Origin: Halanaerobiales bacterium
Lineage (GTDB): Bacteria; Bacillota; Halanaerobiia; Halanaerobiales; DTU029
Length of the DNA: 64,000 nucleotides
Reading direction: 5' to 3'
Assembly: GCA_029981855.1 (NCBI GenBank)
Contig: JARRCS010000007.1
Coordinates: 1 to 64,000 of the forward strand
Below the pieces are notes generated by a model. That model saw only the letters and a list, made by a program, of their open reading frames with translations, searched no databases and was not told where the DNA came from. The position numbers and the translations under genes are program-made. Below are positions 1-64,000 of the stretch, piece after piece; positions within the stretch are counted from its first letter, which is position 1, and each line of letters opens with the position of its first letter.

Positions 1-137
1 CAATAATAATCTATAATTATACAATTGACCCTTAAAAAATGGAAATTAACTATGGAATATTATTGAACATTTTTTCTCCAAAATTACTTGACATTCACAT
101 AACTGTCTTTAAAAGGTAGTTACTATTACCCCTGAAT

Positions 138-392
138 CTATCTATATTGTTCTACAAGGTCCTTTAATCTCTGCTCAATTTCGGTTAATTTAGTTTCATC
201 ATGAAAATTTTTATTCTTTTGCAGAGCAAAATCTTCTGTTATCACTAATTCCTCATCAACATTGATTTCAGCACTCTGCAGTGCTTTGGTTGCACATTTC
301 ACTGGACAACCGTTGACAGCAATGTAATGATCGCTATTTTTGCCATTAGCAATAATCCCTGCAAAACACGGAAGTAAACCTATCTTTTTCAA
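138..392 (-). CDS. Short DGC-type putative zinc-binding protein
   Basis: An 84-residue protein with the Cys signature NGCPVKCA near residue 40, the form seen in DGC-domain putative zinc-binding proteins (usually DGCPxxCA; here Asp is replaced by Asn). An earlier Cys sits in LLPCFAG. The start chosen is a TTG with AAGGAGG nine bases upstream; an upstream in-frame ATG (422) has no such site. Family members usually carry about 40 more residues at the N terminus with another Cys, so this copy is truncated or a short variant. It lies downstream of the arsenite exporter on the same strand, after a decayed stress-protein gene. Its role is unknown; metal or redox sensing is only a guess. Confidence 0.6.
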   Translation of the reverse strand: MKKIGLLPCFAGIIANGKNSDHYIAVNGCPVKCATKALQSAEINVDEELVITEDFALQKNKNFHDETKLTEIEQRLKDLVEQYR

Positions 393-724
393 TTTAAATA
401 ACCTCCTTCTTTTTATTTGCATTGTCTTTCCTTAGAATTAGCAAACAATTGCATCAAGATCATCCTTATTTGCACCCTGAATCTCTATATAAACCCGATT
501 GGAAAAACAAACAATTAATTGAAAAAACAGCTACATAAAGTAAAAACTTCTGTTTTTTACTCATCTTTTCCCCTCGTTTCTAGATCTTCATGTAGTATCT
601 GATCCAGACAGGCAAAAAAGTTTGTTACACTTTCTTAAATAACCCCTCTCTATTTGTTAAATTTCCTAAACCAATAGGGTGCTATATTTCTTCATCACTA
701 TATTATTATATGGGAATATATTTG
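393..724. other. Gene-poor spacer
   Basis: AT-rich stretch with no frame that looks like a gene. A short leftward frame ending near 437 gives about 30 residues with no recognisable motif; it may be a remnant. No terminator hairpin or repeat copy was found. Confidence 0.4.
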
Positions 725-1158
725 TCAAATAAAACCGGTATCCTCCTCTTCGGCGAGATTAACTATCTCGTTGGCGGGAAATCCAACCGGAACCTTTATC
801 CTGGTTCTAAAACCCATCGCTTCAATTCTATCTTTAACTTCCTGTAATTTCTCCTCATTATATTTTTTAATTCAACTGCAGTGCTTCCGCACTTTCTGGC
901 ATCAACAACGCGGATTAAAAGCACCTCATTTATTCCCATACCCTCTAACTCCACCAGACAATCGGCTAATTTCTCCGCTGTTTTAGAAAAATCGGTCGCC
1001 AGAAAACCTTCCCCTTTAACATTTCTTCCTCCCCCTTTTTTTGAGGTGCATTTTCATTTAATGACCTTAATATTCACAGGGCTTCATAGCCCTTCCTTCT
1101 CTTTATCACCCCCACCTGAAAATAATTTTTCCTTCTTAGATTTAGTCAAAAAACTCAT
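725..1158 (-). pseudogene. Decayed universal stress protein (UspA) gene
   Basis: Read leftward from an ATG just after the acr3 stop, the frame gives a lysine-rich leader, then a UspA-like start (ATDFSKTAEKLADCL), a strand ending LLIRVVDARKC, and after a frameshift near 860-870 a typical Usp region (VPVGFPANEIVNLAEEEDTG) that ends early at a TGA (725-727). Two in-frame TGA codons (1084-1086 and 1054-1056) interrupt the leader. The C-terminal nucleotide-binding glycine motif of Usp proteins is missing. The defects make a working protein unlikely. It probably once formed the third gene of the arsR-acr3 unit. The Usp match is from recognised family patterns, not a search. Confidence 0.7.
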
Positions 1159-1165
1159 TTAATTT

Positions 1166-2254
1166 TTACTCATTACCTTCAGGCTGAACCATAACCCTCT
1201 CTACTGTTTTCGCCGGAAACCAGTGGCGGGTCCGGTTAGCAATCGCCACCAGGCCTAACATAATAGGTACCTCTTCCAGGACACCAACAACCGTAGCTAA
1301 AGCTGCCCCTGAACTCAATCCAAAGATAGAGATAGCGGTCGCCACTGCCAGTTCAAAGAAGTTACTGGCCCCGATCATAGCCGCCGGTACTGCCACGGGG
1401 TGTTCTATCTTCCATAACTTGGCCCAGCCATAGGCGATGATAAAGATAAAGAAAGTCTGGATTGCCAGAGGTATTCCTATCAGAAGGATATGGAAGGGAT
1501 TATTGATAATTACATCCCCCTGGAAGGAAAAGAGAATAATTAGGGTTAATAACAGACCAACAATGGTGAAATTACTCAACTTAGCTAAAAAAACATTCTC
1601 AAACCACTCGATCCCCTTATTTTTAATCAAATACCTCCGGGATAGATAACCAGCGACTAAAGGTACCACTATATATAGAATTACGGAAAGTATGACAGTA
1701 TCATAGGGCACTGTTAATTCACTCAATCCTAAAAGGAACATAACGATCGGAGCATAAGCGAAGATTAAAACCAGGTCATTAATCGCTACCTGGACCAGGG
1801 TATAACCAGGATCACCGTCGGTTAAATAACTCCAGACAAAGACCATCGCTGTACAGGGAGCAGCCCCTAAAAGAATTGCCCCGGCTACATATTGCTGGCC
1901 CAGGTCAGCAGGGATAAAGTTTTGAAAGATAACCCTTAAGAATAACCAGGCAAAAAAGAACATGGTAAAGGGTTTAATTAACCAGTTAGTAACCAGGGTC
2001 ACCGTTAAGCCCTTAGGCCTCCTGCCTGCATTAAGGATACTACCAAAATCAATCTGTACCATCATCGGATAGATCATAAACCAGATCAGGACTGCTACCG
2101 GGATCGAGACCTGAGCATATTCCCACTGACTTAAGGTTGCCGGAAAAGCCGGCCAGACCCGACCAATTATTAGACCAGCTATGATACAGATCCCCACCCA
2201 GATAGTTAAATACCTTTCAAAAAAGCCCAATGCCTTTTCATCTTTTTTACTCAT
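1166..2254 (-). CDS. acr3: ACR3-family arsenite efflux permease
   Basis: A 362-residue polytopic membrane protein with about ten hydrophobic segments. It has the ACR3 hallmark around residue 133 (GAAPCTAMVFVWS), whose Cys is conserved and needed for arsenite transport in characterised ACR3 proteins, and the paired segment IGASNFFELAVATAIS near residue 295. The length is normal for the family. The ATG has GGGAGGG upstream at good spacing. It follows arsR by 42 bp, so the two are almost surely one transcript induced by As(III) or Sb(III). It exports arsenite using the proton motive force at the cytoplasmic membrane. Confidence 0.93.
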   Translation of the reverse strand: MSKKDEKALGFFERYLTIWVGICIIAGLIIGRVWPAFPATLSQWEYAQVSIPVAVLIWFMIYPMMVQIDFGSILNAGRRPKGLTVTLVTNWLIKPFTMFFFAWLFLRVIFQNFIPADLGQQYVAGAILLGAAPCTAMVFVWSYLTDGDPGYTLVQVAINDLVLIFAYAPIVMFLLGLSELTVPYDTVILSVILYIVVPLVAGYLSRRYLIKNKGIEWFENVFLAKLSNFTIVGLLLTLIILFSFQGDVIINNPFHILLIGIPLAIQTFFIFIIAYGWAKLWKIEHPVAVPAAMIGASNFFELAVATAISIFGLSSGAALATVVGVLEEVPIMLGLVAIANRTRHWFPAKTVERVMVQPEGNE

Positions 2255-2296
2255 CTTTTAAAATCCCTCCCATTAGTTTTAAATCTTATGATAGAT

Positions 2297-2662
2297 TTAT
2301 GCAAATAGATCACTTTCGGCCAACTCTTCACAGGAAAGACCACTTTCCTGATATTTTAATAATCTTTCCTTATCTTCTTGACATTCCCTGACTTTATCAA
2401 ATTCCCGCTCAATTAATTCTTTAATGAAAGGATATTTTTCTAATGTAGATTCATTGATCTGATAATACACCCACTGGGCTCTTTTTTCATACTTAATAAT
2501 TTTAGCCTGTCCTAACTTATTTAGATGTCGAGAAGCATTGGATTGATTAACACCCATTATACTTTCCAGTTCACAGACACATAATTCCTGCTGTCTTAAT
2601 AGATTTAAGATTCTGATTCTATTTTCATGGGCTAAAGCTTTTATAAGATCAACCAGTTCCAT
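2297..2662 (-). CDS. arsR: ArsR-family metalloregulatory repressor
   Basis: A 121-residue winged-helix repressor. The metal-sensing helix carries ELCVCELE (residues about 26-33), the CxC pair that binds As(III)/Sb(III) in classical ArsR proteins, next to the recognition helix NQSNASRHLNKL. A third Cys (C92 region, REC) and one near the C terminus could complete a site. The start ATG is preceded by GAAAGGGGTG. It is first in a two-gene unit with acr3, downstream of a strong promoter that overlaps an AT palindrome; that is the usual autoregulated arrangement. Confidence 0.93.
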   Translation of the reverse strand: MELVDLIKALAHENRIRILNLLRQQELCVCELESIMGVNQSNASRHLNKLGQAKIIKYEKRAQWVYYQINESTLEKYPFIKELIEREFDKVRECQEDKERLLKYQESGLSCEELAESDLFA

Positions 2663-2680
2663 CTATTCACCCCTTTCTAA

Positions 2681-2740
2681 AAATATATGTATATATTCGG
2701 TTTTAATCATATTATATACTTAAAATTTACTGTTTGTCAA
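2681..2740 (-). promoter_or_regulatory. arsR promoter and candidate operator
   Basis: On the minus strand TTGACA (2735-2740) and TATAAT (2711-2716) are separated by 18 bases. Downstream lies an AT palindrome, AATATATgtATATATT (2682-2697), between the -10 box and the arsR start, a likely ArsR binding site by position. Confidence 0.7.
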
Positions 2741-2777
2741 GTAGATAAGCCTAAGCATTTTCTAGTATTAAGGCTTC

Positions 2778-2803
2778 TTATCCACAGCCCTGTTATTTCC
2801 ACA
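2778..2803. other. Pair of DnaA-box-like sites
   Basis: TTATCCACA (2778-2786) matches the DnaA consensus exactly and ATTTCCACA (2795-2803) differs at the first base. They lie between arsR and the SpoIIQ-like gene. No dnaA or other origin genes are in the window, so an origin is not implied. Confidence 0.3.
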
Positions 2804-2847
2804 GGGGAACGGATCAAATTCATTAATTCCTGTTCTCAAATTAGTCC

Positions 2848-2888
2848 TAAAAAAAAAAGCCCAACTACATTGTTCCGAGTTGAGCCCT
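2848..2888 (-). terminator. Rho-independent terminator of the SpoIIQ-like gene
   Basis: On the minus strand GCTCAACT pairs with AGTTGGGC (one G-U pair) and a run of about nine T follows. It sits some 35 bp past the stop of the SpoIIQ-like gene. Confidence 0.75.
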
Positions 2889-2920
2889 TTGTACAATATA
2901 TAGTTTTTGTAGTTATTTTT

Positions 2921-3706
2921 TTACTCAAAATATTCGGTGGGGTCAATTAAACCATCCGAGTTCTTTAAAACAAAGTAGAGGGATGGTTGGGAAGATATGC
3001 CTGTATCTCCTAGCCGGCCGATCTCCTGACCCTTTCCAACGGTGTCCCCCGGGGAAACGGCTGTTCTCTGTAGATGGCCGTATTCCGTCTGCCAGCCATT
3101 CTCATGCTCAATTGTAACCAGGATACCTTTATATTCATCTTCTTTAATTGAGATTACCTTGCCTGAGGCGGCTGCCATAACGATATCTCCCGGATTCCCG
3201 CTTAACTCAATTCCCTGCTGATAACGCCAATCATCAAAAACAGGATGGTAATACCAGCCGGGTCCCTGTAAGATATCACCGGAAACCGGTTTTAATAATT
3301 TAAGCTCCTGACTGGTCTTCTTTTCCACCGGCCGGACCGGTTCGGTAACTACACCCTCTACCGGTTCCTTCTCCTCTCTTTCCTGCTTATTGGTTATCCT
3401 TGCGGGTTCTACAGGAAAACTCTCCTTCTCGGCTGGCCTGGCAATAAGTTCCTGGGCCTCTTCAGTAATACTTTCCTCCCGGGAAACAATAGGTTCAATA
3501 ACTACTTCCGGGTTTTCTTCTGCCTTCTTTGGGAAATCATAATCAGAATTATAAATAGCAATTCCAACACCGATTAACATGAATAACAAAATTAATAGAG
3601 TTAGTTTTTTACTACCCTTTCTCCTGAGGGAAAATTTTTTCCCCAGATCCTTTAACTGCAGTTTGATCTTATCTTTATCAAGCTTAAACCAGAACTTCTT
3701 TCCCAT
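2921..3706 (-). CDS. spoIIQ: SpoIIQ-like LytM/M23 protein with lost zinc ligands
   Basis: About 261 residues: a short basic N terminus, one membrane segment (LTLLILLFMLIGVGIAI), a linker rich in Glu and Pro, and a C-terminal LytM (peptidase M23) domain. The start is the ATG at 3706, preceded by GGAGGTGG; a TTG upstream is inside that site. In the LytM domain the usual HxxxD reads QGIE, the last HxH reads SLY, and only the YGHL histidine remains, so zinc hydrolase activity is unlikely. B. subtilis SpoIIQ is also a degenerate LytM protein that acts as a forespore-side anchor for SpoIIIAH during engulfment. Placement near spoIID and murA matches the common spo gene order. The name rests on domain plus context. 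Confidence 0.75.
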   Translation of the reverse strand: MGKKFWFKLDKDKIKLQLKDLGKKFSLRRKGSKKLTLLILLFMLIGVGIAIYNSDYDFPKKAEENPEVVIEPIVSREESITEEAQELIARPAEKESFPVEPARITNKQEREEKEPVEGVVTEPVRPVEKKTSQELKLLKPVSGDILQGPGWYYHPVFDDWRYQQGIELSGNPGDIVMAAASGKVISIKEDEYKGILVTIEHENGWQTEYGHLQRTAVSPGDTVGKGQEIGRLGDTGISSQPSLYFVLKNSDGLIDPTEYFE

Positions 3707-3810
3707 AATGTCCACCTCCAATCATATTTTTGCCAGAAGATGGACAAATTATACATCAAAAAAAAGGAAATAGGGAGTTAATATTGAATTAATAAACTTA
3801 GGCAAATACA

Positions 3811-3881
3811 AAAATTTCTACTGAATCGAAAATATCTATTTGTAGTTTGCAAAAAAGGAATTTCCTATGGTATTGAATTAA
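3811..3881 (+). repeat. Dispersed intergenic repeat, copy A
   Basis: AATTTCTACTGAATCG, then ATCTATTTGTAGTTTGCAAA and GGAATTTCCTATGGTATT. The same ordered blocks recur at 13921 and 63792; the core ATCTATTTGYAGTT recurs inverted at 21.7, 26.0 and 31.4 kb. This copy lies just upstream of the oxidoreductase gene. Confidence 0.75.
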
Positions 3882-3914
3882 GAAAAAAAAAATATAATCT
3901 GGAGGTTTTAAATT

Positions 3915-5078
3915 ATGAGTACTGTAAGGAAAGAAATAGGAATCGGTCTTGTAGGATACGGATTTATCGGCAAGGTACATACAATGGGATATTTAACCCT
4001 CCCCTTTTATTATGAAAATGCACCTTATAAGGTAAAACTTTCCGGGATAGCAAGCAGGAGTGAAGATAACCGAAATAGGGCCCTCTTTCAGGCTGGTTAT
4101 AATTTTGCCAGTGAAGACTATCTGGAACTGATGGAGAGGAACGACATAGATGTGATTGATTGCTGCACCCCCAATAAATTACACAAACCGGTAGCATTGG
4201 CAGCAATGAAGGCAGGCAAACATATCTACTGTGAAAAACCGCTGGCCAGGAATGTAGAGGAGGCACTGGAGATGGCAAGGCTTGCTAAAGAAACAGGGGT
4301 TAAAAGTAAGCTGGCCTTTCATTACCGCTTTGTACCGGCAGTTATGCGGGCAAAACAGCTAATTGAAGAGGGGGCTTTGGGAGAGGTATTTAATTTCCGG
4401 GCTGCCTATCTCCATTCCGGTTATATCGACCCTAACCGGCCGATGAGCTGGCGTCTGCTGAAGGAAGAAAGTGGTGGGGGTGCCCTCTTTGACCTGGGTT
4501 CCCACATCCTGGACCTGATGAGATTTCTCCTGGGGGATTTTGAGGAGGTTCAGGCCAACCTGGAAACCTTTATTAAAGAGAGACCCGCTGCCGGAAACCC
4601 CACTCAGAAGTTAAAGGTGGATGTCGATGATCTTGTCATCATGCAGGTCAGGATGAAGAATAACTCCCTCGGCACCATTGAGGCCTCCCGGGTAGCAACC
4701 GGTACCAATGATGAACTTAGGTTTGAGATCCACGGTAACAGGGGCGCCATAACCTTTGACCTGATGGAACCCAACTGGCTTAAGTTCTACGATGCCACCG
4801 AGCCGGGTAAACCCATAGGTGGCAGGCGGGGATTTAAAAAGATAGAAACAGTACAGCGCTACCCCGAAGAGCCTGTCTTCCCCGGCCCGAAATTTGCTAT
4901 CGGCTGGATTCGTTACCACATAGCCAGTCAGCATGACCTGCTTGCCAGTTTAGTAGAAGACCGGGCTTCTCTGGGTGCAACCTTTGAGGATGGTTTACGG
5001 ATTCAGGAGGTAATGGCAGCGGCTGAAAAATCTGCAGAAACCGGCAGCTGGATAAAGGTGGAGAGGAATATATTATAA
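3915..5078 (+). CDS. Gfo/Idh/MocA-family NAD(P)-dependent oxidoreductase
   Basis: A 387-residue protein with an N-terminal Rossmann fold starting IGLVGYGFIGKVH (residues about 9-21), the CEKPLA motif near residue 108 whose Lys is catalytic in this family, and a C-terminal alpha/beta substrate domain. Members oxidise or reduce sugars, inositols or related polyols; the substrate cannot be read from sequence. The ATG has TCTGGAGG nine bases upstream. It is a single gene on the plus strand between leftward sporulation genes, with a dispersed repeat in front, so it looks inserted into a conserved spoIID-spoIIQ neighbourhood. Confidence 0.88.
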   Translation: MSTVRKEIGIGLVGYGFIGKVHTMGYLTLPFYYENAPYKVKLSGIASRSEDNRNRALFQAGYNFASEDYLELMERNDIDVIDCCTPNKLHKPVALAAMKAGKHIYCEKPLARNVEEALEMARLAKETGVKSKLAFHYRFVPAVMRAKQLIEEGALGEVFNFRAAYLHSGYIDPNRPMSWRLLKEESGGGALFDLGSHILDLMRFLLGDFEEVQANLETFIKERPAAGNPTQKLKVDVDDLVIMQVRMKNNSLGTIEASRVATGTNDELRFEIHGNRGAITFDLMEPNWLKFYDATEPGKPIGGRRGFKKIETVQRYPEEPVFPGPKFAIGWIRYHIASQHDLLASLVEDRASLGATFEDGLRIQEVMAAAEKSAETGSWIKVERNIL

Positions 5079-5170
5079 TTGCTGTCCGGGGTATAAGTTA
5101 GGCTTCAGATAACTATAAGTCAAGTCACAGTTAAATAACAGATAAATGTTGGATAATTTTTGTAAATCTA

Positions 5171-6109
5171 TTATTCACTACCAATTCTAGCCAGGGTGGT
5201 TCCCGGGTAGTAATGCTGAAGGATCTCCCGGTAGCTATATCCGTGTTTAGCCAGACCATTGGCCCCATCCTGGCTCATACCAACTCCATGGCCCTTCCCG
5301 AAAACCGTTAGTGTCAGTATATCCCCTTCCAGAGAGACCGTAAACTTGGTTGAGGGAAGGCCCAGACTCTGGCGAAATTCGATCCCTGTGAGGGTACTAT
5401 TACCTATCTTAAGCTCTATTACCCGGCCACTCTTACTCCGTTTTAGTATTTCGATCCCGGTGATTGGGGTCTTCTCCTCTAACTGAAGTTTCTCACATAA
5501 TTCCTTGAGGCCAAAATAATATGTATTTTTATAGTTCTTCTCCTGCTCCTGATCATAGGGGCTTTTGACACTTTTAAGGTAGGGCTCCTCCTTCCCCCAG
5601 ACATAACGAGCATCTTCGGTCATGCTTCCACTATTAGCATGGTAGACGGCGTCAATTAACTTACCCTTGTATAAAAGTACCTCACCCCTGGTTTCCTCAA
5701 CCGCCCTGTTAATCCTGACCCAGTAATAAAAAAAGGGGAGAAACCCCCATCTCTCCTTCATCTCCTTTTCCGACAACCAGGCCTGACAGTAACGGTAATC
5801 GGTTGATATACTAGCTCCCTGATACTCCCCCCTGCCAGCCCGGATCTGCCTGAGGGTATATGTTCGGGCTGCCACAGCCTGGGCCTTCAGGGCCTCAAGA
5901 TCATAAAGGGCCGGCATCTCTGCCGCAACTACACCCCTTAAGTAGTCATCGAGCTCCATTATCTCTACCTTATCTTGCTGATGATTATAAACCTTAATCA
6001 GAAAATCCGATTCCTTTTTTTGCCAGAAAGGCCCTTTAACCAGTAAAACCGGGATGATAATCAAAATAATAAAGATAAATAATAAGAGGTAACTGCCTTT
6101 ACCCAGCAA
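5171..6109 (-). CDS. spoIID: Stage II sporulation protein D (peptidoglycan lytic transglycosylase)
   Basis: About 312 residues: an N-terminal membrane anchor (YLLLFIFIILIIIPVLL) and a SpoIID domain with ALKAQAVAARTYTL (near residue 75), the conserved region holding the catalytic Glu of the family just upstream (VVAAEMPA), VYHANSGS, and the C-terminal GKGHGVGMSQDGANGLA. SpoIID cuts glycan strands stripped of stem peptides and, with SpoIIP and SpoIIM, drives engulfment. AGGAG is eight bases before a TTG start at 6109; a GTG at 6118 overlaps that site. It follows murA by some 85 bp on the same strand, the order found in many Firmicutes. Confidence 0.92.
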   Translation of the reverse strand: MLGKGSYLLLFIFIILIIIPVLLVKGPFWQKKESDFLIKVYNHQQDKVEIMELDDYLRGVVAAEMPALYDLEALKAQAVAARTYTLRQIRAGRGEYQGASISTDYRYCQAWLSEKEMKERWGFLPFFYYWVRINRAVEETRGEVLLYKGKLIDAVYHANSGSMTEDARYVWGKEEPYLKSVKSPYDQEQEKNYKNTYYFGLKELCEKLQLEEKTPITGIEILKRSKSGRVIELKIGNSTLTGIEFRQSLGLPSTKFTVSLEGDILTLTVFGKGHGVGMSQDGANGLAKHGYSYREILQHYYPGTTLARIGSE

Positions 6110-6193
6110 ATAAAACACTCCTCTACTATAAGGTCTTCATTAATATTTATGACCTTAAGCAGAAGAGTAGAACAATCCAGCCTTCTCCAAATT

Positions 6194-7444
6194 TTATTCC
6201 TCAACCTTCCTGATCCTGGCACCTATCCCCTGTAACTTCTTTTCAATATTCTCATAACCCCTTTCGATGTGATAGCTCTCCCTGATTTCGGTATCCCCCT
6301 GGGCAATTAAACCGGCAAGAATCAAAGCAGCACCTGCTCTTAAATCGGTGGCAGTAACCTCAGCCCCGGTCAGGTGGCTCGGTTTAATCAGGGCACTATG
6401 TCCATCAATCTTAATGTCTGCTCCCATCCGCTTCAGTTCATCTACGTGCATAAAACGGTTCTCCCAGACCGTTTCAATAACCAGGCTGGTACCATCGGCC
6501 TGGGTTAGCAAAACCATCATCTGGGATTGTAAATCGGTAGGAAATCCAGGATAGGGAAGGGTCTTGATGTCAACCGCCTTTAACCTGCCTCTGTTTTTAA
6601 CATTTACCCCCGAGATCTGCTCATCGATCTCAACCCCCATCTCATGGAGTTTAGCAATCAGCGGTTTGACATGTTCAGCCAGCACATTCTTGACAAAGAC
6701 ATTACCTCTGGTCAGGGCAGCGGCCATCATATAGGTTCCGGCCTCAATTCTATCGGGAATAATACGGTGTTCGGCTCCCTTAAGGGATTTTATACCTTCG
6801 ATCTTGATAATATCTGTACCTACTCCCTTAATTTTAGCACCCATAACGGTCAGATAATTAGCCAGGTCCACAATCTCGGGTTCCCTGGCTGCGTTCTCAA
6901 TAATCGTCTTACCTTCAGCCTTAGTAGCTGCCAGCATAATATTGATGGTTGCACCAACACTGGGGTAGTCTAAATAAATCCGCTCACCCTTAAGTTTATT
7001 GGCTTTAACCTCAACAATACCGTGGTCTAGCCTTACCTCTGCCCCCAGGGCCTTAAACCCCTTTAAATGGAGGTCTATAGGGCGGTTACCGATATTACAT
7101 CCACCGGGCAGGCTGGTTCTGGCGGTACCGTTTCTGGCTAATAATACACCCAAAATATAATAGGAAGCCCTCAGTTTTCTGGCTAGCTCATGGTCAGCCT
7201 CAAATTTATTAAGATCCGCCGGGTTAATGATCACCTCATGACCCTTACGCTCGACCTTTGCTCCCATTTTCTCAATTATATCACATAAATTAGTAACATC
7301 TCTCAAGTTTGGAATATCAAGCAATCTGCTGGGGCTATCTGCCAGTAAAGCAGCCGTAATGATAGGTAAGGCAGCATTCTTTGCCCCGCTTACTTTTATC
7401 TCCCCCTCCAGAGGGGTTCCACCGGTAATTAAAAATTTACCCAC
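6194..7444 (-). CDS. murA: UDP-N-acetylglucosamine 1-carboxyvinyltransferase
   Basis: About 416 residues in the EPSP synthase fold. It begins GKFLITGGTPLEGEIKVSGAK; Lys-Asn of SGAKNAALP bind substrate, and the loop GGCNIGNRPIDLH has the position of the catalytic Cys (GGC), so it should be fosfomycin-sensitive by the usual rule. MurA transfers enolpyruvate from PEP to UDP-GlcNAc, the first step of peptidoglycan synthesis. The start is a GTG at 7444 preceded by AAGGAAGGGG; an upstream TTG (7480) would add 12 unconserved residues. It sits between yueI and spoIID downstream of the atp operon, a common Firmicute arrangement. Confidence 0.95.
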   Translation of the reverse strand: MGKFLITGGTPLEGEIKVSGAKNAALPIITAALLADSPSRLLDIPNLRDVTNLCDIIEKMGAKVERKGHEVIINPADLNKFEADHELARKLRASYYILGVLLARNGTARTSLPGGCNIGNRPIDLHLKGFKALGAEVRLDHGIVEVKANKLKGERIYLDYPSVGATINIMLAATKAEGKTIIENAAREPEIVDLANYLTVMGAKIKGVGTDIIKIEGIKSLKGAEHRIIPDRIEAGTYMMAAALTRGNVFVKNVLAEHVKPLIAKLHEMGVEIDEQISGVNVKNRGRLKAVDIKTLPYPGFPTDLQSQMMVLLTQADGTSLVIETVWENRFMHVDELKRMGADIKIDGHSALIKPSHLTGAEVTATDLRAGAALILAGLIAQGDTEIRESYHIERGYENIEKKLQGIGARIRKVEE

Positions 7445-7554
7445 TTTTATAAGCCCCTTCCTTATATCTCTCCCTAGCAAAGGGACACACCTATATTATA
7501 TGAACCTAAATATAATTTCGTGAAAAATATATAATATCCTTCAGTAATAAACTA

Positions 7555-8106
7555 CTAATTTTTACAAATACACTCTGTTCCCAGAATTTTATCCAGCCAG
7601 CTCATCTTTTCATAGTTTACCAGTTCTTCAGGGGCCTTCCTGGCCAGCTGTGACCAGCATTGGTCACACAGTTTAGCTCCGACATTCTTAATTATTTTAT
7701 CAGAAATACCCCTTGACCGCAACCTCTCTTTTCTTGACAATACTTTCCTTTCGCCTATTTCAACCGCATGGTCGCTAACTACCACTAAAGCAATATCACC
7801 CTTCAGTTCCGGTGAATCAATCTTTCTAAAGGGAAGATCATTCTCGGAGGCCAGTTTAATATAATCATGGGCTGCCTCCAGGTCAACCCGCCGGTCAATA
7901 ATTAATTCCTTTGCCTCAGGGTCTCTAATAGCTTCCAAAATCTCGGGGTAAATCCCCGGTTCCATGACCTGATCATAGGTTAAATAACGGATTACCCGTT
8001 CTTCAAACTCCCCTAAAAAGCGTTTCTTTTCCTCTCTTTTTAGCTCCGGTTCACCGTAAATGCCTTCTATAATCTTTTCTTCTAATTTACTTTTATTCTT
8101 ATTCAT
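7555..8106 (-). CDS. YueI-family protein (DUF1694)
   Basis: A 183-residue soluble protein. The N-terminal part (EGIYGEPELKREEKKRFLGEFEERVIRYLT) follows the YueI/DUF1694 pattern: small, charged, with a conserved KRRFLG-like motif and a central strand IALVVVSDHAV. The C-terminal part has Cys residues (KLCDQCW and ECICKN) that are not usual for the shorter relatives and might bind a metal. The function of the family is not established. It lies 100 bp after atpC, behind a terminator, and before murA, so it is probably transcribed separately. Confidence 0.7.
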   Translation of the reverse strand: MNKNKSKLEEKIIEGIYGEPELKREEKKRFLGEFEERVIRYLTYDQVMEPGIYPEILEAIRDPEAKELIIDRRVDLEAAHDYIKLASENDLPFRKIDSPELKGDIALVVVSDHAVEIGERKVLSRKERLRSRGISDKIIKNVGAKLCDQCWSQLARKAPEELVNYEKMSWLDKILGTECICKN

Positions 8107-8183
8107 CTTCTACCCCGTTCATTCATTTGTATATAGCATTTTATATAATATATTATTACCATAGGCAGTTATTTGATACAATT

Positions 8184-8206
8184 TAAAAGCCCCTCAAAGG
8201 GGCTTT
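8184..8206 (-). terminator. Terminator of the atp operon
   Basis: AAGCCCC TCAAA GGGGCTT followed by T residues in either direction, directly after the atpC stop; it can act on both strands and closes the ATP synthase transcript. Confidence 0.85.
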
Positions 8207-8626
8207 TTATTCATGGATATCGATGTCTCTTTCTACAGCCTTCAGGCGGGCTATGGCCCTTTCCAGAGCAGCCTCTGCCCGGGCAAAGTCAATCTCACTT
8301 CTTTCAGACCGGAGCCTTTCCTCTGCCCTCTCTTTGGCCTTCCGGGCCCTCTCTACATCTATTTCATGGGGTAGTTCGGCAGTTCTGACAACAACATTAA
8401 TCTGATCGGGTTTAACCTCCATAAACCCCTCACTGATAGCAATCTTGAATCTCTTCCCACCACTGGCAACCTTTAAAACCCCGGTTTTAAGCACCGTAAC
8501 CAGAGGAGCATGCCTGGGTAGAATGCCGATAGCGCCATCTATAGCCGGTGCTTCCATTAAATTGATATCCTCACTGTAAACTACCCTTTCCGGGGTAACA
8601 ACCTCTAATCTGATTGTAGGGGGCAT
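8207..8626 (-). CDS. atpC: ATP synthase epsilon subunit
   Basis: A 139-residue F1 epsilon subunit with an N-terminal beta-sandwich ([15 protein letters not shown], then [16 protein letters not shown]) and a C-terminal two-helix hairpin rich in Arg, Glu and Ala. It joins gamma to the c-ring and, in many bacteria, inhibits ATP hydrolysis when the helices extend. It is the last gene of the operon, 3 bp after atpD, and runs into a terminator. The length is normal. Confidence 0.95.
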
Positions 8627-8629
8627 TGA

Positions 8630-10108
<1,479 letters not shown>

Positions 10109-10114
10109 TCATAG

Positions 10115-10969
10115 CTATTTCAGGGCTTCGGCGCCACCGACTATCTCCGAAATTTCCTTAGTAATTGCTGCCTGACGGGCTCTATTATAATAAAGGGTTA
10201 ATTCATCTATCAGTTCTCCTGCGTTATCTGTAGCAGCATCCATGGCCGTCATCCTTGAACCAAATTCACTGGCCTTGGATTCCAGCAGGGTGGAATAGAG
10301 AATATTATTAACATATTTAGGTAGTAAAATGTCCAGTACCTCCTCCGGAGAGGGTTCATAGATGTAATCAACCTGTTTCTTTTCCGTATCCTCCTCCGGT
10401 GAACTAATCGGTAAAAGGGGCATCACCTTACAGGTCTGGCTAATGGCAGAATTAAAATGGGTATAGATAATACTAACCCGGTCAACAATCTCCTCTAAAA
10501 ATAGGGAAATTACCTCCTCGCCAACCCTTCTGGCAAAGTTAAAATCAGGGTAATCATCAATTTTAATATATTCGGAGACTATCCTGTAACCCCTTTTAGC
10601 AAAGTAATCCCTGCCCTTTCTCCCGATTGTCAGCAAGCTTGCCTCTCCCTTCTTCTCAATAGCCTCTTCTGCTTTAGCGATTACTCTGGCATTATAGGCA
10701 CCGCATAAACCGCGGTCAGCAGTTATTATTATGTAAAGGTGTCTCCTGCCTTCCCTCTCACTCAGCAGGGGATGGTCCCTTGCCTCCCGCGTATATCTAA
10801 AAACGTCGGTCAGGATCTCCCTGGTTTTATTAAAAAAGGGTCTGGCATTCTCGGCTTTTTTCTGCGAATTCCTTAATTTAGCTGCTGCTACCATCTTCAT
10901 AGCCCTGGTAATCTTCTGGGTATTTTTCACACTGTTAATCCGACGCTTAATATCGCGCATCGTCTCCAT
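10115..10969 (-). CDS. atpG: ATP synthase gamma subunit
   Basis: A 284-residue rotor shaft with the conserved N terminus MRDIKRRINSVKNTQKITRA, the central Rossmann-like fold (TADRGLCGAYN) and C-terminal helix AMDAATDNAGELIDELTLYYNRARQAAIT. The chosen ATG follows GAGGTG at good spacing and adds METs before the family start. A 224-bp gap with a long palindromic element separates it from atpA, unusual in an otherwise tight operon. Confidence 0.96.
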   Translation of the reverse strand: METMRDIKRRINSVKNTQKITRAMKMVAAAKLRNSQKKAENARPFFNKTREILTDVFRYTREARDHPLLSEREGRRHLYIIITADRGLCGAYNARVIAKAEEAIEKKGEASLLTIGRKGRDYFAKRGYRIVSEYIKIDDYPDFNFARRVGEEVISLFLEEIVDRVSIIYTHFNSAISQTCKVMPLLPISSPEEDTEKKQVDYIYEPSPEEVLDILLPKYVNNILYSTLLESKASEFGSRMTAMDAATDNAGELIDELTLYYNRARQAAITKEISEIVGGAEALK

Positions 10970-11027
10970 TCATTCTCACCTCTATTATACTCGTAAGGCT
11001 CTAACTTTCTCCAAATGAAAACCTTAT

Positions 11028-11195
11028 AAGTTAGATATACACTGAACGAACGTTAAAAAAGCTCCGACCCCGGACTGAAAGTGAGAAACTGGTTAACAAA
11101 ATACTGTTGAAACGAAGTGAGTTTATTTTGTTGCATCTTACTTGAAGGAGGAGCCGGGAATTAGCTTTTTTTAATGAGTAAAGTATATCTAACTT
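11028..11195. repeat. Long imperfect palindromic element inside the atp operon
   Basis: Perfect 13-bp terminal inverted repeats AAGTTAGATATAC (11028-11040) and GTATATCTAACTT (11183-11195) bound about 168 bp. Further inverted pairs lie inside: TTAAAAAAGCT near 11053 with AGCTTTTTTTAA near 11163, and AACAAAATA (11095-11103) with TATTTTGTT (11123-11131). The element fills the atpA-atpG gap and its right end overlaps the atpA stop codon. It looks like a MITE-type or RNA-folding element. A shorter related stretch is at 14291. Confidence 0.75.
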
Positions 11196-12732
11196 ATTCC
11201 TCGTTAATCAGACTCTTCTCCTCAATGACAAAGTCATCCTTAAATTCCCTGATGACCTCCTTTAACTTCTTCTCCGTCTCCTCTGTAAACTCGCCCTCCT
11301 TCTTGATGCTTTCCCCTATCTCCGGGTAGTTACTTCTTAAATAACTTAAGAATTCCTTTTCAAAGCGTTCTATATTATCCACCGGGATATCATCAAGATA
11401 ACCGTTAACAACCGTATAGATAATCATTACCTGTTCCTCTACAGGCATCGGTGAATACTGGGGCTGTTTTAAGACCTCAACAATTCTTTCACCCCGGTTC
11501 AACCTCTTTCTGGTAGCCTGGTCCAGGTCAGAACCGAACTTGGCGAAGGCCTCAAGCTCCCTATACTGGGAAAGATCAAGCCGTAATCTTCCTGCTACCC
11601 TCTTCATCGCCTTAGTCTGAGCAGCACCACCAACCCTGGACACGGAAATACCTACATTAACAGCCGGCCTTACCCCGGCAAAGAAAAGCTCGCTTTCCAG
11701 GTAGATTTGTCCATCGGTAATAGAGATAACATTGGTAGGTATATAGGCGGAAACATCTCCGGCCTGGGTTTCAATAATCGGCAGGGCGGTAAGGGACCCG
11801 CCTCCATGTTCATCATTCAGTTTAGCTGCCCTTTCCAGCAGGCGGGAGTGAAGATAAAAAACATCACCGGGATAGGCCTCACGTCCGGGCGGCCTCCTTA
11901 AAAGCAGGGACATAGCCCGGTAAGCAACAGCATGTTTGGAAAGGTCATCATAGATAATCAGCACATCTCTGTTCTCTTCATACATAAAATACTCACCCAT
12001 CGCACAACCGGCATAGGGTGCTATATAGACTATCGGGGCCGGCTGGCTGGCAGTAGCCGAGACGATAATGGTATAATCCATTGCCCCACTATCCCGTAAG
12101 CGTTCCGTTATCTGGGCCACAGTTGAGGCCTTCTGCCCGATGGCCACATAGATACAGATAACATCCTGATCCTTCTGATTAATAATCGTATCAATGGCTA
12201 TAGCCGTCTTCCCTGTCTGGCGGTCACCGATGATCAGCTCCCTCTGACCGCGACCGATGGGAATCATCGAATCTATCGCCTTTAAACCCGTCTGCAAGGG
12301 TGTATCAACCGGCTTACGCTCCACAACCCCGGGAGCCGGTGACTCAATCGGGCGGAACTTCTCGGAATTAATTGGCCCCTGACCATCCAGGGGCTGTCCT
12401 AGCGGGTTGACAACCCTGCCCAGGAGCTCCCTCCCTACAGGCACCTCAACTACTCTCCCGGTCCTTTTAACCGTATCCCCTTCCTCAATAAAGGTCTCAT
12501 CTCCCAGTAAAACACAGCCGATATTATCTTCTTCGAGATTTAAGGCCATACCGAAGATCCCGTTAGGAAACTCCAACAACTCACCGGCCATGGCATCCTC
12601 CAGTCCGTAAACATGGGCAATACCATCCCCTACATCCAGGACCGTACCGATACCTTCGGTTTCCAGCTTCGTACCGTAATCCTCTATCGCTTTTTTAATT
12701 ACCGAGCTGATCTCCTCAGGTCTAATTTGCAT
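11194..12732 (-). CDS. atpA: ATP synthase alpha subunit
   Basis: A 512-residue F1 alpha subunit with the non-catalytic-site P-loop [11 protein letters not shown] (near residue 170), the arginine-finger region [17 protein letters not shown] (near residue 365), and the C-terminal helical bundle. The length is typical. It overlaps atpH by 11 bp, indicating translational coupling, and is followed by the palindromic element before atpG. It forms the alpha3beta3 hexamer with beta. Confidence 0.97.
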
Positions 12733-13300
12733 CTATTTCCACCCCCAACTCACTTACTGGAATCGCTGTAATTCTTTCCTCCAGTGATTCTAACTGTTTC
12801 TTGATACTACCATCGATTATGTAATCACCTAATTTTATAATTAACCCCCCGATAATACCGGGATCACAGCTTTCTTTAATCATAATCTTCTTATAACCCA
12901 TTAATTGCCCTAATTTACTCTTTAAATTCTCCTTTAACTCCTGACTCAGCTTTATGGCAGAGATAACCTCAACCTCTGCGATCTCTTCTTCCCGGTTAAC
13001 CAGTCTGTTAAAGTCCTGAATAATTTCCTCCAGGAAATACTCCCGCCTCTTGTCAATTAAGAGGTATAAAAAATTAAAGGTCAAGCCGGAAAGCTGATTA
13101 GTAAATATCTGTTTTAAGATCTCCTTTTTATCTTCAGGCAGAACCCTGTGATGGAAGAGTATTTTCTTCAGCTCATCATGCTGTTTAATAATCTGCCAGA
13201 TCTCATTTAATTCATCTCTGAGTACAAGCAGGTTATTATGCTCCTTCCCCAGGGCAAATAAGGCCTGACTGTATTTTTTAGCAACCTCATTGCGCATCAT
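12722..13300 (-). CDS. atpH: ATP synthase delta subunit
   Basis: A 192-residue OSCP/delta protein: N-terminal six-helix domain ([17 protein letters not shown]) and a C-terminal region with the motif [26 protein letters not shown] typical of the family end. It clamps F1 to the b-subunit stalk. Overlaps of 4 bp with atpF and 11 bp with atpA show tight coupling. Confidence 0.95.
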
Positions 13301-13803
13301 TTAAGATCACCCAGTCTCTGCTGATCCAGTTCCTGAATATATTGATTGATTAAGGCTTCATGTTTACCCTGGTCCAGTTTCTCCTGAATCAGCTTGCCAG
13401 CTATCAGCAGGGAGAGAGAAGCCAGTTCATTTCTTACCTCCTTTAAGGCCTCCTTTTTTGCCTGATTGACCTCATAGAGCTTACTCTCCTTGATCCTCTC
13501 TGCTTCCTTTTTAGCCTCGGTAATAATCTCCCTGGCCTTCCTTCTGCCCCGCTTCTCCGCCTCTTCTATAATATCCTGGGCCTCTTTTCTGGCCTTTTTC
13601 AGCTCTGCCTCGTACTTATCTCTTAAATCCTCAGCCTCACGCTTTTTCGTCTCTGCCTCCGTCAGGTCATTCTCTATCTTCTGGGAACGTTTATCAAGGA
13701 TCTCGGTTATCGGGCCATATAAATAGCGTTTCAATAACCATAATAAAACAAGAAAGTTAATAACTTGCCAGAAAATAGTCCAGTTGATATTGACCAAAAC
13801 CAC
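13297..13803 (-). CDS. atpF: ATP synthase b subunit
   Basis: A 168-residue stator protein: one N-terminal membrane helix (IFWQVINFLVLLWLLKRYLY) followed by a long charged coiled coil rich in Lys, Glu and Ala. The start appears to be GTG or a nearby TTG behind AGGGGGTG. It is preceded by a 165-bp gap containing a dispersed repeat, so spacing to atpE is unusually large. Confidence 0.94.
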   Translation of the reverse strand: MVLVNINWTIFWQVINFLVLLWLLKRYLYGPITEILDKRSQKIENDLTEAETKKREAEDLRDKYEAELKKARKEAQDIIEEAEKRGRRKAREIITEAKKEAERIKESKLYEVNQAKKEALKEVRNELASLSLLIAGKLIQEKLDQGKHEALINQYIQELDQQRLGDLK

Positions 13804-13920
13804 GTCACCCCCTACAGAATTAATCTGTCATCTCATATTAAAAGAACAATTACATGATTTATATCTACAGACTAAATGCTCATAATTCTATAAAGCGGGA
13901 GGGAAGTTGCCTCCCCTCCC

Positions 13921-13968
13921 TGAATTGGAAACATCTATTTGTAGTTTACAAAAAAGAATTCCTATAGT
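13921..13968 (+). repeat. Dispersed intergenic repeat, copy B
   Basis: TGAATTGGAAACATCTATTT GTAGTTTACA AAAAAGAATTCCTATAGT, the same block order as copies at 3811 and 63792. It lies between atpF and the second c-subunit gene and abuts that gene's stop codon. Confidence 0.75.
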
Positions 13969-14241
<273 letters not shown>

Positions 14242-14290
14242 CTATGATGCTTTTTGATCAAAATGTTAAATTAATCTTATCCTTTGAGGC

Positions 14291-14338
14291 AAGTTAGCTA
14301 TAACACGGACGAATGTTAAAAATGCTCCGCTAATTTGC
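14291..14338. repeat. Short copy related to the palindromic atp element
   Basis: AAGTTAGCTATAACACGGAC GAATGTTAAAAATGCTCCGC resembles the left half of the element at 11028 (AAGTTAGATATACACTGAAC GAACGTTAAAAAAGCTCCG), and an ending TAATTTGCT partly inverts the start. It fills most of the gap between the second c gene and the atpI-like gene and touches the latter's stop. Confidence 0.6.
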
Positions 14339-14745
14339 TACCTGTAACTTTCCAGCTTTTTCTCTAAACTTCCTTTAATGATATCTATCATAACCAGCCC
14401 TATCACCGTCAGCTTGACGAAAAAGAGGCCGACGGCTGCAGCTAGAAAATTGACAGAAGGATTTTTCCGGGCCACAAAGAGAACTACAAAGTAGATTATG
14501 TATTCGATAAAATAGCGGTTTCTAATAAATGTGCTTGCCTTCTTCTCCTGCATATCGAGGGCACGCTCTATCTGGATTAATCTTAACCTGAAGATTAAAG
14601 TAGCTATCAAAAGGCCAAAGATAAACCCCAGTAAGGTTGCAAATTCACCTCTGATAAGTGAGTAGATCAGGGGGATTAAAGCCAGAGAATATGTTTTCTT
14701 TAAGATCTCCTGCTGTAGTTTAGCAGGTTCATCGATATATTTCAT
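14338..14745 (-). CDS. atpI: ATP synthase subunit I-like membrane protein
   Basis: A 135-residue protein with about four hydrophobic segments and the ATP_synt_I pattern: GFIFGLLIATLIFRLRLIQIERALDM followed by a basic stretch (IRNRYFIEYIIY). AtpI-type proteins help assemble the c-ring and may supply ions such as Mg2+. Its place is odd: the gene is sandwiched between two c-subunit genes rather than upstream of atpB. That suggests the c-atpI pair was duplicated or rearranged. It starts 13 bp after the first c gene. Confidence 0.8.
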   Translation of the reverse strand: MKYIDEPAKLQQEILKKTYSLALIPLIYSLIRGEFATLLGFIFGLLIATLIFRLRLIQIERALDMQEKKASTFIRNRYFIEYIIYFVVLFVARKNPSVNFLAAAVGLFFVKLTVIGLVMIDIIKGSLEKKLESYR

Positions 14746-14758
14746 ACTCGTTCACCCA

Positions 14759-15040
<282 letters not shown>

Positions 15041-15069
15041 CTAAAAGTTCAGGTCGGATTAAATCATTA

Positions 15070-15732
15070 CTATCCCGACTTGGCCACGGAAATATAAGCT
15101 ATGGCAATCATACCAAAGATTAAGGCCTGTATCAATCCCACAAATAAACCAAACCAGGCATGGAGCGGAACAGGTATTAAGCCCGGTGCTACCTGATAGA
15201 TAAGGGAGATAATGATTCCGCCCCCCACAACATTTCCAAAAAGACGGAAGGAATGGGAGATTGGCCTGGCCAGTTCACCTACTATATTAAGGGGCAAAAG
15301 AAAGATTACCGGTTCACCAAAACCCTTTAAATAGCCCCAGAGACCGTTATCCCTTACCCCCTCATAATGGCTGACCAGAAAGACTACCAGAGCCAGACCC
15401 AGGGTAAGATTAAGGTCACCGGTAGGACTTACCAGACCGGGAACCGTGCCTATCAGGTTACCTACTCCGACATAGATAAAGATGGTTCCTATAAAGGGCA
15501 AGAATCTCATTGCTTCACCCGGCAGCATCGCTTCCAGCTGATCATGGATTGATGTAATCAGTAATTCCACAGCATTCTGTAAACGGCCGGGCTTAAGGGT
15601 TAACCTTTTTGTAGCCACCCTGGCAAAGATAACAATTAAAATAATGGATAGCCAGGAAACAATCAGGGTATCGGTAACCGGTAGGTTAGGGTTGCCAAAA
15701 AGATATGTAACTACTCGCGGGCCAGGATTCAT
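15070..15732 (-). CDS. atpB: ATP synthase a subunit
   Basis: A 220-residue stator protein with five to six membrane helices. The essential Arg is in ARPISHSFRLFGNVVGG (near residue 160), the half-channel arginine facing the c-ring carboxylate. Loop and helix 5 (VPLHAWFGLFVGLIQALIFGMIAIAYIS) are typical. It carries ions between the membrane and the c-ring. It is second in the operon after the AtpZ-like gene. Confidence 0.95.
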   Translation of the reverse strand: MNPGPRVVTYLFGNPNLPVTDTLIVSWLSIILIVIFARVATKRLTLKPGRLQNAVELLITSIHDQLEAMLPGEAMRFLPFIGTIFIYVGVGNLIGTVPGLVSPTGDLNLTLGLALVVFLVSHYEGVRDNGLWGYLKGFGEPVIFLLPLNIVGELARPISHSFRLFGNVVGGGIIISLIYQVAPGLIPVPLHAWFGLFVGLIQALIFGMIAIAYISVAKSG

Positions 15733-15753
15733 TATGGAATAACCCCCTTTACA

Positions 15754-15999
15754 CTAATTTTCGACATCATTATTATTATTATCACCAATTAACTTCTTAA
15801 TTAACCGGTAATCCGAGTAAAACCCGGATACTACCCCCAGAATAATACCTGCAATCTTGAAAAGAATTTGACTGCCGGTCAACTTATCAAGCAGATACCC
15901 TAAAAAAAATCCTACACCGATATTGACAACAATAATCAAACCTAGCTCGGTTAATAAGCTTAAGGATCTAAAAATATTCTGCCAGTCACTTTTATCCAT
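15754..15999 (-). CDS. AtpZ/AtpI-like small membrane protein
   Basis: An 81-residue protein with two hydrophobic segments (LGLIIVVNIGVGFFLGYLLD and IAGIILGVVSGFYSDYRLI), the pattern of the AtpZ/AtpI family that leads many atp operons. Relatives with AtpI form a Ca2+/Mg2+ transporter or aid c-ring assembly. It is the first gene of the operon, some 230 bp downstream of the promoter, and 21 bp before atpB. Confidence 0.8.
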   Translation of the reverse strand: MDKSDWQNIFRSLSLLTELGLIIVVNIGVGFFLGYLLDKLTGSQILFKIAGIILGVVSGFYSDYRLIKKLIGDNNNNDVEN

Positions 16000-16226
16000 T
16001 TTCTTGCCTCTTTTTTGTCCATGTACACCACTAATACTTTTTCTCGATATTAGGTTAAAATCCTGCTTTTTTTTACAAAAAAATTTTTTTAATCCCGCTT
16101 GTCCATTTCTATTTTATCACATTTGAAAATTTTAATGAATTTATTCTGCTTGTTCTAAAATATGCCAGAAGAAAAAACGGCAGAAAAAATGCACCAGAAA
16201 CAAAATGAGAAATATTTCACATAATT

Positions 16227-16255
16227 ATGATACCACTAATATCTGTCATTGTCAA
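16227..16255 (-). promoter_or_regulatory. Promoter of the atp operon
   Basis: On the minus strand TTGACA (16250-16255) and TATCAT (16227-16232) with a 17-base spacer. It gives a leader of about 220 nt before the first gene, with no other obvious signal in it. Confidence 0.8.
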
Positions 16256-16261
16256 GAAAAA

Positions 16262-16285
16262 GAAAAAATCCGGCTTACACCGGAC
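16262..16285 (-). terminator. Terminator after the wecA/tagO-type gene
   Basis: Minus strand GTCCGG TGTAAG CCGGAT followed by TTTTTT, lying 30 bp past the stop of the upstream gene and before the atp promoter. Confidence 0.7.
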
Positions 16286-16314
16286 GAGAGATGTTTAGTA
16301 ATTTCCACTGAAGT

Positions 16315-17364
16315 CTATACATTACTCTTCTCAAGGGTGGCACCTTCACTGGGCAATTCTACCGTAAAGATCCCCAGCTTCCAGGCGCCAAATATCAGTC
16401 CGACTATAACTAAGGTAAGTAGGACAAGGGCCTCCTGCAACCTGGAACCGTTAATAATCAGGGCCATCAGGCCGAGCCCGAGACTGATCCCGTAAACACT
16501 TAAGACAGCCTGCCGCTGATTCATACCCAGGGCAAGCAAGCGATGATGAATATGTCCGTGGTCAGCCTCTCCAATGGGCTTCCCGTTATAAAGCCGGCGG
16601 ACTATGGCAAAGATAGTATCAAAGATGGGAAAACCAAGAGCCAGAAAGGGAACGACCAGGGTAACTGCAGCCGCACTCTTTAAGGCGCCGGCGACCGAGA
16701 CAGCAGCCAGGATAAAACCGGAGAACATAGCCCCGGTATCCCCCATAAAGATCTCGGCCGGATTAAAGTTGAATTTTAAGAAACCTAAAGAGCTCCCGGC
16801 CAGGGCAATGGCTATAATAGCGGCAATTACTTGTCCCTCCTGCAATCCTACAAAAAAGAGGGTCAAGGCTGCAATGGCAGAAACACCTGCTGCCAGACCA
16901 TCCAGGCCATCAACCAGGTTTAAGGTATTGGTAATACCAACTGTCCATAAGATTGTAAGGGGAATACCCCAGTAACCGAGATAGATCATCCCCCCGAAGG
17001 GATTGGTAATAAACTCTACCTTGATACCGAAAAGAATTAAAATACAGGCAGCAATAATCTGACCGCATAATTTCATCCGTGGTGAAAGCTCATATAAGTC
17101 ATCGAGAATACCAACCAGTAAAATAAAGGTTCCTCCCAGGATAATACCGGTTAAAACCCTGTTGAAGGATGTTGCCAGTAAAACTGCTGTCAGAAAACCG
17201 ATATAGATGGCAACCCCCCCGATGGTTGGAACTGGACGGGTATTAATCCGCCGGGCACCGGGTTTATCTACAGCACCGATAGCTAGAGCAGTTTTTCTAA
17301 TCAAGGGAGTAGAAAGGTAAGTAATAATTAAGCTGGCAAAAAAGGCACTTATATAAGCCTGCAT
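16315..17364 (-). CDS. Undecaprenyl-phosphate N-acetylglucosaminyl 1-phosphate transferase (WecA/TagO family)
   Basis: About 349 residues and some 11 membrane helices of the PNPT family. Catalytic motifs: LVGILDDLYE (first Asp pair), NLVDGLDGLA, FNFNPAEIFMGDTGAM and the family's HGHIHHRLL. WecA/TagO enzymes put GlcNAc-1-phosphate on undecaprenyl phosphate to begin synthesis of O-antigen, teichoic acid or other wall glycans. The second ATG (17364) is better spaced from GAGAGGG than the first (17373). It is distinguished from MraY by the His-rich loop. It lies between upp and the atp operon. Confidence 0.9.
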   Translation of the reverse strand: MQAYISAFFASLIITYLSTPLIRKTALAIGAVDKPGARRINTRPVPTIGGVAIYIGFLTAVLLATSFNRVLTGIILGGTFILLVGILDDLYELSPRMKLCGQIIAACILILFGIKVEFITNPFGGMIYLGYWGIPLTILWTVGITNTLNLVDGLDGLAAGVSAIAALTLFFVGLQEGQVIAAIIAIALAGSSLGFLKFNFNPAEIFMGDTGAMFSGFILAAVSVAGALKSAAAVTLVVPFLALGFPIFDTIFAIVRRLYNGKPIGEADHGHIHHRLLALGMNQRQAVLSVYGISLGLGLMALIINGSRLQEALVLLTLVIVGLIFGAWKLGIFTVELPSEGATLEKSNV

Positions 17365-17455
17365 TACTTGCATCCCTCTCTTCTAAGGGTAATCCACGTA
17401 TATCTGTATTAATAATAACAGATTAGGGCAAATATATGCAAAGGAAAATTATACC

Positions 17456-18085
17456 TTACTTTGTACCATAGAGACGGTCACCGGCATCCCCGAGTCCGGG
17501 AACAATATAAGCATGATCATTCAGCCCTTCATCAATTGCTGCAGTAAAGATATCGACATCTGGATGCTCCTGCTGTACCCTTTCGATGCCTTCCGGGGCA
17601 GCAATCAGACACATCAACTTAATACTGCGCGGATTTCTTTCCTTTATAAACCTTATCCCGGCAGCAGCAGAACCGCCGGTTGCCAGCATGGGGTCAACCA
17701 CGATCAAATCCCTCTCCGCAACATCAGTTGGTAGCTTACAGTAATACTCAACCGGCTCCAGTGTTTCCGGGTCCCGGTATAGCCCGACATGCCCTACCTT
17801 AGCGGTGGGAATTAGTTTTAAGACACCATCAAGCATCCCCAGACCGGCCCGTAAAATGGGAACAACCCCCAGTTTCTTGCCGGCAATCATTTTAAATTTG
17901 CCCTTCTGGATAGGTGTCTCAATCTCTACCTCCTCCAGGGGAAGATCCCTGGTTACCTCATAGGCCATCAGGGTTGCCACCTCATCAACCAGTTCCCTGA
18001 ACTCCTTAGGTCCGGTATTCTTGTCCCTGATAAGAGTTAATTTGTGCTGGATTAATGGGTGATCTATCAGCTTGACCTTACTCAT
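17456..18085 (-). CDS. upp: Uracil phosphoribosyltransferase
   Basis: A 209-residue enzyme: [17 protein letters not shown] at the N terminus, the PRPP loop [12 protein letters not shown] (near residue 130) and the C-terminal uracil-binding [17 protein letters not shown]. It makes UMP from uracil and PRPP (salvage). It overlaps the upstream ywlE-rpiB gene by 8 bp, so the two are co-translated. The length equals that of B. subtilis Upp. Confidence 0.97.
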
Positions 18086-19058
18086 TTTCTCGGTATTCTC
18101 CCCTTTCGATTAGTTCGATCTTATCTATTCTCCTTTGGTGTCTACCGCCATCAAATTCTGCACCCAGCCAGACCCTGACTATCTCCCGGGCAAGACCGGC
18201 TCCTATTACCCTTGAGCCCATGGTCAGTACATTAGAATTATTATGGTTTCTAGTGGCCCTGGCCGAAAAAACATCATGACAGAGGGCGGCCCTGATTCCC
18301 TTAACCTTATTAGCTGCAATCGACATCCCGATTCCGGTACCACAGATTAAAATCCCCCGGTCAAACTGCCCGCTGGCAACACCGCTGGCAACTTTATAGG
18401 CAAAATCCGGATAATCTACCGACTCGCTGGAATCAGTCCCGAAATCTGTATAGGCAAATCCCTCTTCCTCAAGTAAATCAGTAATCTCTTTTTTAATAGC
18501 ATAACCGGCATGATCACAACCAATAGCAATCTTCAAATTACCATCCCTCCTATAATAAGTATTCTTGATTTTTCTTTTTTTTCCTTCTTCCAAAAAAAAT
18601 TGTTTCCTTTTACCTATTACTTCTTTTAGATGAGCCTTAATTTCATCCCTGACCTCCTGATAGACTTCCTCAGATTGTCCAAAGGGATCGGCTATATCTA
18701 AATCATTCTTAATCCCGGCAAACTCCTTGAGGGTAAATACCTTATCCCTGGCTTCAGGGTCAATCTGAAGAACCATCTCCTTATGGGCCCCGGTCATGGT
18801 CAGAATTAAATCTGCTTCTTTAACCAGTTTCTCATCTAGCTGCCGGCTAAGATGTTCATTGATATCAATACCTTCATCTTTAAGTACCTTGATAGCATAC
18901 TTACTTGGTCCCTGACCCGGCAGAGCGGCGATCCCGGCCGAACTGATCTCCCATTTTCCCTTGAGATCCGAATCCTCATCGATTATCCGGCGGAAGAGAT
19001 GCTCAGCCATGGGGCTGCGGCAGGTATTTCCTGTACAGACAAAGATAACTTTAGGCAT
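18078..19058 (-). CDS. Low-MW protein phosphatase (YwlE-like) fused to ribose-5-phosphate isomerase B
   Basis: A 326-residue reading frame with two enzymes. Residues 1-150 are a low-molecular-weight Tyr/Arg phosphatase: [14 protein letters not shown] (Cx5R loop) and DIADPFG (general acid Asp). Residues from about 176 are Rpi[41 protein letters not shown]. The two are normally adjacent separate genes. The linker contains an A8/T8 homopolymer and encodes a perfect SD (AGGAGGG) before a TTG that would start RpiB at its usual residue. A one-base indel in the homopolymer would end the phosphatase at TAA just before that SD. So this is either a recent fusion or a frameshift (biological or sequencing), and RpiB is likely also made alone. 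Confidence 0.88.
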
Positions 19059-19091
19059 CTATTTTCACCCTCCCTGGTTCTACCTGGTTTT

Positions 19092-19667
19092 TCATACTAA
19101 GCCGGCAAAATGTAGACCTAGATAGATAAGGGCCAGACCGCCGACAATCTGGGCCTCATCACCCAACCAGTGTCCGATCTTCGACCCGAAGTATAATCCG
19201 GCGGCCATCATCAGCCCGGCAACAGGCCCGGTAATTAAAGCGATTGCAGGATAGATATTTCCCAGCATACCAAGGCTAATCCCAACCGAAAGGGAATCTA
19301 TGCTGACACTGAAGGCCAGAGCAACTACCCCCCAGCCCCTCAAGGATAAATCACTAAGCTCCTCTTCCCTGTCAAGCCATTTTTCTATCACCATATAAAA
19401 ACCGATCAGTAATAAAAGACCTGAACCAACCAGGTTCAAAACCCTGTCTATTCTCCCATTTAGCCCCAGCAAGATCCTCAGGATATCCTCGATAAAATGG
19501 CCCCCGTAGAGGCCGGATAAAGGCATAAAAATATGGAAAACAGCTATCAGACTGCTTATTTTAATAATATCCCTGAGACTGTATTTTTGAATACCAATAA
19601 CTATTGCCACCGAAAAGGCATCTGTTCCCAGGGCAATAGCTACGGTTATCATCTCCAGCAAACTCAA
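19092..19667 (-). CDS. mntP: MntP-type putative manganese exporter
   Basis: A 191-residue protein with six membrane helices in two repeats, each holding an Asp motif: ALGTDAFSVAI (helix 1) and AFSVSIDSLSVGISLGM (helix 4), characteristic of MntP (DUF204). MntP proteins export Mn2+. Its place between tsaC and the phosphatase gene matches other Firmicutes (ywlC-ywlD-ywlE order). No manganese riboswitch is visible in the 60-bp gap upstream. Confidence 0.88.
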   Translation of the reverse strand: MSLLEMITVAIALGTDAFSVAIVIGIQKYSLRDIIKISSLIAVFHIFMPLSGLYGGHFIEDILRILLGLNGRIDRVLNLVGSGLLLLIGFYMVIEKWLDREEELSDLSLRGWGVVALAFSVSIDSLSVGISLGMLGNIYPAIALITGPVAGLMMAAGLYFGSKIGHWLGDEAQIVGGLALIYLGLHFAGLV

Positions 19668-19728
19668 ACTACTTTTCCTCCCAACAACAACGTGGATTTT
19701 GTTAATTTATATGCTTTAACTCTGAGGT

Positions 19729-20796
19729 CTATTCTCTGGTACTGGCTTTATATAAGCGGTTCATTACTGCCGCCCCGATACCCTTCTCCGGGATAGCTTC
19801 AATCAAAATTAGATCCAGATTACTCTGGTCTAACCGGCGTAAAAGGGCAAAGAGCTTGCTGGCAATCTCCTCTGGTCTGGAGCGTGAACCCATCCTGACG
19901 ACCAGTACATTCTCCGGAAAATTGTTTAATTCCTGCAGGGTTTCCGCTGTAATTACCAGGCCAATTCTCTTGTTACTATATTCTTCTGCCATCTCTGCAA
20001 TTTTATCCCGTTCCTTCTCCTCCAGCAATATTAAGGGAGTTCGGGGGGAATAATGCCGGTATTTCATTCCGGGTGATGGAGGTACACCTTCCGCCACCTC
20101 TTGACCCCCGGCTACCCGTACCTCAAACCCCAAGGTCTCTTCAATCTCTTCCCTACTGACCCCACCAGGCCGTAAAATAACCGGAATATCATTCCTGACG
20201 TCAACTACCGTAGACTCAACACCAACCCGGGCAGGGCCTCCATCAATAATCAAGGGTATTTTACCTTTAAGATCATTTAAGACATGTTCAGCCAGGGTGG
20301 GACTCGGAGCCCCGGATAGATTGGCACTGGGAGCAGCTATCGGCAGGGAGCTTGCTTCAATCAGGGCCCTGGCAACAGGGTGGGAGGGCATCCTGATGGC
20401 CACACTCGTCAGTCCAGCGGTGGTGGTAACAGAAATTAGTTCGCTCTTATTGAGGATTATGGTCAGAGGACCGGGCCAGAAAGCCTCAATCAATCTTCTT
20501 CCGGCCGGGGTTAGTCCGCCCTCGATTACCTGTTCCAGCTGGTTCTTAGTAGCAATATGTACGATCAGAGGGTTGTCCTGCGGCCTACCCTTGGCTTTAA
20601 AGATCTTTCCTACAGCCTTACTGCTGGTAGCATCAGCCCCCAGACCATAGACCGTCTCCGTAGGGAAGGCTACTACCTCCCCCTGTCTCAACAGCCGGGC
20701 ACCCAGCCGGATAGCCTGATGCTCTTTCAATTCCGCAAGCTTTTCTCCTTTAATCAGATCTTCATCTATTTTTTCAACCCTTGTCTGATACCGCAT
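19729..20796 (-). CDS. ywlC: Threonylcarbamoyl-AMP synthase (Sua5/YwlC type)
   Basis: A 355-residue two-domain protein. The YrdC domain (residues about 25-215) has VAFPTETVYGLGADAT, KAKGRPQDNPLIVHI and SAPSANLSGAPSPT; the C-terminal Sua5 domain follows PSPGMKYRHYSPRTPL. It makes threonylcarbamoyl-adenylate from Thr, bicarbonate and ATP for the t6A37 modification of ANN-decoding tRNAs. It lies 14 bp after prmC in the run prfA-prmC-ywlC. Confidence 0.95.
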   Translation of the reverse strand: MRYQTRVEKIDEDLIKGEKLAELKEHQAIRLGARLLRQGEVVAFPTETVYGLGADATSSKAVGKIFKAKGRPQDNPLIVHIATKNQLEQVIEGGLTPAGRRLIEAFWPGPLTIILNKSELISVTTTAGLTSVAIRMPSHPVARALIEASSLPIAAPSANLSGAPSPTLAEHVLNDLKGKIPLIIDGGPARVGVESTVVDVRNDIPVILRPGGVSREEIEETLGFEVRVAGGQEVAEGVPPSPGMKYRHYSPRTPLILLEEKERDKIAEMAEEYSNKRIGLVITAETLQELNNFPENVLVVRMGSRSRPEEIASKLFALLRRLDQSNLDLILIEAIPEKGIGAAVMNRLYKASTRE

Positions 20797-20809
20797 AAAA
20801 TCTATCCCC

Positions 20810-21697
20810 TCATCGTATGCTTAAACCTTTACCTTCGTGGTCGCTCTTTCTTCTGGCCAAGATAATACGGTCATGTCCGGTATAATCCTTTTTTACCTTA
20901 ATATCCTGCCAGGTAGTATCTAGCATTCCTTTTACTGCTTCAGCCTGATCAAAACCTATCTCCAGAGCCAGCAGACCCCCGGGCTTTAAGACCTTTCCAG
21001 CTTGAGGTATAATTCTTTGAAAAAAATCAAGTCCCTCAGGCCCTCCATAGAGGGCTTCTCCAGGTTCCTGCTTAACCTCAGGTGGAAGCTGTTCCATCCC
21101 CTCTTTACTAATATAAGGGGGGTTGGAGACAACAATATCAACATTATGCTTCCTCATCCTTAAAAGGGGCTCAAGTAAATCCCCCCTAATCACCTTTACC
21201 CGGTCGGTTAACCCATGATTCCGAATATTCAGCCGGGCCACCTGGAGGGCCTCTTCTGAAATATCGATCCCGAGAACCCTGGCCTCCGGCAGGTAATGGG
21301 CTAAACTGACCGCAATGGCACCGCTACCGGTACCTAGATCAACAATATTTGGTTCCGCCAGATTAATTCTCCGACAATTATTGATCACCTCTTCCACCAG
21401 GAGCTCCGTCTCGGGTCTGGGAATTAAGACATGCTGATTAACCTTAAAATCGAGGGACATAAATTCCTTATGCCCGGTTAGATAGGCAACGGGAACCCGC
21501 CGGGCCCTCTGGCGAACAATCTCGCGAAAGGATTCAATCTCCTGCTCCTTTAGAGGAAGGTCAAAATTTACATAGAGCTGAATCCTCTCCATACCTAAAA
21601 GCTCGGCCAGAAGGACCTCGGCATCGAGCCGCGGCTCGGGGATATTGTGTTTTTGAAAAAAATCCACCGTAGCTGTCAGTACCTCTTTAACATTCAT
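20810..21697 (-). CDS. prmC: Peptide chain release factor N5-glutamine methyltransferase
   Basis: A 295-residue methyltransferase with SAM motif I VDLGTGSGAIAVSLA (near residue 117), the NPPY catalytic motif (VVSNPPYIS) and the PrmC N-terminal helical domain with RRARRVPVAYLTGHKEF. It methylates the Gln of the GGQ loop in RF1/RF2. It sits after prfA, its target, with a dispersed repeat filling the gap. Confidence 0.95.
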   Translation of the reverse strand: MNVKEVLTATVDFFQKHNIPEPRLDAEVLLAELLGMERIQLYVNFDLPLKEQEIESFREIVRQRARRVPVAYLTGHKEFMSLDFKVNQHVLIPRPETELLVEEVINNCRRINLAEPNIVDLGTGSGAIAVSLAHYLPEARVLGIDISEEALQVARLNIRNHGLTDRVKVIRGDLLEPLLRMRKHNVDIVVSNPPYISKEGMEQLPPEVKQEPGEALYGGPEGLDFFQRIIPQAGKVLKPGGLLALEIGFDQAEAVKGMLDTTWQDIKVKKDYTGHDRIILARRKSDHEGKGLSIR

Positions 21698-21749
21698 AAA
21701 TTAATGCCTCACTATAGTTCGTATAACTGCAAATAGATGTTGAAGAGAG
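21698..21749 (-). repeat. Dispersed intergenic repeat, copy E
   Basis: AAATTAATGCCTCACTATAG TTCGTATAACTGCAAATAGA TGTTGAAGAGA, nearly the same as copies at 26.0 and 31.4 kb. It fills the prfA-prmC gap exactly and reaches into the end of prfA. Confidence 0.75.
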
Positions 21750-22823
21750 TCATACCTTCTGCATCCTCTTTAAGGTATCTTCCTTAATTAATTCTTCGAT
21801 TACGATATCCAGATCCCCGTCAAGGATCTGATCCAGCTTGTGAACGGTAAAATTGATCCGGTGGTCACTTACCCTACCCTGAGGAAAGTTATAGGTGCGG
21901 ATCTTCTCACTCCGGTCCCCGGTTCCTACCTGGCTCTTACGGGTCTCATCGATCTCGGCCTGTCTTTCCCTTTCATACATCTCCTTTAGCCTGGCCCGTA
22001 GAATGCGCATAGCCTTAGCCTTATTTTTGTGCTGGGATTTTTCATCCTGGCAGGAAACGACAAGACCTGTAGGTATATGGGTGATTCTAACCGCTGAATC
22101 GGTGGTATTGACACTCTGCCCGCCCGGGCCGCTGGAGCGGTAAACATCTATTCTCAATTCATTGGGATCTATCTCTAGTTCCACCTCTTCTGCCTCAGGT
22201 AAAACGGCTACGGTAGCGGTTGAGGTATGGATCCTCCCGCTCGACTCGGTGGTAGGAACTCTCTGTACCCGGTGAACTCCACTCTCATACTTCAATTTAC
22301 TGAAGACATCATCGCCCTCAACGGTAAAGATAATCTCCTTAAAGCCGCCGATCCCTGAGCTGTTAGCACTCATAACCTCAGTCTTCCAGCCCTTGCTCTC
22401 TGCATAACGGGTATACATCCGGTAAAGGTCGGCAGCAAAAAGACCGGCTTCATCACCACCGGCTCCTGCTCTAATTTCAACGATTACATTTTTCTCATCA
22501 TTCGGATCCTCGGGCAGAAGCATTACCGGCAGCACCTCTTCCAGGCGCTCCCTTTGAGGTTCAAGTTCCTCAAGCTCCATCTTGGCCAGTTCCTTGACCT
22601 CCTGATCCTCATTACCGGCCAGGACGGCTCTGGCCTCTTCAATTCCGCTCAAAACCCGCTTATACTCTTCATATTTATCAACAATTTCTTTTAATTTAGC
22701 GTGTTTTTTTAAGAGTTTCTGATAACGGTCAATGTCATTAATTACCTCCGGATCACTTATCTCTCTATTTAATTCTTTATATTTACTTTCCAGATCAGCA
22801 AGTTTTTCCTTCAAATTAAACAT
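21750..22823 (-). CDS. prfA: Peptide chain release factor 1
   Basis: About 357 residues. The stop-codon reading motif PxT region is at [15 protein letters not shown], and the catalytic GGQ loop is [22 protein letters not shown]1 releases peptides at UAG and UAA. The second ATG (22823) has better spacing from GAGGAAAGGG than the first (22832). It overlaps the yqhQ-like gene by a few bases and leads into prmC, which modifies its Gln. Confidence 0.96.
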
Positions 22824-23700
22824 CAAGCTCATCCCTTTCCTCTTCCGGTAGCACCGCCTTTAAAGCAGTAATAGCTACCTCTAACATAGAATCATCGGGC
22901 TCATTAGTGGTTAATTTCTGTAACCAGAGACCCGGTGTGGCAATGATTCTAATTATCGGATTAACCCTTTCCCCTCCGGCCAGTTTGATCACCTCATAGG
23001 ATGTTCCGGCAATCACGGGCAATAATAGTATATGATATAAAATCCTTTCTAATAAAGGGGGTCTGCCGAAGAAGGAAAAGAAAAAGATACTTAAGAGTAT
23101 AACGATAAAGATAAAGTTAGTACCACACCTGGGATGCAGGGTAGTAAAATTACGGGCATTTTCAACACTCAGAGGGAATTTTGACTCGTAATTATGAATT
23201 ACCTTGTGTTCTGCCCCGTGGTACATAAAAACCCTCTTGATATCCTTCAGACGCGAGATGACAAATAAATATGCTAAAAAGGCTGTAATTTTTATTATGC
23301 CCTCAATTAAATTTAATATAATATTAAGGTTAATAAAGGATTGGATCAGTGCTACAATTCCAGCGGGAAGGGCTACAAAGAGTAAAATAGCCAGCCCGAA
23401 GGAGATAAGAATACTGATAAACATCTCCAGCGGGGTAATCTCTTCATCCTCTTCTTCCGCCACCTGACTGGCAGAAAAGGTGAGGGATTTAATACCGATA
23501 ATCAGGGAACTGACCAGGGCTACAACCCCCCTGATAAAGGGCCATTTGAGAAAAGGCAACTTCTCCCCCAAAGGTTTTAGCCTCATCTCCTTTAAGACTA
23601 TATTTTCGGGGGATTTTCTTACGGCAATTGCTACCTTATTCTTGCCCCGCATCATTACTCCTTCAATTACCGCCTGACCCCCGTACTGAAGCTTACTCAT
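22816..23700 (-). CDS. YqhQ-like membrane protein (DUF1385)
   Basis: About 294 residues. Conserved N terminus [26 protein letters not shown], four or so membrane helices, and the DUF1385 core [13 protein letters not shown] followed by [10 protein letters not shown], holding His and Cys residues that look like a metal site. The function is not established. Start is the ATG that overlaps the tdk stop (TAATG) with GGGGTGA upstream; an upstream GTG would lie inside tdk. It is tightly coupled to tdk and prfA. Confidence 0.88.
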
Positions 23701-24296
23701 TATTTCACCCCTTTGATTACCTGATGGCACTTACGACAGCGGGCTTCATAAACCTCACTGGCCCCGACCAGAATAACGGGGTCATCATATGAGGCCGGTC
23801 TGCCATTGATTAACCGCTGGGTACGGGTGGCGGGATTACCGCAGATTACACAGATAGCGTGGAGTTTATCTACATACTCGGCCCGGGCTAAAAGCTCCGG
23901 CACCGGGCCAAAGGGCTCTCCCCTGAAATCCCGGTCCAGTCCGGCCAGAATTACCCTTATACCGTCATTTGCCATCTTTTCACATATATCTATAATTTCA
24001 TCGGAAAAAAACTGAATTTCATCAATCCCAACAACATCAATACTGTTATCAAGTCTCTTTATAATCTCTTCAGGATGGTCAACAGAAATGGCCTCAATAC
24101 TATCCCCGCTGTGGGAGACAACATCACTTTTGCTGTAACGGTCATCTATAAGTGGTTTAAAGACTTTCACCTTCTGTTTGGCAATCTTAACCCGCCTTAC
24201 CCGGCGGATTAGTTCCTCACTCTTCCCGCAATACATGGGACCGGTAATAACCTCAATCCAGCCGCTATTACTTATCTTATACATGACATAACTCAT
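23700..24296 (-). CDS. tdk: Thymidine kinase
   Basis: About 198 residues, type II thymidine kinase: P-loop [24 protein letters not shown] (Walker B-like), [15 protein letters not shown], and a zinc site of two CxxC pairs (CVICGNP and CRKCHQ). It phosphorylates thymidine. The frame stays open upstream through the rpmE region, but GGAGGAAGG before the ATG at 24296 and the family length fix the start there. It is followed, with a one-base overlap, by the yqhQ-like gene. Confidence 0.95.
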
Positions 24297-24319
24297 CCTT
24301 CCTCCAGCAGGTCCTCTAT

Positions 24320-24350
24320 GAAAAAAGCAGAGCCTGTTTAGCCCTGCTAA
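24320..24350 (-). terminator. Terminator of rpmE
   Basis: Minus strand AGCAGGGCT AAAC AGGCTCTGCT then TTTTTT, just after the rpmE stop and before tdk. Confidence 0.7.
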
Positions 24351-24363
24351 ATGACATGGGCCT

Positions 24364-24579
24364 CTATTCCTCCGAGAGGCCGTATTTTTTATTAAATCTC
24401 TCGATCCTTCCTCCCCTAGCAGCCTGACGCTGCTTGCCAGTATAGAAAGGATGACAGTTGGAGCAAACCTCAACATGAATATTTTCCCTGGTGGATTTTG
24501 TCTTATATTCCGCTCCACAGGCACAGACAATAGTTGCCTCTTTTAGTTCTGGATGGATTTCTTTTTTCATTGGTTTCAC
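24364..24579 (-). CDS. rpmE: Ribosomal protein bL31 (zinc-binding form)
   Basis: A 71-residue protein with the bL31 pattern MKKEIHPEL, then CACG and [12 protein letters not shown]. The Cys residues mark the C+ form that stores zinc, usual when a C- paralog is used under zinc shortage. It lies between rho and tdk as in many Firmicutes. Confidence 0.96.
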
Positions 24580-24637
24580 CTCTTTCTTCCCATTATCAAC
24601 TTCTACATTATATCATAGGAAAAATATCTATGCAACT

Positions 24638-25894
24638 TCATTTAAAGACCTTCTGCAGGCTTGCCAGTAGCTCGCGGTTATTTTTGGTATTATTAAGCTG
24701 CTTGATTAAAGACTCCATTACTTCATGAGGGTTGGAGCGGGCGATTCCCTGCCGGAAGCTCCACATAGTCTTTAACTCCTCTTCCTCTAATAATAGTTCT
24801 TCCTTTCTGGTACCGGATTTCTGAATATCTATTGCCGGAAAAATTCGCTGCTCGGCCAGGCTCCTGTCCAGATGGAGCTCCATATTGCCTGTTCCCTTGA
24901 ACTCTTCATAGATAACATCATCCATTCTACTACCGGTATCGATCAGGGCGGTTGCCAGGATAGTCAGGCTCCCACCTTCCTCAATATTCCGCCCGGCTCC
25001 AAAGAAACTTTTGGGGAAATGCATAGCTGTCGGATCGAGTCCACCGGAAAGGGTCCTACCGCTGGGAGGAATAGTAACATTGGAGGCCCTGGCTAAACGG
25101 GTTATACTATCAAGTAAGATAACCACATCATTTTTATGCTCTACCAGCCTCTTGGCCTTTTTTAAGACCAGCTCGGCAACCTGAAGATGGTTTTCCGGTG
25201 GCTCATCAAAGGTGGAACTGATTACCTCTGCATCCACAGAGCGTTTCATATCCGTCACTTCTTCAGGCCGCTCATCTATCAGGAGAATCATCAGCTTGAC
25301 CTCAGGATAATTGGTCGAGATACTGTTGGCAATCTTTTTTAGGAGAACGGTCTTCCCTGCCTTGGGCGGGGAAACGATTAAACCCCGCTGTCCCTTACCA
25401 ATTGGGGCTATCAGGTCTATTAACCGAACCGATATTTCCTCAGGGTTATGCTCTAGCTTTAATCTCTCAGTGGGGTAGAGCGGGGTCAGGTCTTCAAAAT
25501 AGGCCCTGTCCTTTGCTTTTTCCGGATCCTGAAAATTAACAGCCTCAATTCTCAATAAGGCAAAATACCGTTCCGAATCCTTGGGCTCCCTTACCTGGCC
25601 GGAAACAACATCACCGGTTCTTAAGTCAAAACGTCTGATCTGGGAAGCCGATATATAGATATCGTCCCCGGAGGGAAGATATTTTGAGGGCCTTAAAAAA
25701 CCATAGCCTTCACCGGAGACAATATCAAGCACCCCTTCGGCAAAAATATGCCCCCCCTTCTCTGTCGCCTTCTCTAAAATAGCAAAGATTAAATCCTTTT
25801 TTCGCATCTGGGTATATCCGGTTACACCCAGTTCCTTTGCTACCTTATGCAGCTCAGTAATCGTTTTTCTTTCCAGTTCACTAATATTTAACAA
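24638..25894 (-). CDS. rho: Transcription termination factor Rho
   Basis: About 418 residues: helical Rho_N domain ([18 protein letters not shown]), the RNA-binding cold-shock fold (GEGYGFLRP), and the ATPase with P-loop [20 protein letters not shown] and the Q-loop/R-loop regions. A TTG (25894) with AGAAAGGTGG upstream is the likely start; an in-frame upstream ATG adds 15 residues not typical of Rho. It forms a hexameric helicase ending untranslated transcripts. Confidence 0.95.
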
Positions 25895-26305
25895 ATTAAA
25901 TCCACCTTTCTCTTGGAGTCGAACCGGCCGTAACAGCACAACATAAATTTCTTTAGTGTTTTTAGAAAAGCAAATTAGCCTTCAACCATAATATTAAATT
26001 AATGCCTCTCTATTATTTGATAATAACTGCAAATAGATGTTGAAGAGATGTTTAAAAATTATTAAATACCCAGGAATTTATGTTATTAAGAAGAAAAATA
26101 ATTCCTGGACATTAGCAGAAATGGATTATATTACAAAAAATTACAATATTTTGCTAGATAGGAAAGTTAAATCAGTAGTGAAAATGTCTGAAGGGCAGGG
26201 CGAGAAGAACATTAAATCTTCTACGCTACCATTAATTGGTGAGATACTGCAGCTGGCAAAAGGAGAAGGGGTAGACCCGCGAACCAGGAATACCCCTGTA
26301 TATAG
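25895..26305. other. Intergenic region between rho and fba
   Basis: Holds repeat copy D and a doubtful plus-strand frame (26037-26309). No terminator with a good T-run was found after fba here. Confidence 0.4.
25969..26056 (-). repeat. Dispersed intergenic repeat, copy D
   Basis: AAATTAGCCTTCAACCATAA, then AATTAATGCCTCTCTATTAT and AACTGCAAATAGATGTTGAA GAGATGTTTA. Matches copies E (21.7 kb) and F (31.4 kb); its left block also resembles 45888-45922 (AAATTGGCCTTCGGCCATAA). Confidence 0.7.
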
Positions 26306-26309
26306 TTAA
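26037..26309 (+). CDS. Doubtful small ORF starting inside a repeat
   Basis: A 90-residue frame rich in Lys, opening inside repeat copy D and ending just inside fba on the other strand. No family is recognised, no good SD precedes the ATG, and the amino acid mix is typical of AT-rich non-coding DNA in the first half. The second half (GEILQLAKGEGVDPRTRN) is more protein-like. It may be spurious. Confidence 0.2.
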   Translation: MLKRCLKIIKYPGIYVIKKKNNSWTLAEMDYITKNYNILLDRKVKSVVKMSEGQGEKNIKSSTLPLIGEILQLAKGEGVDPRTRNTPVYS

Positions 26310-27163
26310 GCCTTATTTGCGCTACCCAGGACATCAATCTTCTCCATCACCTTGGCCTTGATTGCTTCCCGGCCAGGGCCACAGTATTTGCGTGGATCAT
26401 ATAATTCCTCATCACTGGCAAATAACTCTCTTACCTTAGCAGTAAAGGCCTGCTGGAAATCGGTATTAATATTAACCTTATTGATACCCAGAGAAATAGC
26501 TTTCTTGACATCTTCCAGAGGAACACCGGAAGCACCGTGTAAAACCAGTGGAATATTTAATTTTTCCTTAATAGTCTTTAGCCTCTCAAAATCTAATTCG
26601 GGGTCACCTTTATAGACACCATGAGCAGTGCCAATAGCTATAGCCAGGGCATCTACACCGGTCTTCTCAACAAATTCTACTGCCTCATCCGGGTCGGTAA
26701 AAGCAGCTTCCCTTTCATCAACAGAGATATCATCCTCAGTTCCGCCAAGCCTGCCTAGTTCTGCTTCTACACTCACCCCAACGGCATGGGCGGCCTCAAC
26801 TATCTTCCTGGTTTGCTCAATATTTTCTGCTAGAGGATAGTGAGAACCATCGAACATAACCGAAGAATATCCGTTTCTGATGCACTTCATGACTACTTCA
26901 AAACTACTGCCATGGTCAAGATGAAGAGCTACGGGAATATGAGTATTTTTAACAGCAGCCTCAACCATTCCCAGTACATAATCCATGCCGATATATTTGA
27001 TGGCACCCTCACTGGTCTGCAGGATTAATGGAGAGTTTTTCTCTTCCGCGCCCCAGATAATTCCCTGCAAAAACTCCAGATTATTAATATTAAATCCACC
27101 TACAGCATAACCCTCATCATTTGCCTTATTCAAAATCTCAGCCATTGGTACTAATTTCATCAA
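26306..27163 (-). CDS. fba: Class II fructose-bisphosphate aldolase
   Basis: A 285-residue zinc aldolase: ALHLDHGSSFE (zinc His and catalytic Asp at about residues 80-83), EAELGRLGGTED, AIAIGTAHGVY, PLVLHGASGVP and the phosphate/Schiff-free site INKVNINTDFQ. It splits fructose 1,6-bisphosphate in glycolysis and runs in reverse in gluconeogenesis. A close relative, tagatose-bisphosphate aldolase, cannot be fully excluded but the overall pattern fits Fba. Confidence 0.93.
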   Translation of the reverse strand: MMKLVPMAEILNKANDEGYAVGGFNINNLEFLQGIIWGAEEKNSPLILQTSEGAIKYIGMDYVLGMVEAAVKNTHIPVALHLDHGSSFEVVMKCIRNGYSSVMFDGSHYPLAENIEQTRKIVEAAHAVGVSVEAELGRLGGTEDDISVDEREAAFTDPDEAVEFVEKTGVDALAIAIGTAHGVYKGDPELDFERLKTIKEKLNIPLVLHGASGVPLEDVKKAISLGINKVNINTDFQQAFTAKVRELFASDEELYDPRKYCGPGREAIKAKVMEKIDVLGSANKA

Positions 27164-27191
27164 AAAACTCCCCCTTATAAGTTTATTAAGT

Positions 27192-27836
27192 TCACCTGTG
27201 GGTCTTGGAATTCTTTGATTTACCGGTTGCCAGTTTAATTACTACCTCACCCTGGCTTTTTAACCTGTCCAGATCAAATTTAGATGATGCAGGTATCTGC
27301 ATGGCCGAATTACAGTTATTACATGACAGCTCCAGTTTATCGGAAAAGAGTTCTATATTAATATCCTGACTCCCGCATTCACAAAAAAGCCCACCTGTTG
27401 CAGCAATATCATGCAGATAATCGAGGGTCTCCAGCATAATCTCAGGGTCAGCAAAATCATCGAATCCCAATTCATTAGCCATGGAGTTTAATTCCTCCTG
27501 CTGGCGCTTAAGTTCTGCCCTGATTAATCTATAGGAACCGTAATAACCTAAATTTAGTTCGGTATCAAGGCAGACCAGTGAATTAAGGCGGTTCTTTGAC
27601 CAGAATATACTTTTCGGCAGAATAATACTATGTTCATGATCACAGATTATACAGTAATAATGGATCGAAATATAGTTTGCTCCCTTTCTGCTGATAGATG
27701 CCTTATGACTGCCGCATTCACAATAAATATCCTGTGTTCTATTACCGGCAAGCTGAAAGATATTTAAATGTTGAACATCCAGGCGCCCGCAGGCAGGACA
27801 GCGCATAGCAAAAACAGTAGTTCGCTCAATAACCAT
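27192..27836 (-). CDS. Conserved-looking protein with multiple zinc-ribbon Cys pairs
   Basis: A 214-residue soluble protein of unknown function. Cys pairs occur as RCPACG (residues about 12-17), YCECGS, YCIICDHEH, FCECGS and SCNNCNS, forming at least two likely zinc-ribbon units, N- and C-terminal, around a helical middle (AELKRQQEELNSMANELGF). It lies 28 bp upstream of fba on the same strand and may be co-transcribed. GAGGAGGTGAGG is about 35 bases before the ATG, with a small ACCTG/CAGGT hairpin between, which could bring the site closer. No domain name can be given. Confidence 0.75.
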   Translation of the reverse strand: MVIERTTVFAMRCPACGRLDVQHLNIFQLAGNRTQDIYCECGSHKASISRKGANYISIHYYCIICDHEHSIILPKSIFWSKNRLNSLVCLDTELNLGYYGSYRLIRAELKRQQEELNSMANELGFDDFADPEIMLETLDYLHDIAATGGLFCECGSQDINIELFSDKLELSCNNCNSAMQIPASSKFDLDRLKSQGEVVIKLATGKSKNSKTHR

Positions 27837-27944
27837 GACTAATAAACCTGATTAAATTAACCAGGTCCTCACCTCCTCAACCTAACTATTCTCCATAATA
27901 TTAAAAAATCCTGCTTTTATTGAGAAATATTTTTCATAGAAAAA

Positions 27945-27994
27945 CCCCCCCGCCCCAAGGCTTAATACCATTATTACCTGAGCAAGAGGGTTTT
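27945..27994 (-). terminator. Terminator of the spo0E-like/HAD unit
   Basis: Minus strand CCCTCTTGCTC pairs, with several G-U pairs, to GGGGCGGGGGGG and TTTTT follows, 20 bp past the HAD gene stop. Confidence 0.55.
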
Positions 27995-28012
27995 ATACAA
28001 ATTTAAACTAGC

Positions 28013-28723
28013 CTAAAATATTTCTTTAAGATATAATTCCAGTTCATTCAAGGTTCCCCGCCAGTCGGGTATAAAACTCTCCCTATGACGGTCGATCAGA
28101 TGGTCTTCAACCAGGTAAGTAGCCATACCTAATTTCCCGGCTACCATATCCTCCTGCATATCATTCCCGACCATAATACATCTCTCCGGTTTTAAATCTA
28201 ATTTATCCATGATCTCTCGGAAGAACCCCGGATTAGGTTTACAGTAATGCATATTTTCATAATGGGTAATCAAGACAAAATCATCAGGATCGAGCCTTCC
28301 CCAGCTTATTCTCTCAGTAATCGCCTCAAGGGGAAAAACAGGATTGGTTGCTATTATCAGTTGATAGCCCTTCTTTTTAAGAAAATCAATAATCCTGGCA
28401 GGGGTGGTGTCAATAACCAGGCCCTTTCTTAATAGGGGGAATTTCTCCTCATAAAAACGATCAAAACGCCTCATCAGGGCTTCCCTGTCATCTACCTTAA
28501 TCAAAGAAAAAAAGGAGTCCATAAATACCTCCCTGTTTAACCTCTCCCCCTGATTATCTATCATATCAGATGTAGCCTTCAATAAAACCTCGATAAATCT
28601 ATCGGGTTCAGCTATATCGGTAAACTCCCCAGTTAGAGACTTAAAATATCTATGTAAAAATTCGTCGAAGTCAATGGGAAGTAATGTCCCGTCAAGGTCA
28701 AAAAGAATGGTATCCCTCTCCAT
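28013..28723 (-). CDS. HAD-superfamily hydrolase
   Basis: About 236 residues with motif I FDLDGTLLP (DxD nucleophile/acid), motif II around LIIATNP (Thr), motif III Lys in CKPNPGFF and motif IV MVGNDMQEDMVAGK. It is a phosphatase of the HAD subfamily with an alpha-helical cap; substrate unknown. The ATG at 28723 has AAAGGAGTGGG upstream; an earlier frame opening at 28774 would overlap the spo0E-like gene. It follows that gene by 16 bp and probably shares its transcript. Confidence 0.88.
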   Translation of the reverse strand: MERDTILFDLDGTLLPIDFDEFLHRYFKSLTGEFTDIAEPDRFIEVLLKATSDMIDNQGERLNREVFMDSFFSLIKVDDREALMRRFDRFYEEKFPLLRKGLVIDTTPARIIDFLKKKGYQLIIATNPVFPLEAITERISWGRLDPDDFVLITHYENMHYCKPNPGFFREIMDKLDLKPERCIMVGNDMQEDMVAGKLGMATYLVEDHLIDRHRESFIPDWRGTLNELELYLKEIF

Positions 28724-28739
28724 TATATGTCCCACTCCT

Positions 28740-28907
28740 TTAGATATTCTGGACGGCCTTTTCCATATATTCAATAATTTTTTTGTCCAGTTCCCTGCTT
28801 AGATTATAAACCTCCTTATCCCTAAAGTTCATCCTTTCTTTATACTTTTCTACTAAACTTTGCCTCATGGACTCTAAATCACCACTTATTTTTGCCTCTT
28901 CACTCAA
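28740..28907 (-). CDS. Spo0E-like aspartyl-phosphate phosphatase
   Basis: A short protein of about 55 residues. The C-terminal part MRQSLVEKYKER...EVYNLSRELDKKI follows the Spo0E-family helical hairpin, whose motif is SQELDKLI (here SRELDKKI) and whose Asp is needed to dephosphorylate Spo0A~P. A TTG (28907) with GGTGAT upstream gives the family-size product; the frame is open further up through an AT-rich leader that is unlikely to be translated. Such proteins delay sporulation. It is first in a unit with the HAD gene. Confidence 0.75.
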   Translation of the reverse strand: MSEEAKISGDLESMRQSLVEKYKERMNFRDKEVYNLSRELDKKIIEYMEKAVQNI

Positions 28908-29084
28908 TTTTATCACCAACTTTAAGTAATTTAAATTTAAATTTAAATATATTGTAGCATATTTAAATATATTATACATTCTTTTCCAAATTACTTCAAG
29001 CTAAATATTTAAAATCTGTCTAATAGATCACTTTAAAACCGATAAATCAGGTAAATTTAAAAAATGCTCATAATTTGATGTAAA

Positions 29085-30713
<1,629 letters not shown>

Positions 30714-30740
30714 TTAGAGCAAGATTAAAAGTATCTATTT

Positions 30741-30899
30741 TCACAGCAAATATTTGATTAAACTAAAGCCCAGAAATATTCCGATAATACCAGCTACACC
30801 GGCAGGGGCAGATGGTGCAGGAATCGGAAGTTTAAACAGGGAGAAGAGAGCACCTACCATAAATCCTGTTGCTAATGATAGTAAAACTTCCCGGAACAT
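30741..30899 (-). CDS. XapX-domain small membrane protein
   Basis: A 52-residue protein with two hydrophobic segments around the motif FKLPIPAPSAPAGVAGIIGI, the XapX (DUF1427) signature with its Pro-rich turn. The ATG at 30897-30899 has AAGGGGTG about ten bases upstream. XapX proteins are tiny membrane proteins of unknown function. It lies between a DUF1934 gene and pyrG, all on the minus strand. Confidence 0.8.
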   Translation of the reverse strand: MFREVLLSLATGFMVGALFSLFKLPIPAPSAPAGVAGIIGIFLGFSLIKYLL

Positions 30900-30933
30900 A
30901 ATTCAGTACACCCCTTCAAAAACAAAATAGCTT

Positions 30934-31371
30934 TTAGCTTGTCCGGTTTTGACCGGTTAAACTCCAACTAATCTTTAAATTATTTTCGCTAGTATAATGA
31001 CCATTTAAGTAGAGACTATACTGAATAAAGATTTTACCTTTCTCTCCGAAAATATCTAATTCAAGAGCCTTTGTCTTAACCTCCAGACTCAAGTCACCAT
31101 AAACACCGCTTGTAACCCTGCCCACTTCAAAAGACTGGTGCATGGGAGCGGGCTCTCCCCGCAAAAGAAAAATCCTGCCGGTTTCAGGATCGATTTTTAT
31201 TGTCGTCCGGGCACCCGCTATACCTTCGGAAAAATCCTGATAGACAAGATAGCACTGCCTGTTTTTAAAGTATAGATTCCCCTCGCCTTCGTATTTAAGG
31301 TAATCCTCTTTGGGTGAATTCCCGGCAATCTTCTGCCGGTTAGAAATCCTCAATCTTACTTGGCGGGCCAT
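30934..31371 (-). CDS. DUF1934 (YwiB-like) beta-barrel protein
   Basis: A 145-residue soluble protein, mostly beta strands: VRLRISNRQKI, KYEGEGNLYFKN, TTIKIDPETGRIFLLRGEPAPMHQSF and a C-terminal strand SLYLNGHYTSENNLKI. This fits the DUF1934/YwiB family, a calycin-like barrel of unknown function. It is located upstream of pyrG as in several Firmicutes. Confidence 0.8.
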   Translation of the reverse strand: MARQVRLRISNRQKIAGNSPKEDYLKYEGEGNLYFKNRQCYLVYQDFSEGIAGARTTIKIDPETGRIFLLRGEPAPMHQSFEVGRVTSGVYGDLSLEVKTKALELDIFGEKGKIFIQYSLYLNGHYTSENNLKISWSLTGQNRTS

Positions 31372-31390
31372 ATCATTACCTTCTTAGCTC

Positions 31391-31456
31391 AAATTTATGC
31401 CTCACTATCGTTCGGCAATAACTGCAAATAGATGCTGGAGAGATGTTTGGAAATAG
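31391..31456 (-). repeat. Dispersed intergenic repeat, copy F
   Basis: AAATTTATGCCTCACTATCG TTCGGCAATAACTGCAAATA GATGCTGGAGAGATGTTTGG. Very close to copies D and E. It lies between the DUF1934 gene and the terminator of the flavodoxin gene. Confidence 0.75.
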
Positions 31457-31494
31457 AAAAAAGCCACAGTACTGGGTATGCCAAACTGTGGCAC
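31457..31494 (-). terminator. Terminator of the flavodoxin-like gene
   Basis: Minus strand GCCACAGT ... ACTGTGGC followed by TTTTTT; an eight-bp perfect stem. Confidence 0.85.
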
Positions 31495-31541
31495 CAAAAT
31501 TATTATATACTAATTATCTGCCTTTTACAAGAGGGGGATTT

Positions 31542-31943
31542 TTAAAGTTGCTGGCCGAAACTAACAGCCTCTTTTCTGTTCTTTAAACTGGCAAAGTTCT
31601 TGACTATACAGCCGAGCTTCTCCAATTCACCCATCAACAGTTTAAGGGCCTTAGTGGTAGCAAAAGCCCTCGGGGTAACAAAAGCAATTGCTGTTTTACC
31701 GGCGGTTCTCTTACATTCGCTCAAAAAGGGACCGATATCCCCGGCAATCTTTCCTTTAAAAAAACCCCTGGTAGGACTGCCTGCCAGAATGAGGTCATAA
31801 GGAAAAAAGGTTACCATTTTACTCCTTTCCCCCGTACTAATAAGATCAACCTGATGGCCGTTACCTCTCGCTCCCTCTGCAATACCCCGGGCAATCTCTG
31901 CGATATTGCCTTCCTCTGAATGGATAATTAAAATCTTCTGCAT
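31542..31943 (-). CDS. Flavodoxin-like protein
   Basis: A 133-residue flavodoxin fold: ILIIHSEEGNIAEIARGIAEGA at the phosphate loop, LILAGSPTRGFFKGKI for the second FMN loop, then a Rossmann-like end. The phosphate loop (SEEGN) departs from the usual SxTGNT, so FMN binding is likely but weaker evidence. It may act in electron transfer or as a menaquinone-type oxidoreductase. It is a single gene with its own terminator. Confidence 0.8.
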   Translation of the reverse strand: MQKILIIHSEEGNIAEIARGIAEGARGNGHQVDLISTGERSKMVTFFPYDLILAGSPTRGFFKGKIAGDIGPFLSECKRTAGKTAIAFVTPRAFATTKALKLLMGELEKLGCIVKNFASLKNRKEAVSFGQQL

Positions 31944-32103
31944 GATACCATCCCCTCAATTTTTGCTTCAGGTCAATATATAAATACCAGAGTATATGGA
32001 TTCAGTAAATGGAAAAACCTATTAAAATTATATCATATTAATGTTGAATTTTAAATAACCTTTGAATAAATTAACTTCGATTAAGCAAATTTTATTTTAA
32101 TAC

Positions 32104-32162
32104 CTTCAAACAACTGCAAATAGTTGTTGGAAAGATGTTTGCAAACATCTATTTATAGTTTC
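32104..32162. repeat. Dispersed repeat, copy G, in inverted form
   Basis: AACTGCAAATAGTTGTTGGA AAGATGTTTGCAAACATCTA TTTATAGTTT: the D/E/F-type core followed by the A/B/C-type core in opposite orientation, making an imperfect palindrome centred near 32140. Confidence 0.65.
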
Positions 32163-32172
32163 TACCCTACTC

Positions 32173-32203
32173 AAAAAAAAGCAGAGGAATTAATCCCCTG
32201 CTG
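32173..32203 (-). terminator. Terminator of the pdo-trxA unit
   Basis: Minus strand AGCAGGGGA TTAAT TCCTCTGCT followed by TTTTTTT, 5 bp past the trxA stop. Confidence 0.8.
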
Positions 32204-32207
32204 CTCT

Positions 32208-32528
32208 TTATCCTATTCCTAATTTCTTTACCAGACTGTTTTTGGGCATATATCCTGTTACCTTATTTTTAACCTTGCCATCTTCAAATAGGATTAAGGT
32301 TGGAATACTCATTATCCCATAGCGGGCAGCCGTTGATTGATTAGCATCTACATCCAGCTTACATACCTTTACCTTATCCTCATACTCCCTTGCTATCTGT
32401 TCTACAACCGGTGCAACCATCCGGCACGGTCCACACCATTCTGCCCAAAAGTCAACTAAAACCGGTTTATCAGCCTTTAATACCTCACGGCTAAAATTAC
32501 CATCATTTACTTCTATTGGTCTTGCCAT
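32208..32528 (-). CDS. trxA: Thioredoxin
   Basis: A 106-residue thioredoxin with the active site DFWAEWCGPCRMVAP (near residue 30) and the cis-Pro in SIPTLILFEDG. It reduces protein disulfides, supporting ribonucleotide reductase and peroxidases. It is 20 bp after the PDO-like gene and ends at a terminator, so both form one unit. Confidence 0.96.
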   Translation of the reverse strand: MARPIEVNDGNFSREVLKADKPVLVDFWAEWCGPCRMVAPVVEQIAREYEDKVKVCKLDVDANQSTAARYGIMSIPTLILFEDGKVKNKVTGYMPKNSLVKKLGIG

Positions 32529-32548
32529 CTGTAATCTCTCCTTTCAAT

Positions 32549-33196
32549 TTATGAAATTGCCTGGTTAATCTTATCAAGTATCACCTGGGCGGGAACTGCA
32601 CCCACCTGTTCAGCTGCACCGTTATTAATTACTGTTTTAGGAACACCGGATACATTATACTTCTCCGATAATTCCCTGAATTCAATCGCTTCAATCATCT
32701 CGCCCCTGATCCGGGGATTAACCATAGACATCTGATGGGCAATCCTTACCGCCCTGGGACAATAGGGACAGGTAGGGGTTATAAATACCTGCAGTAATAC
32801 ATCATCTTCAATCTCCTTGACCGATTCAATGATATCTTCAGGAAGATCAGGTGAGTTATTGGAAATATCGATTATATCCTCAATTAGAGTATTAAATTCG
32901 TAACCGGAAGGTATACCATAAAAATGAACACTCAGGTCATTCCCCTCCTTATCAACAAATATTGTTGCCGGAGCACGGTCAATCCCCAGCCTCTCGGCCT
33001 CTTCGCCACCCAACATATAGGTTTTTAAATTAATCCGGTCATCCAGTGCTGCCAATTCCGTCAACAATTCTTTTGTATCATTACAATACTCACAATTGGT
33101 ATCATCGGCAAAAAAAAGGATATTAACCTCATTACTCAACTTTTCCTGAAAGATATCTTTAATCTTCTTCTGGTCATCCTTACCGATCTTGGCCAT
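32549..33196 (-). CDS. Protein disulfide oxidoreductase with two thioredoxin folds
   Basis: About 215 residues in two tandem thioredoxin folds, each with a CxxC: DDTNCEYCND (near residue 35) and TPTCPYCPRAV (near residue 145); cis-Pro residues follow in RAPATIF and GVPKTVI. This is the PDO/glutaredoxin-like form found in thermophiles and many anaerobes. The ATG at 33196 has GGAAGGAG upstream; a GTG nine bases earlier overlaps that site. It is likely a thioredoxin reductase partner or isomerase. Confidence 0.88.
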   Translation of the reverse strand: MAKIGKDDQKKIKDIFQEKLSNEVNILFFADDTNCEYCNDTKELLTELAALDDRINLKTYMLGGEEAERLGIDRAPATIFVDKEGNDLSVHFYGIPSGYEFNTLIEDIIDISNNSPDLPEDIIESVKEIEDDVLLQVFITPTCPYCPRAVRIAHQMSMVNPRIRGEMIEAIEFRELSEKYNVSGVPKTVINNGAAEQVGAVPAQVILDKINQAIS

Positions 33197-33313
33197 GTTT
33201 TCCACTCCTTCCTGAATAGATGGTCCTGCAAGAAGATTACATTACATATTATAAATCATTTGCTAGATTTTAATGTTAAATAATTTACATTTCAAAAACT
33301 TTTTCTCTTCAGG

Positions 33314-33349
33314 AGAAAAAAAACTAACCCTGAAATTCAGGATTAGTTT
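33314..33349 (-). terminator. Terminator of the aminopeptidase gene
   Basis: Minus strand AACTAATCCTGA ATT TCAGGGTTAGTT then TTTTTT. Confidence 0.85.
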
Positions 33350-33370
33350 GCAATACACGTCATGGCCTGA

Positions 33371-34771
33371 TTAATCGGCAAAGAAGACACTGTATGCCAG
33401 ATAGGTGTTATAAATATCAACCTTACTGGCCACCTCATAAGGGGAGTGCATCGAGAGGAGTGCCGGGCCACAGTCCAGCACATCCATATTATAATTGGCG
33501 AGAAACTGGGCAATGGTACCTCCCCCACCCTCATCTACCTTACCAAGCTCTCCTATCTGCCAGATAATACCACTCCGGTTAAAAAGGGAGCGTATCTTGC
33601 CCATAAACTCAGCAGTAGCCTCAGAAGCCCCTGCTTTACCGCGGGCTCCGGTGTATTTGGTCAAAACAACACCCTTCCCCAGATAGGCAGAATTATTTTT
33701 GGCATAAACATCGGCAAAATTGGGGTCAAAAGCAGCATTAACATCGGCTGATAGGGCCTGGGAGTTTTCAATTATCTTACGTAGGATAAACTCACTATAC
33801 TCTTCATTACTTAGATTCAATATCTCGGCAACCGTATTTTCAAAGAAGTGTGACTGCATACCGGTGCTGCCCATACTCCCTATCTCTTCCTTATCAACCA
33901 GCAGAACCATAGCAGTATGAGCTGGTTTCTCTGTATCAATGATCGCCCTGAGGGCCGTATAACTACAGACCCTATCATCCTGTCCGTAACCAGCCAGCAG
34001 TCCCCGGTCAAAACCTACATCCCTCGTCCTTAAAGCTGGTACAATCTCCAGGTCAGCACTTATCAGGTCTTCCCCGGTAATTCCGTATTTCTCCTTGAGC
34101 AGAGAAAGGATTGCCGCCTTAACTGTCTCCTTCTCCTGCTCCCCCTCCTTATCCTTCTTTTTAGAAGGAATACTACCAATCACCAGATTTAGCTGCTCTC
34201 CGGTAATCCCTTCACTCATCTTCTTTTCCATCTGCTTCTTGCCCAGATGGGGTAAGATATCACTTATGTAGAATACCGGGTCATCTTCCTCCTCCCCAAG
34301 CCGTATCTCTACTTTACTTCCATCCTCTTTAACAATAACACCGTGCAGGGCAAGAGGAATACTGACCCATTGGTACTTCTTAATTCCACCATAATAGTGG
34401 GTATTAAAAAAGGCCAATCCTCCATCTTCATACAGGGGATTGGGTTTTAAATCTATACGGGGAGAATCAATATGGGCCCCGACAATATGCAGACCATCAC
34501 TCAAAGGTTTCTCTCCGATAATAGCAACAATGATTGCCTTTTCCCGGTTAACTTTATAAACCCTGTCTCCTGCTTTTAAAGAAGATAGTTCATCTAGATT
34601 CTTAAACCCCTCTGTTTCTAGAAGTTCTACCGAAGCCCTGATAAATTCCCTCTCCGTCTTGTTGGCTGTTAAAAAATCAGCATATTCCTGATTAAAGGTA
34701 AAGATCTCTTCAATCTCAACATCCTCCATCTCCAACCAGCCGTTCTTAGGTTCATATCCCTTTTCTCCCAT
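33371..34771 (-). CDS. M18-family aminopeptidase
   Basis: A 466-residue metallo-aminopeptidase of the M18 (aspartyl aminopeptidase) type: HIVGAHIDSPRIDLKPNPLY (zinc His and Asp), GYGQDDRVCSYTALRA (bridging Asp), VDKEEIGSMGSTG (catalytic Glu) and the C-terminal MHSPYEVASKVD His ligand. M18 enzymes act as large oligomers removing acidic or other N-terminal residues. Monocistronic, with SD AAGGAGG and its own terminator. Confidence 0.92.
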   Translation of the reverse strand: MGEKGYEPKNGWLEMEDVEIEEIFTFNQEYADFLTANKTEREFIRASVELLETEGFKNLDELSSLKAGDRVYKVNREKAIIVAIIGEKPLSDGLHIVGAHIDSPRIDLKPNPLYEDGGLAFFNTHYYGGIKKYQWVSIPLALHGVIVKEDGSKVEIRLGEEEDDPVFYISDILPHLGKKQMEKKMSEGITGEQLNLVIGSIPSKKKDKEGEQEKETVKAAILSLLKEKYGITGEDLISADLEIVPALRTRDVGFDRGLLAGYGQDDRVCSYTALRAIIDTEKPAHTAMVLLVDKEEIGSMGSTGMQSHFFENTVAEILNLSNEEYSEFILRKIIENSQALSADVNAAFDPNFADVYAKNNSAYLGKGVVLTKYTGARGKAGASEATAEFMGKIRSLFNRSGIIWQIGELGKVDEGGGGTIAQFLANYNMDVLDCGPALLSMHSPYEVASKVDIYNTYLAYSVFFAD

Positions 34772-34824
34772 AAAATAATTCCTCCTTTCTTTAACATTAT
34801 AACCCTTTTTATGAAAATTATCAA

Positions 34825-34863
34825 AGAAAAAAAAGAAGGACTACAGCCTGCCCGCTGTAATCC
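34825..34863 (-). terminator. Terminator of the cyclase-fecR-crp-coiled-coil unit
   Basis: Minus strand GGATTACAG CGGGCAGG CTGTAGTCC followed by TTCTTTTTTTT, about 35 bp past the stop of the acidic protein gene. Confidence 0.75.
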
Positions 34864-34897
34864 CCCGGATTTTTAATATATATCTATCCTGTCCGGC

Positions 34898-35767
34898 CTA
34901 TTCCTCATCGTCCTCTTCTTGACCCTTAGAATTACCACCAGAGTCACCCTGTGAATTATCATCATCTGAGTCATTTTCATCATCATCATTATCCTGATGC
35001 TTATGCTCACTAGCTTTTTCTTTCATTCTTTCGGCCATTTCTTTAGCCTTTTCCGCCTTCTCTTCGGCTTTATTCAACGCCTTTTCCGCCTTATCTGCAA
35101 ACTTCTCTGCGGCTTTCTTAAGTCCCTTCTCTTCCATCTCTTCAGCCTTTTCTTCAGCTTTCTCCGCCTTCTCTTCGGCCTTTTCCAGTATTCTTTCGGC
35201 CTTTTCCTCAAATTTCTCCGCGGCCTTCTCTAAGGCCTCTTCCCTATCTTCATCTCCTTTCTCCTGCCGGATAGCCCCTATTGCCTCTTCCAACTGCTCC
35301 CTATCCTGATTCATTTCCCTATTCTGCAGCAACTCTCTCAGCTCAGCACCACTTACTCCTTCTGCAAAGGCTTCATTAATCAGCTCAATTATTTTCTCCT
35401 GCTCTTCTGGTTCCTTCCCCTCCAGGAGCCGGTCTATTACCTCCTCTTCCAGTCCCCTGATTCTGGCCGTTAACCTGAGCTGAATTCTCTCTGCCGATCT
35501 TACCTGTTCCTCTAATTGAATATGATCCAGTTCAGCCAGCACGTCCTCGATATCCAGCTGACTTTCGTGAATCATCTCCAGTAAATATTCCTGTAACTGC
35601 TGTTTTTCATCCTCATCTAACCCCTGAATACGGCTAATTTTTAGAGATAATTCAACGACCTGATCCATGGGATCGGAATTAACTGTACTATCCTCCGCCT
35701 GGATGGGATATTTAACTAAAGCAAGTAATAAGAATAAAACAAGGAAAATACCAACAGTCTTTTTCAT
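34898..35767 (-). CDS. Secreted acidic coiled-coil protein
   Basis: A 289-residue protein with a signal peptide (KTVGIFLVLFLLLALVKYPIQA), a helical N-terminal half, then a long Ala/Glu/Lys coiled coil with a repeating EKAEEKAEKAEEKAE pattern (residues about 170-255), and an acidic, Asp/Ser/Gly-rich tail ending EEDDEE. No enzyme motif is visible. It should act outside the cytoplasmic membrane. It is the last gene in a run with a CHASE2 cyclase, a FecR protein and a CRP-like regulator and ends at a terminator. The tail composition suits a salt-rich envelope; function unknown. Confidence 0.75.
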   Translation of the reverse strand: MKKTVGIFLVLFLLLALVKYPIQAEDSTVNSDPMDQVVELSLKISRIQGLDEDEKQQLQEYLLEMIHESQLDIEDVLAELDHIQLEEQVRSAERIQLRLTARIRGLEEEVIDRLLEGKEPEEQEKIIELINEAFAEGVSGAELRELLQNREMNQDREQLEEAIGAIRQEKGDEDREEALEKAAEKFEEKAERILEKAEEKAEKAEEKAEEMEEKGLKKAAEKFADKAEKALNKAEEKAEKAKEMAERMKEKASEHKHQDNDDDENDSDDDNSQGDSGGNSKGQEEDDEE

Positions 35768-35857
35768 TTATTGATCCCTCCTGATATATTTTTTAACCTA
35801 TTATTTTTTTGTTAAGCCTATATTATCACGTAAACGGGCCAAAAAATGTGATGGCCG

Positions 35858-36526
35858 TCACCAATTCTCAATCTTTTTGAGAATAAATTTATCCTTATCT
35901 ACCTCAATCAGCCCTTCAGACTCCAGCTTATTCATTACCCTGGTAACAGTCTCCCTTGATGTACCGATAAACTTGGCCAGCTGTTCATGGGTCAGACGCT
36001 CTATTAAAACCAATTCCTTTTCAAACTCACCATCCTTTTCAGCTCTGCGGATAAATAAATTTTTTAACCTGGTCTTTACATCAAGAAAGGCAAGATTTTC
36101 AATATCATTATTGGCCCGGCGCAGGCGGTGGCTTAATTCGACAATTATCCTCAGGGCAACCTCCGGATTTGTCTTAATCAAACTCAGAAAATCATCTTTT
36201 TCTAAGACCATTAAGCTGCTCTCTTTAGTAACCCGGGCTGTAGCCGAACGGCACCTGCCATCAACAATCCCCATCTCTCCAAAAAAATCACCCGCTTTCA
36301 TAATTTCCAAGAGTTTTTCCTTGCCCTCAACCGAGGGCTTAATTATCTGGACCTCACCAGAAATAACAATATAGAAAGCATCAGACAAATCACCTTCAAT
36401 AAACAGAATCTTTCCGGATTGATATTCCCTTATATGGGCTATCTCTCTGATCAAAGATATCTCTTCTCTGTTCAAACCTGAAAATAACGGAACATTACTG
36501 ATCGCAAAACCCTTTTGCCTAATCAT
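35858..36526 (-). CDS. CRP/FNR-family transcriptional regulator
   Basis: A 222-residue regulator: N-terminal cNMP-binding barrel with the phosphate-binding cassette GDFFGEMGIVDGRCRSATA (Gly-Glu and Arg-Ser-Ala in place as in cyclic-nucleotide binders), dimer helix, and a C-terminal winged helix RLTHEQLAKFIGTSRETVTRVMNKLESEGLI. The FNR Cys set is absent, so it is not an iron-sulfur sensor. It overlaps the FecR gene by 8 bp, downstream of a class III cyclase, so cAMP (or cGMP) is the likely ligand. Confidence 0.9.
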   Translation of the reverse strand: MIRQKGFAISNVPLFSGLNREEISLIREIAHIREYQSGKILFIEGDLSDAFYIVISGEVQIIKPSVEGKEKLLEIMKAGDFFGEMGIVDGRCRSATARVTKESSLMVLEKDDFLSLIKTNPEVALRIIVELSHRLRRANNDIENLAFLDVKTRLKNLFIRRAEKDGEFEKELVLIERLTHEQLAKFIGTSRETVTRVMNKLESEGLIEVDKDKFILKKIENW

Positions 36527-37493
36527 CGTTCGCTTCTTCCTCCATTGGTTTCATTGGCTGTTCATCAATATCTTCATCTTCTCCCTTCTCATCATCGTAC
36601 TTTTCTCTATCTTGATAATCTTTAACTTGCTTCCCGTGTTGACCATTCTTCTCATCACTTTTCTCATCCTGTTCACCATCTTCAACAAAATCCTCTTTAT
36701 GTTGCCCTTTCTCATCCTTCTCCCCATCTTCAATCTTTTCCTCGAATTTGTTATTTTCAACCTCCTCGATATCTTTATCCCCTTTTTTATCCTTTTGATG
36801 GTACCCGGAATGGATTTTTTCTCCCTTCTTGATCCATTCACTTACCTCCTTTTCCTCCCAGACTGCCGCTTCCTTTTCATCCATCTTCACCGGGGATGAA
36901 ATCCTGCCGGAACGGGCAATACTCATCTGATTGGTATTTACAATTATACCTTCCTTACCGGAAATAGCCTTAAATTCTACCTTTCCCTCCTTAACCGAAA
37001 GCAGGGTGGAATCCCCATCGGTAAAAACCGAAAACAGGGTACCCCTAACACCGGCAACTGCACTCGGGGTAATCACCTCAAAGCTGGTTATTTCCTGCCA
37101 GAGGTTTTTAAATCTAGCCCAGATTCTCCCGCTCTTCAGTCCTAGGGAAGAACCCCTGGATAAATTTTCTCCGATAATAATCTCACTCCCGGATGATACC
37201 TTAATAAAAATTTCCTTCCCTAAATAAAACTCCAGCCTGCCGTCACTTCCGGTCCTTATTCTATCCCCCGCCCTAATTACGTCCCTGCTAGTAAGCTGTT
37301 GCCACCTCTCTATCCGAAATATACTTAGAAAGTGGCTGACATCCATCCGCTCAACGCTACCTGCGATATGGGTAATATCTATCTGCGGACTATCCTTAAC
37401 CTGAAGAGAACCATTACCGGCCCCGGCTCCGCCCTTTACCAGGACGGTAATTAAGAAAAGAACCAGTAGAGTAAATAAGAATCTTTTCATCAC
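36519..37493 (-). CDS. FecR-domain secreted protein with acidic repetitive tail
   Basis: A 324-residue protein: signal peptide (FLFTLLVLFLITVLVKGGAGA), a FecR-type beta domain (GDRIRTGSDGRLEFYLGKEI, then VITPSAVAGVRGTLFSVFTDG and LLSVKEGKVEF), and a highly charged C-terminal third rich in Glu, Asp and Lys. FecR beta domains outside the membrane often pair with CHASE2 proteins. The stop overlaps the CRP-like gene, and its start overlaps the cyclase stop, so coupling is tight. It may present a signal to the CHASE2 sensor. Confidence 0.85.
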   Translation of the reverse strand: MMKRFLFTLLVLFLITVLVKGGAGAGNGSLQVKDSPQIDITHIAGSVERMDVSHFLSIFRIERWQQLTSRDVIRAGDRIRTGSDGRLEFYLGKEIFIKVSSGSEIIIGENLSRGSSLGLKSGRIWARFKNLWQEITSFEVITPSAVAGVRGTLFSVFTDGDSTLLSVKEGKVEFKAISGKEGIIVNTNQMSIARSGRISSPVKMDEKEAAVWEEKEVSEWIKKGEKIHSGYHQKDKKGDKDIEEVENNKFEEKIEDGEKDEKGQHKEDFVEDGEQDEKSDEKNGQHGKQVKDYQDREKYDDEKGEDEDIDEQPMKPMEEEANDD

Positions 37494-39223
37494 TACTCAC
37501 CCTCGTTTAAACGGTAATAAACTAAATCTTTATTAATTCCCTTTAAAAACCTCTGCTCTTTAATCCAGCCATAACCCTTGATAAATTCGGGTAAACTTAC
37601 GTATGTACTTTCGCCTACTATAATCTCCCCGGCCTTAGCCAGCTCAACAAATAGGGCTGCCTTATTTACTACATCCCCGATAACTGTATAATCCATCCTC
37701 TCCTTTGAACCGATATTCCCCACCAGAACCGGTCCTGAATTTATACCTGCCCCGAGCCTGAAGGGGAGTTCCCCTTTCATAGCCAGTTTCTGAATCTCCC
37801 TTGCCGCCAGCAGGGCCTTCCTGCTGTGATCAGCCACCGGAACAGGGGCGCCGAAAAAAGCCATCACCCCATCTCCCAGGTATTTGTCAAGTGTTCCTTT
37901 ATATTTGAAGATAATCCTGCTGATAGCAGTAAAGGTCCTGTTCAGGTTTACGACAACCTCTTCGGGACTTCTATTTTCTGCATAGGTGGTAAAATCTCGA
38001 ATATCTATAAATAAGACACTGACTGTAATCCGCTCTCCACCCAGTTTGACGGAATCAGGTTTTTTTAACAGTTCATCAATTAGCTCACCTGATAAATAGG
38101 GTGAGAAGGTATCAACCAGATACCTCTTCTCCTTTTCACTGAATAAATACCATCTGAGAAGACTGAAACCATAAAGAATAATTATAGTAATTACGGGTGT
38201 CAGCAGGTGATAATTAAGCCTGTAATAGTAGAAAATAACCAGGTTAAGGACGCAATAAAGGGTTATTGATAGTATCACAAGATAAGCAGACTTTTTCGCA
38301 GAAACCCTGGAAAAGATCATTATCTGGATCAGGGCAGTTAACAGTATGATTAAGAAATTACTAAAAAAGGATAAGTTATAGAAATAATCATTATTTAATA
38401 GACTTAGAACGGCCTGTCCGTTAATCTCTACCCCGTTAAGGTAACCATAACGGGAAAAGGGGGTCATATACCTGTCACCAACACCGGTAATAGCGGTACC
38501 GATTATGACCAGTTTATCCCGGAAAAAACCGTTACTAAAATTCCCTGATAAGAGATCGCTAAAGGAGAGATGGGGAATTGTCCCGGCCGGACCAGCAAAA
38601 CTCAACATAATACTTTCGTTTTTATATTTTAGCTCCCTGCCCAGGTACATCTCTGCCAGTTTCAAGCTGAAGGAAGGATAACTTACTTTCCCATCTTTAA
38701 AATATATAGGTAAGCTGCGGATAATTCCGTCCCGATCCGGCACAAAATTGATATGCCCTAATTCTACCTGATCAGCAAAAATCTTTAAAGGTCTGTTGAT
38801 CCCGGTAACCGTTATATCATCATTATGTAAAGCCCTCTTCAAGTGAATTTTAGCCACTACCGGCAGAACAATATTATCGTATTTTGCTAAAAGTCGAGCC
38901 AGATCTCTATCAGTGTTTTGCTCTGATGGATCGGATAGGATTATATCTAGTCCGATAACCCCGGCCCCCTCTTCCTCTAGAATTTCTATAGCCTGTCCAT
39001 AATAGTACCTGGATATAGGCCATTGGCCCAGCTCCTGCAGGGAACTATCATCAATTACGACCAGGGCCAGGTTATCTACCCTGGGAGGGGTTACAAGGTA
39101 CCTGCTTATCAGTAACAGGTCATCCAACCTGTTTTCCAGCGGTAAAAATAGATTAAAGTAATTTAACAGCAAGATAATTCCCGTAATAATCAAATATGGG
39201 GTTACCCTTTTAGAATCTAACAT
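37493..39223 (-). CDS. CHASE2-domain class III adenylate/guanylate cyclase
   Basis: A 576-residue protein: one N-terminal helix, an extracytoplasmic CHASE2 domain (residues about 30-275, with LALVVIDDSSLQELGQWP and GHINFVPDRDGIIRSLP), three membrane helices (about 285-355), and a cyclase domain (about 395-570). Metal Asp residues D407 (FIDIRDF) and D451 (LGDG) and Lys447 are present, as is Asn520 (GDVVN). The transition-state Arg that should follow (NxAAR) is Leu524 (NKAALFVE). Activity may therefore be low or need a partner. It heads the four-gene unit, behind a TTGCTT/TATAAT promoter. Confidence 0.92.
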   Translation of the reverse strand: MLDSKRVTPYLIITGIILLLNYFNLFLPLENRLDDLLLISRYLVTPPRVDNLALVVIDDSSLQELGQWPISRYYYGQAIEILEEEGAGVIGLDIILSDPSEQNTDRDLARLLAKYDNIVLPVVAKIHLKRALHNDDITVTGINRPLKIFADQVELGHINFVPDRDGIIRSLPIYFKDGKVSYPSFSLKLAEMYLGRELKYKNESIMLSFAGPAGTIPHLSFSDLLSGNFSNGFFRDKLVIIGTAITGVGDRYMTPFSRYGYLNGVEINGQAVLSLLNNDYFYNLSFFSNFLIILLTALIQIMIFSRVSAKKSAYLVILSITLYCVLNLVIFYYYRLNYHLLTPVITIIILYGFSLLRWYLFSEKEKRYLVDTFSPYLSGELIDELLKKPDSVKLGGERITVSVLFIDIRDFTTYAENRSPEEVVVNLNRTFTAISRIIFKYKGTLDKYLGDGVMAFFGAPVPVADHSRKALLAAREIQKLAMKGELPFRLGAGINSGPVLVGNIGSKERMDYTVIGDVVNKAALFVELAKAGEIIVGESTYVSLPEFIKGYGWIKEQRFLKGINKDLVYYRLNEGE

Positions 39224-39242
39224 ATATTATACCCCTGTTTAA

Positions 39243-39272
39243 ATTATAGCACGTTAAAGAATTTAAAAGCAA
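39243..39272 (-). promoter_or_regulatory. Promoter of the CHASE2 cyclase unit
   Basis: Minus strand TTGCTT (39267-39272) and TATAAT (39243-39248), spacer 18. It diverges from the ccdA promoter about 60 bp away. Confidence 0.6.
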
Positions 39273-39302
39273 GGTCCATCATATGGGAAATTATTCTCAT
39301 TA

Positions 39303-39331
39303 TTGTGCTTTTTAAGCTAATATGCTATAAT
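39303..39331 (+). promoter_or_regulatory. Promoter of ccdA-tlpA
   Basis: TTGTGC (39303-39308) and TATAAT (39326-39331) with a 17-base spacer, about 40 bp before the ATG. Confidence 0.65.
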
Positions 39332-39372
39332 TGAATATATAAATAAATAGATATAGAAGGACTGATCAAATT

Positions 39373-40050
39373 ATGAATCCTGACATTTCCATCTATATTG
39401 CCTTTGGTGCAGGTCTTTTATCCTTCCTTTCCCCCTGTGTACTACCTTTAATCCCTTCTTATCTTACCCTGCTGGTAGGGGATTTTGCAGAACAGAAGGG
39501 TAGGAGATACATAATACTCCCTGCCCTAACCTTTATTACAGGTTTCACAGTTATTTTTATTCTTCTGGGAATGTCTGCCTCTCTCTTAGGCCAGTTTCTC
39601 TTAAAAAACCTGGTACTTTTTAGAAAGATCAGCGGGATTATTGTTGTTATCCTGGGGCTGCACCTGACCGGAGTTATAAAAATTAGGGCCCTTTATCAGA
39701 AAAAGGGATTACAGATATCAGCTAGTTTTAATAAGTATCTACGTGCCCTGATTATGGGGTTTGCCCTGGCCCTGGCCTGGACCCCCTGTATCGGCCCCAT
39801 CCTTTCCTCAATCCTGATTTATGCCGGGACCAGTCAGACGGTACTTCAAGGAAGTATCTTACTGGCTTTCTACTCCCTGGGCTTTGCCCTGCCTTTTCTT
39901 TTAACTGCTCTTTTCCTGAACTGGATTTTACCACGTTTCAAAAAAATTAACCCCTATCTGAATCTGATTCAGACCATTACCGGGGTACTGGTAATTATTC
40001 TGGGTATTATAATCTACTTTAATTATTTTCAGGCCTTAAGCTTATACTGA
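39373..40050 (+). CDS. ccdA: CcdA-type transmembrane thiol-disulfide transporter
   Basis: A 225-residue protein with six membrane helices and the two conserved Cys motifs LSFLSPCVLPLIPSY (helix 1) and ALAWTPCIGPILSS (helix 4). CcdA carries reducing power from cytoplasmic thioredoxin across the membrane to extracytoplasmic thiol proteins. The next gene, 14 bp on, encodes such a partner. Confidence 0.92.
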   Translation: MNPDISIYIAFGAGLLSFLSPCVLPLIPSYLTLLVGDFAEQKGRRYIILPALTFITGFTVIFILLGMSASLLGQFLLKNLVLFRKISGIIVVILGLHLTGVIKIRALYQKKGLQISASFNKYLRALIMGFALALAWTPCIGPILSSILIYAGTSQTVLQGSILLAFYSLGFALPFLLTALFLNWILPRFKKINPYLNLIQTITGVLVIILGIIIYFNYFQALSLY

Positions 40051-40064
40051 TAGGAGGGATATCT

Positions 40065-40589
40065 TTGAAAAAGATTTACTGGGTAACTTTACTAGTAATT
40101 ATCTTAGTAGCCGGTCTAATAAGTTTTCAAACCAGGATATGGCCCTTAAAGAGAAGTAATGTAGAAGATATTGAAATCGGAACCAATGTGGGTCAGAAGG
40201 CACCTGATTTTACTTTAAAAACATTAAAGGGGGAAAGTGTATCTTTAAGCAACTTGAAGGGGAAGAAGGTATTTCTCAATTTCTGGGCCTCCTGGTGCCC
40301 TCCCTGTAGAAGTGAGATGCCGGCTATCCAGAAACTATACTCTAATCATGATGATATCGCGGTTTTAGGGATTAACCTGAGGGAAGAAAAGGGTACGGTA
40401 GCTGAATTTATGATGTTAAATGGCTACACTTTTCCGGTTGTGCTTGATCTTAATGCAGAAGTCGCCACAAAATATCTGGTTCGCGGCATCCCCACAACCT
40501 ATATCCTCAATAAAGAGGGTGTCATTATGGCCAAACATACTGGCCCATTAACCTATGAACAGATGTTAGAGATGATGGAAATTGAATAA
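40065..40589 (+). CDS. TlpA/ResA-like membrane-anchored thioredoxin
   Basis: A 174-residue protein with an N-terminal anchor (IYWVTLLVIILVAGLISF) and a TlpA fold: GQKAPDFTLKTLKGESVSLS, the active site FWASWCPPCRSEMPAI (near residue 80), and VRGIPTTYILNKEG (cis-Pro). It starts at TTG behind GGAGGG. It receives electrons from CcdA and reduces extracytoplasmic disulfides (cytochrome or spore proteins in relatives). It ends at a strong two-way terminator. Confidence 0.92.
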   Translation: MKKIYWVTLLVIILVAGLISFQTRIWPLKRSNVEDIEIGTNVGQKAPDFTLKTLKGESVSLSNLKGKKVFLNFWASWCPPCRSEMPAIQKLYSNHDDIAVLGINLREEKGTVAEFMMLNGYTFPVVLDLNAEVATKYLVRGIPTTYILNKEGVIMAKHTGPLTYEQMLEMMEIE

Positions 40590-40598
40590 GGATTAATT

Positions 40599-40634
40599 AA
40601 GAGCAGCTGTTTTCACTACAGCTGCTCTTTTATT
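40599..40634 (+). terminator. Bidirectional terminator between tlpA and the DUF134 gene
   Basis: AAGAGCAGCTGT TTTCACT ACAGCTGCTCTT, perfect 12-bp stem with T runs on both strands; it serves both convergent genes. Confidence 0.92.
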
Positions 40635-41037
40635 GATTTGCACAATCGGGACAGATTATCTCTCTGAAGGGCCGGCCATGCCTGCCCCTTCTCCCCTGTA
40701 CAACAGCAAACTTCCGGCCGCATCTGGAACAGTGGAGATAGTGCTCAGCCAGTTTATAATCCCCTCCCCGGAATCTGATGGCCTTACCCTTAATCAGGGC
40801 CTCGGCAATCTTCTCCCGGGCCCCGGTTAAAACCCGTTGAAAGGTGGGCCGGGAAACATTCATTCTCTGAGCACATTCCTCCTGGGTCAATCCCTCTCTA
40901 TCCTTTAATCTAATTGCTTCAACCTCTTCAATAGTAAGATTTACTTCCTCTATGTCGCGCATGGGAATACCGGCAGGTTTAAAATACTTAATCTCCGGTA
41001 TATATTCTACCCGCCGCTCTTTTGGTGGTCTAGCCAT
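40630..41037 (-). CDS. DUF134 (UPF0251) putative DNA-binding protein
   Basis: A 135-residue protein: N terminus MARPPKERRVEYIPE, sigma-like helix-turn-helix ECAQRMNVSRPTFQRVLTGAREKIAEAL, and a C-terminal zinc ribbon (HCSRCGRKFAV ... ICPDC). DUF134 proteins often sit near iron-sulfur or ATPase genes such as Mrp-type and molybdenum-iron cofactor-like genes. An Mrp ATPase lies 4 kb away. It is probably a regulator; its target is unknown. Confidence 0.88.
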   Translation of the reverse strand: MARPPKERRVEYIPEIKYFKPAGIPMRDIEEVNLTIEEVEAIRLKDREGLTQEECAQRMNVSRPTFQRVLTGAREKIAEALIKGKAIRFRGGDYKLAEHYLHCSRCGRKFAVVQGRRGRHGRPFREIICPDCANQ

Positions 41038-41154
41038 TCATAACCCTCTCCAATCATTGTTTTAATTAATTATATCAAATTCTAATAGTATTTTAAAGCT
41101 CTGACATACTTGTATTTACGAACAATAGTCACAATCTTTTGCCTCCTTATAAGC

Positions 41155-41183
41155 AAAAAAATCCTGCTTTACAGGGGCAGGAT
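41155..41183 (-). terminator. Terminator-like hairpin
   Basis: Minus strand ATCCTGC CCCTGTAAA GCAGGAT then TTTTTTG; it would end leftward transcripts of the Spy-like gene. Confidence 0.7.
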
Positions 41184-41271
41184 AACATAATTTTAAAAGT
41201 TATTCTTTTGCAGATTTTTATTAAGATACGACACTATACTACTTTATCAAAAAAATTATCATCAAAGGAGG

Positions 41272-41305
41272 TCTGCCAGGGTTTAAATAGTAAAACCCTG
41301 GCAGA
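41272..41305. other. Perfect 13-bp inverted repeat downstream of the Spy-like gene
   Basis: TCTGCCAGGGTTT (41272-41284) and AAACCCTGGCAGA (41293-41305), loop of eight bases, without a T-run. It is 20 bp past the Spy-like stop and could stabilise that mRNA or be a protein site. Confidence 0.6.
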
Positions 41306-41325
41306 TTCTATGGAAGTAATAGTTA

Positions 41326-41913
41326 TTAAAACCAGGGGCACCTCCCCATCATGTCCGGGTGGTAAAAACGGTTGAATCCTCCGGGCCTGTTAAAACCATC
41401 GGGACCGTTCCAACCCCTCATACCAAAACCTGGTCTGCCGAAACCTCCCCTAAAGCCGTAATAACCAGCATCATTTTCATCAAAATATGATTTCACCTTC
41501 TCCAGCTGTTCCTCGGTCAATATCCCCTTTAAATTTTCCCACTGCTGTAGCCGCAACTCATTCAGCTGCTCGCTTAAGCTATTAATCTCATCCATGACTT
41601 TATTGATTTCGACCTCGGTAGCATCGGACAGGCTCAGTTTCCTCAATTCATACTGCTTATTACGCAGTTCATCAATTAAATCGTTCCTTTTGGCAAAAAA
41701 GTCTTTCTGGATTTTCAGGAACTCTTCCTGCTGTTCTTCAGTCAGACCCAGGGGATTATCATTATAGGGCTGATTTCCCCAGTAAGGCCGCTGATAATTA
41801 AAGTTGTTAAATCCGGGACCTCTCATACCAAAACCACCGTAAGCCAGACCGATGGAACTAAAACCAAGAACTACCAGACCTAAAACCAGCAAAACCGTAA
41901 CAGCTTTTCTCAA
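41326..41913 (-). CDS. Spy/CpxP-like secreted protein
   Basis: A 195-residue protein with a signal peptide (AVTVLLVLGLVVLGFSSIGLA), a Gly/Phe/Asn-rich N-terminal part, a helical LTxxQ region (GLTEEQQEEFLKIQ and ILTEEQLEKVKSY), and a Gly/Arg/Phe-rich C terminus. The LTxxQ motifs mark the Spy/CpxP chaperone or zinc-resistance family. It should act outside the cytoplasmic membrane, fitting a diderm cell. It appears monocistronic. Confidence 0.8.
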   Translation of the reverse strand: MRKAVTVLLVLGLVVLGFSSIGLAYGGFGMRGPGFNNFNYQRPYWGNQPYNDNPLGLTEEQQEEFLKIQKDFFAKRNDLIDELRNKQYELRKLSLSDATEVEINKVMDEINSLSEQLNELRLQQWENLKGILTEEQLEKVKSYFDENDAGYYGFRGGFGRPGFGMRGWNGPDGFNRPGGFNRFYHPDMMGRCPWF

Positions 41914-42184
41914 TTAAATCATCTCCTTTATTTTTTTCTATCTATATTATAGGAGACAATTTTGAAGGAATTATGAAGAAAGATAAAATTTTTTTAGCTC
42001 TCCTCTTCTTTTTTCCTCTCGTTATTTAACTCTAACATCTCTGTACAATCCCTTTCAAATAGGTACTATATCCCAATTATACAATAATAATTCCGCAACA
42101 CAATAGTCGGTATGCTTGCTTTAAATCCGATTTTATAATACAATTAATTAGGAATTTCAACACCGGAAAGGGAATGGTGAAAAG

Positions 42185-44914
42185 ATGACATACTGGTATC
42201 AAAAATCCGTTGAGGAAACGGTTAAAGAGCAAAAAACAGATCTAAAAAATGGCTTAACTAACGAGGAAGCAAGAAAGCGACTGGAAAAAATGGGGCCAAA
42301 TAAACTCAAAGAGGGTAAGGGACGGACCCCCTTCCAGATGTTTTTAGATCAGTTCAAAGATGTACTGGTAATTATTCTACTTATTTCTGCTCTGATATCC
42401 GCTTTTCTGGGAGAGACCAGTGATGCGGTAGTAATTACAATTATCCTGATTCTAAATGCTACTCTGGGAGTAGTTCAGGAATACAAGGCGGAAAAATCCC
42501 TGGCCGCCCTGAAGGAAATGGCGGCCCCGGATGCAGTTGTCCTGCGTGATGGCCAGCAGCAAAAAATCAGAGCCAGTGCTCTTGTCCCCGGTGATATTGT
42601 CCTTTTAGAAGCCGGTGATTATGTTCCGGCAGACTTGCGCCTGTTTTCGACCACCGATTTAAAAACTGAGGAATCGGTCCTAACCGGGGAGTCTATACCG
42701 GTAGATAAAACAGCCAAGAGGATTCAAAGAGAAAAGGCACCCCTGGGAGATCAGAGGAATATTGCCTTTATGGGAACAGCAGTTACATATGGCCGGGGCA
42801 AGGGAATTGTTATCGCAACCGGAATGGAGACTGAGATGGGTCAGATCGCCGGGATGCTGGAAAAACATGACCGGGAGCCAACTCCTCTCCAGAAAAGGCT
42901 TGACCAGATGGGTAGAAAACTGGGACTTATAACCCTGATAATTGTAGCTATTGTAATAGTTGCCGGACTGCTCAGGGGAATGAAATTCTTTGATATGTTT
43001 ATGACCGGCATCTCCCTGGCAGTAGCCGCAGTACCGGAAGGCCTCCCGGCAGTTGTAACAATTGTCCTGGCCCTGGGGGTACAGAGAATGATTAAAAAGC
43101 ATGCCATTATCCGCCGTCTACCGGCAGTTGAAACCCTGGGGGCCACCACAGTAATCTGTACTGATAAGACCGGGACCCTGACCCAGAATCAGATGACTGT
43201 TAAAGCAATCTACCTGGCTAACAGAATAATTGAGGTTGGTGGTGAGGGATACAAACCCGAAGGAGATTTTTATCTTAAAGTCGGGGAAGAGGAAGGTAAT
43301 CAGGAGAAGGACGCCTCCTCTGATGTTAAATCAATCGACCCCCAGTCAGATGAGGACCTATCCCTGTTATTAAAGGCAGCGGCCCTCTGTAATAATGCAG
43401 AACTTACCCGGAACAATCGGGACAAGGACTGGGACATTATCGGTGACCCCACAGAAGGTGCTCTAGTGGTAGCGGCGGCTAAAGCGGGCTATCAGAAGGA
43501 AAAACTGGAAACCGACTATCCCCGGATTAAGGAATTCCCCTTTGACTCTCACCGCAAACGGATGTCAACAATAAACCAGACACCCGCTGGTAATCAGCTG
43601 GCCTTTGTTAAGGGAGCACCGGATGAGATCTTAAAGATATGTAATTCCTATCAAAAAAACGGTCAGGTCATAACCCTCGATGAAGAATCCAGAAGGGAAA
43701 TTCTTTCCCAGAATGAAAGATTTGCCAGCCGGTCCTTACGTGTTCTGGCTGTTGCCTATAAACCGGTTAATCAGGATTATAAGCTCGACCTGATTGAAGC
43801 CGGCCTTACCTTTATTGGATTGATAGGCATGATCGATCCTCCCCGCAGAGAAGTTGCCGGCTCCGTCAAGACCTGCAAGGAAGCTGGAATTAGACCGGTA
43901 ATGATTACCGGAGACTATCCGGTTACCGCCCGGACAATTGCTGCTGAACTGGGGATTTATCAGGAAGGTGATAGGATAATAACCGGAGCTGAACTGGAGG
44001 ACATGCCCCAGAGTGAGCTAGAAGAGGCCGTTTTAAAGACCACGGTCTTTGCCAGGGTTTCCCCTAAACATAAAAGCCGGATCGTAAAAGCCCTGCAGAA
44101 GAATAATCAGGTGGTTGCTATGACCGGTGATGGTGTCAACGACGCCCCCGCCCTGAAGGAGTCAAATATCGGGGTAGCCATGGGAATTACGGGTACCGAT
44201 GTCTCCAAGGAAGCTGCCGATATGGTCTTGACCGATGATAACTTTACATCGATTGTGACAGCGGTTGAAGAGGGACGGGCTATCTACCAGAACATCAAAA
44301 AGTTCATCCGCTTTCTCCTCTCCTGTAATATCGGTGAGATTTTGGCCCTCTTTCTGGCCATTATCTCCGGATTGCCCAGACCCCTGATCCCGATTCAGAT
44401 CCTCTGGGTCAATCTGGTTACAGATGGTTTCCCCGCTCTAGCCCTGGGGGTTGATCCTGCCGATAGTGACCTGATGCAGCGGCCTCCCCGGGATCCGAAT
44501 GAAGGAATCTTTGCCGGAAAAATGGGCTTTAACATCATAACTCAGGGAATATATATAGGTTTTATTACTCTTATCTCCTTCTATATTGGCCATATCTATT
44601 ATTCATTACCGGTAGCCCGGACGATGGCCTTCGGAACCCTCAGTCTATCACAATTATGTCATTCTTTTAACTCCCGTTCTGAACGTTACTCACTGCGCAG
44701 AATAGGGTTCTTTACTAATAGATATCTGTTGCTGGCTGTTGCCTTTTCCGCGGCCTTACAGTTAGGTGTGATGTTATTACCGCCACTCCAGGGCATTTTT
44801 AAAGTTACCCCGTTAACCGGTAGTCAGTGGTTAATTATTCTACTTATTTCCCTGTCTGTCATTCCCTTTGTAGAGCTTTTAAAAGCCATGGGGGTTACTT
44901 ATAAGGATAATTAA
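42185..44914 (+). CDS. P-type Ca2+-ATPase-like cation pump
   Basis: A 909-residue P2-type ATPase: TGES actuator motif ([11 protein letters not shown]), the phosphorylation site [21 protein letters not shown] nucleotide site, [10 protein letters not shown], and [13 protein letters not shown]. The helix 4 motif [14 protein letters not shown] and the helix 5-6 pattern ([16 protein letters not shown]) fit SERCA/PMR1-type calcium pumps; Na+/K+ forms are less likely. ATG follows AAAGGGAATGG. It is a single plus-strand gene. Confidence 0.9.
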
Positions 44915-45012
44915 ACTCTAAGTGTTTCCTTCTGGTGGTGGATAGTAGCCATTTCCCTGTTAATAGTTGGATCGGACTTCTTGACAAATATCTTCTTTAT
45001 TAAAAAATACAT

Positions 45013-45861
45013 TTATTTGCCTCCCGGACCACCCTTCAGGAATATCGGTTTAAGCTCAGGATTAAACTCATTCTCCCTGGCAGAAATCTTCTCGGCTATA
45101 TCAAAATACTTTTTGGTTATCTCCGAATCAGGGTCGGTAATGATGATGGGTTTACCCTCGTCTCCTCCTACCCTGACCTCAGGAACCAGGGGTAACTCTC
45201 CCAGTAGTTCGGTCTTCAGCTCCTCAGCCAGTTTTTTGCCTCCACCCTGACCAAAGATATAATCTTTATGGCCGCAGTCAGAACACTGATAATATGACAT
45301 ATTCTCTATTACACCTACAAGACCGGTATCCATTTTTTCGGCTAGCTTACCGATCCTGCCGGCTACATTGGTAGCTGTAATCTGAGGTGTGGTTACCACC
45401 AGAATCTCGGCATGGGGTAATTTCTGCATAATATTAAGGGCCATATCCCCCGTACCCGGTGGCAGGTCCAGTAATAAGTAGTCGAGTTCGCCCCAGTGGA
45501 CGTCCTGCATAAATTGCTGTAAGGCCCCCAATAAAAGTGGTGCACGCCAGATAACCGGATTCTCCTCTTCGACAAAAGAACCCATAGACATAACCTTAAT
45601 ACCTTTTTCTTCCGGGGGAATAATCTCATTCTCATTATAGGCCCTAGGCTGATCCTTCAATCCTAAAAGACGCGGTATACTAAAACCATGAATATCAGCA
45701 TCTATGATTCCGACTTCTTTCCCCAGCTTAGAGAGAGCAAGAGCTAGATTGACCGTAACCGTTGACTTGCCGACACCACCCTTACCACTGGCAACGGCTA
45801 TTAAGCCCTCACTAATTGATCCGTGTTCTAGCTTAAGTTTCCCATCCTGTACCTCATACAA
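45013..45861 (-). CDS. Mrp/NBP35-family iron-sulfur carrier ATPase
   Basis: A 282-residue P-loop NTPase: deviant Walker A VASGKGGVGKSTVTVNLA (near residue 25), IIDADIHGFSIPRLLG, LLLDLPPGTGDMA and the CxxC QCSDCGHKDYIFG. It carries and transfers iron-sulfur clusters in the cytosol. The C-terminal tail ends in a Gly-rich stretch (LKGGPGGK). It lies alone on the minus strand between the P-ATPase and gltX. Confidence 0.9.
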   Translation of the reverse strand: MYEVQDGKLKLEHGSISEGLIAVASGKGGVGKSTVTVNLALALSKLGKEVGIIDADIHGFSIPRLLGLKDQPRAYNENEIIPPEEKGIKVMSMGSFVEEENPVIWRAPLLLGALQQFMQDVHWGELDYLLLDLPPGTGDMALNIMQKLPHAEILVVTTPQITATNVAGRIGKLAEKMDTGLVGVIENMSYYQCSDCGHKDYIFGQGGGKKLAEELKTELLGELPLVPEVRVGGDEGKPIIITDPDSEITKKYFDIAEKISARENEFNPELKPIFLKGGPGGK

Positions 45862-46232
45862 AGCTATCTCCTCCTAAATTTAAGTGATGAATAAATTGGC
45901 CTTCGGCCATAATATTTAATGGGTCATTGGAGCAAACTCTAATCTAAATGAATATTTTACTATATCTTAAATCTCAAACCCCAGTAATTATAGCACAATT
46001 ATTAACATATGTCAATAATCTCCGGCTCTTAACTCTTTCCTATCCTTACCCATAAGATAAAAGGCGGCTAACATCACCATCACCACCATACCGAAGGTAA
46101 TTTTATAACTATTTTATTACTTTATTTTATAGAAATAATAAAATTAGCTAGTTTACAATTTTATACCAGACTTGTCCAAGAAGCACCTATTTGATATAAT
46201 AGCAAGCAGAGAATTCGAAGGAGGAATTATCA
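45862..46232. other. Intergenic region with a possible membrane-protein remnant
   Basis: On the minus strand 46018-46092 reads MVVMVMLAAFYLMGKDRKEL and five more residues, then stop, looking like the C-terminal helix of a lost membrane protein or a 25-residue small protein. The left part (45888-45922) resembles a block of the dispersed repeat. The gltX promoter is at the right. Confidence 0.4.
46172..46200 (+). promoter_or_regulatory. gltX promoter
   Basis: TTGTCC (46172-46177) and TATAAT (46195-46200) with a 17-base spacer; the ATG follows 33 bases later behind GAAGGAGGA. Confidence 0.75.
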
Positions 46233-47705
46233 ATGACAGATGAAGTTAGAGTTAGATTCGCCCCCAGTCCTACAGGTGATCTACATATAGGCGGAGTCAG
46301 GACTGCTCTCTTTAACTGGCTTTTTGCCAGACATCATGAGGGAAAATTTATCTTAAGGATAGAGGATACCGATGTCGAACGCTCAACAGAGGAATCTGCC
46401 CGGCAGATTATCTCTGCCCTTAACTGGACCGGTCTGAACTGGGATGAAGGGCCTGAGGTCGGCGGAGAATACGGACCCTACTTCCAATCCCAACGGGAGG
46501 ATTATTACCGCCAGGCCATAGAATACCTATTAGAAAAAGAGAGGGCCTATTACTGTTACTGTACCCCAGAAGAGGTAGAGAAAATGAAAAAGGAGGCGGA
46601 AAGGGCTGGTGAACCTCCCATCTATCCTGGCCGCTGCAGGAATCTTTCTGCTGAAGAGAGGAAGGCCTTTGAGGCTGGAGGGAGAAAACCGGTGATCAGA
46701 TTGAAAACACCTGATGAGGGATATACGGTAATCAATGATCTGGTTAGGGGTGAAGTCTCCTTTGAAAACCGGCTACAGGAGGATCTAATTATCGTTAAAT
46801 CCGATGGTAAACCTACCTATAATTTTGCCTGTGTTGTTGATGACCACGCCATGGGTATCTCCCATGTAATCAGGGCCGATGAACACCTATCAAATACCCC
46901 TAAACAGGTTATGCTCTATCAGGCCCTGGATTACGAACTACCTCAATTTGCCCATGTTCCGATGATTCTGGCCCCGGACCGCAGTAAGCTGAGCAAACGC
47001 CACGGTGCTACCTCAGTAGATGAATTTAAAAATGAAGGCTACCTGCCCCAGGCCTTGATCAATTATCTCCTCTTACTCGGCTGGTCTCCGGGCAATAACG
47101 ATGAGATCATCCCTTTAAGCCGGGCCATCAGGGACTTTACTCTGGAAGGGGTATCTAGCAACCCGGCGGTTTATGATACCAAGAAATTAACCTGGGTAAA
47201 CGGCCATTATATGAGGGATCTCCCTCTTGAGGAGATCATGAAACAGGCCCTGCCCTTTATCAGAGAGGCCGGTTATGTTGAAGAGGATATCTCTGAGGAA
47301 GAGTACGAAAGATTATGTAAGATAGTCGATGCTGTCAGGGAGAGGAGCCGTACCCTGCTCGAACTGGTTGATGGAATCAGCTACTTCTATGATGATGATT
47401 TTGACTATGATCAAAAGGGTGTTAAAAAGCACTTTCAGCAGGATGACACCCTAACCATTCTGGAAAATGATCTTGACTGCCTGAAAAAGGTTAAGCCCTT
47501 TAACCGGGAAGCGATCGAGGAGATCTACCGGAACCGCAGTGAGGAACTGGGTGTAAAAGCCGCCCGGATGATCCATACAACCAGATTGGCCCTGTCGGGC
47601 AGAACCTTTGGCCCGGGCCTCTTTACCCTGGTAGAGCTGGTTGGCCGGGAAGAGGCAATTAAACGCCTGGAAAGGGCCCTGGAATATGTAAAGAATATGA
47701 AATAA
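46233..47705 (+). CDS. gltX: Glutamyl-tRNA synthetase
   Basis: A 490-residue class I synthetase: RFAPSPTGDLHIGGVRTALF (HIGH motif), YCYCTPEE and GRCR zinc-region Cys residues, and the KMSKS form KLSKRHGAT. Length is normal. tRNA-Gln and tRNA-Glu genes follow within 250 bp. No glutaminyl-tRNA synthetase is seen here, so this enzyme may also charge tRNA-Gln in the indirect route, but that cannot be decided from the window. Confidence 0.96.
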   Translation: MTDEVRVRFAPSPTGDLHIGGVRTALFNWLFARHHEGKFILRIEDTDVERSTEESARQIISALNWTGLNWDEGPEVGGEYGPYFQSQREDYYRQAIEYLLEKERAYYCYCTPEEVEKMKKEAERAGEPPIYPGRCRNLSAEERKAFEAGGRKPVIRLKTPDEGYTVINDLVRGEVSFENRLQEDLIIVKSDGKPTYNFACVVDDHAMGISHVIRADEHLSNTPKQVMLYQALDYELPQFAHVPMILAPDRSKLSKRHGATSVDEFKNEGYLPQALINYLLLLGWSPGNNDEIIPLSRAIRDFTLEGVSSNPAVYDTKKLTWVNGHYMRDLPLEEIMKQALPFIREAGYVEEDISEEEYERLCKIVDAVRERSRTLLELVDGISYFYDDDFDYDQKGVKKHFQQDDTLTILENDLDCLKKVKPFNREAIEEIYRNRSEELGVKAARMIHTTRLALSGRTFGPGLFTLVELVGREEAIKRLERALEYVKNMK

Positions 47706-47741
47706 AGGGATTTTTAGGAGGAAAAAAATAAAATTTAGCCC

Positions 47742-47770
47742 TTGACTGATTAAAATTTCTATGGTATTAT
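47742..47770 (+). promoter_or_regulatory. Promoter of the tRNA pair
   Basis: TTGACT (47742-47747) and TATTAT (47765-47770), 17-base spacer, about 20 bp before tRNA-Gln. Confidence 0.75.
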
Positions 47771-47790
47771 AATTTATGCAATTGAGGTGG

Positions 47791-47864
47791 TGCGGGATTG
47801 TGTAATGGTAGCACGCATGACTCTGGATCATGTTGTCCAGGTTCGAATCCTGGTCCCGCAGCCA
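47791..47864 (+). tRNA. tRNA-Gln (anticodon CTG)
   Basis: Seven-bp acceptor stem TGCGGGA/TCCCGCA, D arm with GTAATGGTAGCAC, anticodon loop CTCTGGA (CTG reads CAG), T arm GTCCAGGTTCGAATCCTGG, encoded GCCA end. Length 74. Confidence 0.95.
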
Positions 47865-47869
47865 GTTTT

Positions 47870-47945
47870 GGCCCTATCGTCTAGTGGTCTAGGACGCCGG
47901 CCTCTCACGCCGGTAGCAGGGGTTCAAATCCCCTTGGGGCTACCA
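47870..47945 (+). tRNA. tRNA-Glu (anticodon CTC)
   Basis: Acceptor GGCCCTA with TTGGGGCT-ACCA, D arm CGTCTAGTGGTCTAGG, anticodon stem GCCGGCCTCTCACGCCGGT (CTC reads GAG), T arm GCAGGGGTTCAAATCCCC, encoded CCA. Its 3' end is repeated at 52681. Confidence 0.95.
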
Positions 47946-47964
47946 TACATAAAACAACCGGCAG
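47937..47964 (+). repeat. Direct repeat, left copy (tRNA-Glu 3' end; candidate att site)
   Basis: GGGCTACCATACATAAAACA ACCGGCAG; the copy at 52681-52708 differs at one base of 28. It includes the last nine tRNA bases and the start of the terminator. Confidence 0.65.
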
Positions 47965-47986
47965 AAAAATCTGCCGGATTTTTTTA
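47956..47986 (+). terminator. Terminator of the tRNA pair
   Basis: CCGGCAG AAAAAT CTGCCGG followed by ATTTTTTTAT. Confidence 0.9.
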
Positions 47987-48014
47987 TGACAATATAACAG
48001 TATATAAGATAATT

Positions 48015-49565
48015 TTAATGAATGTTATCTTTTTTTATCACCTTAATACAGGCTTTAACCACGGACTCAGAATATTTTTTACCACTATTTTTAATTATTT
48101 CATCTAGTGCTGCGTCAATACCTAATGAGGGGCGATAGGGGCGGTGTGAGGCCATGGCCTCAATTACATCTGCAACTCCGAGTATTTTTGCTTCCAGAAG
48201 GATTTCATTATCTTTTAAACCTTGAGGATAACCTGAACCGTCTATTCTTTCATGGTGTTGTAAGATCGCCTCTGCTACCGGAAAGTCAAAAATAATATTC
48301 TTTACAACATTATAACCATCCAATGGATGTTCTTTAACCAACTCAAACTCTTTAAAAGAAAGCCTACCGGGTTTATTTAATATCTCTGCAGGAATTTTTA
48401 CCTTACCAATATCATGTAATAAACCCGCAATTCTTAACCCATCAAGCTGATCTTGAGATAGCCCCATACATCTCCCAATAGCACAAGCTAGCTCTGCTAC
48501 CCTTTCCTGATGTCTTGCAGTATAGGGATCACTCATACTTACAACTGAAACCAAAGTATAAATAACTGAGTCAATAATTCTTTTTTGTTTTTCATAACTC
48601 TCTTTTAACTTTTCCCTATCGGCCAAACGGTCCCAGTAGACTGTTAACATCTCTCCTACAAGTTTAAGAACCTTGATATCTTCCTTTAACCAGTTTCTAT
48701 TTTTCCTTTTGGTTTCATCAAAGCCAATAAACCCTTTTAAATTCTTCCCTGTAGAGAATACTGGAATAATTAAAAATGATTTAATATTTTGTTCCTGTAA
48801 AATTATTCTCTCATTTTTTCCCGCAGGTGGTATTTCATCTAAATCAGTAACAACTAGACTTTCTTCATTTATTAATTTATCCATCCACCAGGGGAAATCT
48901 TTTATCGGTAATTCCTGTAATTTATCTATTTGCTTTTCAACCCCCGGGGCACACCATTTATAGGTATTGGTCATAGTTTCTTTTTTGTTATCAATTTCAA
49001 AGATATAACTTCTATCAACATCTAGAGCACTCCCCAGGATGGAGAGAACCTGATTGAGGTCAACATTTTCCTGGGAAATAAATATATTTGATACCCTTAA
49101 AATTGCCTCTTCAACCATTAATCTCCTATCTAAACGTTCTTCCAGACGGAGTTTATCATCAATATTCTCAACCTGGATAAAATAAAAGGAGTCCCCCCTA
49201 TTATTCCTTATCAGAGATATTGTAACATTACACCAGACCGGGTAACCTTTTTTATGTAAATACCTTTTAAGAAAAGACATTCTCTCAGTTTCGTCATTCT
49301 GTAATTGCTTAAACCTCTTAAGCATATCCGGCCTATCTTCCGGATGGGTTAAATCAAGTTCATTTAACCCTATCAATTGATTTAAACTGTATCCTGTAAA
49401 CTGGCAAAAGGTTTCATTTGCTAGTAGATAATCCCCTGTATGTCCGGTAATCACCATACCGATACAGGCCTCCTTAAAAGATTTTTTTAACAAAATATCC
49501 TTTTGATTACCAATAATATGCCTTGCCTTTTTTGTAATATCTGCCTCAACAATCTTATCAAACAT
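48015..49565 (-). CDS. PAS-GAF-HD-GYP protein (c-di-GMP phosphodiesterase)
   Basis: A 516-residue protein: PAS domain (about 25-145, FCQFTGYSLNQLIGLNELDLTHPEDR), GAF-like domain (about 160-310, DVDRSYIFEID) and a complete HD-GYP domain (about 335-510): HQERVAELACAIGR, GLLHDIGKVKIP, HHERIDGSGYPQGL, VADVIEAMASHRPYRP. HD-GYP enzymes hydrolyse c-di-GMP. SD GAGGTGG precedes the ATG. It lies downstream of a c-di-GMP riboswitch and a broken DUF342 gene in one orientation, so its expression likely responds to its own substrate. Confidence 0.93.
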   Translation of the reverse strand: MFDKIVEADITKKARHIIGNQKDILLKKSFKEACIGMVITGHTGDYLLANETFCQFTGYSLNQLIGLNELDLTHPEDRPDMLKRFKQLQNDETERMSFLKRYLHKKGYPVWCNVTISLIRNNRGDSFYFIQVENIDDKLRLEERLDRRLMVEEAILRVSNIFISQENVDLNQVLSILGSALDVDRSYIFEIDNKKETMTNTYKWCAPGVEKQIDKLQELPIKDFPWWMDKLINEESLVVTDLDEIPPAGKNERIILQEQNIKSFLIIPVFSTGKNLKGFIGFDETKRKNRNWLKEDIKVLKLVGEMLTVYWDRLADREKLKESYEKQKRIIDSVIYTLVSVVSMSDPYTARHQERVAELACAIGRCMGLSQDQLDGLRIAGLLHDIGKVKIPAEILNKPGRLSFKEFELVKEHPLDGYNVVKNIIFDFPVAEAILQHHERIDGSGYPQGLKDNEILLEAKILGVADVIEAMASHRPYRPSLGIDAALDEIIKNSGKKYSESVVKACIKVIKKDNIH

Positions 49566-49639
49566 CTACAACCACCTCTTTAGAAACTAAATTGGATTAA
49601 CTAATTTTCCTATAATTGCTTTAAAACCTCTTCATTGTA

Positions 49640-50879
49640 TCAAAATAATGATAAACCACCATTGTCGGCAAGATGTGCAGATATATTCTTTTTTTCAACA
49701 TTAAATTTATAACTTTGATCTCCTATTCTAATCAGAACATTTGGATAGACCTTTTGAGCTCTAATCTGACCATCTTTCGGTACCGCGACCTCAACAAGAC
49801 TGCCGCCAGGACTACCTAGTTCCTTTACAAAAACATTTTTAGCTATAACCTTACCGCCTCTAAATACACCTGGTTCACCGGTTAGTTTAACCTTACCTCC
49901 GGCCATTAAAGTAGAATTAAATACCCCTTCTCTGGTAACCAGAATATCTCCACTGGATTTAACAGTACTAGACTGAATATATCTTGCCTGTATTATTGCC
50001 TGATTTAAATCAATTTCTTTTATGGTATCGTAGACCATACTTATTTGCTGTTTCAGCCCCACTAATTCTTTTATATCATTGATATTAGATAACCCCTTTT
50101 CATTAATTTTTTCCCTTAGGTCAGTTATTACTTCCTGTAATTCTTTGATAACCTTCTCCTGTTCAACTCCTACCCCTAAGTTACTAAGCTTATTGATAAG
50201 TTCAGTTATATTATGATATTTTGTATCTATTAAAAACTGGATTAAGGCTCTAACCCCATATTTTTTTAGAGCCTTTGTTTTAAAGCCTGTATGATATTTA
50301 AGTTGGAGTGTAGCTTCTCTCATTTCCTCAAGTAGAGACATTATCTGATAAAGATATGAGAGACAGTTTTTATAATAAACTGATAAACTGCCTGCTATTA
50401 CAGTGCTTCCTACAATATTATTCCGAATAAAAATACCCTCATCAGACTCCAGCAGAGCATGATAAACACTTCCACCGACCTTAATAATTCCGGTTGCTTT
50501 TACTTTAAAGTTTTCCTTAACACTGCCGGAAATAAATACATCTCCGAAAAAATCAATATTACCTTCTTTTAAGTCAACATCTCCCTTGACAAAATAAACT
50601 TGATTTACCAGGAGTTTCCCATTCCTTATAACAGGTCTACCGGAACGGGTGGCAGATCATTTTTCTGATTTATTAATTTACCTTCATTCTTTCTTCCGCC
50701 GCTTTCATCCTGATTTTTACTTTAGCCATTCTACGCCCCAGCCCTAAAAACCCTCTTTTACCCCTATCAAGAACAATAATATCCGCATTCTCCTTGTTCA
50801 CTCCTAAAATCGCAATACCTTCCTTTATTGCCGTTTCAACATTTCTGTCTTTAATAATAATCTCTCTGGGTTGCTCCAA
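49640..50879 (-). pseudogene. Broken Jag_N-DUF342 (FapA-like) gene
   Basis: The first frame (50879-50673) encodes a Jag N-terminal domain (EIIIKDRNVETAIKEGIAIL and KRGFLGLGRR), then stops. A different frame, open from 50656 to 49640 without a start codon at its beginning, encodes the DUF342 beta-helix (GDVDLKEGNIDFFGDVFISG, KVGGSVYHALLES, GSTVIAGSLSVYY) followed by a coiled coil and VFRGGKVIAKNVFVKELGSP. In relatives these are one Jag_N-FapA protein with a further domain between them. Here that middle domain is missing and the frames differ, so a deletion plus frameshift is inferred. A shorter product from an internal ATG (50341) would begin within the beta-helix and looks non-native. Confidence 0.75.
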
Positions 50880-50944
50880 GATCCTTACCCCCCTTCTTTA
50901 TTTATTTTTCCGATTTTATGTTTATCCCGCCTTTTTCCATCCTT

Positions 50945-50986
50945 AAAAATAAAACCCTATTCCTCCTTAAAATTTCAGGAATAAGG
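50945..50986 (-). terminator. Riboswitch-controlled terminator
   Basis: Minus strand CCTTATTCC (50986-50978) pairs with GGAATAGGG (50963-50955), followed by TTTTATTTTT. The upstream AATAAGG (51004-50998) can pair with CCTTATT (50986-50980) instead and break the terminator. Confidence 0.85.
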
Positions 50987-51007
50987 TCTGGTTCCACCCT
51001 TATTTCC

Positions 51008-51092
51008 TTCGGCAGGCTGACAGTCATAGTATTAAACCTTAGACTCATGCCTTTGCGCCCTTACCTTTCAGTAAGTTTGCCTTTTCGAGGAA
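51008..51092 (-). ncRNA. Cyclic di-GMP-I riboswitch (GEMM-I)
   Basis: Minus strand, in order: AAGGCAAAC, TTACTGAAAGGTAAGG (the GNRA-like loop with GAAA), GCGCAAAGGC, ATGAGTCTAAGG, and ATGACTGTCAGCCTGCCG. This order and spacing are those of the GEMM-I aptamer, with the conserved GCAAAC, GAAA and GCAAAG elements. A terminator with a competing antiterminator helix follows directly, then the broken Jag_N-DUF342 gene and the HD-GYP gene. The alternative pairings suggest transcriptional control; the direction (on or off) is not decided by reading alone. Confidence 0.9.
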
Positions 51093-51149
51093 TTATATGA
51101 TAGTATTTAAATTACAAAATAATAAATTATATAATATTTTTTACCAAAG

Positions 51150-51196
51150 AAAAAAGCCGATACCTTATCATATCAAAGAAATAAGGTATTGGCTCC
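51150..51196 (-). terminator. Terminator of the XRE-DUF2294 gene
   Basis: Minus strand AGCCAATACCTTAT ... ATAAGGTATCGGCT then TTTTTT; a 14-bp stem with one mismatch. Confidence 0.9.
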
Positions 51197-51334
51197 CAGC
51201 TTTTGATTAAAAAACTCGCTGTTCTTCCAATAAATTATTTATTTATTTTTATAAAAAAGTCTTTAATAGGACTGAGTTCCTTTTTTATTAATATTATTCT
51301 ACAAAAATCACTAAAATCCTTCTTATTTTACAGA

Positions 51335-51922
51335 TTATTTTAATAGATTATCTTTAAAAATAATAGTCGTTAACATCTCCGGACTGGTTATTTTTCCATC
51401 AAAATATATTTCCTTTACTGTACTACCTACCGTTTCATTTAGAATATTAATTAAAGATTCCTTACAATTTTCAAAAATAACCTCTAACAGATTCTTATAT
51501 ACTTCTTTTCCTTTTTCACTTTTTAATAAATGGTCTAATAAAGGGCTGGTATACTGTTGGCATCTTATAACTACTATATCTTCAAAAACTCTTGTTTTTA
51601 ATGATTTAGGTCCATGCCCTACTACCTTTTTATAAAATTTACCAATTGCTCGATTAATATTTTCTTCCATTTCCCTTCTCTTCAAAAGATTCTCTTGATC
51701 TATCTTTTCAGCTGGGCTTATTTCAGTACTTAAAAGCTGATCTGGTAATACATCTAAAGCCTCAGCTATTTTTTTTAAACTACGTATAGTCGGGCTTTTC
51801 TGTCCGCTTTCAATATCACTCAAAAAAGACTGGGATAAACCGGCCTTTTGGGCTAAAGCAACCTGACTGAGAGATTTTATTTTCCTCAACTTTTTTATCA
51901 TTTTGCCGAGCTGTTGACCCAT
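51335..51922 (-). CDS. XRE-type HTH regulator fused to a DUF2294 (MpsC-like) domain
   Basis: About 195 residues. Residues 1-70 are an HTH_3 domain (IKKLRKIKSLSQVALAQKAG, LSQSFLSDIESGQKSPT); the rest matches the DUF2294/MpsC pattern: REMEENINRAIGKFYKKVVG, HGPKSLKTRVFEDIVVIRCQ, SPLLDHLLKSEKGKE and a final ITSPEMLTTIIF. The domain usually stands alone and has been linked to sodium or bicarbonate-related membrane systems in some Firmicutes. A fusion to HTH suggests it senses a ligand. ATG (51922) follows AAAGGTGGAG. It diverges from a second XRE gene. Confidence 0.75.
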   Translation of the reverse strand: MGQQLGKMIKKLRKIKSLSQVALAQKAGLSQSFLSDIESGQKSPTIRSLKKIAEALDVLPDQLLSTEISPAEKIDQENLLKRREMEENINRAIGKFYKKVVGHGPKSLKTRVFEDIVVIRCQQYTSPLLDHLLKSEKGKEVYKNLLEVIFENCKESLINILNETVGSTVKEIYFDGKITSPEMLTTIIFKDNLLK

Positions 51923-52133
51923 TTTCTCCACCTTTAATAATGATATTATAAATGATATTATATATTTATAGTGATATATATTCAATCTCTTTAGAGATAT
52001 CTCTAATATATTTAATTTTTTTATTTATTATATGTATTATAATGTATTATGTATTAGTAACTTTATAAATAAACATGATATAATTATCACTATAGAGATA
52101 GACCTTTTATCCATATCAAGGAGGTATACATTT
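51923..52133. promoter_or_regulatory. Divergent regulator intergenic region with candidate operators
   Basis: AT-rich DNA between two divergent XRE genes. Repeated motifs: AATGATATTATAAATGATAT (51939-51958), TAGTGATATATATTC, CTCTTTAGAGATATCTCTAA and ATCACTATAGAGATAG. The half-site TAGTGAT/ATCACTA occurs near both genes and could be bound by both regulators. A TATAAT lies near 52079 for the rightward gene. Confidence 0.45.
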
Positions 52134-52451
52134 ATGGATATAGGTGAACGTTTAAAAAAACTTAGAAATAAGAGGGGTTTTAGTCAATATCAATTATCAA
52201 ATAGGGCAGGAGTTAGTCAATCTTTCCTTAGTTCCATAGAGGCCGGTAAAAAGTCCCCTACTGTAAATACTCTAGAAAAAATATGCAGAGGTCTCGGCAT
52301 TAGCCTGGCTGAATTTTTTTCGGATAATTCTTATAACCTCCCGGCTCATCTACAAAAATTACTAAATGAAGTGAGATATCTAACTCCAGAACAGGACAAA
52401 TTATTAACAGAGTTCCTGATTAGTATAAGAAAGAAAAATACGTTTGACTGA
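52134..52451 (+). CDS. Short XRE-family HTH regulator
   Basis: About 105 residues: an N-terminal HTH_3 domain (RLKKLRNKRGFSQYQLSNRA, VSQSFLSSIEAGKKSPT) that is close to that of the divergent XRE-DUF2294 protein, then a helical tail (LPAHLQKLLNEVRYLTPEQD) in the SinR style. Start ATG follows AAGGAGG. It probably regulates itself and the divergent gene; other targets unknown. Confidence 0.85.
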   Translation: MDIGERLKKLRNKRGFSQYQLSNRAGVSQSFLSSIEAGKKSPTVNTLEKICRGLGISLAEFFSDNSYNLPAHLQKLLNEVRYLTPEQDKLLTEFLISIRKKNTFD

Positions 52452-53193
52452 AACCACCCTCTTTTAAAAAAACCTATAACTTCAAAAAGCTATAGGTAAT
52501 CAATTTAGCATTCACTTAATAGTGACAGCCTGGTAATCATAGAACAACTATAATAAAAATAAATATTTTAGGCGAATCTTTCTTTACCTAATATATTAGA
52601 GAAATAGTCAGAAACTCCTCTTTTTTTATTGAGAAATAGTCTTTTGAGCTAATATTGTGAAATATTTGTTGGTAAATATAGGGCTATCATACATAAAACA
52701 ACCGGCAGGAAAACCTACCGGAAAACCTGCCGAATTTTTTATATATATGGATTTTTCACTATATATCTCCACTATACGCTAGATTGCTCCACTGATCTGG
52801 GCCTCCTCAAATGTAGCCCTTAATAAAGACTAACTGTGGAAAACTTGTTAATAACCTGTGGATAAATAAATATTTATGGCAGCCATTCTTTTAAAATATA
52901 CTGACGATGAATAAACATTATCAATCAAGATACCTTTACCAAATGTTAAACCGCAAATTACCCCACTTCAAAACTTAACTTTTCAGTCAAATTATTTCCC
53001 TCTATTTGATCATAGTAAAATAATTTAACCTACTATTTTTACCTTGCAATTCTAATAATTCTATAATTCTATAAGGGCAAACAGAATTCCCTTTAATGCA
53101 TAATAACAATCTAAATGGAAATTATAATTTTATATTCAAAACAGGGTGCAGAACCTGTACTTCAATAACAAATCCCAGGAGGAATAATAAAAA
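52452..53193. other. AT-rich spacer with att-like repeat and DnaA-like boxes
   Basis: No gene recognised over some 740 bp. It holds an 11-bp direct repeat (GAGAAATAGTC near 52602 and 52631), the right direct-repeat copy at 52681, a following hairpin CGGCAGG...CCTGCCG with a T-run, and two DnaA-like boxes, TGTGGAAAA (52835-52843) and TGTGGATAA (52857-52865). Confidence 0.5.
52681..52708 (+). repeat. Direct repeat, right copy (candidate att site)
   Basis: GGGCTATCATACATAAAACA ACCGGCAG, 27 of 28 bases as in the tRNA-Glu 3' end copy at 47937. A duplicated terminator hairpin follows here too. Confidence 0.65.
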
Positions 53194-53838
53194 ATGAGGA
53201 TACCTGACCATATCGGTATTATCCCCGACGGAAACAGAAGGTGGGCGGCAGCAAGAGACCTGCCCAAAGAAAAGGGCTATGACTGGGGCCTTAAACCCGG
53301 TCTGGAACTTTATAGGTTATGTAAGAAGCTGGGGGTAAAAGAACTTACTTATTACGGGTTTACAATGGATAATACTAAAAGGCCTAATGAACAGACTGAA
53401 GCCTTTACCCAGGCCTGTATTAAGGCAGTCGAAATGTTGTCTAAAGAGGATGCATCCCTAAGGGTAATCGGGAATACCGGTTCTCCCAAGTTTCCAAAAG
53501 AACTTTTAAAATATACCACCAGAAAAACCTTTGGCAAGGGAGGTATCAAGGTAAACTTTTTGGTTAATTATGGCTGGCAGTGGGACCTGCTTAAATTATA
53601 TAAAAGAAAAAGGGTAGGCAAAAGAAGTATTAACGATTATCTTAATTCTAACGATGTGTCCCGGGTTGATTTAATCATCCGTTGGGGCGGTAGAAGAAGG
53701 TTAAGCGGTTTTTTACCTATTCAGTCAGTATACTCTGACTTTTATGTAATTGATGACTACTGGCCTGATTTTAAAGCCGAACACCTCTATGAAGCCCTGC
53801 GCTGGTATGATAAACAGGACATTACTTTAGGAGGATAA
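53194..53838 (+). CDS. Divergent UppS-like cis-prenyltransferase
   Basis: A 214-residue protein with the family start IPDHIGIIPDGNRRWA (Asp of the first motif kept) and the end DLIIRWGGRRRLSG...VYSDFYVIDDYWPDF. In canonical UppS the end reads RTxGExRLSN and AYxE; here Glu198 (E. coli count) is Arg and Glu213 is Asp, both near the Mg2+/IPP site. It is also shorter than UppS. So it may make shorter or different prenyl products. ATG has AGGAGGAATA upstream. It faces the GGDEF-EAL gene, ending 0 bp from it. Confidence 0.8.
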   Translation: MRIPDHIGIIPDGNRRWAAARDLPKEKGYDWGLKPGLELYRLCKKLGVKELTYYGFTMDNTKRPNEQTEAFTQACIKAVEMLSKEDASLRVIGNTGSPKFPKELLKYTTRKTFGKGGIKVNFLVNYGWQWDLLKLYKRKRVGKRSINDYLNSNDVSRVDLIIRWGGRRRLSGFLPIQSVYSDFYVIDDYWPDFKAEHLYEALRWYDKQDITLGG

Positions 53839-55932
53839 TCAATAGGGCTTTTCCCGGCTAACATCCCGCATCAGTATTTTTTCAAATGCCTCGGCGGGTA
53901 ATGGTTTGCTGAATAGATATCCCTGTATCCCATCACACTGTTGTTGTTTTAAAAAGGCGAGCTGTTCTTGTGTCTCCACCCCTTCGGCAATCACCTTGAA
54001 TTTCAGGCTGTGTGCCATGGCAATAATGGCGATGACAATCGCCTTATTATTCGGATCGATGGTGAGATCACGTACAAAGGACTGGTCAATTTTCAGGGTA
54101 TCTAGTGGGAAGTGTTTCAGATAACTGAGTGAGGAATAACCCGTTCCAAAATCATCTATCGATATATGTATCCCCATCTCTTCCAGGTGACGCAGCATCA
54201 CAATGGTAAAATCGGCATTTTGCATGGCAATGCTCTCGGTGATTTCCAATTCCAGGTAATGGGGCTCAAGCCCCGTTTCTTTTAGTACCCGGGTGACCGT
54301 TTCGACCAGATTTTGTTGCTGGAACTGACGCGCCGAAAGGTTTACTGCCACATGAACAGGCGGATAACCTGCTTCTTGCCAGGCTTTGTTCTGTGCACAG
54401 GCAGTACGCAGTACCCATTCGCCAATCGGTATGATAAGTCCGGTTTCTTCCGCCAGTGGGATAAACTCCGCCGGAGAGAGTAGCCCCCACTCAGGGTGCT
54501 GCCAGCGTATCAGGGCTTCCATGCCGATAATTTTTCCAGTGCTGATACTCACCTGAGGCTGGTAATAAACCACGAATTCCTCACGCTCCAGTGCATAGCG
54601 CAGACTATTTTCCAGGACCAGCCGTTCAGAGGCTTTAACATTCATCATCGGATCGTAAAGCTGATAGTTGTTCCCGCCCTGTTCCTTGGCACGGTACATA
54701 GCAATATCGGCGTTCTTCAGCAGGGTTTCAGCGTCTTCGCCATCGTTGGGGTAGAAGACAATCCCGATGCTGCTAGTGATATAGAATTCGTGACCACCAA
54801 TCATCAATGGCTGTTTGAAGGCCTCAAGGATTTTTTTGGCAATTTTGGTCGCATTTTCTGCCTGGGCGATTTCCGGTAATAACAGTATGAATTCATCGCC
54901 CCCCATGCGGGCAACGGTGTCGTCTTCACGCACAAGGTCTGTCAGTCGTTCGGCAACACCTTGCAGTAACTGGTCTCCTACGTTGTACCCTTGTGTATCA
55001 TTAATGTTTTTAAATCGATCCAGGTCAAGAAATAATACAGCCAGCTTCTGCCGATTGCGGTATGCATGAGCCAGTGCCTGGGTGAAACGGTCATTGAACA
55101 ACATTCGGTTAGGCAAACCAGTTAGAGCATCATGATAAACCTGCTGCCAGAGCATCTCCTCCGCCTGCTTGCGCTCGGTAATATCTTCCAAAGTCTCTAT
55201 TGCTCCAATGACCTCCCCCCTGGTATTTCGGAGCGGTGCGGCCGTAAAATGCAGCCATCGACCGTTTTCTCCAACCTCGGGGAAGAAATCTTCCCCCTCA
55301 TAGGCCCCTTGTACAAAGGACGACTTTCGGCACTTGCCCTGATAATATCTGTTTATTACCTCTTCAGATGCGCCATCAACGATAAGGTCTCCCAGGGTGG
55401 GCTTCTCCTTTGAATAGAAAGGCATCCACTGTTTTCTTTCTCCGATCATCTCCGCTGCAGAAAAACCGGTTAAAGCCTCACAGGCATTATTGAAATGGGT
55501 AATAATGTGGTCTTTATTAATCACAAAGGTCGGTATAGAAATCCCTGCGATAATATCTGCAAGCTTCTTTTCGTAATACAGATTATTTTCCCTGAGTGTG
55601 CCAATGACCCAGGCAATTCCCATAAACACTATAACACGTAAAAGGTCTTCTACAAGGAAAACAGATGAATCCACCAAAGCATAAGGAGCCATCAAACACG
55701 CCCCGAGGAAGAGGGCTATCCAGATACTCTGCCTCCCCCAGAAGAACCCTGCTAAAGCAATGGGTATGTAGAAAAAATGGGTAAATGCAGTATGAATCCT
55801 CCGTATGAAGACAAAATAGTAAACCATCCACATGCAAAATAAAATAAGCAAACTTAAAATGCTCACTTTTAAGGAAACTTTATTAGAGAAACGCCGTCCG
55901 TCTTTCTTTGAGCTATTTCCCCTTAGATACAT
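53839..55932 (-). CDS. Membrane PAS-GGDEF-EAL protein (c-di-GMP turnover)
   Basis: About 697 residues: four to five membrane helices (about 25-115), a PAS domain (about 130-265, ACEALTGFSAAEMIG), GGDEF domain with RMGGDEFILLL, and EAL domain with MEALIRWQHPEWG, LEITESIA, DDFGTGYSS, TLKIDQSF and AEGVET. Both active sites look intact, so it could make or degrade c-di-GMP. ATG (55932) follows AAGGGGG. Codons in the C-terminal half (CGC, CTG, GCG-rich) look more like Proteobacteria than the neighbours. It may be acquired. Confidence 0.92.
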   Translation of the reverse strand: MYLRGNSSKKDGRRFSNKVSLKVSILSLLILFCMWMVYYFVFIRRIHTAFTHFFYIPIALAGFFWGRQSIWIALFLGACLMAPYALVDSSVFLVEDLLRVIVFMGIAWVIGTLRENNLYYEKKLADIIAGISIPTFVINKDHIITHFNNACEALTGFSAAEMIGERKQWMPFYSKEKPTLGDLIVDGASEEVINRYYQGKCRKSSFVQGAYEGEDFFPEVGENGRWLHFTAAPLRNTRGEVIGAIETLEDITERKQAEEMLWQQVYHDALTGLPNRMLFNDRFTQALAHAYRNRQKLAVLFLDLDRFKNINDTQGYNVGDQLLQGVAERLTDLVREDDTVARMGGDEFILLLPEIAQAENATKIAKKILEAFKQPLMIGGHEFYITSSIGIVFYPNDGEDAETLLKNADIAMYRAKEQGGNNYQLYDPMMNVKASERLVLENSLRYALEREEFVVYYQPQVSISTGKIIGMEALIRWQHPEWGLLSPAEFIPLAEETGLIIPIGEWVLRTACAQNKAWQEAGYPPVHVAVNLSARQFQQQNLVETVTRVLKETGLEPHYLELEITESIAMQNADFTIVMLRHLEEMGIHISIDDFGTGYSSLSYLKHFPLDTLKIDQSFVRDLTIDPNNKAIVIAIIAMAHSLKFKVIAEGVETQEQLAFLKQQQCDGIQGYLFSKPLPAEAFEKILMRDVSREKPY

Positions 55933-56159
55933 AGTTACCCCCTTATCTTTCAACGTATTATCAAAAAATCATTTTATATATATTGTCAAATCCCTGTTAT
56001 TTCAAAGATTTTTCAAGAACAACTTATCACCACCCTCTTTTTAGGATGAATTAGTAATATATTCTAAAATATTTAATAACTTTTTACCCAAAAAAGGGTG
56101 GGTGACAAACTTTGAAACAAATTGTTTCTGTCTTACTGTTCGTTACCTCCTCACCAAAA

Positions 56160-56227
56160 ACAAAAAAAAGCAGTTACAGATGGTAACTTCAAAAACAGAA
56201 AGAATCCATCTGTAACTGCTTTTTTTG
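56160..56227. terminator. Strong bidirectional hairpin
   Basis: AAAAAGCAGTTACAGATGG pairs perfectly with CCATCTGTAACTGCTTTTT across a 22-base loop, with T runs on both strands. Confidence 0.85.
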
Positions 56228-56318
56228 CTAAAACGCAATAAATATTAAATAGCAAAGAAGAAATAAAGAAAAAACTCTTCGCATGTATATGTAAAATATT
56301 ACCAAAATAAAGGTGCCA

Positions 56319-56336
56319 CCCCCCCCCCCCCCCCCC
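56319..56336. repeat. Homopolymeric C tract
   Basis: Eighteen C in a row in AT-rich DNA, next to a small GCACGAAC/GTTCGC hairpin. Confidence 0.9.
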
Positions 56337-56881
56337 GCACGAACACTAGTTCGCATGTCCTGCAGCTTTAACGAGTTTGTGTTATTTAAACCTTCATATG
56401 TAAATTTTTGATACGCTTTTTGGAATATGTTCATAATAACCTTTCTTTCATAGGGGAGGAATTTTGAAATTTTTGTATGATTAAAGCCATGCCAAGAGTT
56501 TATTACACTTACAAGGGTAAAAAGATGAACCTTAAAACTCTTTACGCAAAGGCCAAGAAAAACTTTACGGTCCATACTACAAAAGTTAAGTTAATAATTT
56601 TTCTTTTCATCGGCTACTTGCCAAATCTAGATAGGTTTGAATTATTTTATATATGTTATTCTACATATTCCTCAAATTTCCTTCTTTTTAACCTAAAAAA
56701 CATATAAAATAATAGAAGGATTTTTCTTTTTTAGAAAAACTGCTTAAAAACTACGGCTGGCCTTTGAGAATACAATTTTAATCAGGCCTATCTGGCTATT
56801 TTAGGTGAGATAAAGATACAACGATGTGTATAATTCTTGGTAGTAACGGAAATTCTTATATAAGAAAGGAGCCATGTAGTA

Positions 56882-58534
56882 ATGATACGCAAAGTCTTTG
56901 GTAAGCTAATATCTCGACTCGTAAAAAAAGAATCCAGTAAGGGATGTGATGACGAAGCCCACCTGCTGGAAAACATAGAAAATCTCGATTTAACTGCCGA
57001 CCTTAAGGCTAACCTGCACCGGATAAAACAGATCCTCGGCGACAGCCCCGATGTTGTTATCAGGACATGCCGAATAGGATGGAAACAAGAAATTTGCGTA
57101 GCAGTCATCCACATTGACGGCCTGGTTGACAAGTCGTTGATAAATGAGGATGTGATGAAGGCTCTTATGCTGGAAGTACAGATGATTGACCGTAAGGAAA
57201 ACCTCAAGGGGAAACACATACTAGAAATTATCAGAGATTCCATGTTACCTATATCCGATGTCAAGAACGTAAAGAGCCTTGCAGATTTTTTTGATTCGAT
57301 TTTATCAGGAGATACAGCCATCCTGGTGGATGGTTCTGATGTAGGACTGGTGGTTTCAACAAGGGGCTGGAAAAGCAGAAATATAGAGGAACCCGCCAGT
57401 GAATCTGTTGTAAGAGGACCGAGAGATGGTTTTACCGAAAACCTGCGTGATAATACCGCACTTCTCAGGAGGCGGATTAAAACCCCGCACCTCAGAGTCG
57501 AAGCCTATAAAATAGGAAAACTAAGCCGGACAGACGTGGAAATCGTTTATATTAAAGGGATTGCCAATGAAAAGGTTGTAGAAGAGGTCAGGAGAAGACT
57601 GAGGAGAATAGACGTTGATCACATCCTGGAGAGCGGCTACATAGAAGAACTTATTGAAGACGCTCCACTTTCACTTTTCAGCACTATTTACAGGACAGAG
57701 CGCCCCGATAAACTGGCCGGAGGGATATTTGAAGGTCGGGTCGGTATTCTAGTTGACAACACCCCGTTTGCCCTGTTAGTACCCAGCATTTTTGCTGAAT
57801 GGATCCAGGCAGCAGAAGATTATTATGAAAGATACCCAATTGGTTCTCTTATTAGATTATTAAGGATTGGGGCTTTGCTTTCCTCCCTGCTGCTGCCTTC
57901 GTTTTATGTGGCGATAACTACCTACCATCAGGAGATGCTTCCTACAGTGCTTTTGCTCAGTATTTCGGCAGCGAGGGAAGGAGTGCCCTTTCCTGCAATA
58001 GTAGAGGCATTCATCATGGAGGTATCTTTCGAGGTACTGCGTGAGGCAGGGATTCGGCTACCCCGGCCCATCGGACCTGCTATTAGCATTATCGGTGGTG
58101 TCATCATCGGCGATGCGGCCGTACGTGCAGGGCTCGTGGGGGCTCCGATGGTCGTCGTGGTTGCTTTTACAGGTATTGCTTCCTATGCAATATCGGGATA
58201 TACCGCTTCCATTACTATGAGGTTTCTCAGGTTCGGTGTGATGATTCTTAGCGCGGTACTCGGGCTATATGGTGTAATGCTGGCGGTTATTGCTATTACA
58301 GCTCACATGGTATCTTTAAGGTCGTTTGGTGTACCTTATCTTTCCCCTTTTGCCCCATTTACTTTGCGCGACCTAAAAGATGTATTTTTAAGAGCGCCGT
58401 GGTGGGCCATGTTCAAGAGGCCCCGGCTTATAGGCCACAATGAACCCATCAGGCAGGATTATTTCCTTATGCCGCGGCATTCTGCTGATGAGGAAGACGA
58501 ACCGGTTCACGAAAGGCAGGGTTATGATGATTGA
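56882..58534 (+). CDS. Spore germination protein GerA type (A subunit)
   Basis: A 550-residue protein: large N-terminal soluble domain with SGDTAILVDG and TRGWKSRNIEEPASESVVRG (the conserved PxxExxxRGxRxGF region), then five or so membrane helices (about 320-500) ending SPFAPFTLRDLKDVFLR. GerA-type A subunits with B and C subunits form ligand-gated ion channels in the spore inner membrane that open on germinants. It is first in the operon; the start ATG has GGAG upstream. Confidence 0.95.
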   Translation: MIRKVFGKLISRLVKKESSKGCDDEAHLLENIENLDLTADLKANLHRIKQILGDSPDVVIRTCRIGWKQEICVAVIHIDGLVDKSLINEDVMKALMLEVQMIDRKENLKGKHILEIIRDSMLPISDVKNVKSLADFFDSILSGDTAILVDGSDVGLVVSTRGWKSRNIEEPASESVVRGPRDGFTENLRDNTALLRRRIKTPHLRVEAYKIGKLSRTDVEIVYIKGIANEKVVEEVRRRLRRIDVDHILESGYIEELIEDAPLSLFSTIYRTERPDKLAGGIFEGRVGILVDNTPFALLVPSIFAEWIQAAEDYYERYPIGSLIRLLRIGALLSSLLLPSFYVAITTYHQEMLPTVLLLSISAAREGVPFPAIVEAFIMEVSFEVLREAGIRLPRPIGPAISIIGGVIIGDAAVRAGLVGAPMVVVVAFTGIASYAISGYTASITMRFLRFGVMILSAVLGLYGVMLAVIAITAHMVSLRSFGVPYLSPFAPFTLRDLKDVFLRAPWWAMFKRPRLIGHNEPIRQDYFLMPRHSADEEDEPVHERQGYDD

Positions 58535-59618
58535 AGGCGGTAGAATTTCGAGCAGGCAGACCATGTGGCTGCTCATAACAACTATACTTTCAACGGCTAT
58601 TCTCTTCCTTCCTTCTATTGTTGTCGCTGAAGCCAAACAAGACGGATGGCTTTCTGCGATTTTTGCTACCTTTGTCGGGCTGCTCGTTATGTTGGTGGTA
58701 AGCACCCTGGGGCTGAAGTTCCCCCAGCAGACAATCGTTGAATACAGTGAAATTATATTGGGCAGATTCCTCGGAAAAATAGTTGGGTTAGTTTTTATTT
58801 GGTTTTTCTTACATATGAACGCAATAGTAGTCAGGGAATTCGCTGAGTTTATGGTTGTATCCTTTATGCCTGAAACCCCTCTGATAGTGTTTATAATAAC
58901 ATTCGTGTTGCTATCAGCATTCGTATTACGGGGAGGGATCGAGGTCATAGCCAGGACTAATGAAGTATTCTTCCCGGTTTTAATTTTATTGGTAATAATA
59001 GTGACTATTTTAGTAGCTAAGGATGCGGATTTTACCAGACTGATGCCTGTGCTCGAACGGGGTATTTCTCCTGTGTTGAAGGGAGCTATCATGCCATCCG
59101 GATGGCAGGGAGAAATAGTAGCTCTGGCCTTTTTACTGCCTTATCTAAATCGAATCCATGAGGGCAGAAGGGCCGGCAGCTTGTCATTACTGATTGTAGG
59201 ATTTTTCCTTGTTCTGGCGGAGGTTTTGACTGTAGCTGTGTTTGGTGCTGAAGTGGCGGCACGCACTATGTTTCCCACCTTTGTTCTGGTCAGGTATATC
59301 AGCATAGCGGAATTTTTAGAGCACCTGGACCCGTTTTTCATGGTTTTTTGGATCGGTAGTGTATTCATCAAAATCACCTTATTTTACTATATAACCTGTC
59401 TGGCTATTGCCCAATGGCTCAATCTCCGGGATTACAAGCCCGTTACTCTACCCGTGGCTACGATTACAAGTGCTCTTTCCGTGCTCCTGTTTGGCAACAT
59501 CACTGAATTGGTAGACTTTATCGCAAAAGTTTGGGGACCATATGCTCTATCAATTCAGCTTGGCATCCCTGCGTTGCTTCTTGTTGTGGCAATGCTCCGG
59601 CGACAGGGAAAGAGGTGA
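58524..59618 (+). CDS. Spore germination protein GerB type (B subunit)
   Basis: About 364 residues, ten membrane helices, APC-transporter-like: RISSRQTMWLLITTILSTAI at the N terminus and WQGEIVALAFLLPYL in the middle. B subunits bind the germinant amino acid or sugar. The ATG at 58524 overlaps the gerA stop by 11 bases and has GAAAGG upstream; an earlier ATG at 58440 lies inside gerA. The ligand is unknown. Confidence 0.94.
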   Translation: MMIEGGRISSRQTMWLLITTILSTAILFLPSIVVAEAKQDGWLSAIFATFVGLLVMLVVSTLGLKFPQQTIVEYSEIILGRFLGKIVGLVFIWFFLHMNAIVVREFAEFMVVSFMPETPLIVFIITFVLLSAFVLRGGIEVIARTNEVFFPVLILLVIIVTILVAKDADFTRLMPVLERGISPVLKGAIMPSGWQGEIVALAFLLPYLNRIHEGRRAGSLSLLIVGFFLVLAEVLTVAVFGAEVAARTMFPTFVLVRYISIAEFLEHLDPFFMVFWIGSVFIKITLFYYITCLAIAQWLNLRDYKPVTLPVATITSALSVLLFGNITELVDFIAKVWGPYALSIQLGIPALLLVVAMLRRQGKR

Positions 59619-59627
59619 TTTATAAGA

Positions 59628-60803
59628 TTGAAAAAACGAATTGCTGTTTTTTTGATACTTGTGTTATTATTAACTAATTCAGGGTGTTGGAGCAGGGTTG
59701 AAATCGAAGACCTTGCAGTCGTACTCCTTATCGGGCTGGATAAAGCTAAAGAAGAGGGCAAAGTGCGGCTAACTGTACAGTTAGCCAGGCCAGCAGAGAT
59801 GGTAGGTGGCACAGCGGAGGGCGGGCGCAGTACAAAAAAGGCCGTTTGGGTTACCGGCAGCACAGGCGATAGTGTCTACGATGCTCAACAGAACCTGTCC
59901 ATGCACGTATCCCGTGAGATTTTCTGGGCACATACAAGAGCTATAATTATCGGTGAAGAACTTGCCAGGGAGGGAATTGCTCCTGTTATAGATTTTTTTG
60001 ACCGTCGCCGTGATTTCCGTAGAAGAATAGGCATAGCAGTGGTGAAAGGGGAAGCAAGAGAACTTCTTGAAGCTGAACCAGGCCTTGAGAAAGCTTCCGG
60101 GCAGGTCTATTCCGGTCTGTTAGTTCGCCAATTCAGGCATTCAAAGGCTACCATTTCCGACCTGCGGGATATTTACGAGATGTTGACATCAAAAGGTATT
60201 CATCCAACTACCTCACGCTTTGAGCTGGTAAAACTCAAGGATGAAAAGAATACCAAAAAACAGCCTAAATTGACGGGAACGGCCGTGTTCAGGGACGATA
60301 AGCTTATTGGCTGGCTGGATGAGGCTGAAACAAGAGGTTTTCTATTGTTGATAGGGAAAAAAGTGACCGGAGTTTTTCCTGTTAAGTGCCCCGTTTGCGA
60401 AGAAAAAAACGTTAGTATAGTACTAACAAGGTCTTCTACCAGTATCAAACCTCAACTTGTTAACGGGGAGTTAATCATAACCGTACAGATAAAAGCCGAA
60501 GGTGATGTAAGGGAACAGATGTGCCAGGATGACCTATCCAGGCCGGAAATTATCGAGATGCTAAATCAGAGGCTTGCACAGGCTATCAAGGCAGAAGTTA
60601 TAGCTGCTCTGAACAAAGCCCAGAGGAACTACCAGGTAGATATATTCGGTTTCGGCGAAGTAGTTAGACGCAAATTCCCTAAATTGTGGCAGAAGATAGA
60701 GTATAAATGGGATGAAGAGTTCCCCGAGTTACCTGTTAAGATATCGATCGAGGCTAAAATCCGACGGCTAGGTATGATCCTGGAACCTACAACTAAGCCT
60801 TAG
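59628..60803 (+). CDS. Spore germination lipoprotein GerC type (C subunit)
   Basis: A 391-residue lipoprotein with lipobox LLTNSGCWSRVEI (Cys20), the N-terminal DLAVVLLIGLDKA and the C-terminal elongated domain typical of GerAC. It starts at TTG behind GAAAGAGGTG. It sits on the outer face of the spore inner membrane beside A and B subunits. Confidence 0.94.
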   Translation: MKKRIAVFLILVLLLTNSGCWSRVEIEDLAVVLLIGLDKAKEEGKVRLTVQLARPAEMVGGTAEGGRSTKKAVWVTGSTGDSVYDAQQNLSMHVSREIFWAHTRAIIIGEELAREGIAPVIDFFDRRRDFRRRIGIAVVKGEARELLEAEPGLEKASGQVYSGLLVRQFRHSKATISDLRDIYEMLTSKGIHPTTSRFELVKLKDEKNTKKQPKLTGTAVFRDDKLIGWLDEAETRGFLLLIGKKVTGVFPVKCPVCEEKNVSIVLTRSSTSIKPQLVNGELIITVQIKAEGDVREQMCQDDLSRPEIIEMLNQRLAQAIKAEVIAALNKAQRNYQVDIFGFGEVVRRKFPKLWQKIEYKWDEEFPELPVKISIEAKIRRLGMILEPTTKP

Positions 60804-60816
60804 GGGGAATACCATC

Positions 60817-61020
60817 GTGATAGTCTTATTGCTACTGGGCTTTTCTCTCATTGTTGCCTTTGAACTACCTATGCTTGTGCGGAAAAGGATGTGGCGGGAG
60901 CTGAGTGCGTTTGCCGTCCTGCTTGTAGTCGGTTTTATGTTGAGCATAGTGCAAGTCCTGGGCATAGAACTTTCTGATCTTGCTAGAGTGATAGAATCTA
61001 TTTTCAAAAAATTATTATAA
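60817..61020 (+). CDS. Small membrane protein ending the germination operon
   Basis: A 67-residue protein with two helices (IVLLLLGFSLIVAFELPML and AFAVLLVVGFMLSIVQVLGI). GTG start with AGGGGGA upstream, 13 bp after gerC. Similar small hydrophobic proteins often close ger operons and have been proposed as accessory (D-type) subunits. Function not shown. Confidence 0.75.
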   Translation: MIVLLLLGFSLIVAFELPMLVRKRMWRELSAFAVLLVVGFMLSIVQVLGIELSDLARVIESIFKKLL

Positions 61021-61090
61021 TCAATATTTAAATTAGAATCCGCTAATATTTCAGCAAAAACCGGTGAAAAGCTCAGATTTATCTAGATTG

Positions 61091-61975
61091 TTAACCAGTT
61101 GTACTATCTCTGGAAATATCATCCAACCAGTCTTTGAAATCATTTAACCGTTTAATGGTCTCATCATATCCTTGCTCATACAGCTGCCTAAGTTTTTCGA
61201 TATCCCTTTCAAGTCTCTCAACTACTATTTTTTTCACAGGTCTGAAGATAAAAACCCGGCCGGCTCTTTCCAGCTGCTCAATATAGTCCAGACACTTATT
61301 ATAGCGAAGATAACGGTTGTTAATCCGTTTAATTAATTCAGGAAATTTCCTTAAGAATATCTTTGTCAGAAAATTAAATCTTGAAGGTTCTTTGCGGTAA
61401 CCTTTGTTTCTTGTTAAAACTATCACATTATAAGGGTTACCATCCTCTATTGCTTTATTTATTGGTATAGAATCGGTCATACCACCATCAAGATACTTCC
61501 GTCCATCGATCTCTACAGGTTGAGAGATAAAGGGCAGACTGCTCGAGGCTCTAAGTACCTTTTCCATAAAGAACCGGGGATTATAATCCTTATGTTCAAT
61601 ATAAACTGGCTGACCGCTCTCACAATCGGTCACACAGACCTTAAAACAGACCGGAGAATTATAAAAAGTCTCATAATCAAAGGGTTCTAGCTTATTGGGC
61701 AACAGATCGAAAAGAAAATCCATCCCGAAATAACTGCCTTCCCGGATTAAATTTTTAAGACCCATATACCTTTCGTCCCGGACATGGTCTACAAAAACCT
61801 TCTTACTCCGACCTCGCTGCTCGGCGACAAAATTTGCCCCATTATTAGCCCCGGCCGAAACACCAATAATGTAAGAAAATTTAATACCATTATCAAAGAA
61901 GGCGTCTAAAACGCCGGCAGTATATGCTCCTCTCATCCCTCCGCCTTCCAGTATCAGACCAATATTCTGTAACAT
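61091..61975 (-). CDS. Patatin-like phospholipase
   Basis: A 294-residue esterase: oxyanion loop GLILEGGGMRGAYTAGVLDA, nucleophile GVSAGANNG (GxSxG) and the DGG motif of the dyad Asp (YLDGGMTDSIP). Cytoplasmic by sequence (no signal peptide). It may hydrolyse phospholipids; substrate unknown. Monocistronic on the minus strand, facing the ger operon. Confidence 0.92.
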   Translation of the reverse strand: MLQNIGLILEGGGMRGAYTAGVLDAFFDNGIKFSYIIGVSAGANNGANFVAEQRGRSKKVFVDHVRDERYMGLKNLIREGSYFGMDFLFDLLPNKLEPFDYETFYNSPVCFKVCVTDCESGQPVYIEHKDYNPRFFMEKVLRASSSLPFISQPVEIDGRKYLDGGMTDSIPINKAIEDGNPYNVIVLTRNKGYRKEPSRFNFLTKIFLRKFPELIKRINNRYLRYNKCLDYIEQLERAGRVFIFRPVKKIVVERLERDIEKLRQLYEQGYDETIKRLNDFKDWLDDISRDSTTG

Positions 61976-62114
61976 ATTGTACCACCTCTAGTGATAATGA
62001 TTGATTAAACATTCACATAGTCACTATTTATCAAATCCTGTTAGCCCAACGGCTACCGTGACTTCTATATTTTATTATTCGCTAATATGAGTAGAAATCC
62101 TTTTTATCTTTATC

Positions 62115-62900
62115 CTAATCTCGTAAAAGCGTGGCCACAAGCTCCGTCCGGTTACGGGAATCTGTTTTTAAAAATAATTTATACAAATGCTTTTTAACGG
62201 TATTTACAGAAATATAGAGTTCATCCGCAATCTCATTATTATTAAAGCCCTTAATAACAAGTTCAAAGACCTCGCTTTCCCGGGGAGTAAAACTGTACTT
62301 TCTTTCATTTATTTCAATTAAGCGGGACTGCTCAAGAGATTCTATCTTTAGCTTTTCCTCAATAACCATCAGTTTATAGAGATGATTGGCTAGATGAGGG
62401 GCGAGCATTTCAAGCAAAAATAATTCCTTAAGAGAAAAATCAGGACTATGAATATCGCGAAAAAAGCTTATTGTGCCTAAAAGATACTTGCGGTAATGAA
62501 GATCAGTGCCACAGGTATAATAATAATGATTAGGCCTTAAAAAATCATTAAAGTACTCCGTTTTACTCCATTCACGGTAGTCCATTATATCGGTACTCCT
62601 AACAGGATAGGGCAGATTAAAGGTCCTATCCTTCATATCATCAATAAACTGAAAGTAGTTGATATAATCATTAATTACCTTCGGTTCTATATTAACGGTA
62701 AAGGGTTCTTTAAGTTCTTTCTTTGCTCTTCTTATCTTATCTTCCCCCGGATGAATGAAAAAATTAGCCGAGTCATAATTGATTAAAGGTTTAATTAACT
62801 CAAGAACTTTTAAGCAGTAATCTTTAAGCCTGAGAATACCGCCTACCTCAACCAGGAAATCGTTAATTAACTGCCAGTCCTTCAAATTAAATACCGTCAC
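62115..62900 (-). CDS. LuxR-type regulator
   Basis: A 261-residue protein with an N-terminal GAF/PAS-like helical-beta region and a C-terminal LuxR HTH: FTPRESEVFELVIKGFNNNE and IADELYISVNTVKKHLYKLF. No phospho-receiver Asp set, so it is not a classical response regulator. ATG is weakly preceded by an SD. It diverges from the beta-barrel gene, which may be a target. Confidence 0.88.
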   Translation of the reverse strand: MTVFNLKDWQLINDFLVEVGGILRLKDYCLKVLELIKPLINYDSANFFIHPGEDKIRRAKKELKEPFTVNIEPKVINDYINYFQFIDDMKDRTFNLPYPVRSTDIMDYREWSKTEYFNDFLRPNHYYYTCGTDLHYRKYLLGTISFFRDIHSPDFSLKELFLLEMLAPHLANHLYKLMVIEEKLKIESLEQSRLIEINERKYSFTPRESEVFELVIKGFNNNEIADELYISVNTVKKHLYKLFLKTDSRNRTELVATLLRD

Positions 62901-63040
62901 CCCTCCACCCCCTATTAACCAAAGATTAAAATAGAACTTTTGGGTAATATAAATCTAAAAAAAAATAACTATAATTACAAATAGATATTATAATTCTTCA
63001 AAAAAGGAAGAAAATCCTGCATAAAGAGGGGGAAAAATAA

Positions 63041-63637
63041 GTGAGAAAGGTAAGTATTACTGTTGTTATGTTTCTGTTTTTATGTCTTACTTTAGTTGGA
63101 AGTGCCGGGGCTTTTTTTGGTGATGGGCTCTACAGCCTGGGGTTGGGAGGTATCTTTATAAATGAATGGCAGCTGGACTATCTTAAGGGGCTTGAACCGG
63201 GTGAACTTGAAACAGGGGAGTACCGTTTAACTTTAAATGCGGGAAGGATCAATAGCAGCAGAAAATATAATTATGATAAGAATAATTACTATGAAGACTG
63301 GGATTATGGTTACAACGGTTATTATATCGGTTTCGATACCGCCGTGCAGAATGAGACCTACCTTAACCTGGGTTATAGCCTGGTTCCGGAATATACAGAC
63401 GAAGACAATGACAAATATACTTCAGATAATATTAATCTAGCCCTGACCCATTTTTTATCTGAAGATAAAAAGGTTTATGGCGGTTACATCAGGTCAAAAA
63501 GCAATACTAAAGATTATGATGACATATCAGGAGAATACGTCCTTGACTATGACCGTGATGATACAGACAATATCTTCTACATCGGAATGGAGATCCGCGG
63601 CTCCTTCCCGGAAAACTTCCTGAAAAAAGCTAAATAA
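63041..63637 (+). CDS. Secreted beta-barrel-like (outer membrane?) protein
   Basis: A 198-residue protein with a signal peptide (KVSITVVMFLFLCLTLVGSAGA), then alternating aromatic/polar strands (YRLTLNAGRI, GYYIGFDTAVQNETYLNLGY, NLALTHFLSEDKKVYGGYIRS, NIFYIGMEIRGSF) with Asp/Tyr/Asn-rich turns. GTG start behind AGAGGGGG. This pattern fits a small outer-membrane barrel, plausible in a diderm Halanaerobiales cell. A hairpin follows the stop. Confidence 0.65.
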   Translation: MRKVSITVVMFLFLCLTLVGSAGAFFGDGLYSLGLGGIFINEWQLDYLKGLEPGELETGEYRLTLNAGRINSSRKYNYDKNNYYEDWDYGYNGYYIGFDTAVQNETYLNLGYSLVPEYTDEDNDKYTSDNINLALTHFLSEDKKVYGGYIRSKSNTKDYDDISGEYVLDYDRDDTDNIFYIGMEIRGSFPENFLKKAK

Positions 63638-63665
63638 CAAAGCAAAAAATATGCACTTAAGCAAA

Positions 63666-63693
63666 ACGGGCACGGCATCATGGCTGTGTCCGT
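63666..63693 (+). terminator. Terminator-like hairpin after the beta-barrel gene
   Basis: ACGGGCACGGC ATCAT GGCTGTGTCCGT with G-U pairs; the T-run after it is weak. Confidence 0.5.
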
Positions 63694-63791
63694 TACTATA
63701 TTTTAAGCATAAAGTGTTTCCAAATATCTAATATGAGAAGTGAGGAGAATTATAAATGAAAAAAGTCGGAGATGAACCTTAGAGTCATCAA

Positions 63792-63859
63792 AAAATTTCC
63801 ACTGAATCGGAAACATCTATGTGCAGTTTAAAAAAGGAATTTCCTATAGTATCAAGTTA
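63792..63859 (+). repeat. Dispersed intergenic repeat, copy C
   Basis: AAATTTCCACTGAATCGGAA ACATCTATGTGCAGTTTAAA AAAGGAATTTCCTATAGTAT CAAGTTA, matching copy A block for block. It overlaps the stop codon of the next gene. Confidence 0.75.
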
Positions 63860-64000
63860 AGAATTGGTTTTAACAAAATACGCTACGGAACGGTTATAAG
63901 TTCTCTCTGCTTCCGGAGAAAAGAGGCAACCGGGTAATTCATTCCGGTTTTTATGGTAAGCAATACAGGCACAGCAATTCCCCTTCCGCGGGCAAGGGTC
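63857..64000 (-). CDS. DUF6485-like Cys-rich protein, C-terminal part
   Basis: The last 47 residues of a gene that continues past the window edge: CPRKGNCCACIAYHKNRNEL, then PGCLFSPEAERTYNRSVAYF and a short tail. The Cys spacing and the PGCxFSPEAExTYxRS motif are those of small DUF6485 proteins, probably metal binding. Its stop (63857-63859) overlaps repeat copy C. Partial; function unknown. Confidence 0.75.
   Translation of the reverse strand, partial: DPCPRKGNCCACIAYHKNRNELPGCLFSPEAERTYNRSVAYFVKTNS

Follow-up and report, generated by a model that had tools for sequence, protein, structure and literature searches.

A putative CHASE2/FecR-gated cAMP relay with a dedicated CRP-family regulator and a predicted secreted-protein target gene in a Halanaerobiales bacterium

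Analysis of a 64,000-nucleotide stretch of contig JARRCS010000007.1 (the window) from a salt-loving bacterium with two membranes revealed four leftward ORFs of 576, 324, 222 and 289 residues, which encode a CHASE2-class III nucleotide cyclase, a FecR-domain protein, a CRP-family regulator and an acidic coiled-coil protein (gene 4), respectively (Table 1). The first three genes overlap, cyclase and FecR by 1 base and FecR and crp by 8 bases, and crp is separated from gene 4 by 90 bases. These ORFs agree with the original prediction, made from the letters of the window, of four leftward genes with overlaps or short gaps; its CHASE2, cyclase, FecR and CRP domain calls are borne out by Pfam matches, and its single terminator was recovered as a strong hairpin followed by a T run. 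A likely extended -10 element for cyclase-FecR-CRP can be read ahead of the cyclase gene, although the promoter scan did not list it.

Table 1. Features of the cyclase-FecR-CRP-gene 4 locus (window positions).
Feature	Position	Strand	Basis or remark
Intrinsic terminator after gene 4	34835..34866	(-)	13 pairs then T run; strong
Gene 4, 289 aa: acidic coiled-coil protein, all helical and secreted; predicted CRP target	34898..35767	(-)	ORF; AlphaFold
Predicted -10 TAATAT, putative gene 4 promoter	35820..35825	(-)	30-35 bases from operator centre
Predicted CRP-type operator GGTGACGGCCATCACA	35847..35862		Left half overlaps crp last Trp codon and stop
CRP-family regulator, dedicated clade, 222 aa	35858..36526	(-)	Pfam cNMP_binding 7e-25 and Crp helix-turn-helix 1e-13
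Exported FecR-domain protein, acidic tail, 324 aa	36519..37493	(-)	Pfam FecR (PF04773) E 1.1e-14
CHASE2-class III nucleotide cyclase, 576 aa	37493..39223	(-)	Pfam; CHASE2 residues 15-299, cyclase residues 400-545
Class III cyclase domain	37589..38026	(-)	Metal Asp, substrate Lys and Thr, Asn present
Codon 524 CTA, Leu at transition-state Arg position	37652..37654	(-)	Alignment of 31 cyclases
CHASE2 sensor domain (extracytoplasmic)	38327..39181	(-)	Pfam E 8.8e-50
Likely extended -10 (TGcTATAAT), cyclase-FecR-CRP promoter	39243..39248	(-)	Read from sequence

The cyclase has the layout of a CHASE2 receptor, with CHASE2 placed between N-terminal and later membrane segments: hydrophobic stretches cover residues 7-30 before it and 281-362 after it (about three segments). 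Both the FecR protein and the gene 4 protein begin with a hydrophobic segment that fits predicted export, and both are acidic, FecR in its tail (47 D/E vs 23 K/R) and the gene 4 protein with 86 D/E vs 43 K/R, in keeping with the earlier description of the two as exported and charged. When the AlphaFold model of FecR was compared by Foldseek, PupR and BDI_1681 matched it through their FecR-type domains (E about 5e-5), and the model of gene 4 is all helical (mean pLDDT 74.6). Neither profile matched a PDB chain by sequence, and gene 4 matched no Pfam family above the cut-off.

The order cyclase-FecR-CRP recurs in 5 of 38 Halanaerobiales genomes, the window's included, with cyclase identities of 50-33% in the other four, and at 5 of the 19 more distant Bacillota loci examined; one more such locus, in G235, lies beside a DUF4382 gene. 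Because this order is conserved elsewhere, the neighbourhood is not a product of chance and fortuitous clustering of the four genes can be ruled out; the co-occurrence in other genomes by which the original prediction was to be judged is thus found. In a sample of 199 genomes of the phylum, 34 matched the cyclase profile, so that the earlier view of cAMP signalling as rare in Firmicutes holds only in part. Neighbourhoods were fetched for 19 of the 33 matching genomes other than the window's, with 14 left out, and G149 (L095) was not counted as a module since another ORF separates its CRP gene from the nearby cyclase. Among the named genomes, a single-sequence scan gave no match and a profile scan gave four loci.

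With a cNMP-binding domain and a Crp-type helix-turn-helix, the regulator belongs to the CRP/FNR family, in which it forms a sharply separated clade: 5 of the 38 order genomes hold a member at E <=1e-97, the next best match being at 1.5e-56, and these are the five order genomes that carry the module, with the gene adjoining the cyclase in all of them. The phosphate-binding cassette G83-E84...R93-S94-A95 is invariant in the five orthologues, which confirms the RSA cassette read earlier. Compared with E. coli CRP, the recognition helix SRETV.R is the same, but the adenine contacts Thr127/Ser128 are Ala/Asn in the window CRP, and all five clade members have Ala at the first position. The best NCBIfam model is that of cAMP-activated CRP, with a score far below its cut-off, and the solved structure nearest to it in sequence is 4ev0, that of Thermus TTHB099, a CRP-family protein that binds DNA without cAMP. 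The ligand would most likely be cAMP, an assignment that is only putative because the adenine contacts are unlike those of E. coli.

The junction between crp and gene 4 contains a GTGA-N6-TCAC palindrome formed partly by the Trp and stop codons of crp, a -10-like hexamer and a ribosome-binding site belonging to gene 4. From these three elements, a separate, regulated promoter for gene 4 is most likely, and the one promoter initially proposed for all four genes is probably wrong. In the window, G031 and G007, the palindrome sits at the same point with respect to the crp stop, while G036 has a one-mismatch form; with G038, this makes five module genomes with an operator after crp. In G005, both the junction operator and gene 4 are absent. 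Four relatives have the operator/-10 arrangement ahead of their coiled-coil gene. The gene 4 homologue of G001 has a site in a genome that lacks the cyclase and the dedicated CRP. The secreted protein of G038 was considered as a gene 4 homologue and ruled out (hhalign probability 1%).

In E. coli CRP class II promoters, the palindrome is centred about 41.5 bases before the start and the -10 lies at offset 30-35. The predicted gene 4 promoter of the window has this geometry, with TAATAT at offset 30, and a -10-like hexamer occurs at offset 30 or 31 from the palindrome centre at 14 of 14 sites vs 0 of 20,000 shuffles, in a sample that was chosen by palindrome and not by -10, is not random, and includes mutually dependent sites from the related G235, G237, G239 and G240. 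Two extra G031 sites were picked up by searching for a pattern, the remainder by inspecting promoters; at one of the 14, before the second DUF4382 gene of G186, the -10 is weak. Coding constraint (Trp-stop) dictates part of the left half-site, and a lone weak match in the window is meaningless because two-mismatch matches there are as frequent as expected (18 vs a shuffle mean of 17.6). The case for the predicted operator rests on its conserved position and on the -10 spacing. The window's genome has 10 distinct strong matches, of which no other is intergenic and upstream of a gene. A CRP-type site before gene 4 would give the circuit an output, one that the original prediction had not noticed.

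The same arrangement precedes DUF4382 lipoprotein genes in relatives and a polysaccharide-export gene in G031. A palindrome with <=1 mismatch was found at 7 of 15 scored DUF4382 genes, and in G235 the module and a divergent DUF4382 gene are separated by a stretch with a perfect one; the other eight scored genes have no site, including that of G213, which adjoins the module (a match in G025 had no start and was left unscored). No site with <=1 mismatch was present in the module stretch scanned in G186, G213, G062 or G005, and a one-mismatch palindrome near the polysaccharide genes of G186 (L195) was dropped as lying inside an ORF. The window's genome is not credited with a large regulon, on genome-wide counts of matches set against the reversed control: GGTGA-N6-TCAC gave 9 vs 4 in G000, 14 vs 10 in G007 and 8 vs 3 in G031, and TGTGA-N6-TCACW gave 3 vs 1 in G000. 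In the literature searched, the one paper found to name DUF4382 is an archaeal glycoproteomics study.

A relay is proposed in which a CHASE2/FecR-gated cyclase signals through its own CRP to its own secreted-protein target gene. We regard this as the probable meaning of what the computation established, namely a conserved set of genes, a CRP clade dedicated to it, and operators with class II spacing. The inner-membrane CHASE2 cyclase and an exported FecR partner, presumably in contact with CHASE2, would monitor conditions in the periplasm or envelope, and the cyclase would make cAMP inside the cell on an envelope signal. Ligand-bound CRP (the ligand most likely being cAMP) would then bind the palindrome that overlaps the 3' end of crp and, we infer, activate rather than repress the class II promoter of gene 4, so that the acidic helical protein is made and secreted. 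Among relatives, this wiring could lead instead to DUF4382 lipoproteins and, in G031, to the polysaccharide-export gene. Of the envelope or salt sensing suggested at the outset, the envelope role is favoured, putatively, by the kind of target and by precedent, and salt sensing finds no support.

The cyclase step is less secure than the original prediction held. Both metal-binding Asp residues are present (FIDIRDF and YLGDG), and the ATP-specifying pair is K447 and T513, a Lys with Asp/Thr combination; the same Lys/Thr pair is found in the solved bacterial cyclase CyaB (3r5g) and nearly all relatives. The transition-state pair is incomplete, with Asn520 kept and Arg replaced by Leu524, a change that the original prediction overlooked. 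This Arg is kept in 25 of 31 aligned cyclases (G030, G032 and L042, which are partial matches, and genomes without a fetched neighbourhood were left out), including those of G031, G007 and G005; G036 has Lys. The activity of the window cyclase is doubtful because the Arg is Leu, and cAMP synthesis may be reduced or absent in this strain. The relay could thus be broken here, the cyclase becoming a dead sensor, CRP acting ligand-free or losing its role, and the remaining anatomy being a relic; we consider this a possibility of some weight, if somewhat unlikely. It would account for a substitution that leaves the other catalytic residues in place in the genome's only PF00211 protein (E 2e-20), it has a parallel in four cyclases of one genus (G033, G034, G035 and G037) in which one metal Asp is Glu, Asn and Arg are gone and no CRP gene is adjacent (nor, in G033 and G034, a FecR gene), and the cAMP-independent DNA binding of TTHB099 is compatible with it. 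However, loss of one member of the Asn/Arg pair need not kill the enzyme, since the available text of PMC4215837 describes the class III cyclase Ma1120 as active without the partner Asn. All four genes are also open and well kept, as are the operator and -10, and the Leu codon may be a single-base error of the assembled contig.

GTGA-N6-TCAC is a generic CRP-type site and each of the five order genomes with the module has 2-5 cNMP-domain proteins, so another CRP/FNR-family regulator could use the palindromes while the dedicated CRP does something else. G001 has a site without the dedicated CRP, and look-alikes exist, since hydrogenase-like genes in G031 are preceded by TGTGA-N6-TCACt sites (L148, L152 and L160) that resemble Rex operators. 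Such a division of labour is nevertheless improbable, because the sites cluster at the module, after crp in five genomes and divergently in G235, are absent from G005, where gene 4 is missing, and are not found at the gene-4-like genes of seven genomes without the CRP clade (best 3-4 mismatches). That the messenger is cGMP or another nucleotide instead of cAMP is very improbable: the clade-wide Ala in the CRP and the Thr at the second substrate site of some guanylate cyclases (available text of PMC4215837) would fit, but the Lys/Thr pair is the one shared with CyaB, and the CRP's best NCBIfam model, albeit far below cut-off, points to cAMP.

Parts of the proposed relay are already known, as the accessible portions of the reports on Campylobacterota (CHASE2-cyclase/FecR clusters) and Sinorhizobium (CHASE2-cyclase/CRP signalling) indicate. 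In Sinorhizobium meliloti, the CHASE2 cyclases CyaD1, CyaD2 and CyaK make cAMP and the CRP-family regulator is Clr, a combination resembling the window's in that a CRP-family activator serves exported-protein and polysaccharide-synthesis genes. There, a FecR domain occurs in a Clr target (SMc02177), whereas in the window FecR is encoded beside the cyclase; several cyclases act through one Clr with the box TGTT-N8-AACA, the phylum is different, and no counterpart of the outer-membrane receptor NsrA was found at the window. In Campylobacterota, a CHASE2 adenylate cyclase gene is likewise clustered with a FecR-domain protein gene, but together with a phosphodiesterase and a TPR protein, and the accessible text mentions neither a CRP encoded with it nor a target promoter; the window module has a CRP, and neither phosphodiesterase nor TPR protein is found among the four genes and their named close neighbours. 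The window FecR shares its domain fold with FecR/PupR cell-surface signalling proteins, but has no adjacent sigma factor or TonB receptor gene and, instead of being an anti-sigma factor, is an exported protein whose gene adjoins that of a cyclase. With the E. coli CRP system, class II spacing and recognition-helix residues are shared, whereas the window circuit is local rather than global, its operator overlaps the regulator's stop codon, and Ala/Asn replaces the adenine contacts. The literature searched assigned no role to FecR proteins adjoining CHASE2 cyclases, and among the literature matches listed there was nothing on point for cAMP in Halanaerobiales and nothing relevant for cyclic AMP with class III cyclases in Clostridia.

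More broadly, the locus might exemplify an envelope-sensing module that moves as a unit among diderm Bacillota and their kin. A CHASE2/FecR-gated cyclase would be coupled to a private CRP, a small class II regulon for secreted proteins (coiled-coil protein, DUF4382 lipoproteins, polysaccharide export) would travel along, and the module would work here without the Arg, although we consider this extension rather unlikely. For the relay itself, about 4 kb suffice to follow every proposed step between the sensor and the target promoter, a predicted operator included, in bacteria in which cAMP signalling has been little studied. The module would give DUF4382 lipoproteins a first regulatory context, and the window enzyme is a naturally occurring case in which to ask if the transition-state Arg is dispensable for a class III cyclase.

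Consecutive cyclase, FecR and CRP genes are found in five of the 38 genomes compared from the order Halanaerobiales, to which the window's genome belongs (the window's genome, G031, G007, G005 and G036), and all of these except G005 add the gene for a coiled-coil protein (gene 4). Matches to the cyclase and to the FecR protein occur in 13 and 10 of the 38, respectively. Judged by sequence profile, the regulators of the five genomes are best placed in a private CRP clade, because exactly these five match the CRP profile at an E value of 1e-97 or better, whereas none of the remaining 33 does better than 1.5e-56. Across the phylum, the cyclase profile is matched by 34 of 199 genomes, the window's genome counted. 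Neighbourhoods were examined at 19 of these loci, all outside the order, and revealed cyclase-FecR-CRP at five (G076, G186, G213, G207 and G038), cyclase-CRP at one (G062) and a FecR gene beside the cyclase or one gene off at four more; one additional full module, in G235, was met by another route. The four-gene set is real and conserved, with a readable output. In the window, a terminator follows gene 4, and the CHASE2 cyclase is the sole PF00211 protein of the 2.59-Mb genome.

Features of the module and its surroundings in the window
Feature	Positions	Direction
M18 aminopeptidase gene	33371-34771	
Gene 4, secreted acidic coiled-coil protein	34898-35767	leftward
Predicted CRP-type operator, crp/gene 4 junction	35847-35862	
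crp, CRP-family regulator	35858-36526	leftward
Exported FecR-domain protein gene	36519-37493	leftward
CHASE2-class III cyclase gene	37493-39223	leftward
Leu524 codon (CTA) of the cyclase	37652-37654	
CcdA-ResA pair	39373-40589	
Exported protein, weak likeness to zinc-resistance chaperone ZraP, under curated cut-off	41326-41913	

Nine genomes of the order have a cyclase of this type at full length; the M18 aminopeptidase gene adjoins the module in eight of them (the exception is G007) and the CcdA-ResA pair lies near it in seven. The module decays within one genus (L030-L033; G035, G037, G034 and G033), where no CRP gene lies beside the cyclase and two genomes also lack FecR there. In G017 and G026 (L034 and L035), the CHASE2 cyclase is longer (about 670 aa), keeps its catalytic residues and adjoins a FecR gene, with no CRP gene. 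A DegS-like histidine kinase gene follows crp in G076, G062 and G207 (L085, L089 and L100), and in G186 a gene that looks similar from the start of its sequence is found close to a DUF4382 gene (L193).

The predicted output lies at the crp/gene 4 junction, where the palindrome GGTGA-CGGCCA-TCACA starts with the terminal Trp-stop bases of crp (TGG TGA). The same position carries GGTGA-TGAAGG-TCACT in G031 and GGTGA-TGGCTG-TCACA in G007. In three genomes the predicted operator overlaps crp's own Trp-stop codons, so the end of the protein and the regulatory site put limits on each other. Coding constraints could explain why the left half is kept, but not the right half, which falls beyond crp. 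The end of crp carries TGTGA-CAATCA-TTACA in G036 and no palindrome in G005, where crp ends Trp-TAG and gene 4 is absent. Taken together, the pattern's two strong forms are present at 10 distinct sites in the window's genome, of which the junction site alone is both intergenic and upstream of a gene. A gene 4 homologue in G001 (hhalign E 2.7e-16) is preceded by TGTGA-TGAAGC-TCACT, despite the absence of the cyclase and the private CRP from that genome; weaker homologues in seven genomes lacking the CRP clade are not preceded by one, the best match showing 3-4 mismatches.

In E. coli class II CRP promoters, the operator is centred near -41.5, hence the -10 hexamer occupies bases 30-35 from the centre. 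The best -10-like hexamer (offsets 29-32 searched) starts at 30 in 11 of 14 sites and at 31 in the other three. The mean -10 score over the 14 sites is highest at offset 30, and the observed mean was not reached in any of 20,000 shuffles (0 of 5,000 in a smaller run with eight sites). Of the single arguments for reading the palindromes as activator sites rather than chance matches, this spacing is the strongest. Given this spacing and the predicted CRP-type site at the junction, the original prediction of a single promoter for all four genes is probably wrong.

A pattern search of G031 revealed two more intergenic sites unlike Rex operators, one preceding a polysaccharide-export (SLBB/Poly_export) gene and the other a DUF4382 lipoprotein gene. 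Three TGTGA-N6-TCACW palindromes in the same genome (L148, L152 and L160) lie 26-62 bases before hydrogenase-like and NuoE-like genes, named by guess from sequence starts; we presume these look-alikes of the CRP-type site to be Rex operators. A DUF4382 gene adjoins crp in G213 and a FecR gene in G240, and in G235 one is oriented divergently from the module, with the two separated by a stretch that contains a perfect TGTGAGCTGGGTCACA. DUF4382 is found in 15 of 59 genomes of the class (16 matches, 15 scorable). A palindrome with at most one mismatch lies within 350 bases upstream of seven scored genes (G031, G186 twice, G235, G237, G239 and G240), and none was found by this measure for the other eight (G213, G251, G245, G250, G248, G249, G008 and G024). 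G008 and G024 have no cyclase match; G213 has the module, which counts against a simple module-site rule. The window's genome has neither a DUF4382 nor a Poly_export match.

The phosphate cassette GE...RSA is unchanged across the five CRP orthologues, and the recognition helix SRETV.R, identical to that of E. coli CRP, would be in keeping with the GTGA half-site. Thr127 and Ser128, the adenine contacts of E. coli CRP, are replaced by Ala and Asn in the window. The top-scoring solved relative is 4ev0, which we take to be Thermus TTHB099. According to PMC7662524, TTHB099 binds DNA without cAMP; that paper also disputes its description as a class II activator. We therefore infer cAMP as the ligand from gene linkage.

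An LPS outer membrane has been reported in Halanaerobiales (PMC5007114), and exported module proteins are thus most likely periplasmic or outer-membrane. The predicted FecR model has a mean pLDDT of 61, with higher values in the core. It matches the FecR-type domain found in two anti-sigma proteins, PupR and BDI_1681 (Foldseek E about 5e-5), a fold that would suit protein-protein signalling in the space between the two membranes, with CHASE2 as the simplest partner. The gene 4 product is predicted to be all helical and has no family or PDB match.

The window's cyclase keeps both metal Asp residues, the substrate Lys and Thr and the transition-state Asn, whose partner, the transition-state Arg, is replaced by Leu524. 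Arg occupies this position in 25 of 31 aligned cyclases; the others have Leu (window), Lys (G036) or Glu (G033, G034, G035 and G037, one genus), and the four with Glu have, in addition, lost the Asn and one metal Asp, with no adjacent CRP. The Asn-Arg pair was essential in a mammalian enzyme, by the title of a 1997 study cited in PMC4215837; PMC4215837 itself shows the Ma1120 cyclase to be active without the Asn. The window's enzyme may thus be weak, dead or compensated. The Leu524 codon could also be an assembly error. The self-contained cAMP circuit originally proposed stands in outline, as a conserved set with a predicted output; besides its promoter, its confidence in the enzyme step was too high for this strain.

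In Campylobacterota, the genes for most CHASE2 adenylate cyclases are described as lying in clusters that also encode a phosphodiesterase, a FecR-domain protein and a TPR protein (PMC9239204). The CHASE2 cyclases of Sinorhizobium act through Clr, a CRP-family protein that activates polysaccharide synthesis genes and genes for exported proteins, one of which has a FecR domain (PMC13001267, PMC5498481). We found no report, in the literature searched, of sensor, partner, regulator and target arranged in one place. The module of the window may work similarly to these systems, but in another phylum and with sensor, partner, regulator and predicted target together.

Follow-up and report, generated by a model that had tools for sequence, protein, structure and literature searches.

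A probable c-di-GMP-I riboswitch of the OFF type ahead of a broken FapA2 gene and an HD-GYP gene in a Halanaerobiales bacterium

Does a c-di-GMP riboswitch control a predicted c-di-GMP phosphodiesterase at this locus, and with which sign? The question is raised by a leader in the window, the 64,000-nucleotide stretch of contig JARRCS010000007.1 that we analysed. A sequence-only reading had described an element here, ahead of an HD-GYP operon. The element is present at that location; however, its strand, which had been omitted, is the minus strand. We consider it probable that the leader carries a true class I c-di-GMP riboswitch, working as a Cd1-type transcriptional OFF switch of an operon of FapA2 and a phosphodiesterase, in which the intact PAS-GAF-HD-GYP gene is likely to be the remaining target. 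Both the riboswitch class and the mechanism are known, and the FapA2/HD-GYP target is uncommon. The coordinates of all features are given in Table 1.

Table 1. Features of the riboswitch locus, in positions of the window and in the direction of transcription.
Feature	Position	Strand	Basis or remark
Possible sigma-70 promoter, TTGGTA-17-TATTAT	51119..51147	-	Consensus scan, 9/12 positions; predicted start ~51112
P1 5' arm, UUCCUCG	51086..51092	-	Minimum-free-energy folds of leader
c-di-GMP-I (GEMM-I) aptamer	51008..51091	-	RF01051, 75.7 bits, full length
P1 3' arm, CGAAGGAA	51004..51011	-	Minimum-free-energy folds; AGGAA common to antiterminator
Antiterminator 5' arm, AGGAAAUAAGG, 11 nt	50998..51008	-	Pairs with 50986-50977, one bulged A
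Switching strand, CCUUAUUCCU (antiterminator 3' arm or terminator 5' arm)	50977..50986	-	Fold
Terminator 3' arm, AGGAAUAGGG	50955..50964	-	10 pairs; hairpin -15.6 kcal/mol; 2/2000 shuffles
U-tract, UUUUAUUUUU	50945..50954	-	Sequence
Jag_N ORF, 68 aa, 5' remnant of FapA-like gene	50673..50879	-	PF14804, 5e-14
FapA beta-solenoid remnant, other frame	~49640..50653	-	PF03961, 1.5e-30
PAS-GAF-HD-GYP protein, 516 aa, predicted c-di-GMP phosphodiesterase	48015..49565	-	HD_5 1.1e-37, PAS, GAF
Probable operon-end terminator	47958..47977	-	8-bp stem

The aptamer and the genes that follow it

A GEMM-I aptamer had been proposed from the sequence, with an Rfam search as the check, and cmscan indeed returned RF01051 (c-di-GMP-I, GEMM-I) from 51091 to 51008. 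The match covers the whole model (1-87 of 87) and lies above the gathering score of 35 (E 4.6e-13), which places the element in the family. It is the sole RF01051 match in the 2.59 Mb genome; a search of the same genome for a c-di-GMP-II riboswitch, run without a positive control, found none. Just upstream of the riboswitch, an XRE-type HTH is fused to an MpsC domain (51335-51919, minus strand; PF10057, 6.9e-20), and less than 3 kb away a PAS-GGDEF-EAL protein (53839-55953, minus strand) is a second candidate for c-di-GMP turnover.

The description of an HD-GYP operon holds in part. An HD-GYP gene does lie downstream on the same strand, and the site scan lists no minus-strand terminator or promoter between 50341 and 49565; however, the nearest gene is FapA-like and the HD-GYP gene comes second. 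The FapA-like gene is broken: its N-terminal part and its beta-solenoid are not in one open frame, and the first ordinary start codon of the beta-solenoid remnant is found only at 50341. Both remnants are 47-48% identical to a 676-aa Jag_N-FapA (DUF342) relative in another genome (G048), the Jag_N ORF aligning to its residues 1-62 and the beta-solenoid remnant (47%) to its residues 339-671. The remnants are only ~35 nt apart, and residues 63-338 are lost, with ~0.8 kb deleted; the break could be an assembly error instead of a real deletion. A second FapA, complete with 609 aa, is encoded elsewhere in the genome, so the broken gene is a paralogue, which we name FapA2.

The HD-GYP gene is intact and begins ~1.4 kb after the riboswitch. 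Its catalytic motifs HDIGK, HHE and GSGYP and a later aspartate (VADV) align with 4mcw; that is, both the HD and the GYP motifs are present with metal-site residues. The operon would originally have been composed of FapA2 (Jag_N-FapA) and a predicted c-di-GMP phosphodiesterase gene, and the intact HD-GYP gene is likely what is left for the riboswitch to control. Standing behind a broken gene, it could be transcribed from a separate promoter or be subject to polarity.

FapA2 and HD-GYP genes in Halanaerobiales relatives

A contig scan with the window's FapA fragment as the query found no relatives. A search with a four-row FapA2 alignment found 15 loci, with carriers including Halanaerobium saccharolyticum, H. 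salsuginis and H. kushneri. The FapA2-type set comprises 17 genes in Halanaerobiales (E below 1e-90). GEMM-I is upstream in 8 of the 17 loci, and an HD-GYP gene comes next in three of these eight. The aptamer is directly upstream of FapA2 in seven, namely the window locus, G015, G017, G018, G023, G024 and G032, the last with its FapA2 gene cut by the contig end; in G021, it heads a gene run of GGDEF-EAL, PAS and FapA2. A short HD-GYP gene follows FapA2 in G015, G017 and G018. The more frequent partner of the riboswitch in these relatives is FapA2. Halanaerobiales carry roughly 120 aptamers in 38 genomes, so pairing with one gene family at such a rate is most unlikely to be due to chance, by a rough estimate and not a formal test. 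Elsewhere in the class, four loci (L112, L115, L116, L117) have an intact Jag_N-FapA2 and no GEMM-I; there, the gene has on one side a protein of ~400 aa whose end is HATPase-like and on the other a small STAS-like protein (domains assigned by eye).

In G006, which is in the family of the window genome, an HD-GYP gene stands immediately behind GEMM-I and a terminator. This gene is the reciprocal best match of that in the window (1.9e-98 and 2.8e-98; the next match is 3.6e-33). The two loci thus share aptamer, terminator and HD-GYP gene, whereas FapA2 is absent between GEMM-I and HD-GYP in G006 and broken in the window. The FapA2 copy of G005 is also broken, being split with two in-frame stops, and no GEMM-I aptamer was found on its contig. 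In the window genome's family, FapA2 therefore seems to be decaying while the HD-GYP gene is kept under the switch, an order of events that we infer.

Decay of FapA2 could also be read against an HD-GYP target. If FapA2 was the only gene under a real riboswitch and the HD-GYP gene has its own promoter, the switch would be a relic that has controlled nothing useful since the FapA deletion. The loci of G023, G024 and (within an operon) G021, which tie the switch to FapA2 with no adjacent HD-GYP gene of this type, are in line with this, as are the broken copies in the window and G005. We nevertheless regard it as unlikely: the orthologous HD-GYP gene is a direct target in G006, the riboswitch itself, in its aptamer and its switching strands, is intact and shows no decay, and the scan lists no promoter-like site just upstream of the HD-GYP gene.

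GEMM-I also occurs in other settings in this order. Tandem GEMM-I pairs, 50-70 nt apart, were observed at G019:C222, G037:C19, G034:C189, G027:C195, G029:C163, G016:C21 and G036:C86 (L076-L082). Each pair is oriented toward the 3' end of an HD-GYP gene that lies 0.3-0.8 kb away on the other strand, and in L077, L078 and L082 a small secreted-looking protein begins 11-14 nt after the second aptamer.

The expression platform and the direction of the switch

The leader can form two mutually exclusive pairings. AATAAGG (51004-50998) and CCTTATT (50986-50980), the two strands picked out in the sequence-only reading, are present as given; the full antiterminator is longer, with AGGAAAUAAGG and CCUUAUUCCU forming ten pairs with one bulged A (-10.3 kcal/mol). 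The antiterminator begins inside the P1 3' arm, and the two overlap in AGGAA (51008-51004). CCTTATT is also part of the terminator 5' arm, as had been claimed: CCUUAUUCCU pairs alternatively with AGGAAUAGGG in a hairpin, followed by the U-tract UUUUAUUUUU. When the 78 nt behind the aptamer were shuffled by dinucleotides, a hairpin with U-tract of at least equal stability arose in 2 of 2000 cases. The terminator and antiterminator that were visible by eye are thus borne out by calculation; a simple terminator scan missed the former because its 12-nt loop exceeds the scan's loop limit of 8.

The calculated energies change sides as the RNA grows. For an RNA that ends before the terminator 3' arm, without ligand, the antiterminator fold (-30.8 kcal/mol) beats the P1 fold (-29.4 kcal/mol) by 1.4 kcal/mol. 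For the full leader, P1 with the terminator (-44.2 kcal/mol) is favoured over the antiterminator fold (-40.1 kcal/mol). Without ligand, the nascent RNA would abandon P1, AGGAAAUAAGG would pair with CCUUAUUCCU, and the blocked terminator would allow the operon to be read. With c-di-GMP bound, P1 would be held and AGGAA would be unavailable; CCUUAUUCCU would then pair with AGGAAUAGGG, and this hairpin would end transcription ahead of the first gene. Since the P1 3' strand is shared with the antiterminator, c-di-GMP is predicted to turn the operon OFF.

A small difference in free energy sets the switch, and this difference depends on where transcription is predicted to start. The promoter match in Table 1 is weak, as chance alone would give 2.9 such sites in the 800 bp that were scanned; its predicted start is early enough to take in P1. 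A TATAAT at 51097-51092 abuts the aptamer, and an RNA started from there, at ~51085, would lack the P1 extension. A further hairpin with a U-tract (51156-51193, minus strand) carries CCTTATTTC, which is close to the switching strand CCTTATTCC, and is probably the end of the upstream gene.

The predicted arrangement is that of Cd1 (Cdi1_3), ahead of the C. difficile flgB operon, in which the terminator forms alongside the ligand-bound aptamer, both in competition with an antiterminator that takes up the P1 3' strand (PMC9262584), giving an OFF switch with P/A/T/H logic (PMC9262584, PMC6366702). All seven functional class I switches in C. difficile are OFF (PMC6366702). The window leader has the same GEMM-I aptamer, an intrinsic terminator after it that is compatible with the bound aptamer, and an antiterminator competing for the P1 3' strand, and the same OFF logic is predicted. 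However, Cd1 targets flagellar genes and has been tested experimentally, whereas the window switch heads a FapA2/HD-GYP operon and is known from sequence. Halanaerobiales loci with GEMM-I before flgB/flgC-like and chemoreceptor genes share the RNA family and the order with the window, but their targets serve motility and chemotaxis, whereas a turnover enzyme is part of the window operon. Among 34 sampled loci with a called first gene, ~7 are flagellar and ~7 chemoreceptor loci (by eye). GEMM-I precedes flgB/flgC-like genes in L032, L035, L037, L038, L040, L046 and L047 (by eye), as in Cd1.

With the OFF sign, c-di-GMP would lower its own phosphodiesterase, and the predicted feedback, which is plausible and was proposed in the sequence-only reading without a sign, would be self-reinforcing rather than corrective. 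The opposite sign, in which c-di-GMP favours read-through and raises the phosphodiesterase in a corrective loop, has precedents among GEMM-I switches in Bc2 (PMC6366702) and in pilM, which senses cGAMP (PMC9262584), and the FapA2 leader of H. saccharolyticum (G015) resembles a translational ON switch. For the window leader it is very unlikely, as P1 shares its strand with the antiterminator and not with the terminator, so that P1 formation frees the latter.

Regarding the ligand of this predicted OFF switch, the cmscan alignment contains the contact letters equivalent to G20, A47 and C92 (Vc2 numbering). We take the G at 51080 to be the G20 equivalent and the CC at 51012-51011 to be C92/C93. 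With G at this position, c-di-GMP is expected rather than cGAMP. Another cyclic dinucleotide such as cGAMP, which some GEMM-I aptamers bind and which a G20A change permits in the class I aptamer (PMC6274999), is highly improbable here given this G, as in the c-di-GMP class, and the HD-GYP and GGDEF-EAL genes nearby.

The sign across lineages and its meaning

The sign of the switch was compared by an ensemble calculation in which aptamer-held and free states were imposed by penalties. For the window leader, the imposed bound state also forbids part of P1, so its direction is taken from the fold energies. In G023, the terminator probability is 0.04 in the free state and 0.99 with the aptamer held, a clear OFF switch. 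In G015, the ribosome-binding site is unpaired with a probability of 0.01-0.1 at most positions when free and 0.69-0.97 when the aptamer is held; buried in one state and exposed in the other, it points to an ON switch. G017 is intermediate, and G018 shows no clear direction. In the anti-SD/SD helix, one compensatory change distinguishes CCACCUU/AAGGUG in G017 from CCACCUA/UAGGUG in G018; the Halanaerobium leader alignment uses only the L095 and L091 rows, and the OFF/ON contrast among lineages comes from few leaders.

These comparisons allow a broader, tentative proposal, that GEMM-I joins FapA2 and HD-GYP in a module for c-di-GMP control, found repeatedly across Halanaerobiales and with its sign flipped between lineages. 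It would be OFF by termination, and self-reinforcing, at the window locus and in G023 and G024, and ON, with the ribosome-binding site set free, and corrective, in Halanaerobium. With FapA2 decaying in the window's family, control there would be passing from that gene to HD-GYP.

Turnover genes of c-di-GMP are said to be rare targets of c-di-GMP riboswitches (PMC6366702, PMC11477304), and our literature search found no paper linking FapA/DUF342 with these riboswitches. The repeated association with a FapA paralogue and with HD-GYP enzymes departs from this rule, and it brings a little-studied FapA paralogue into the c-di-GMP regulon. Interest centres on the association of FapA2 with HD-GYP and on a possible flip of sign, and the Halanaerobiales leaders are natural pairs for comparing the sign of feedback.
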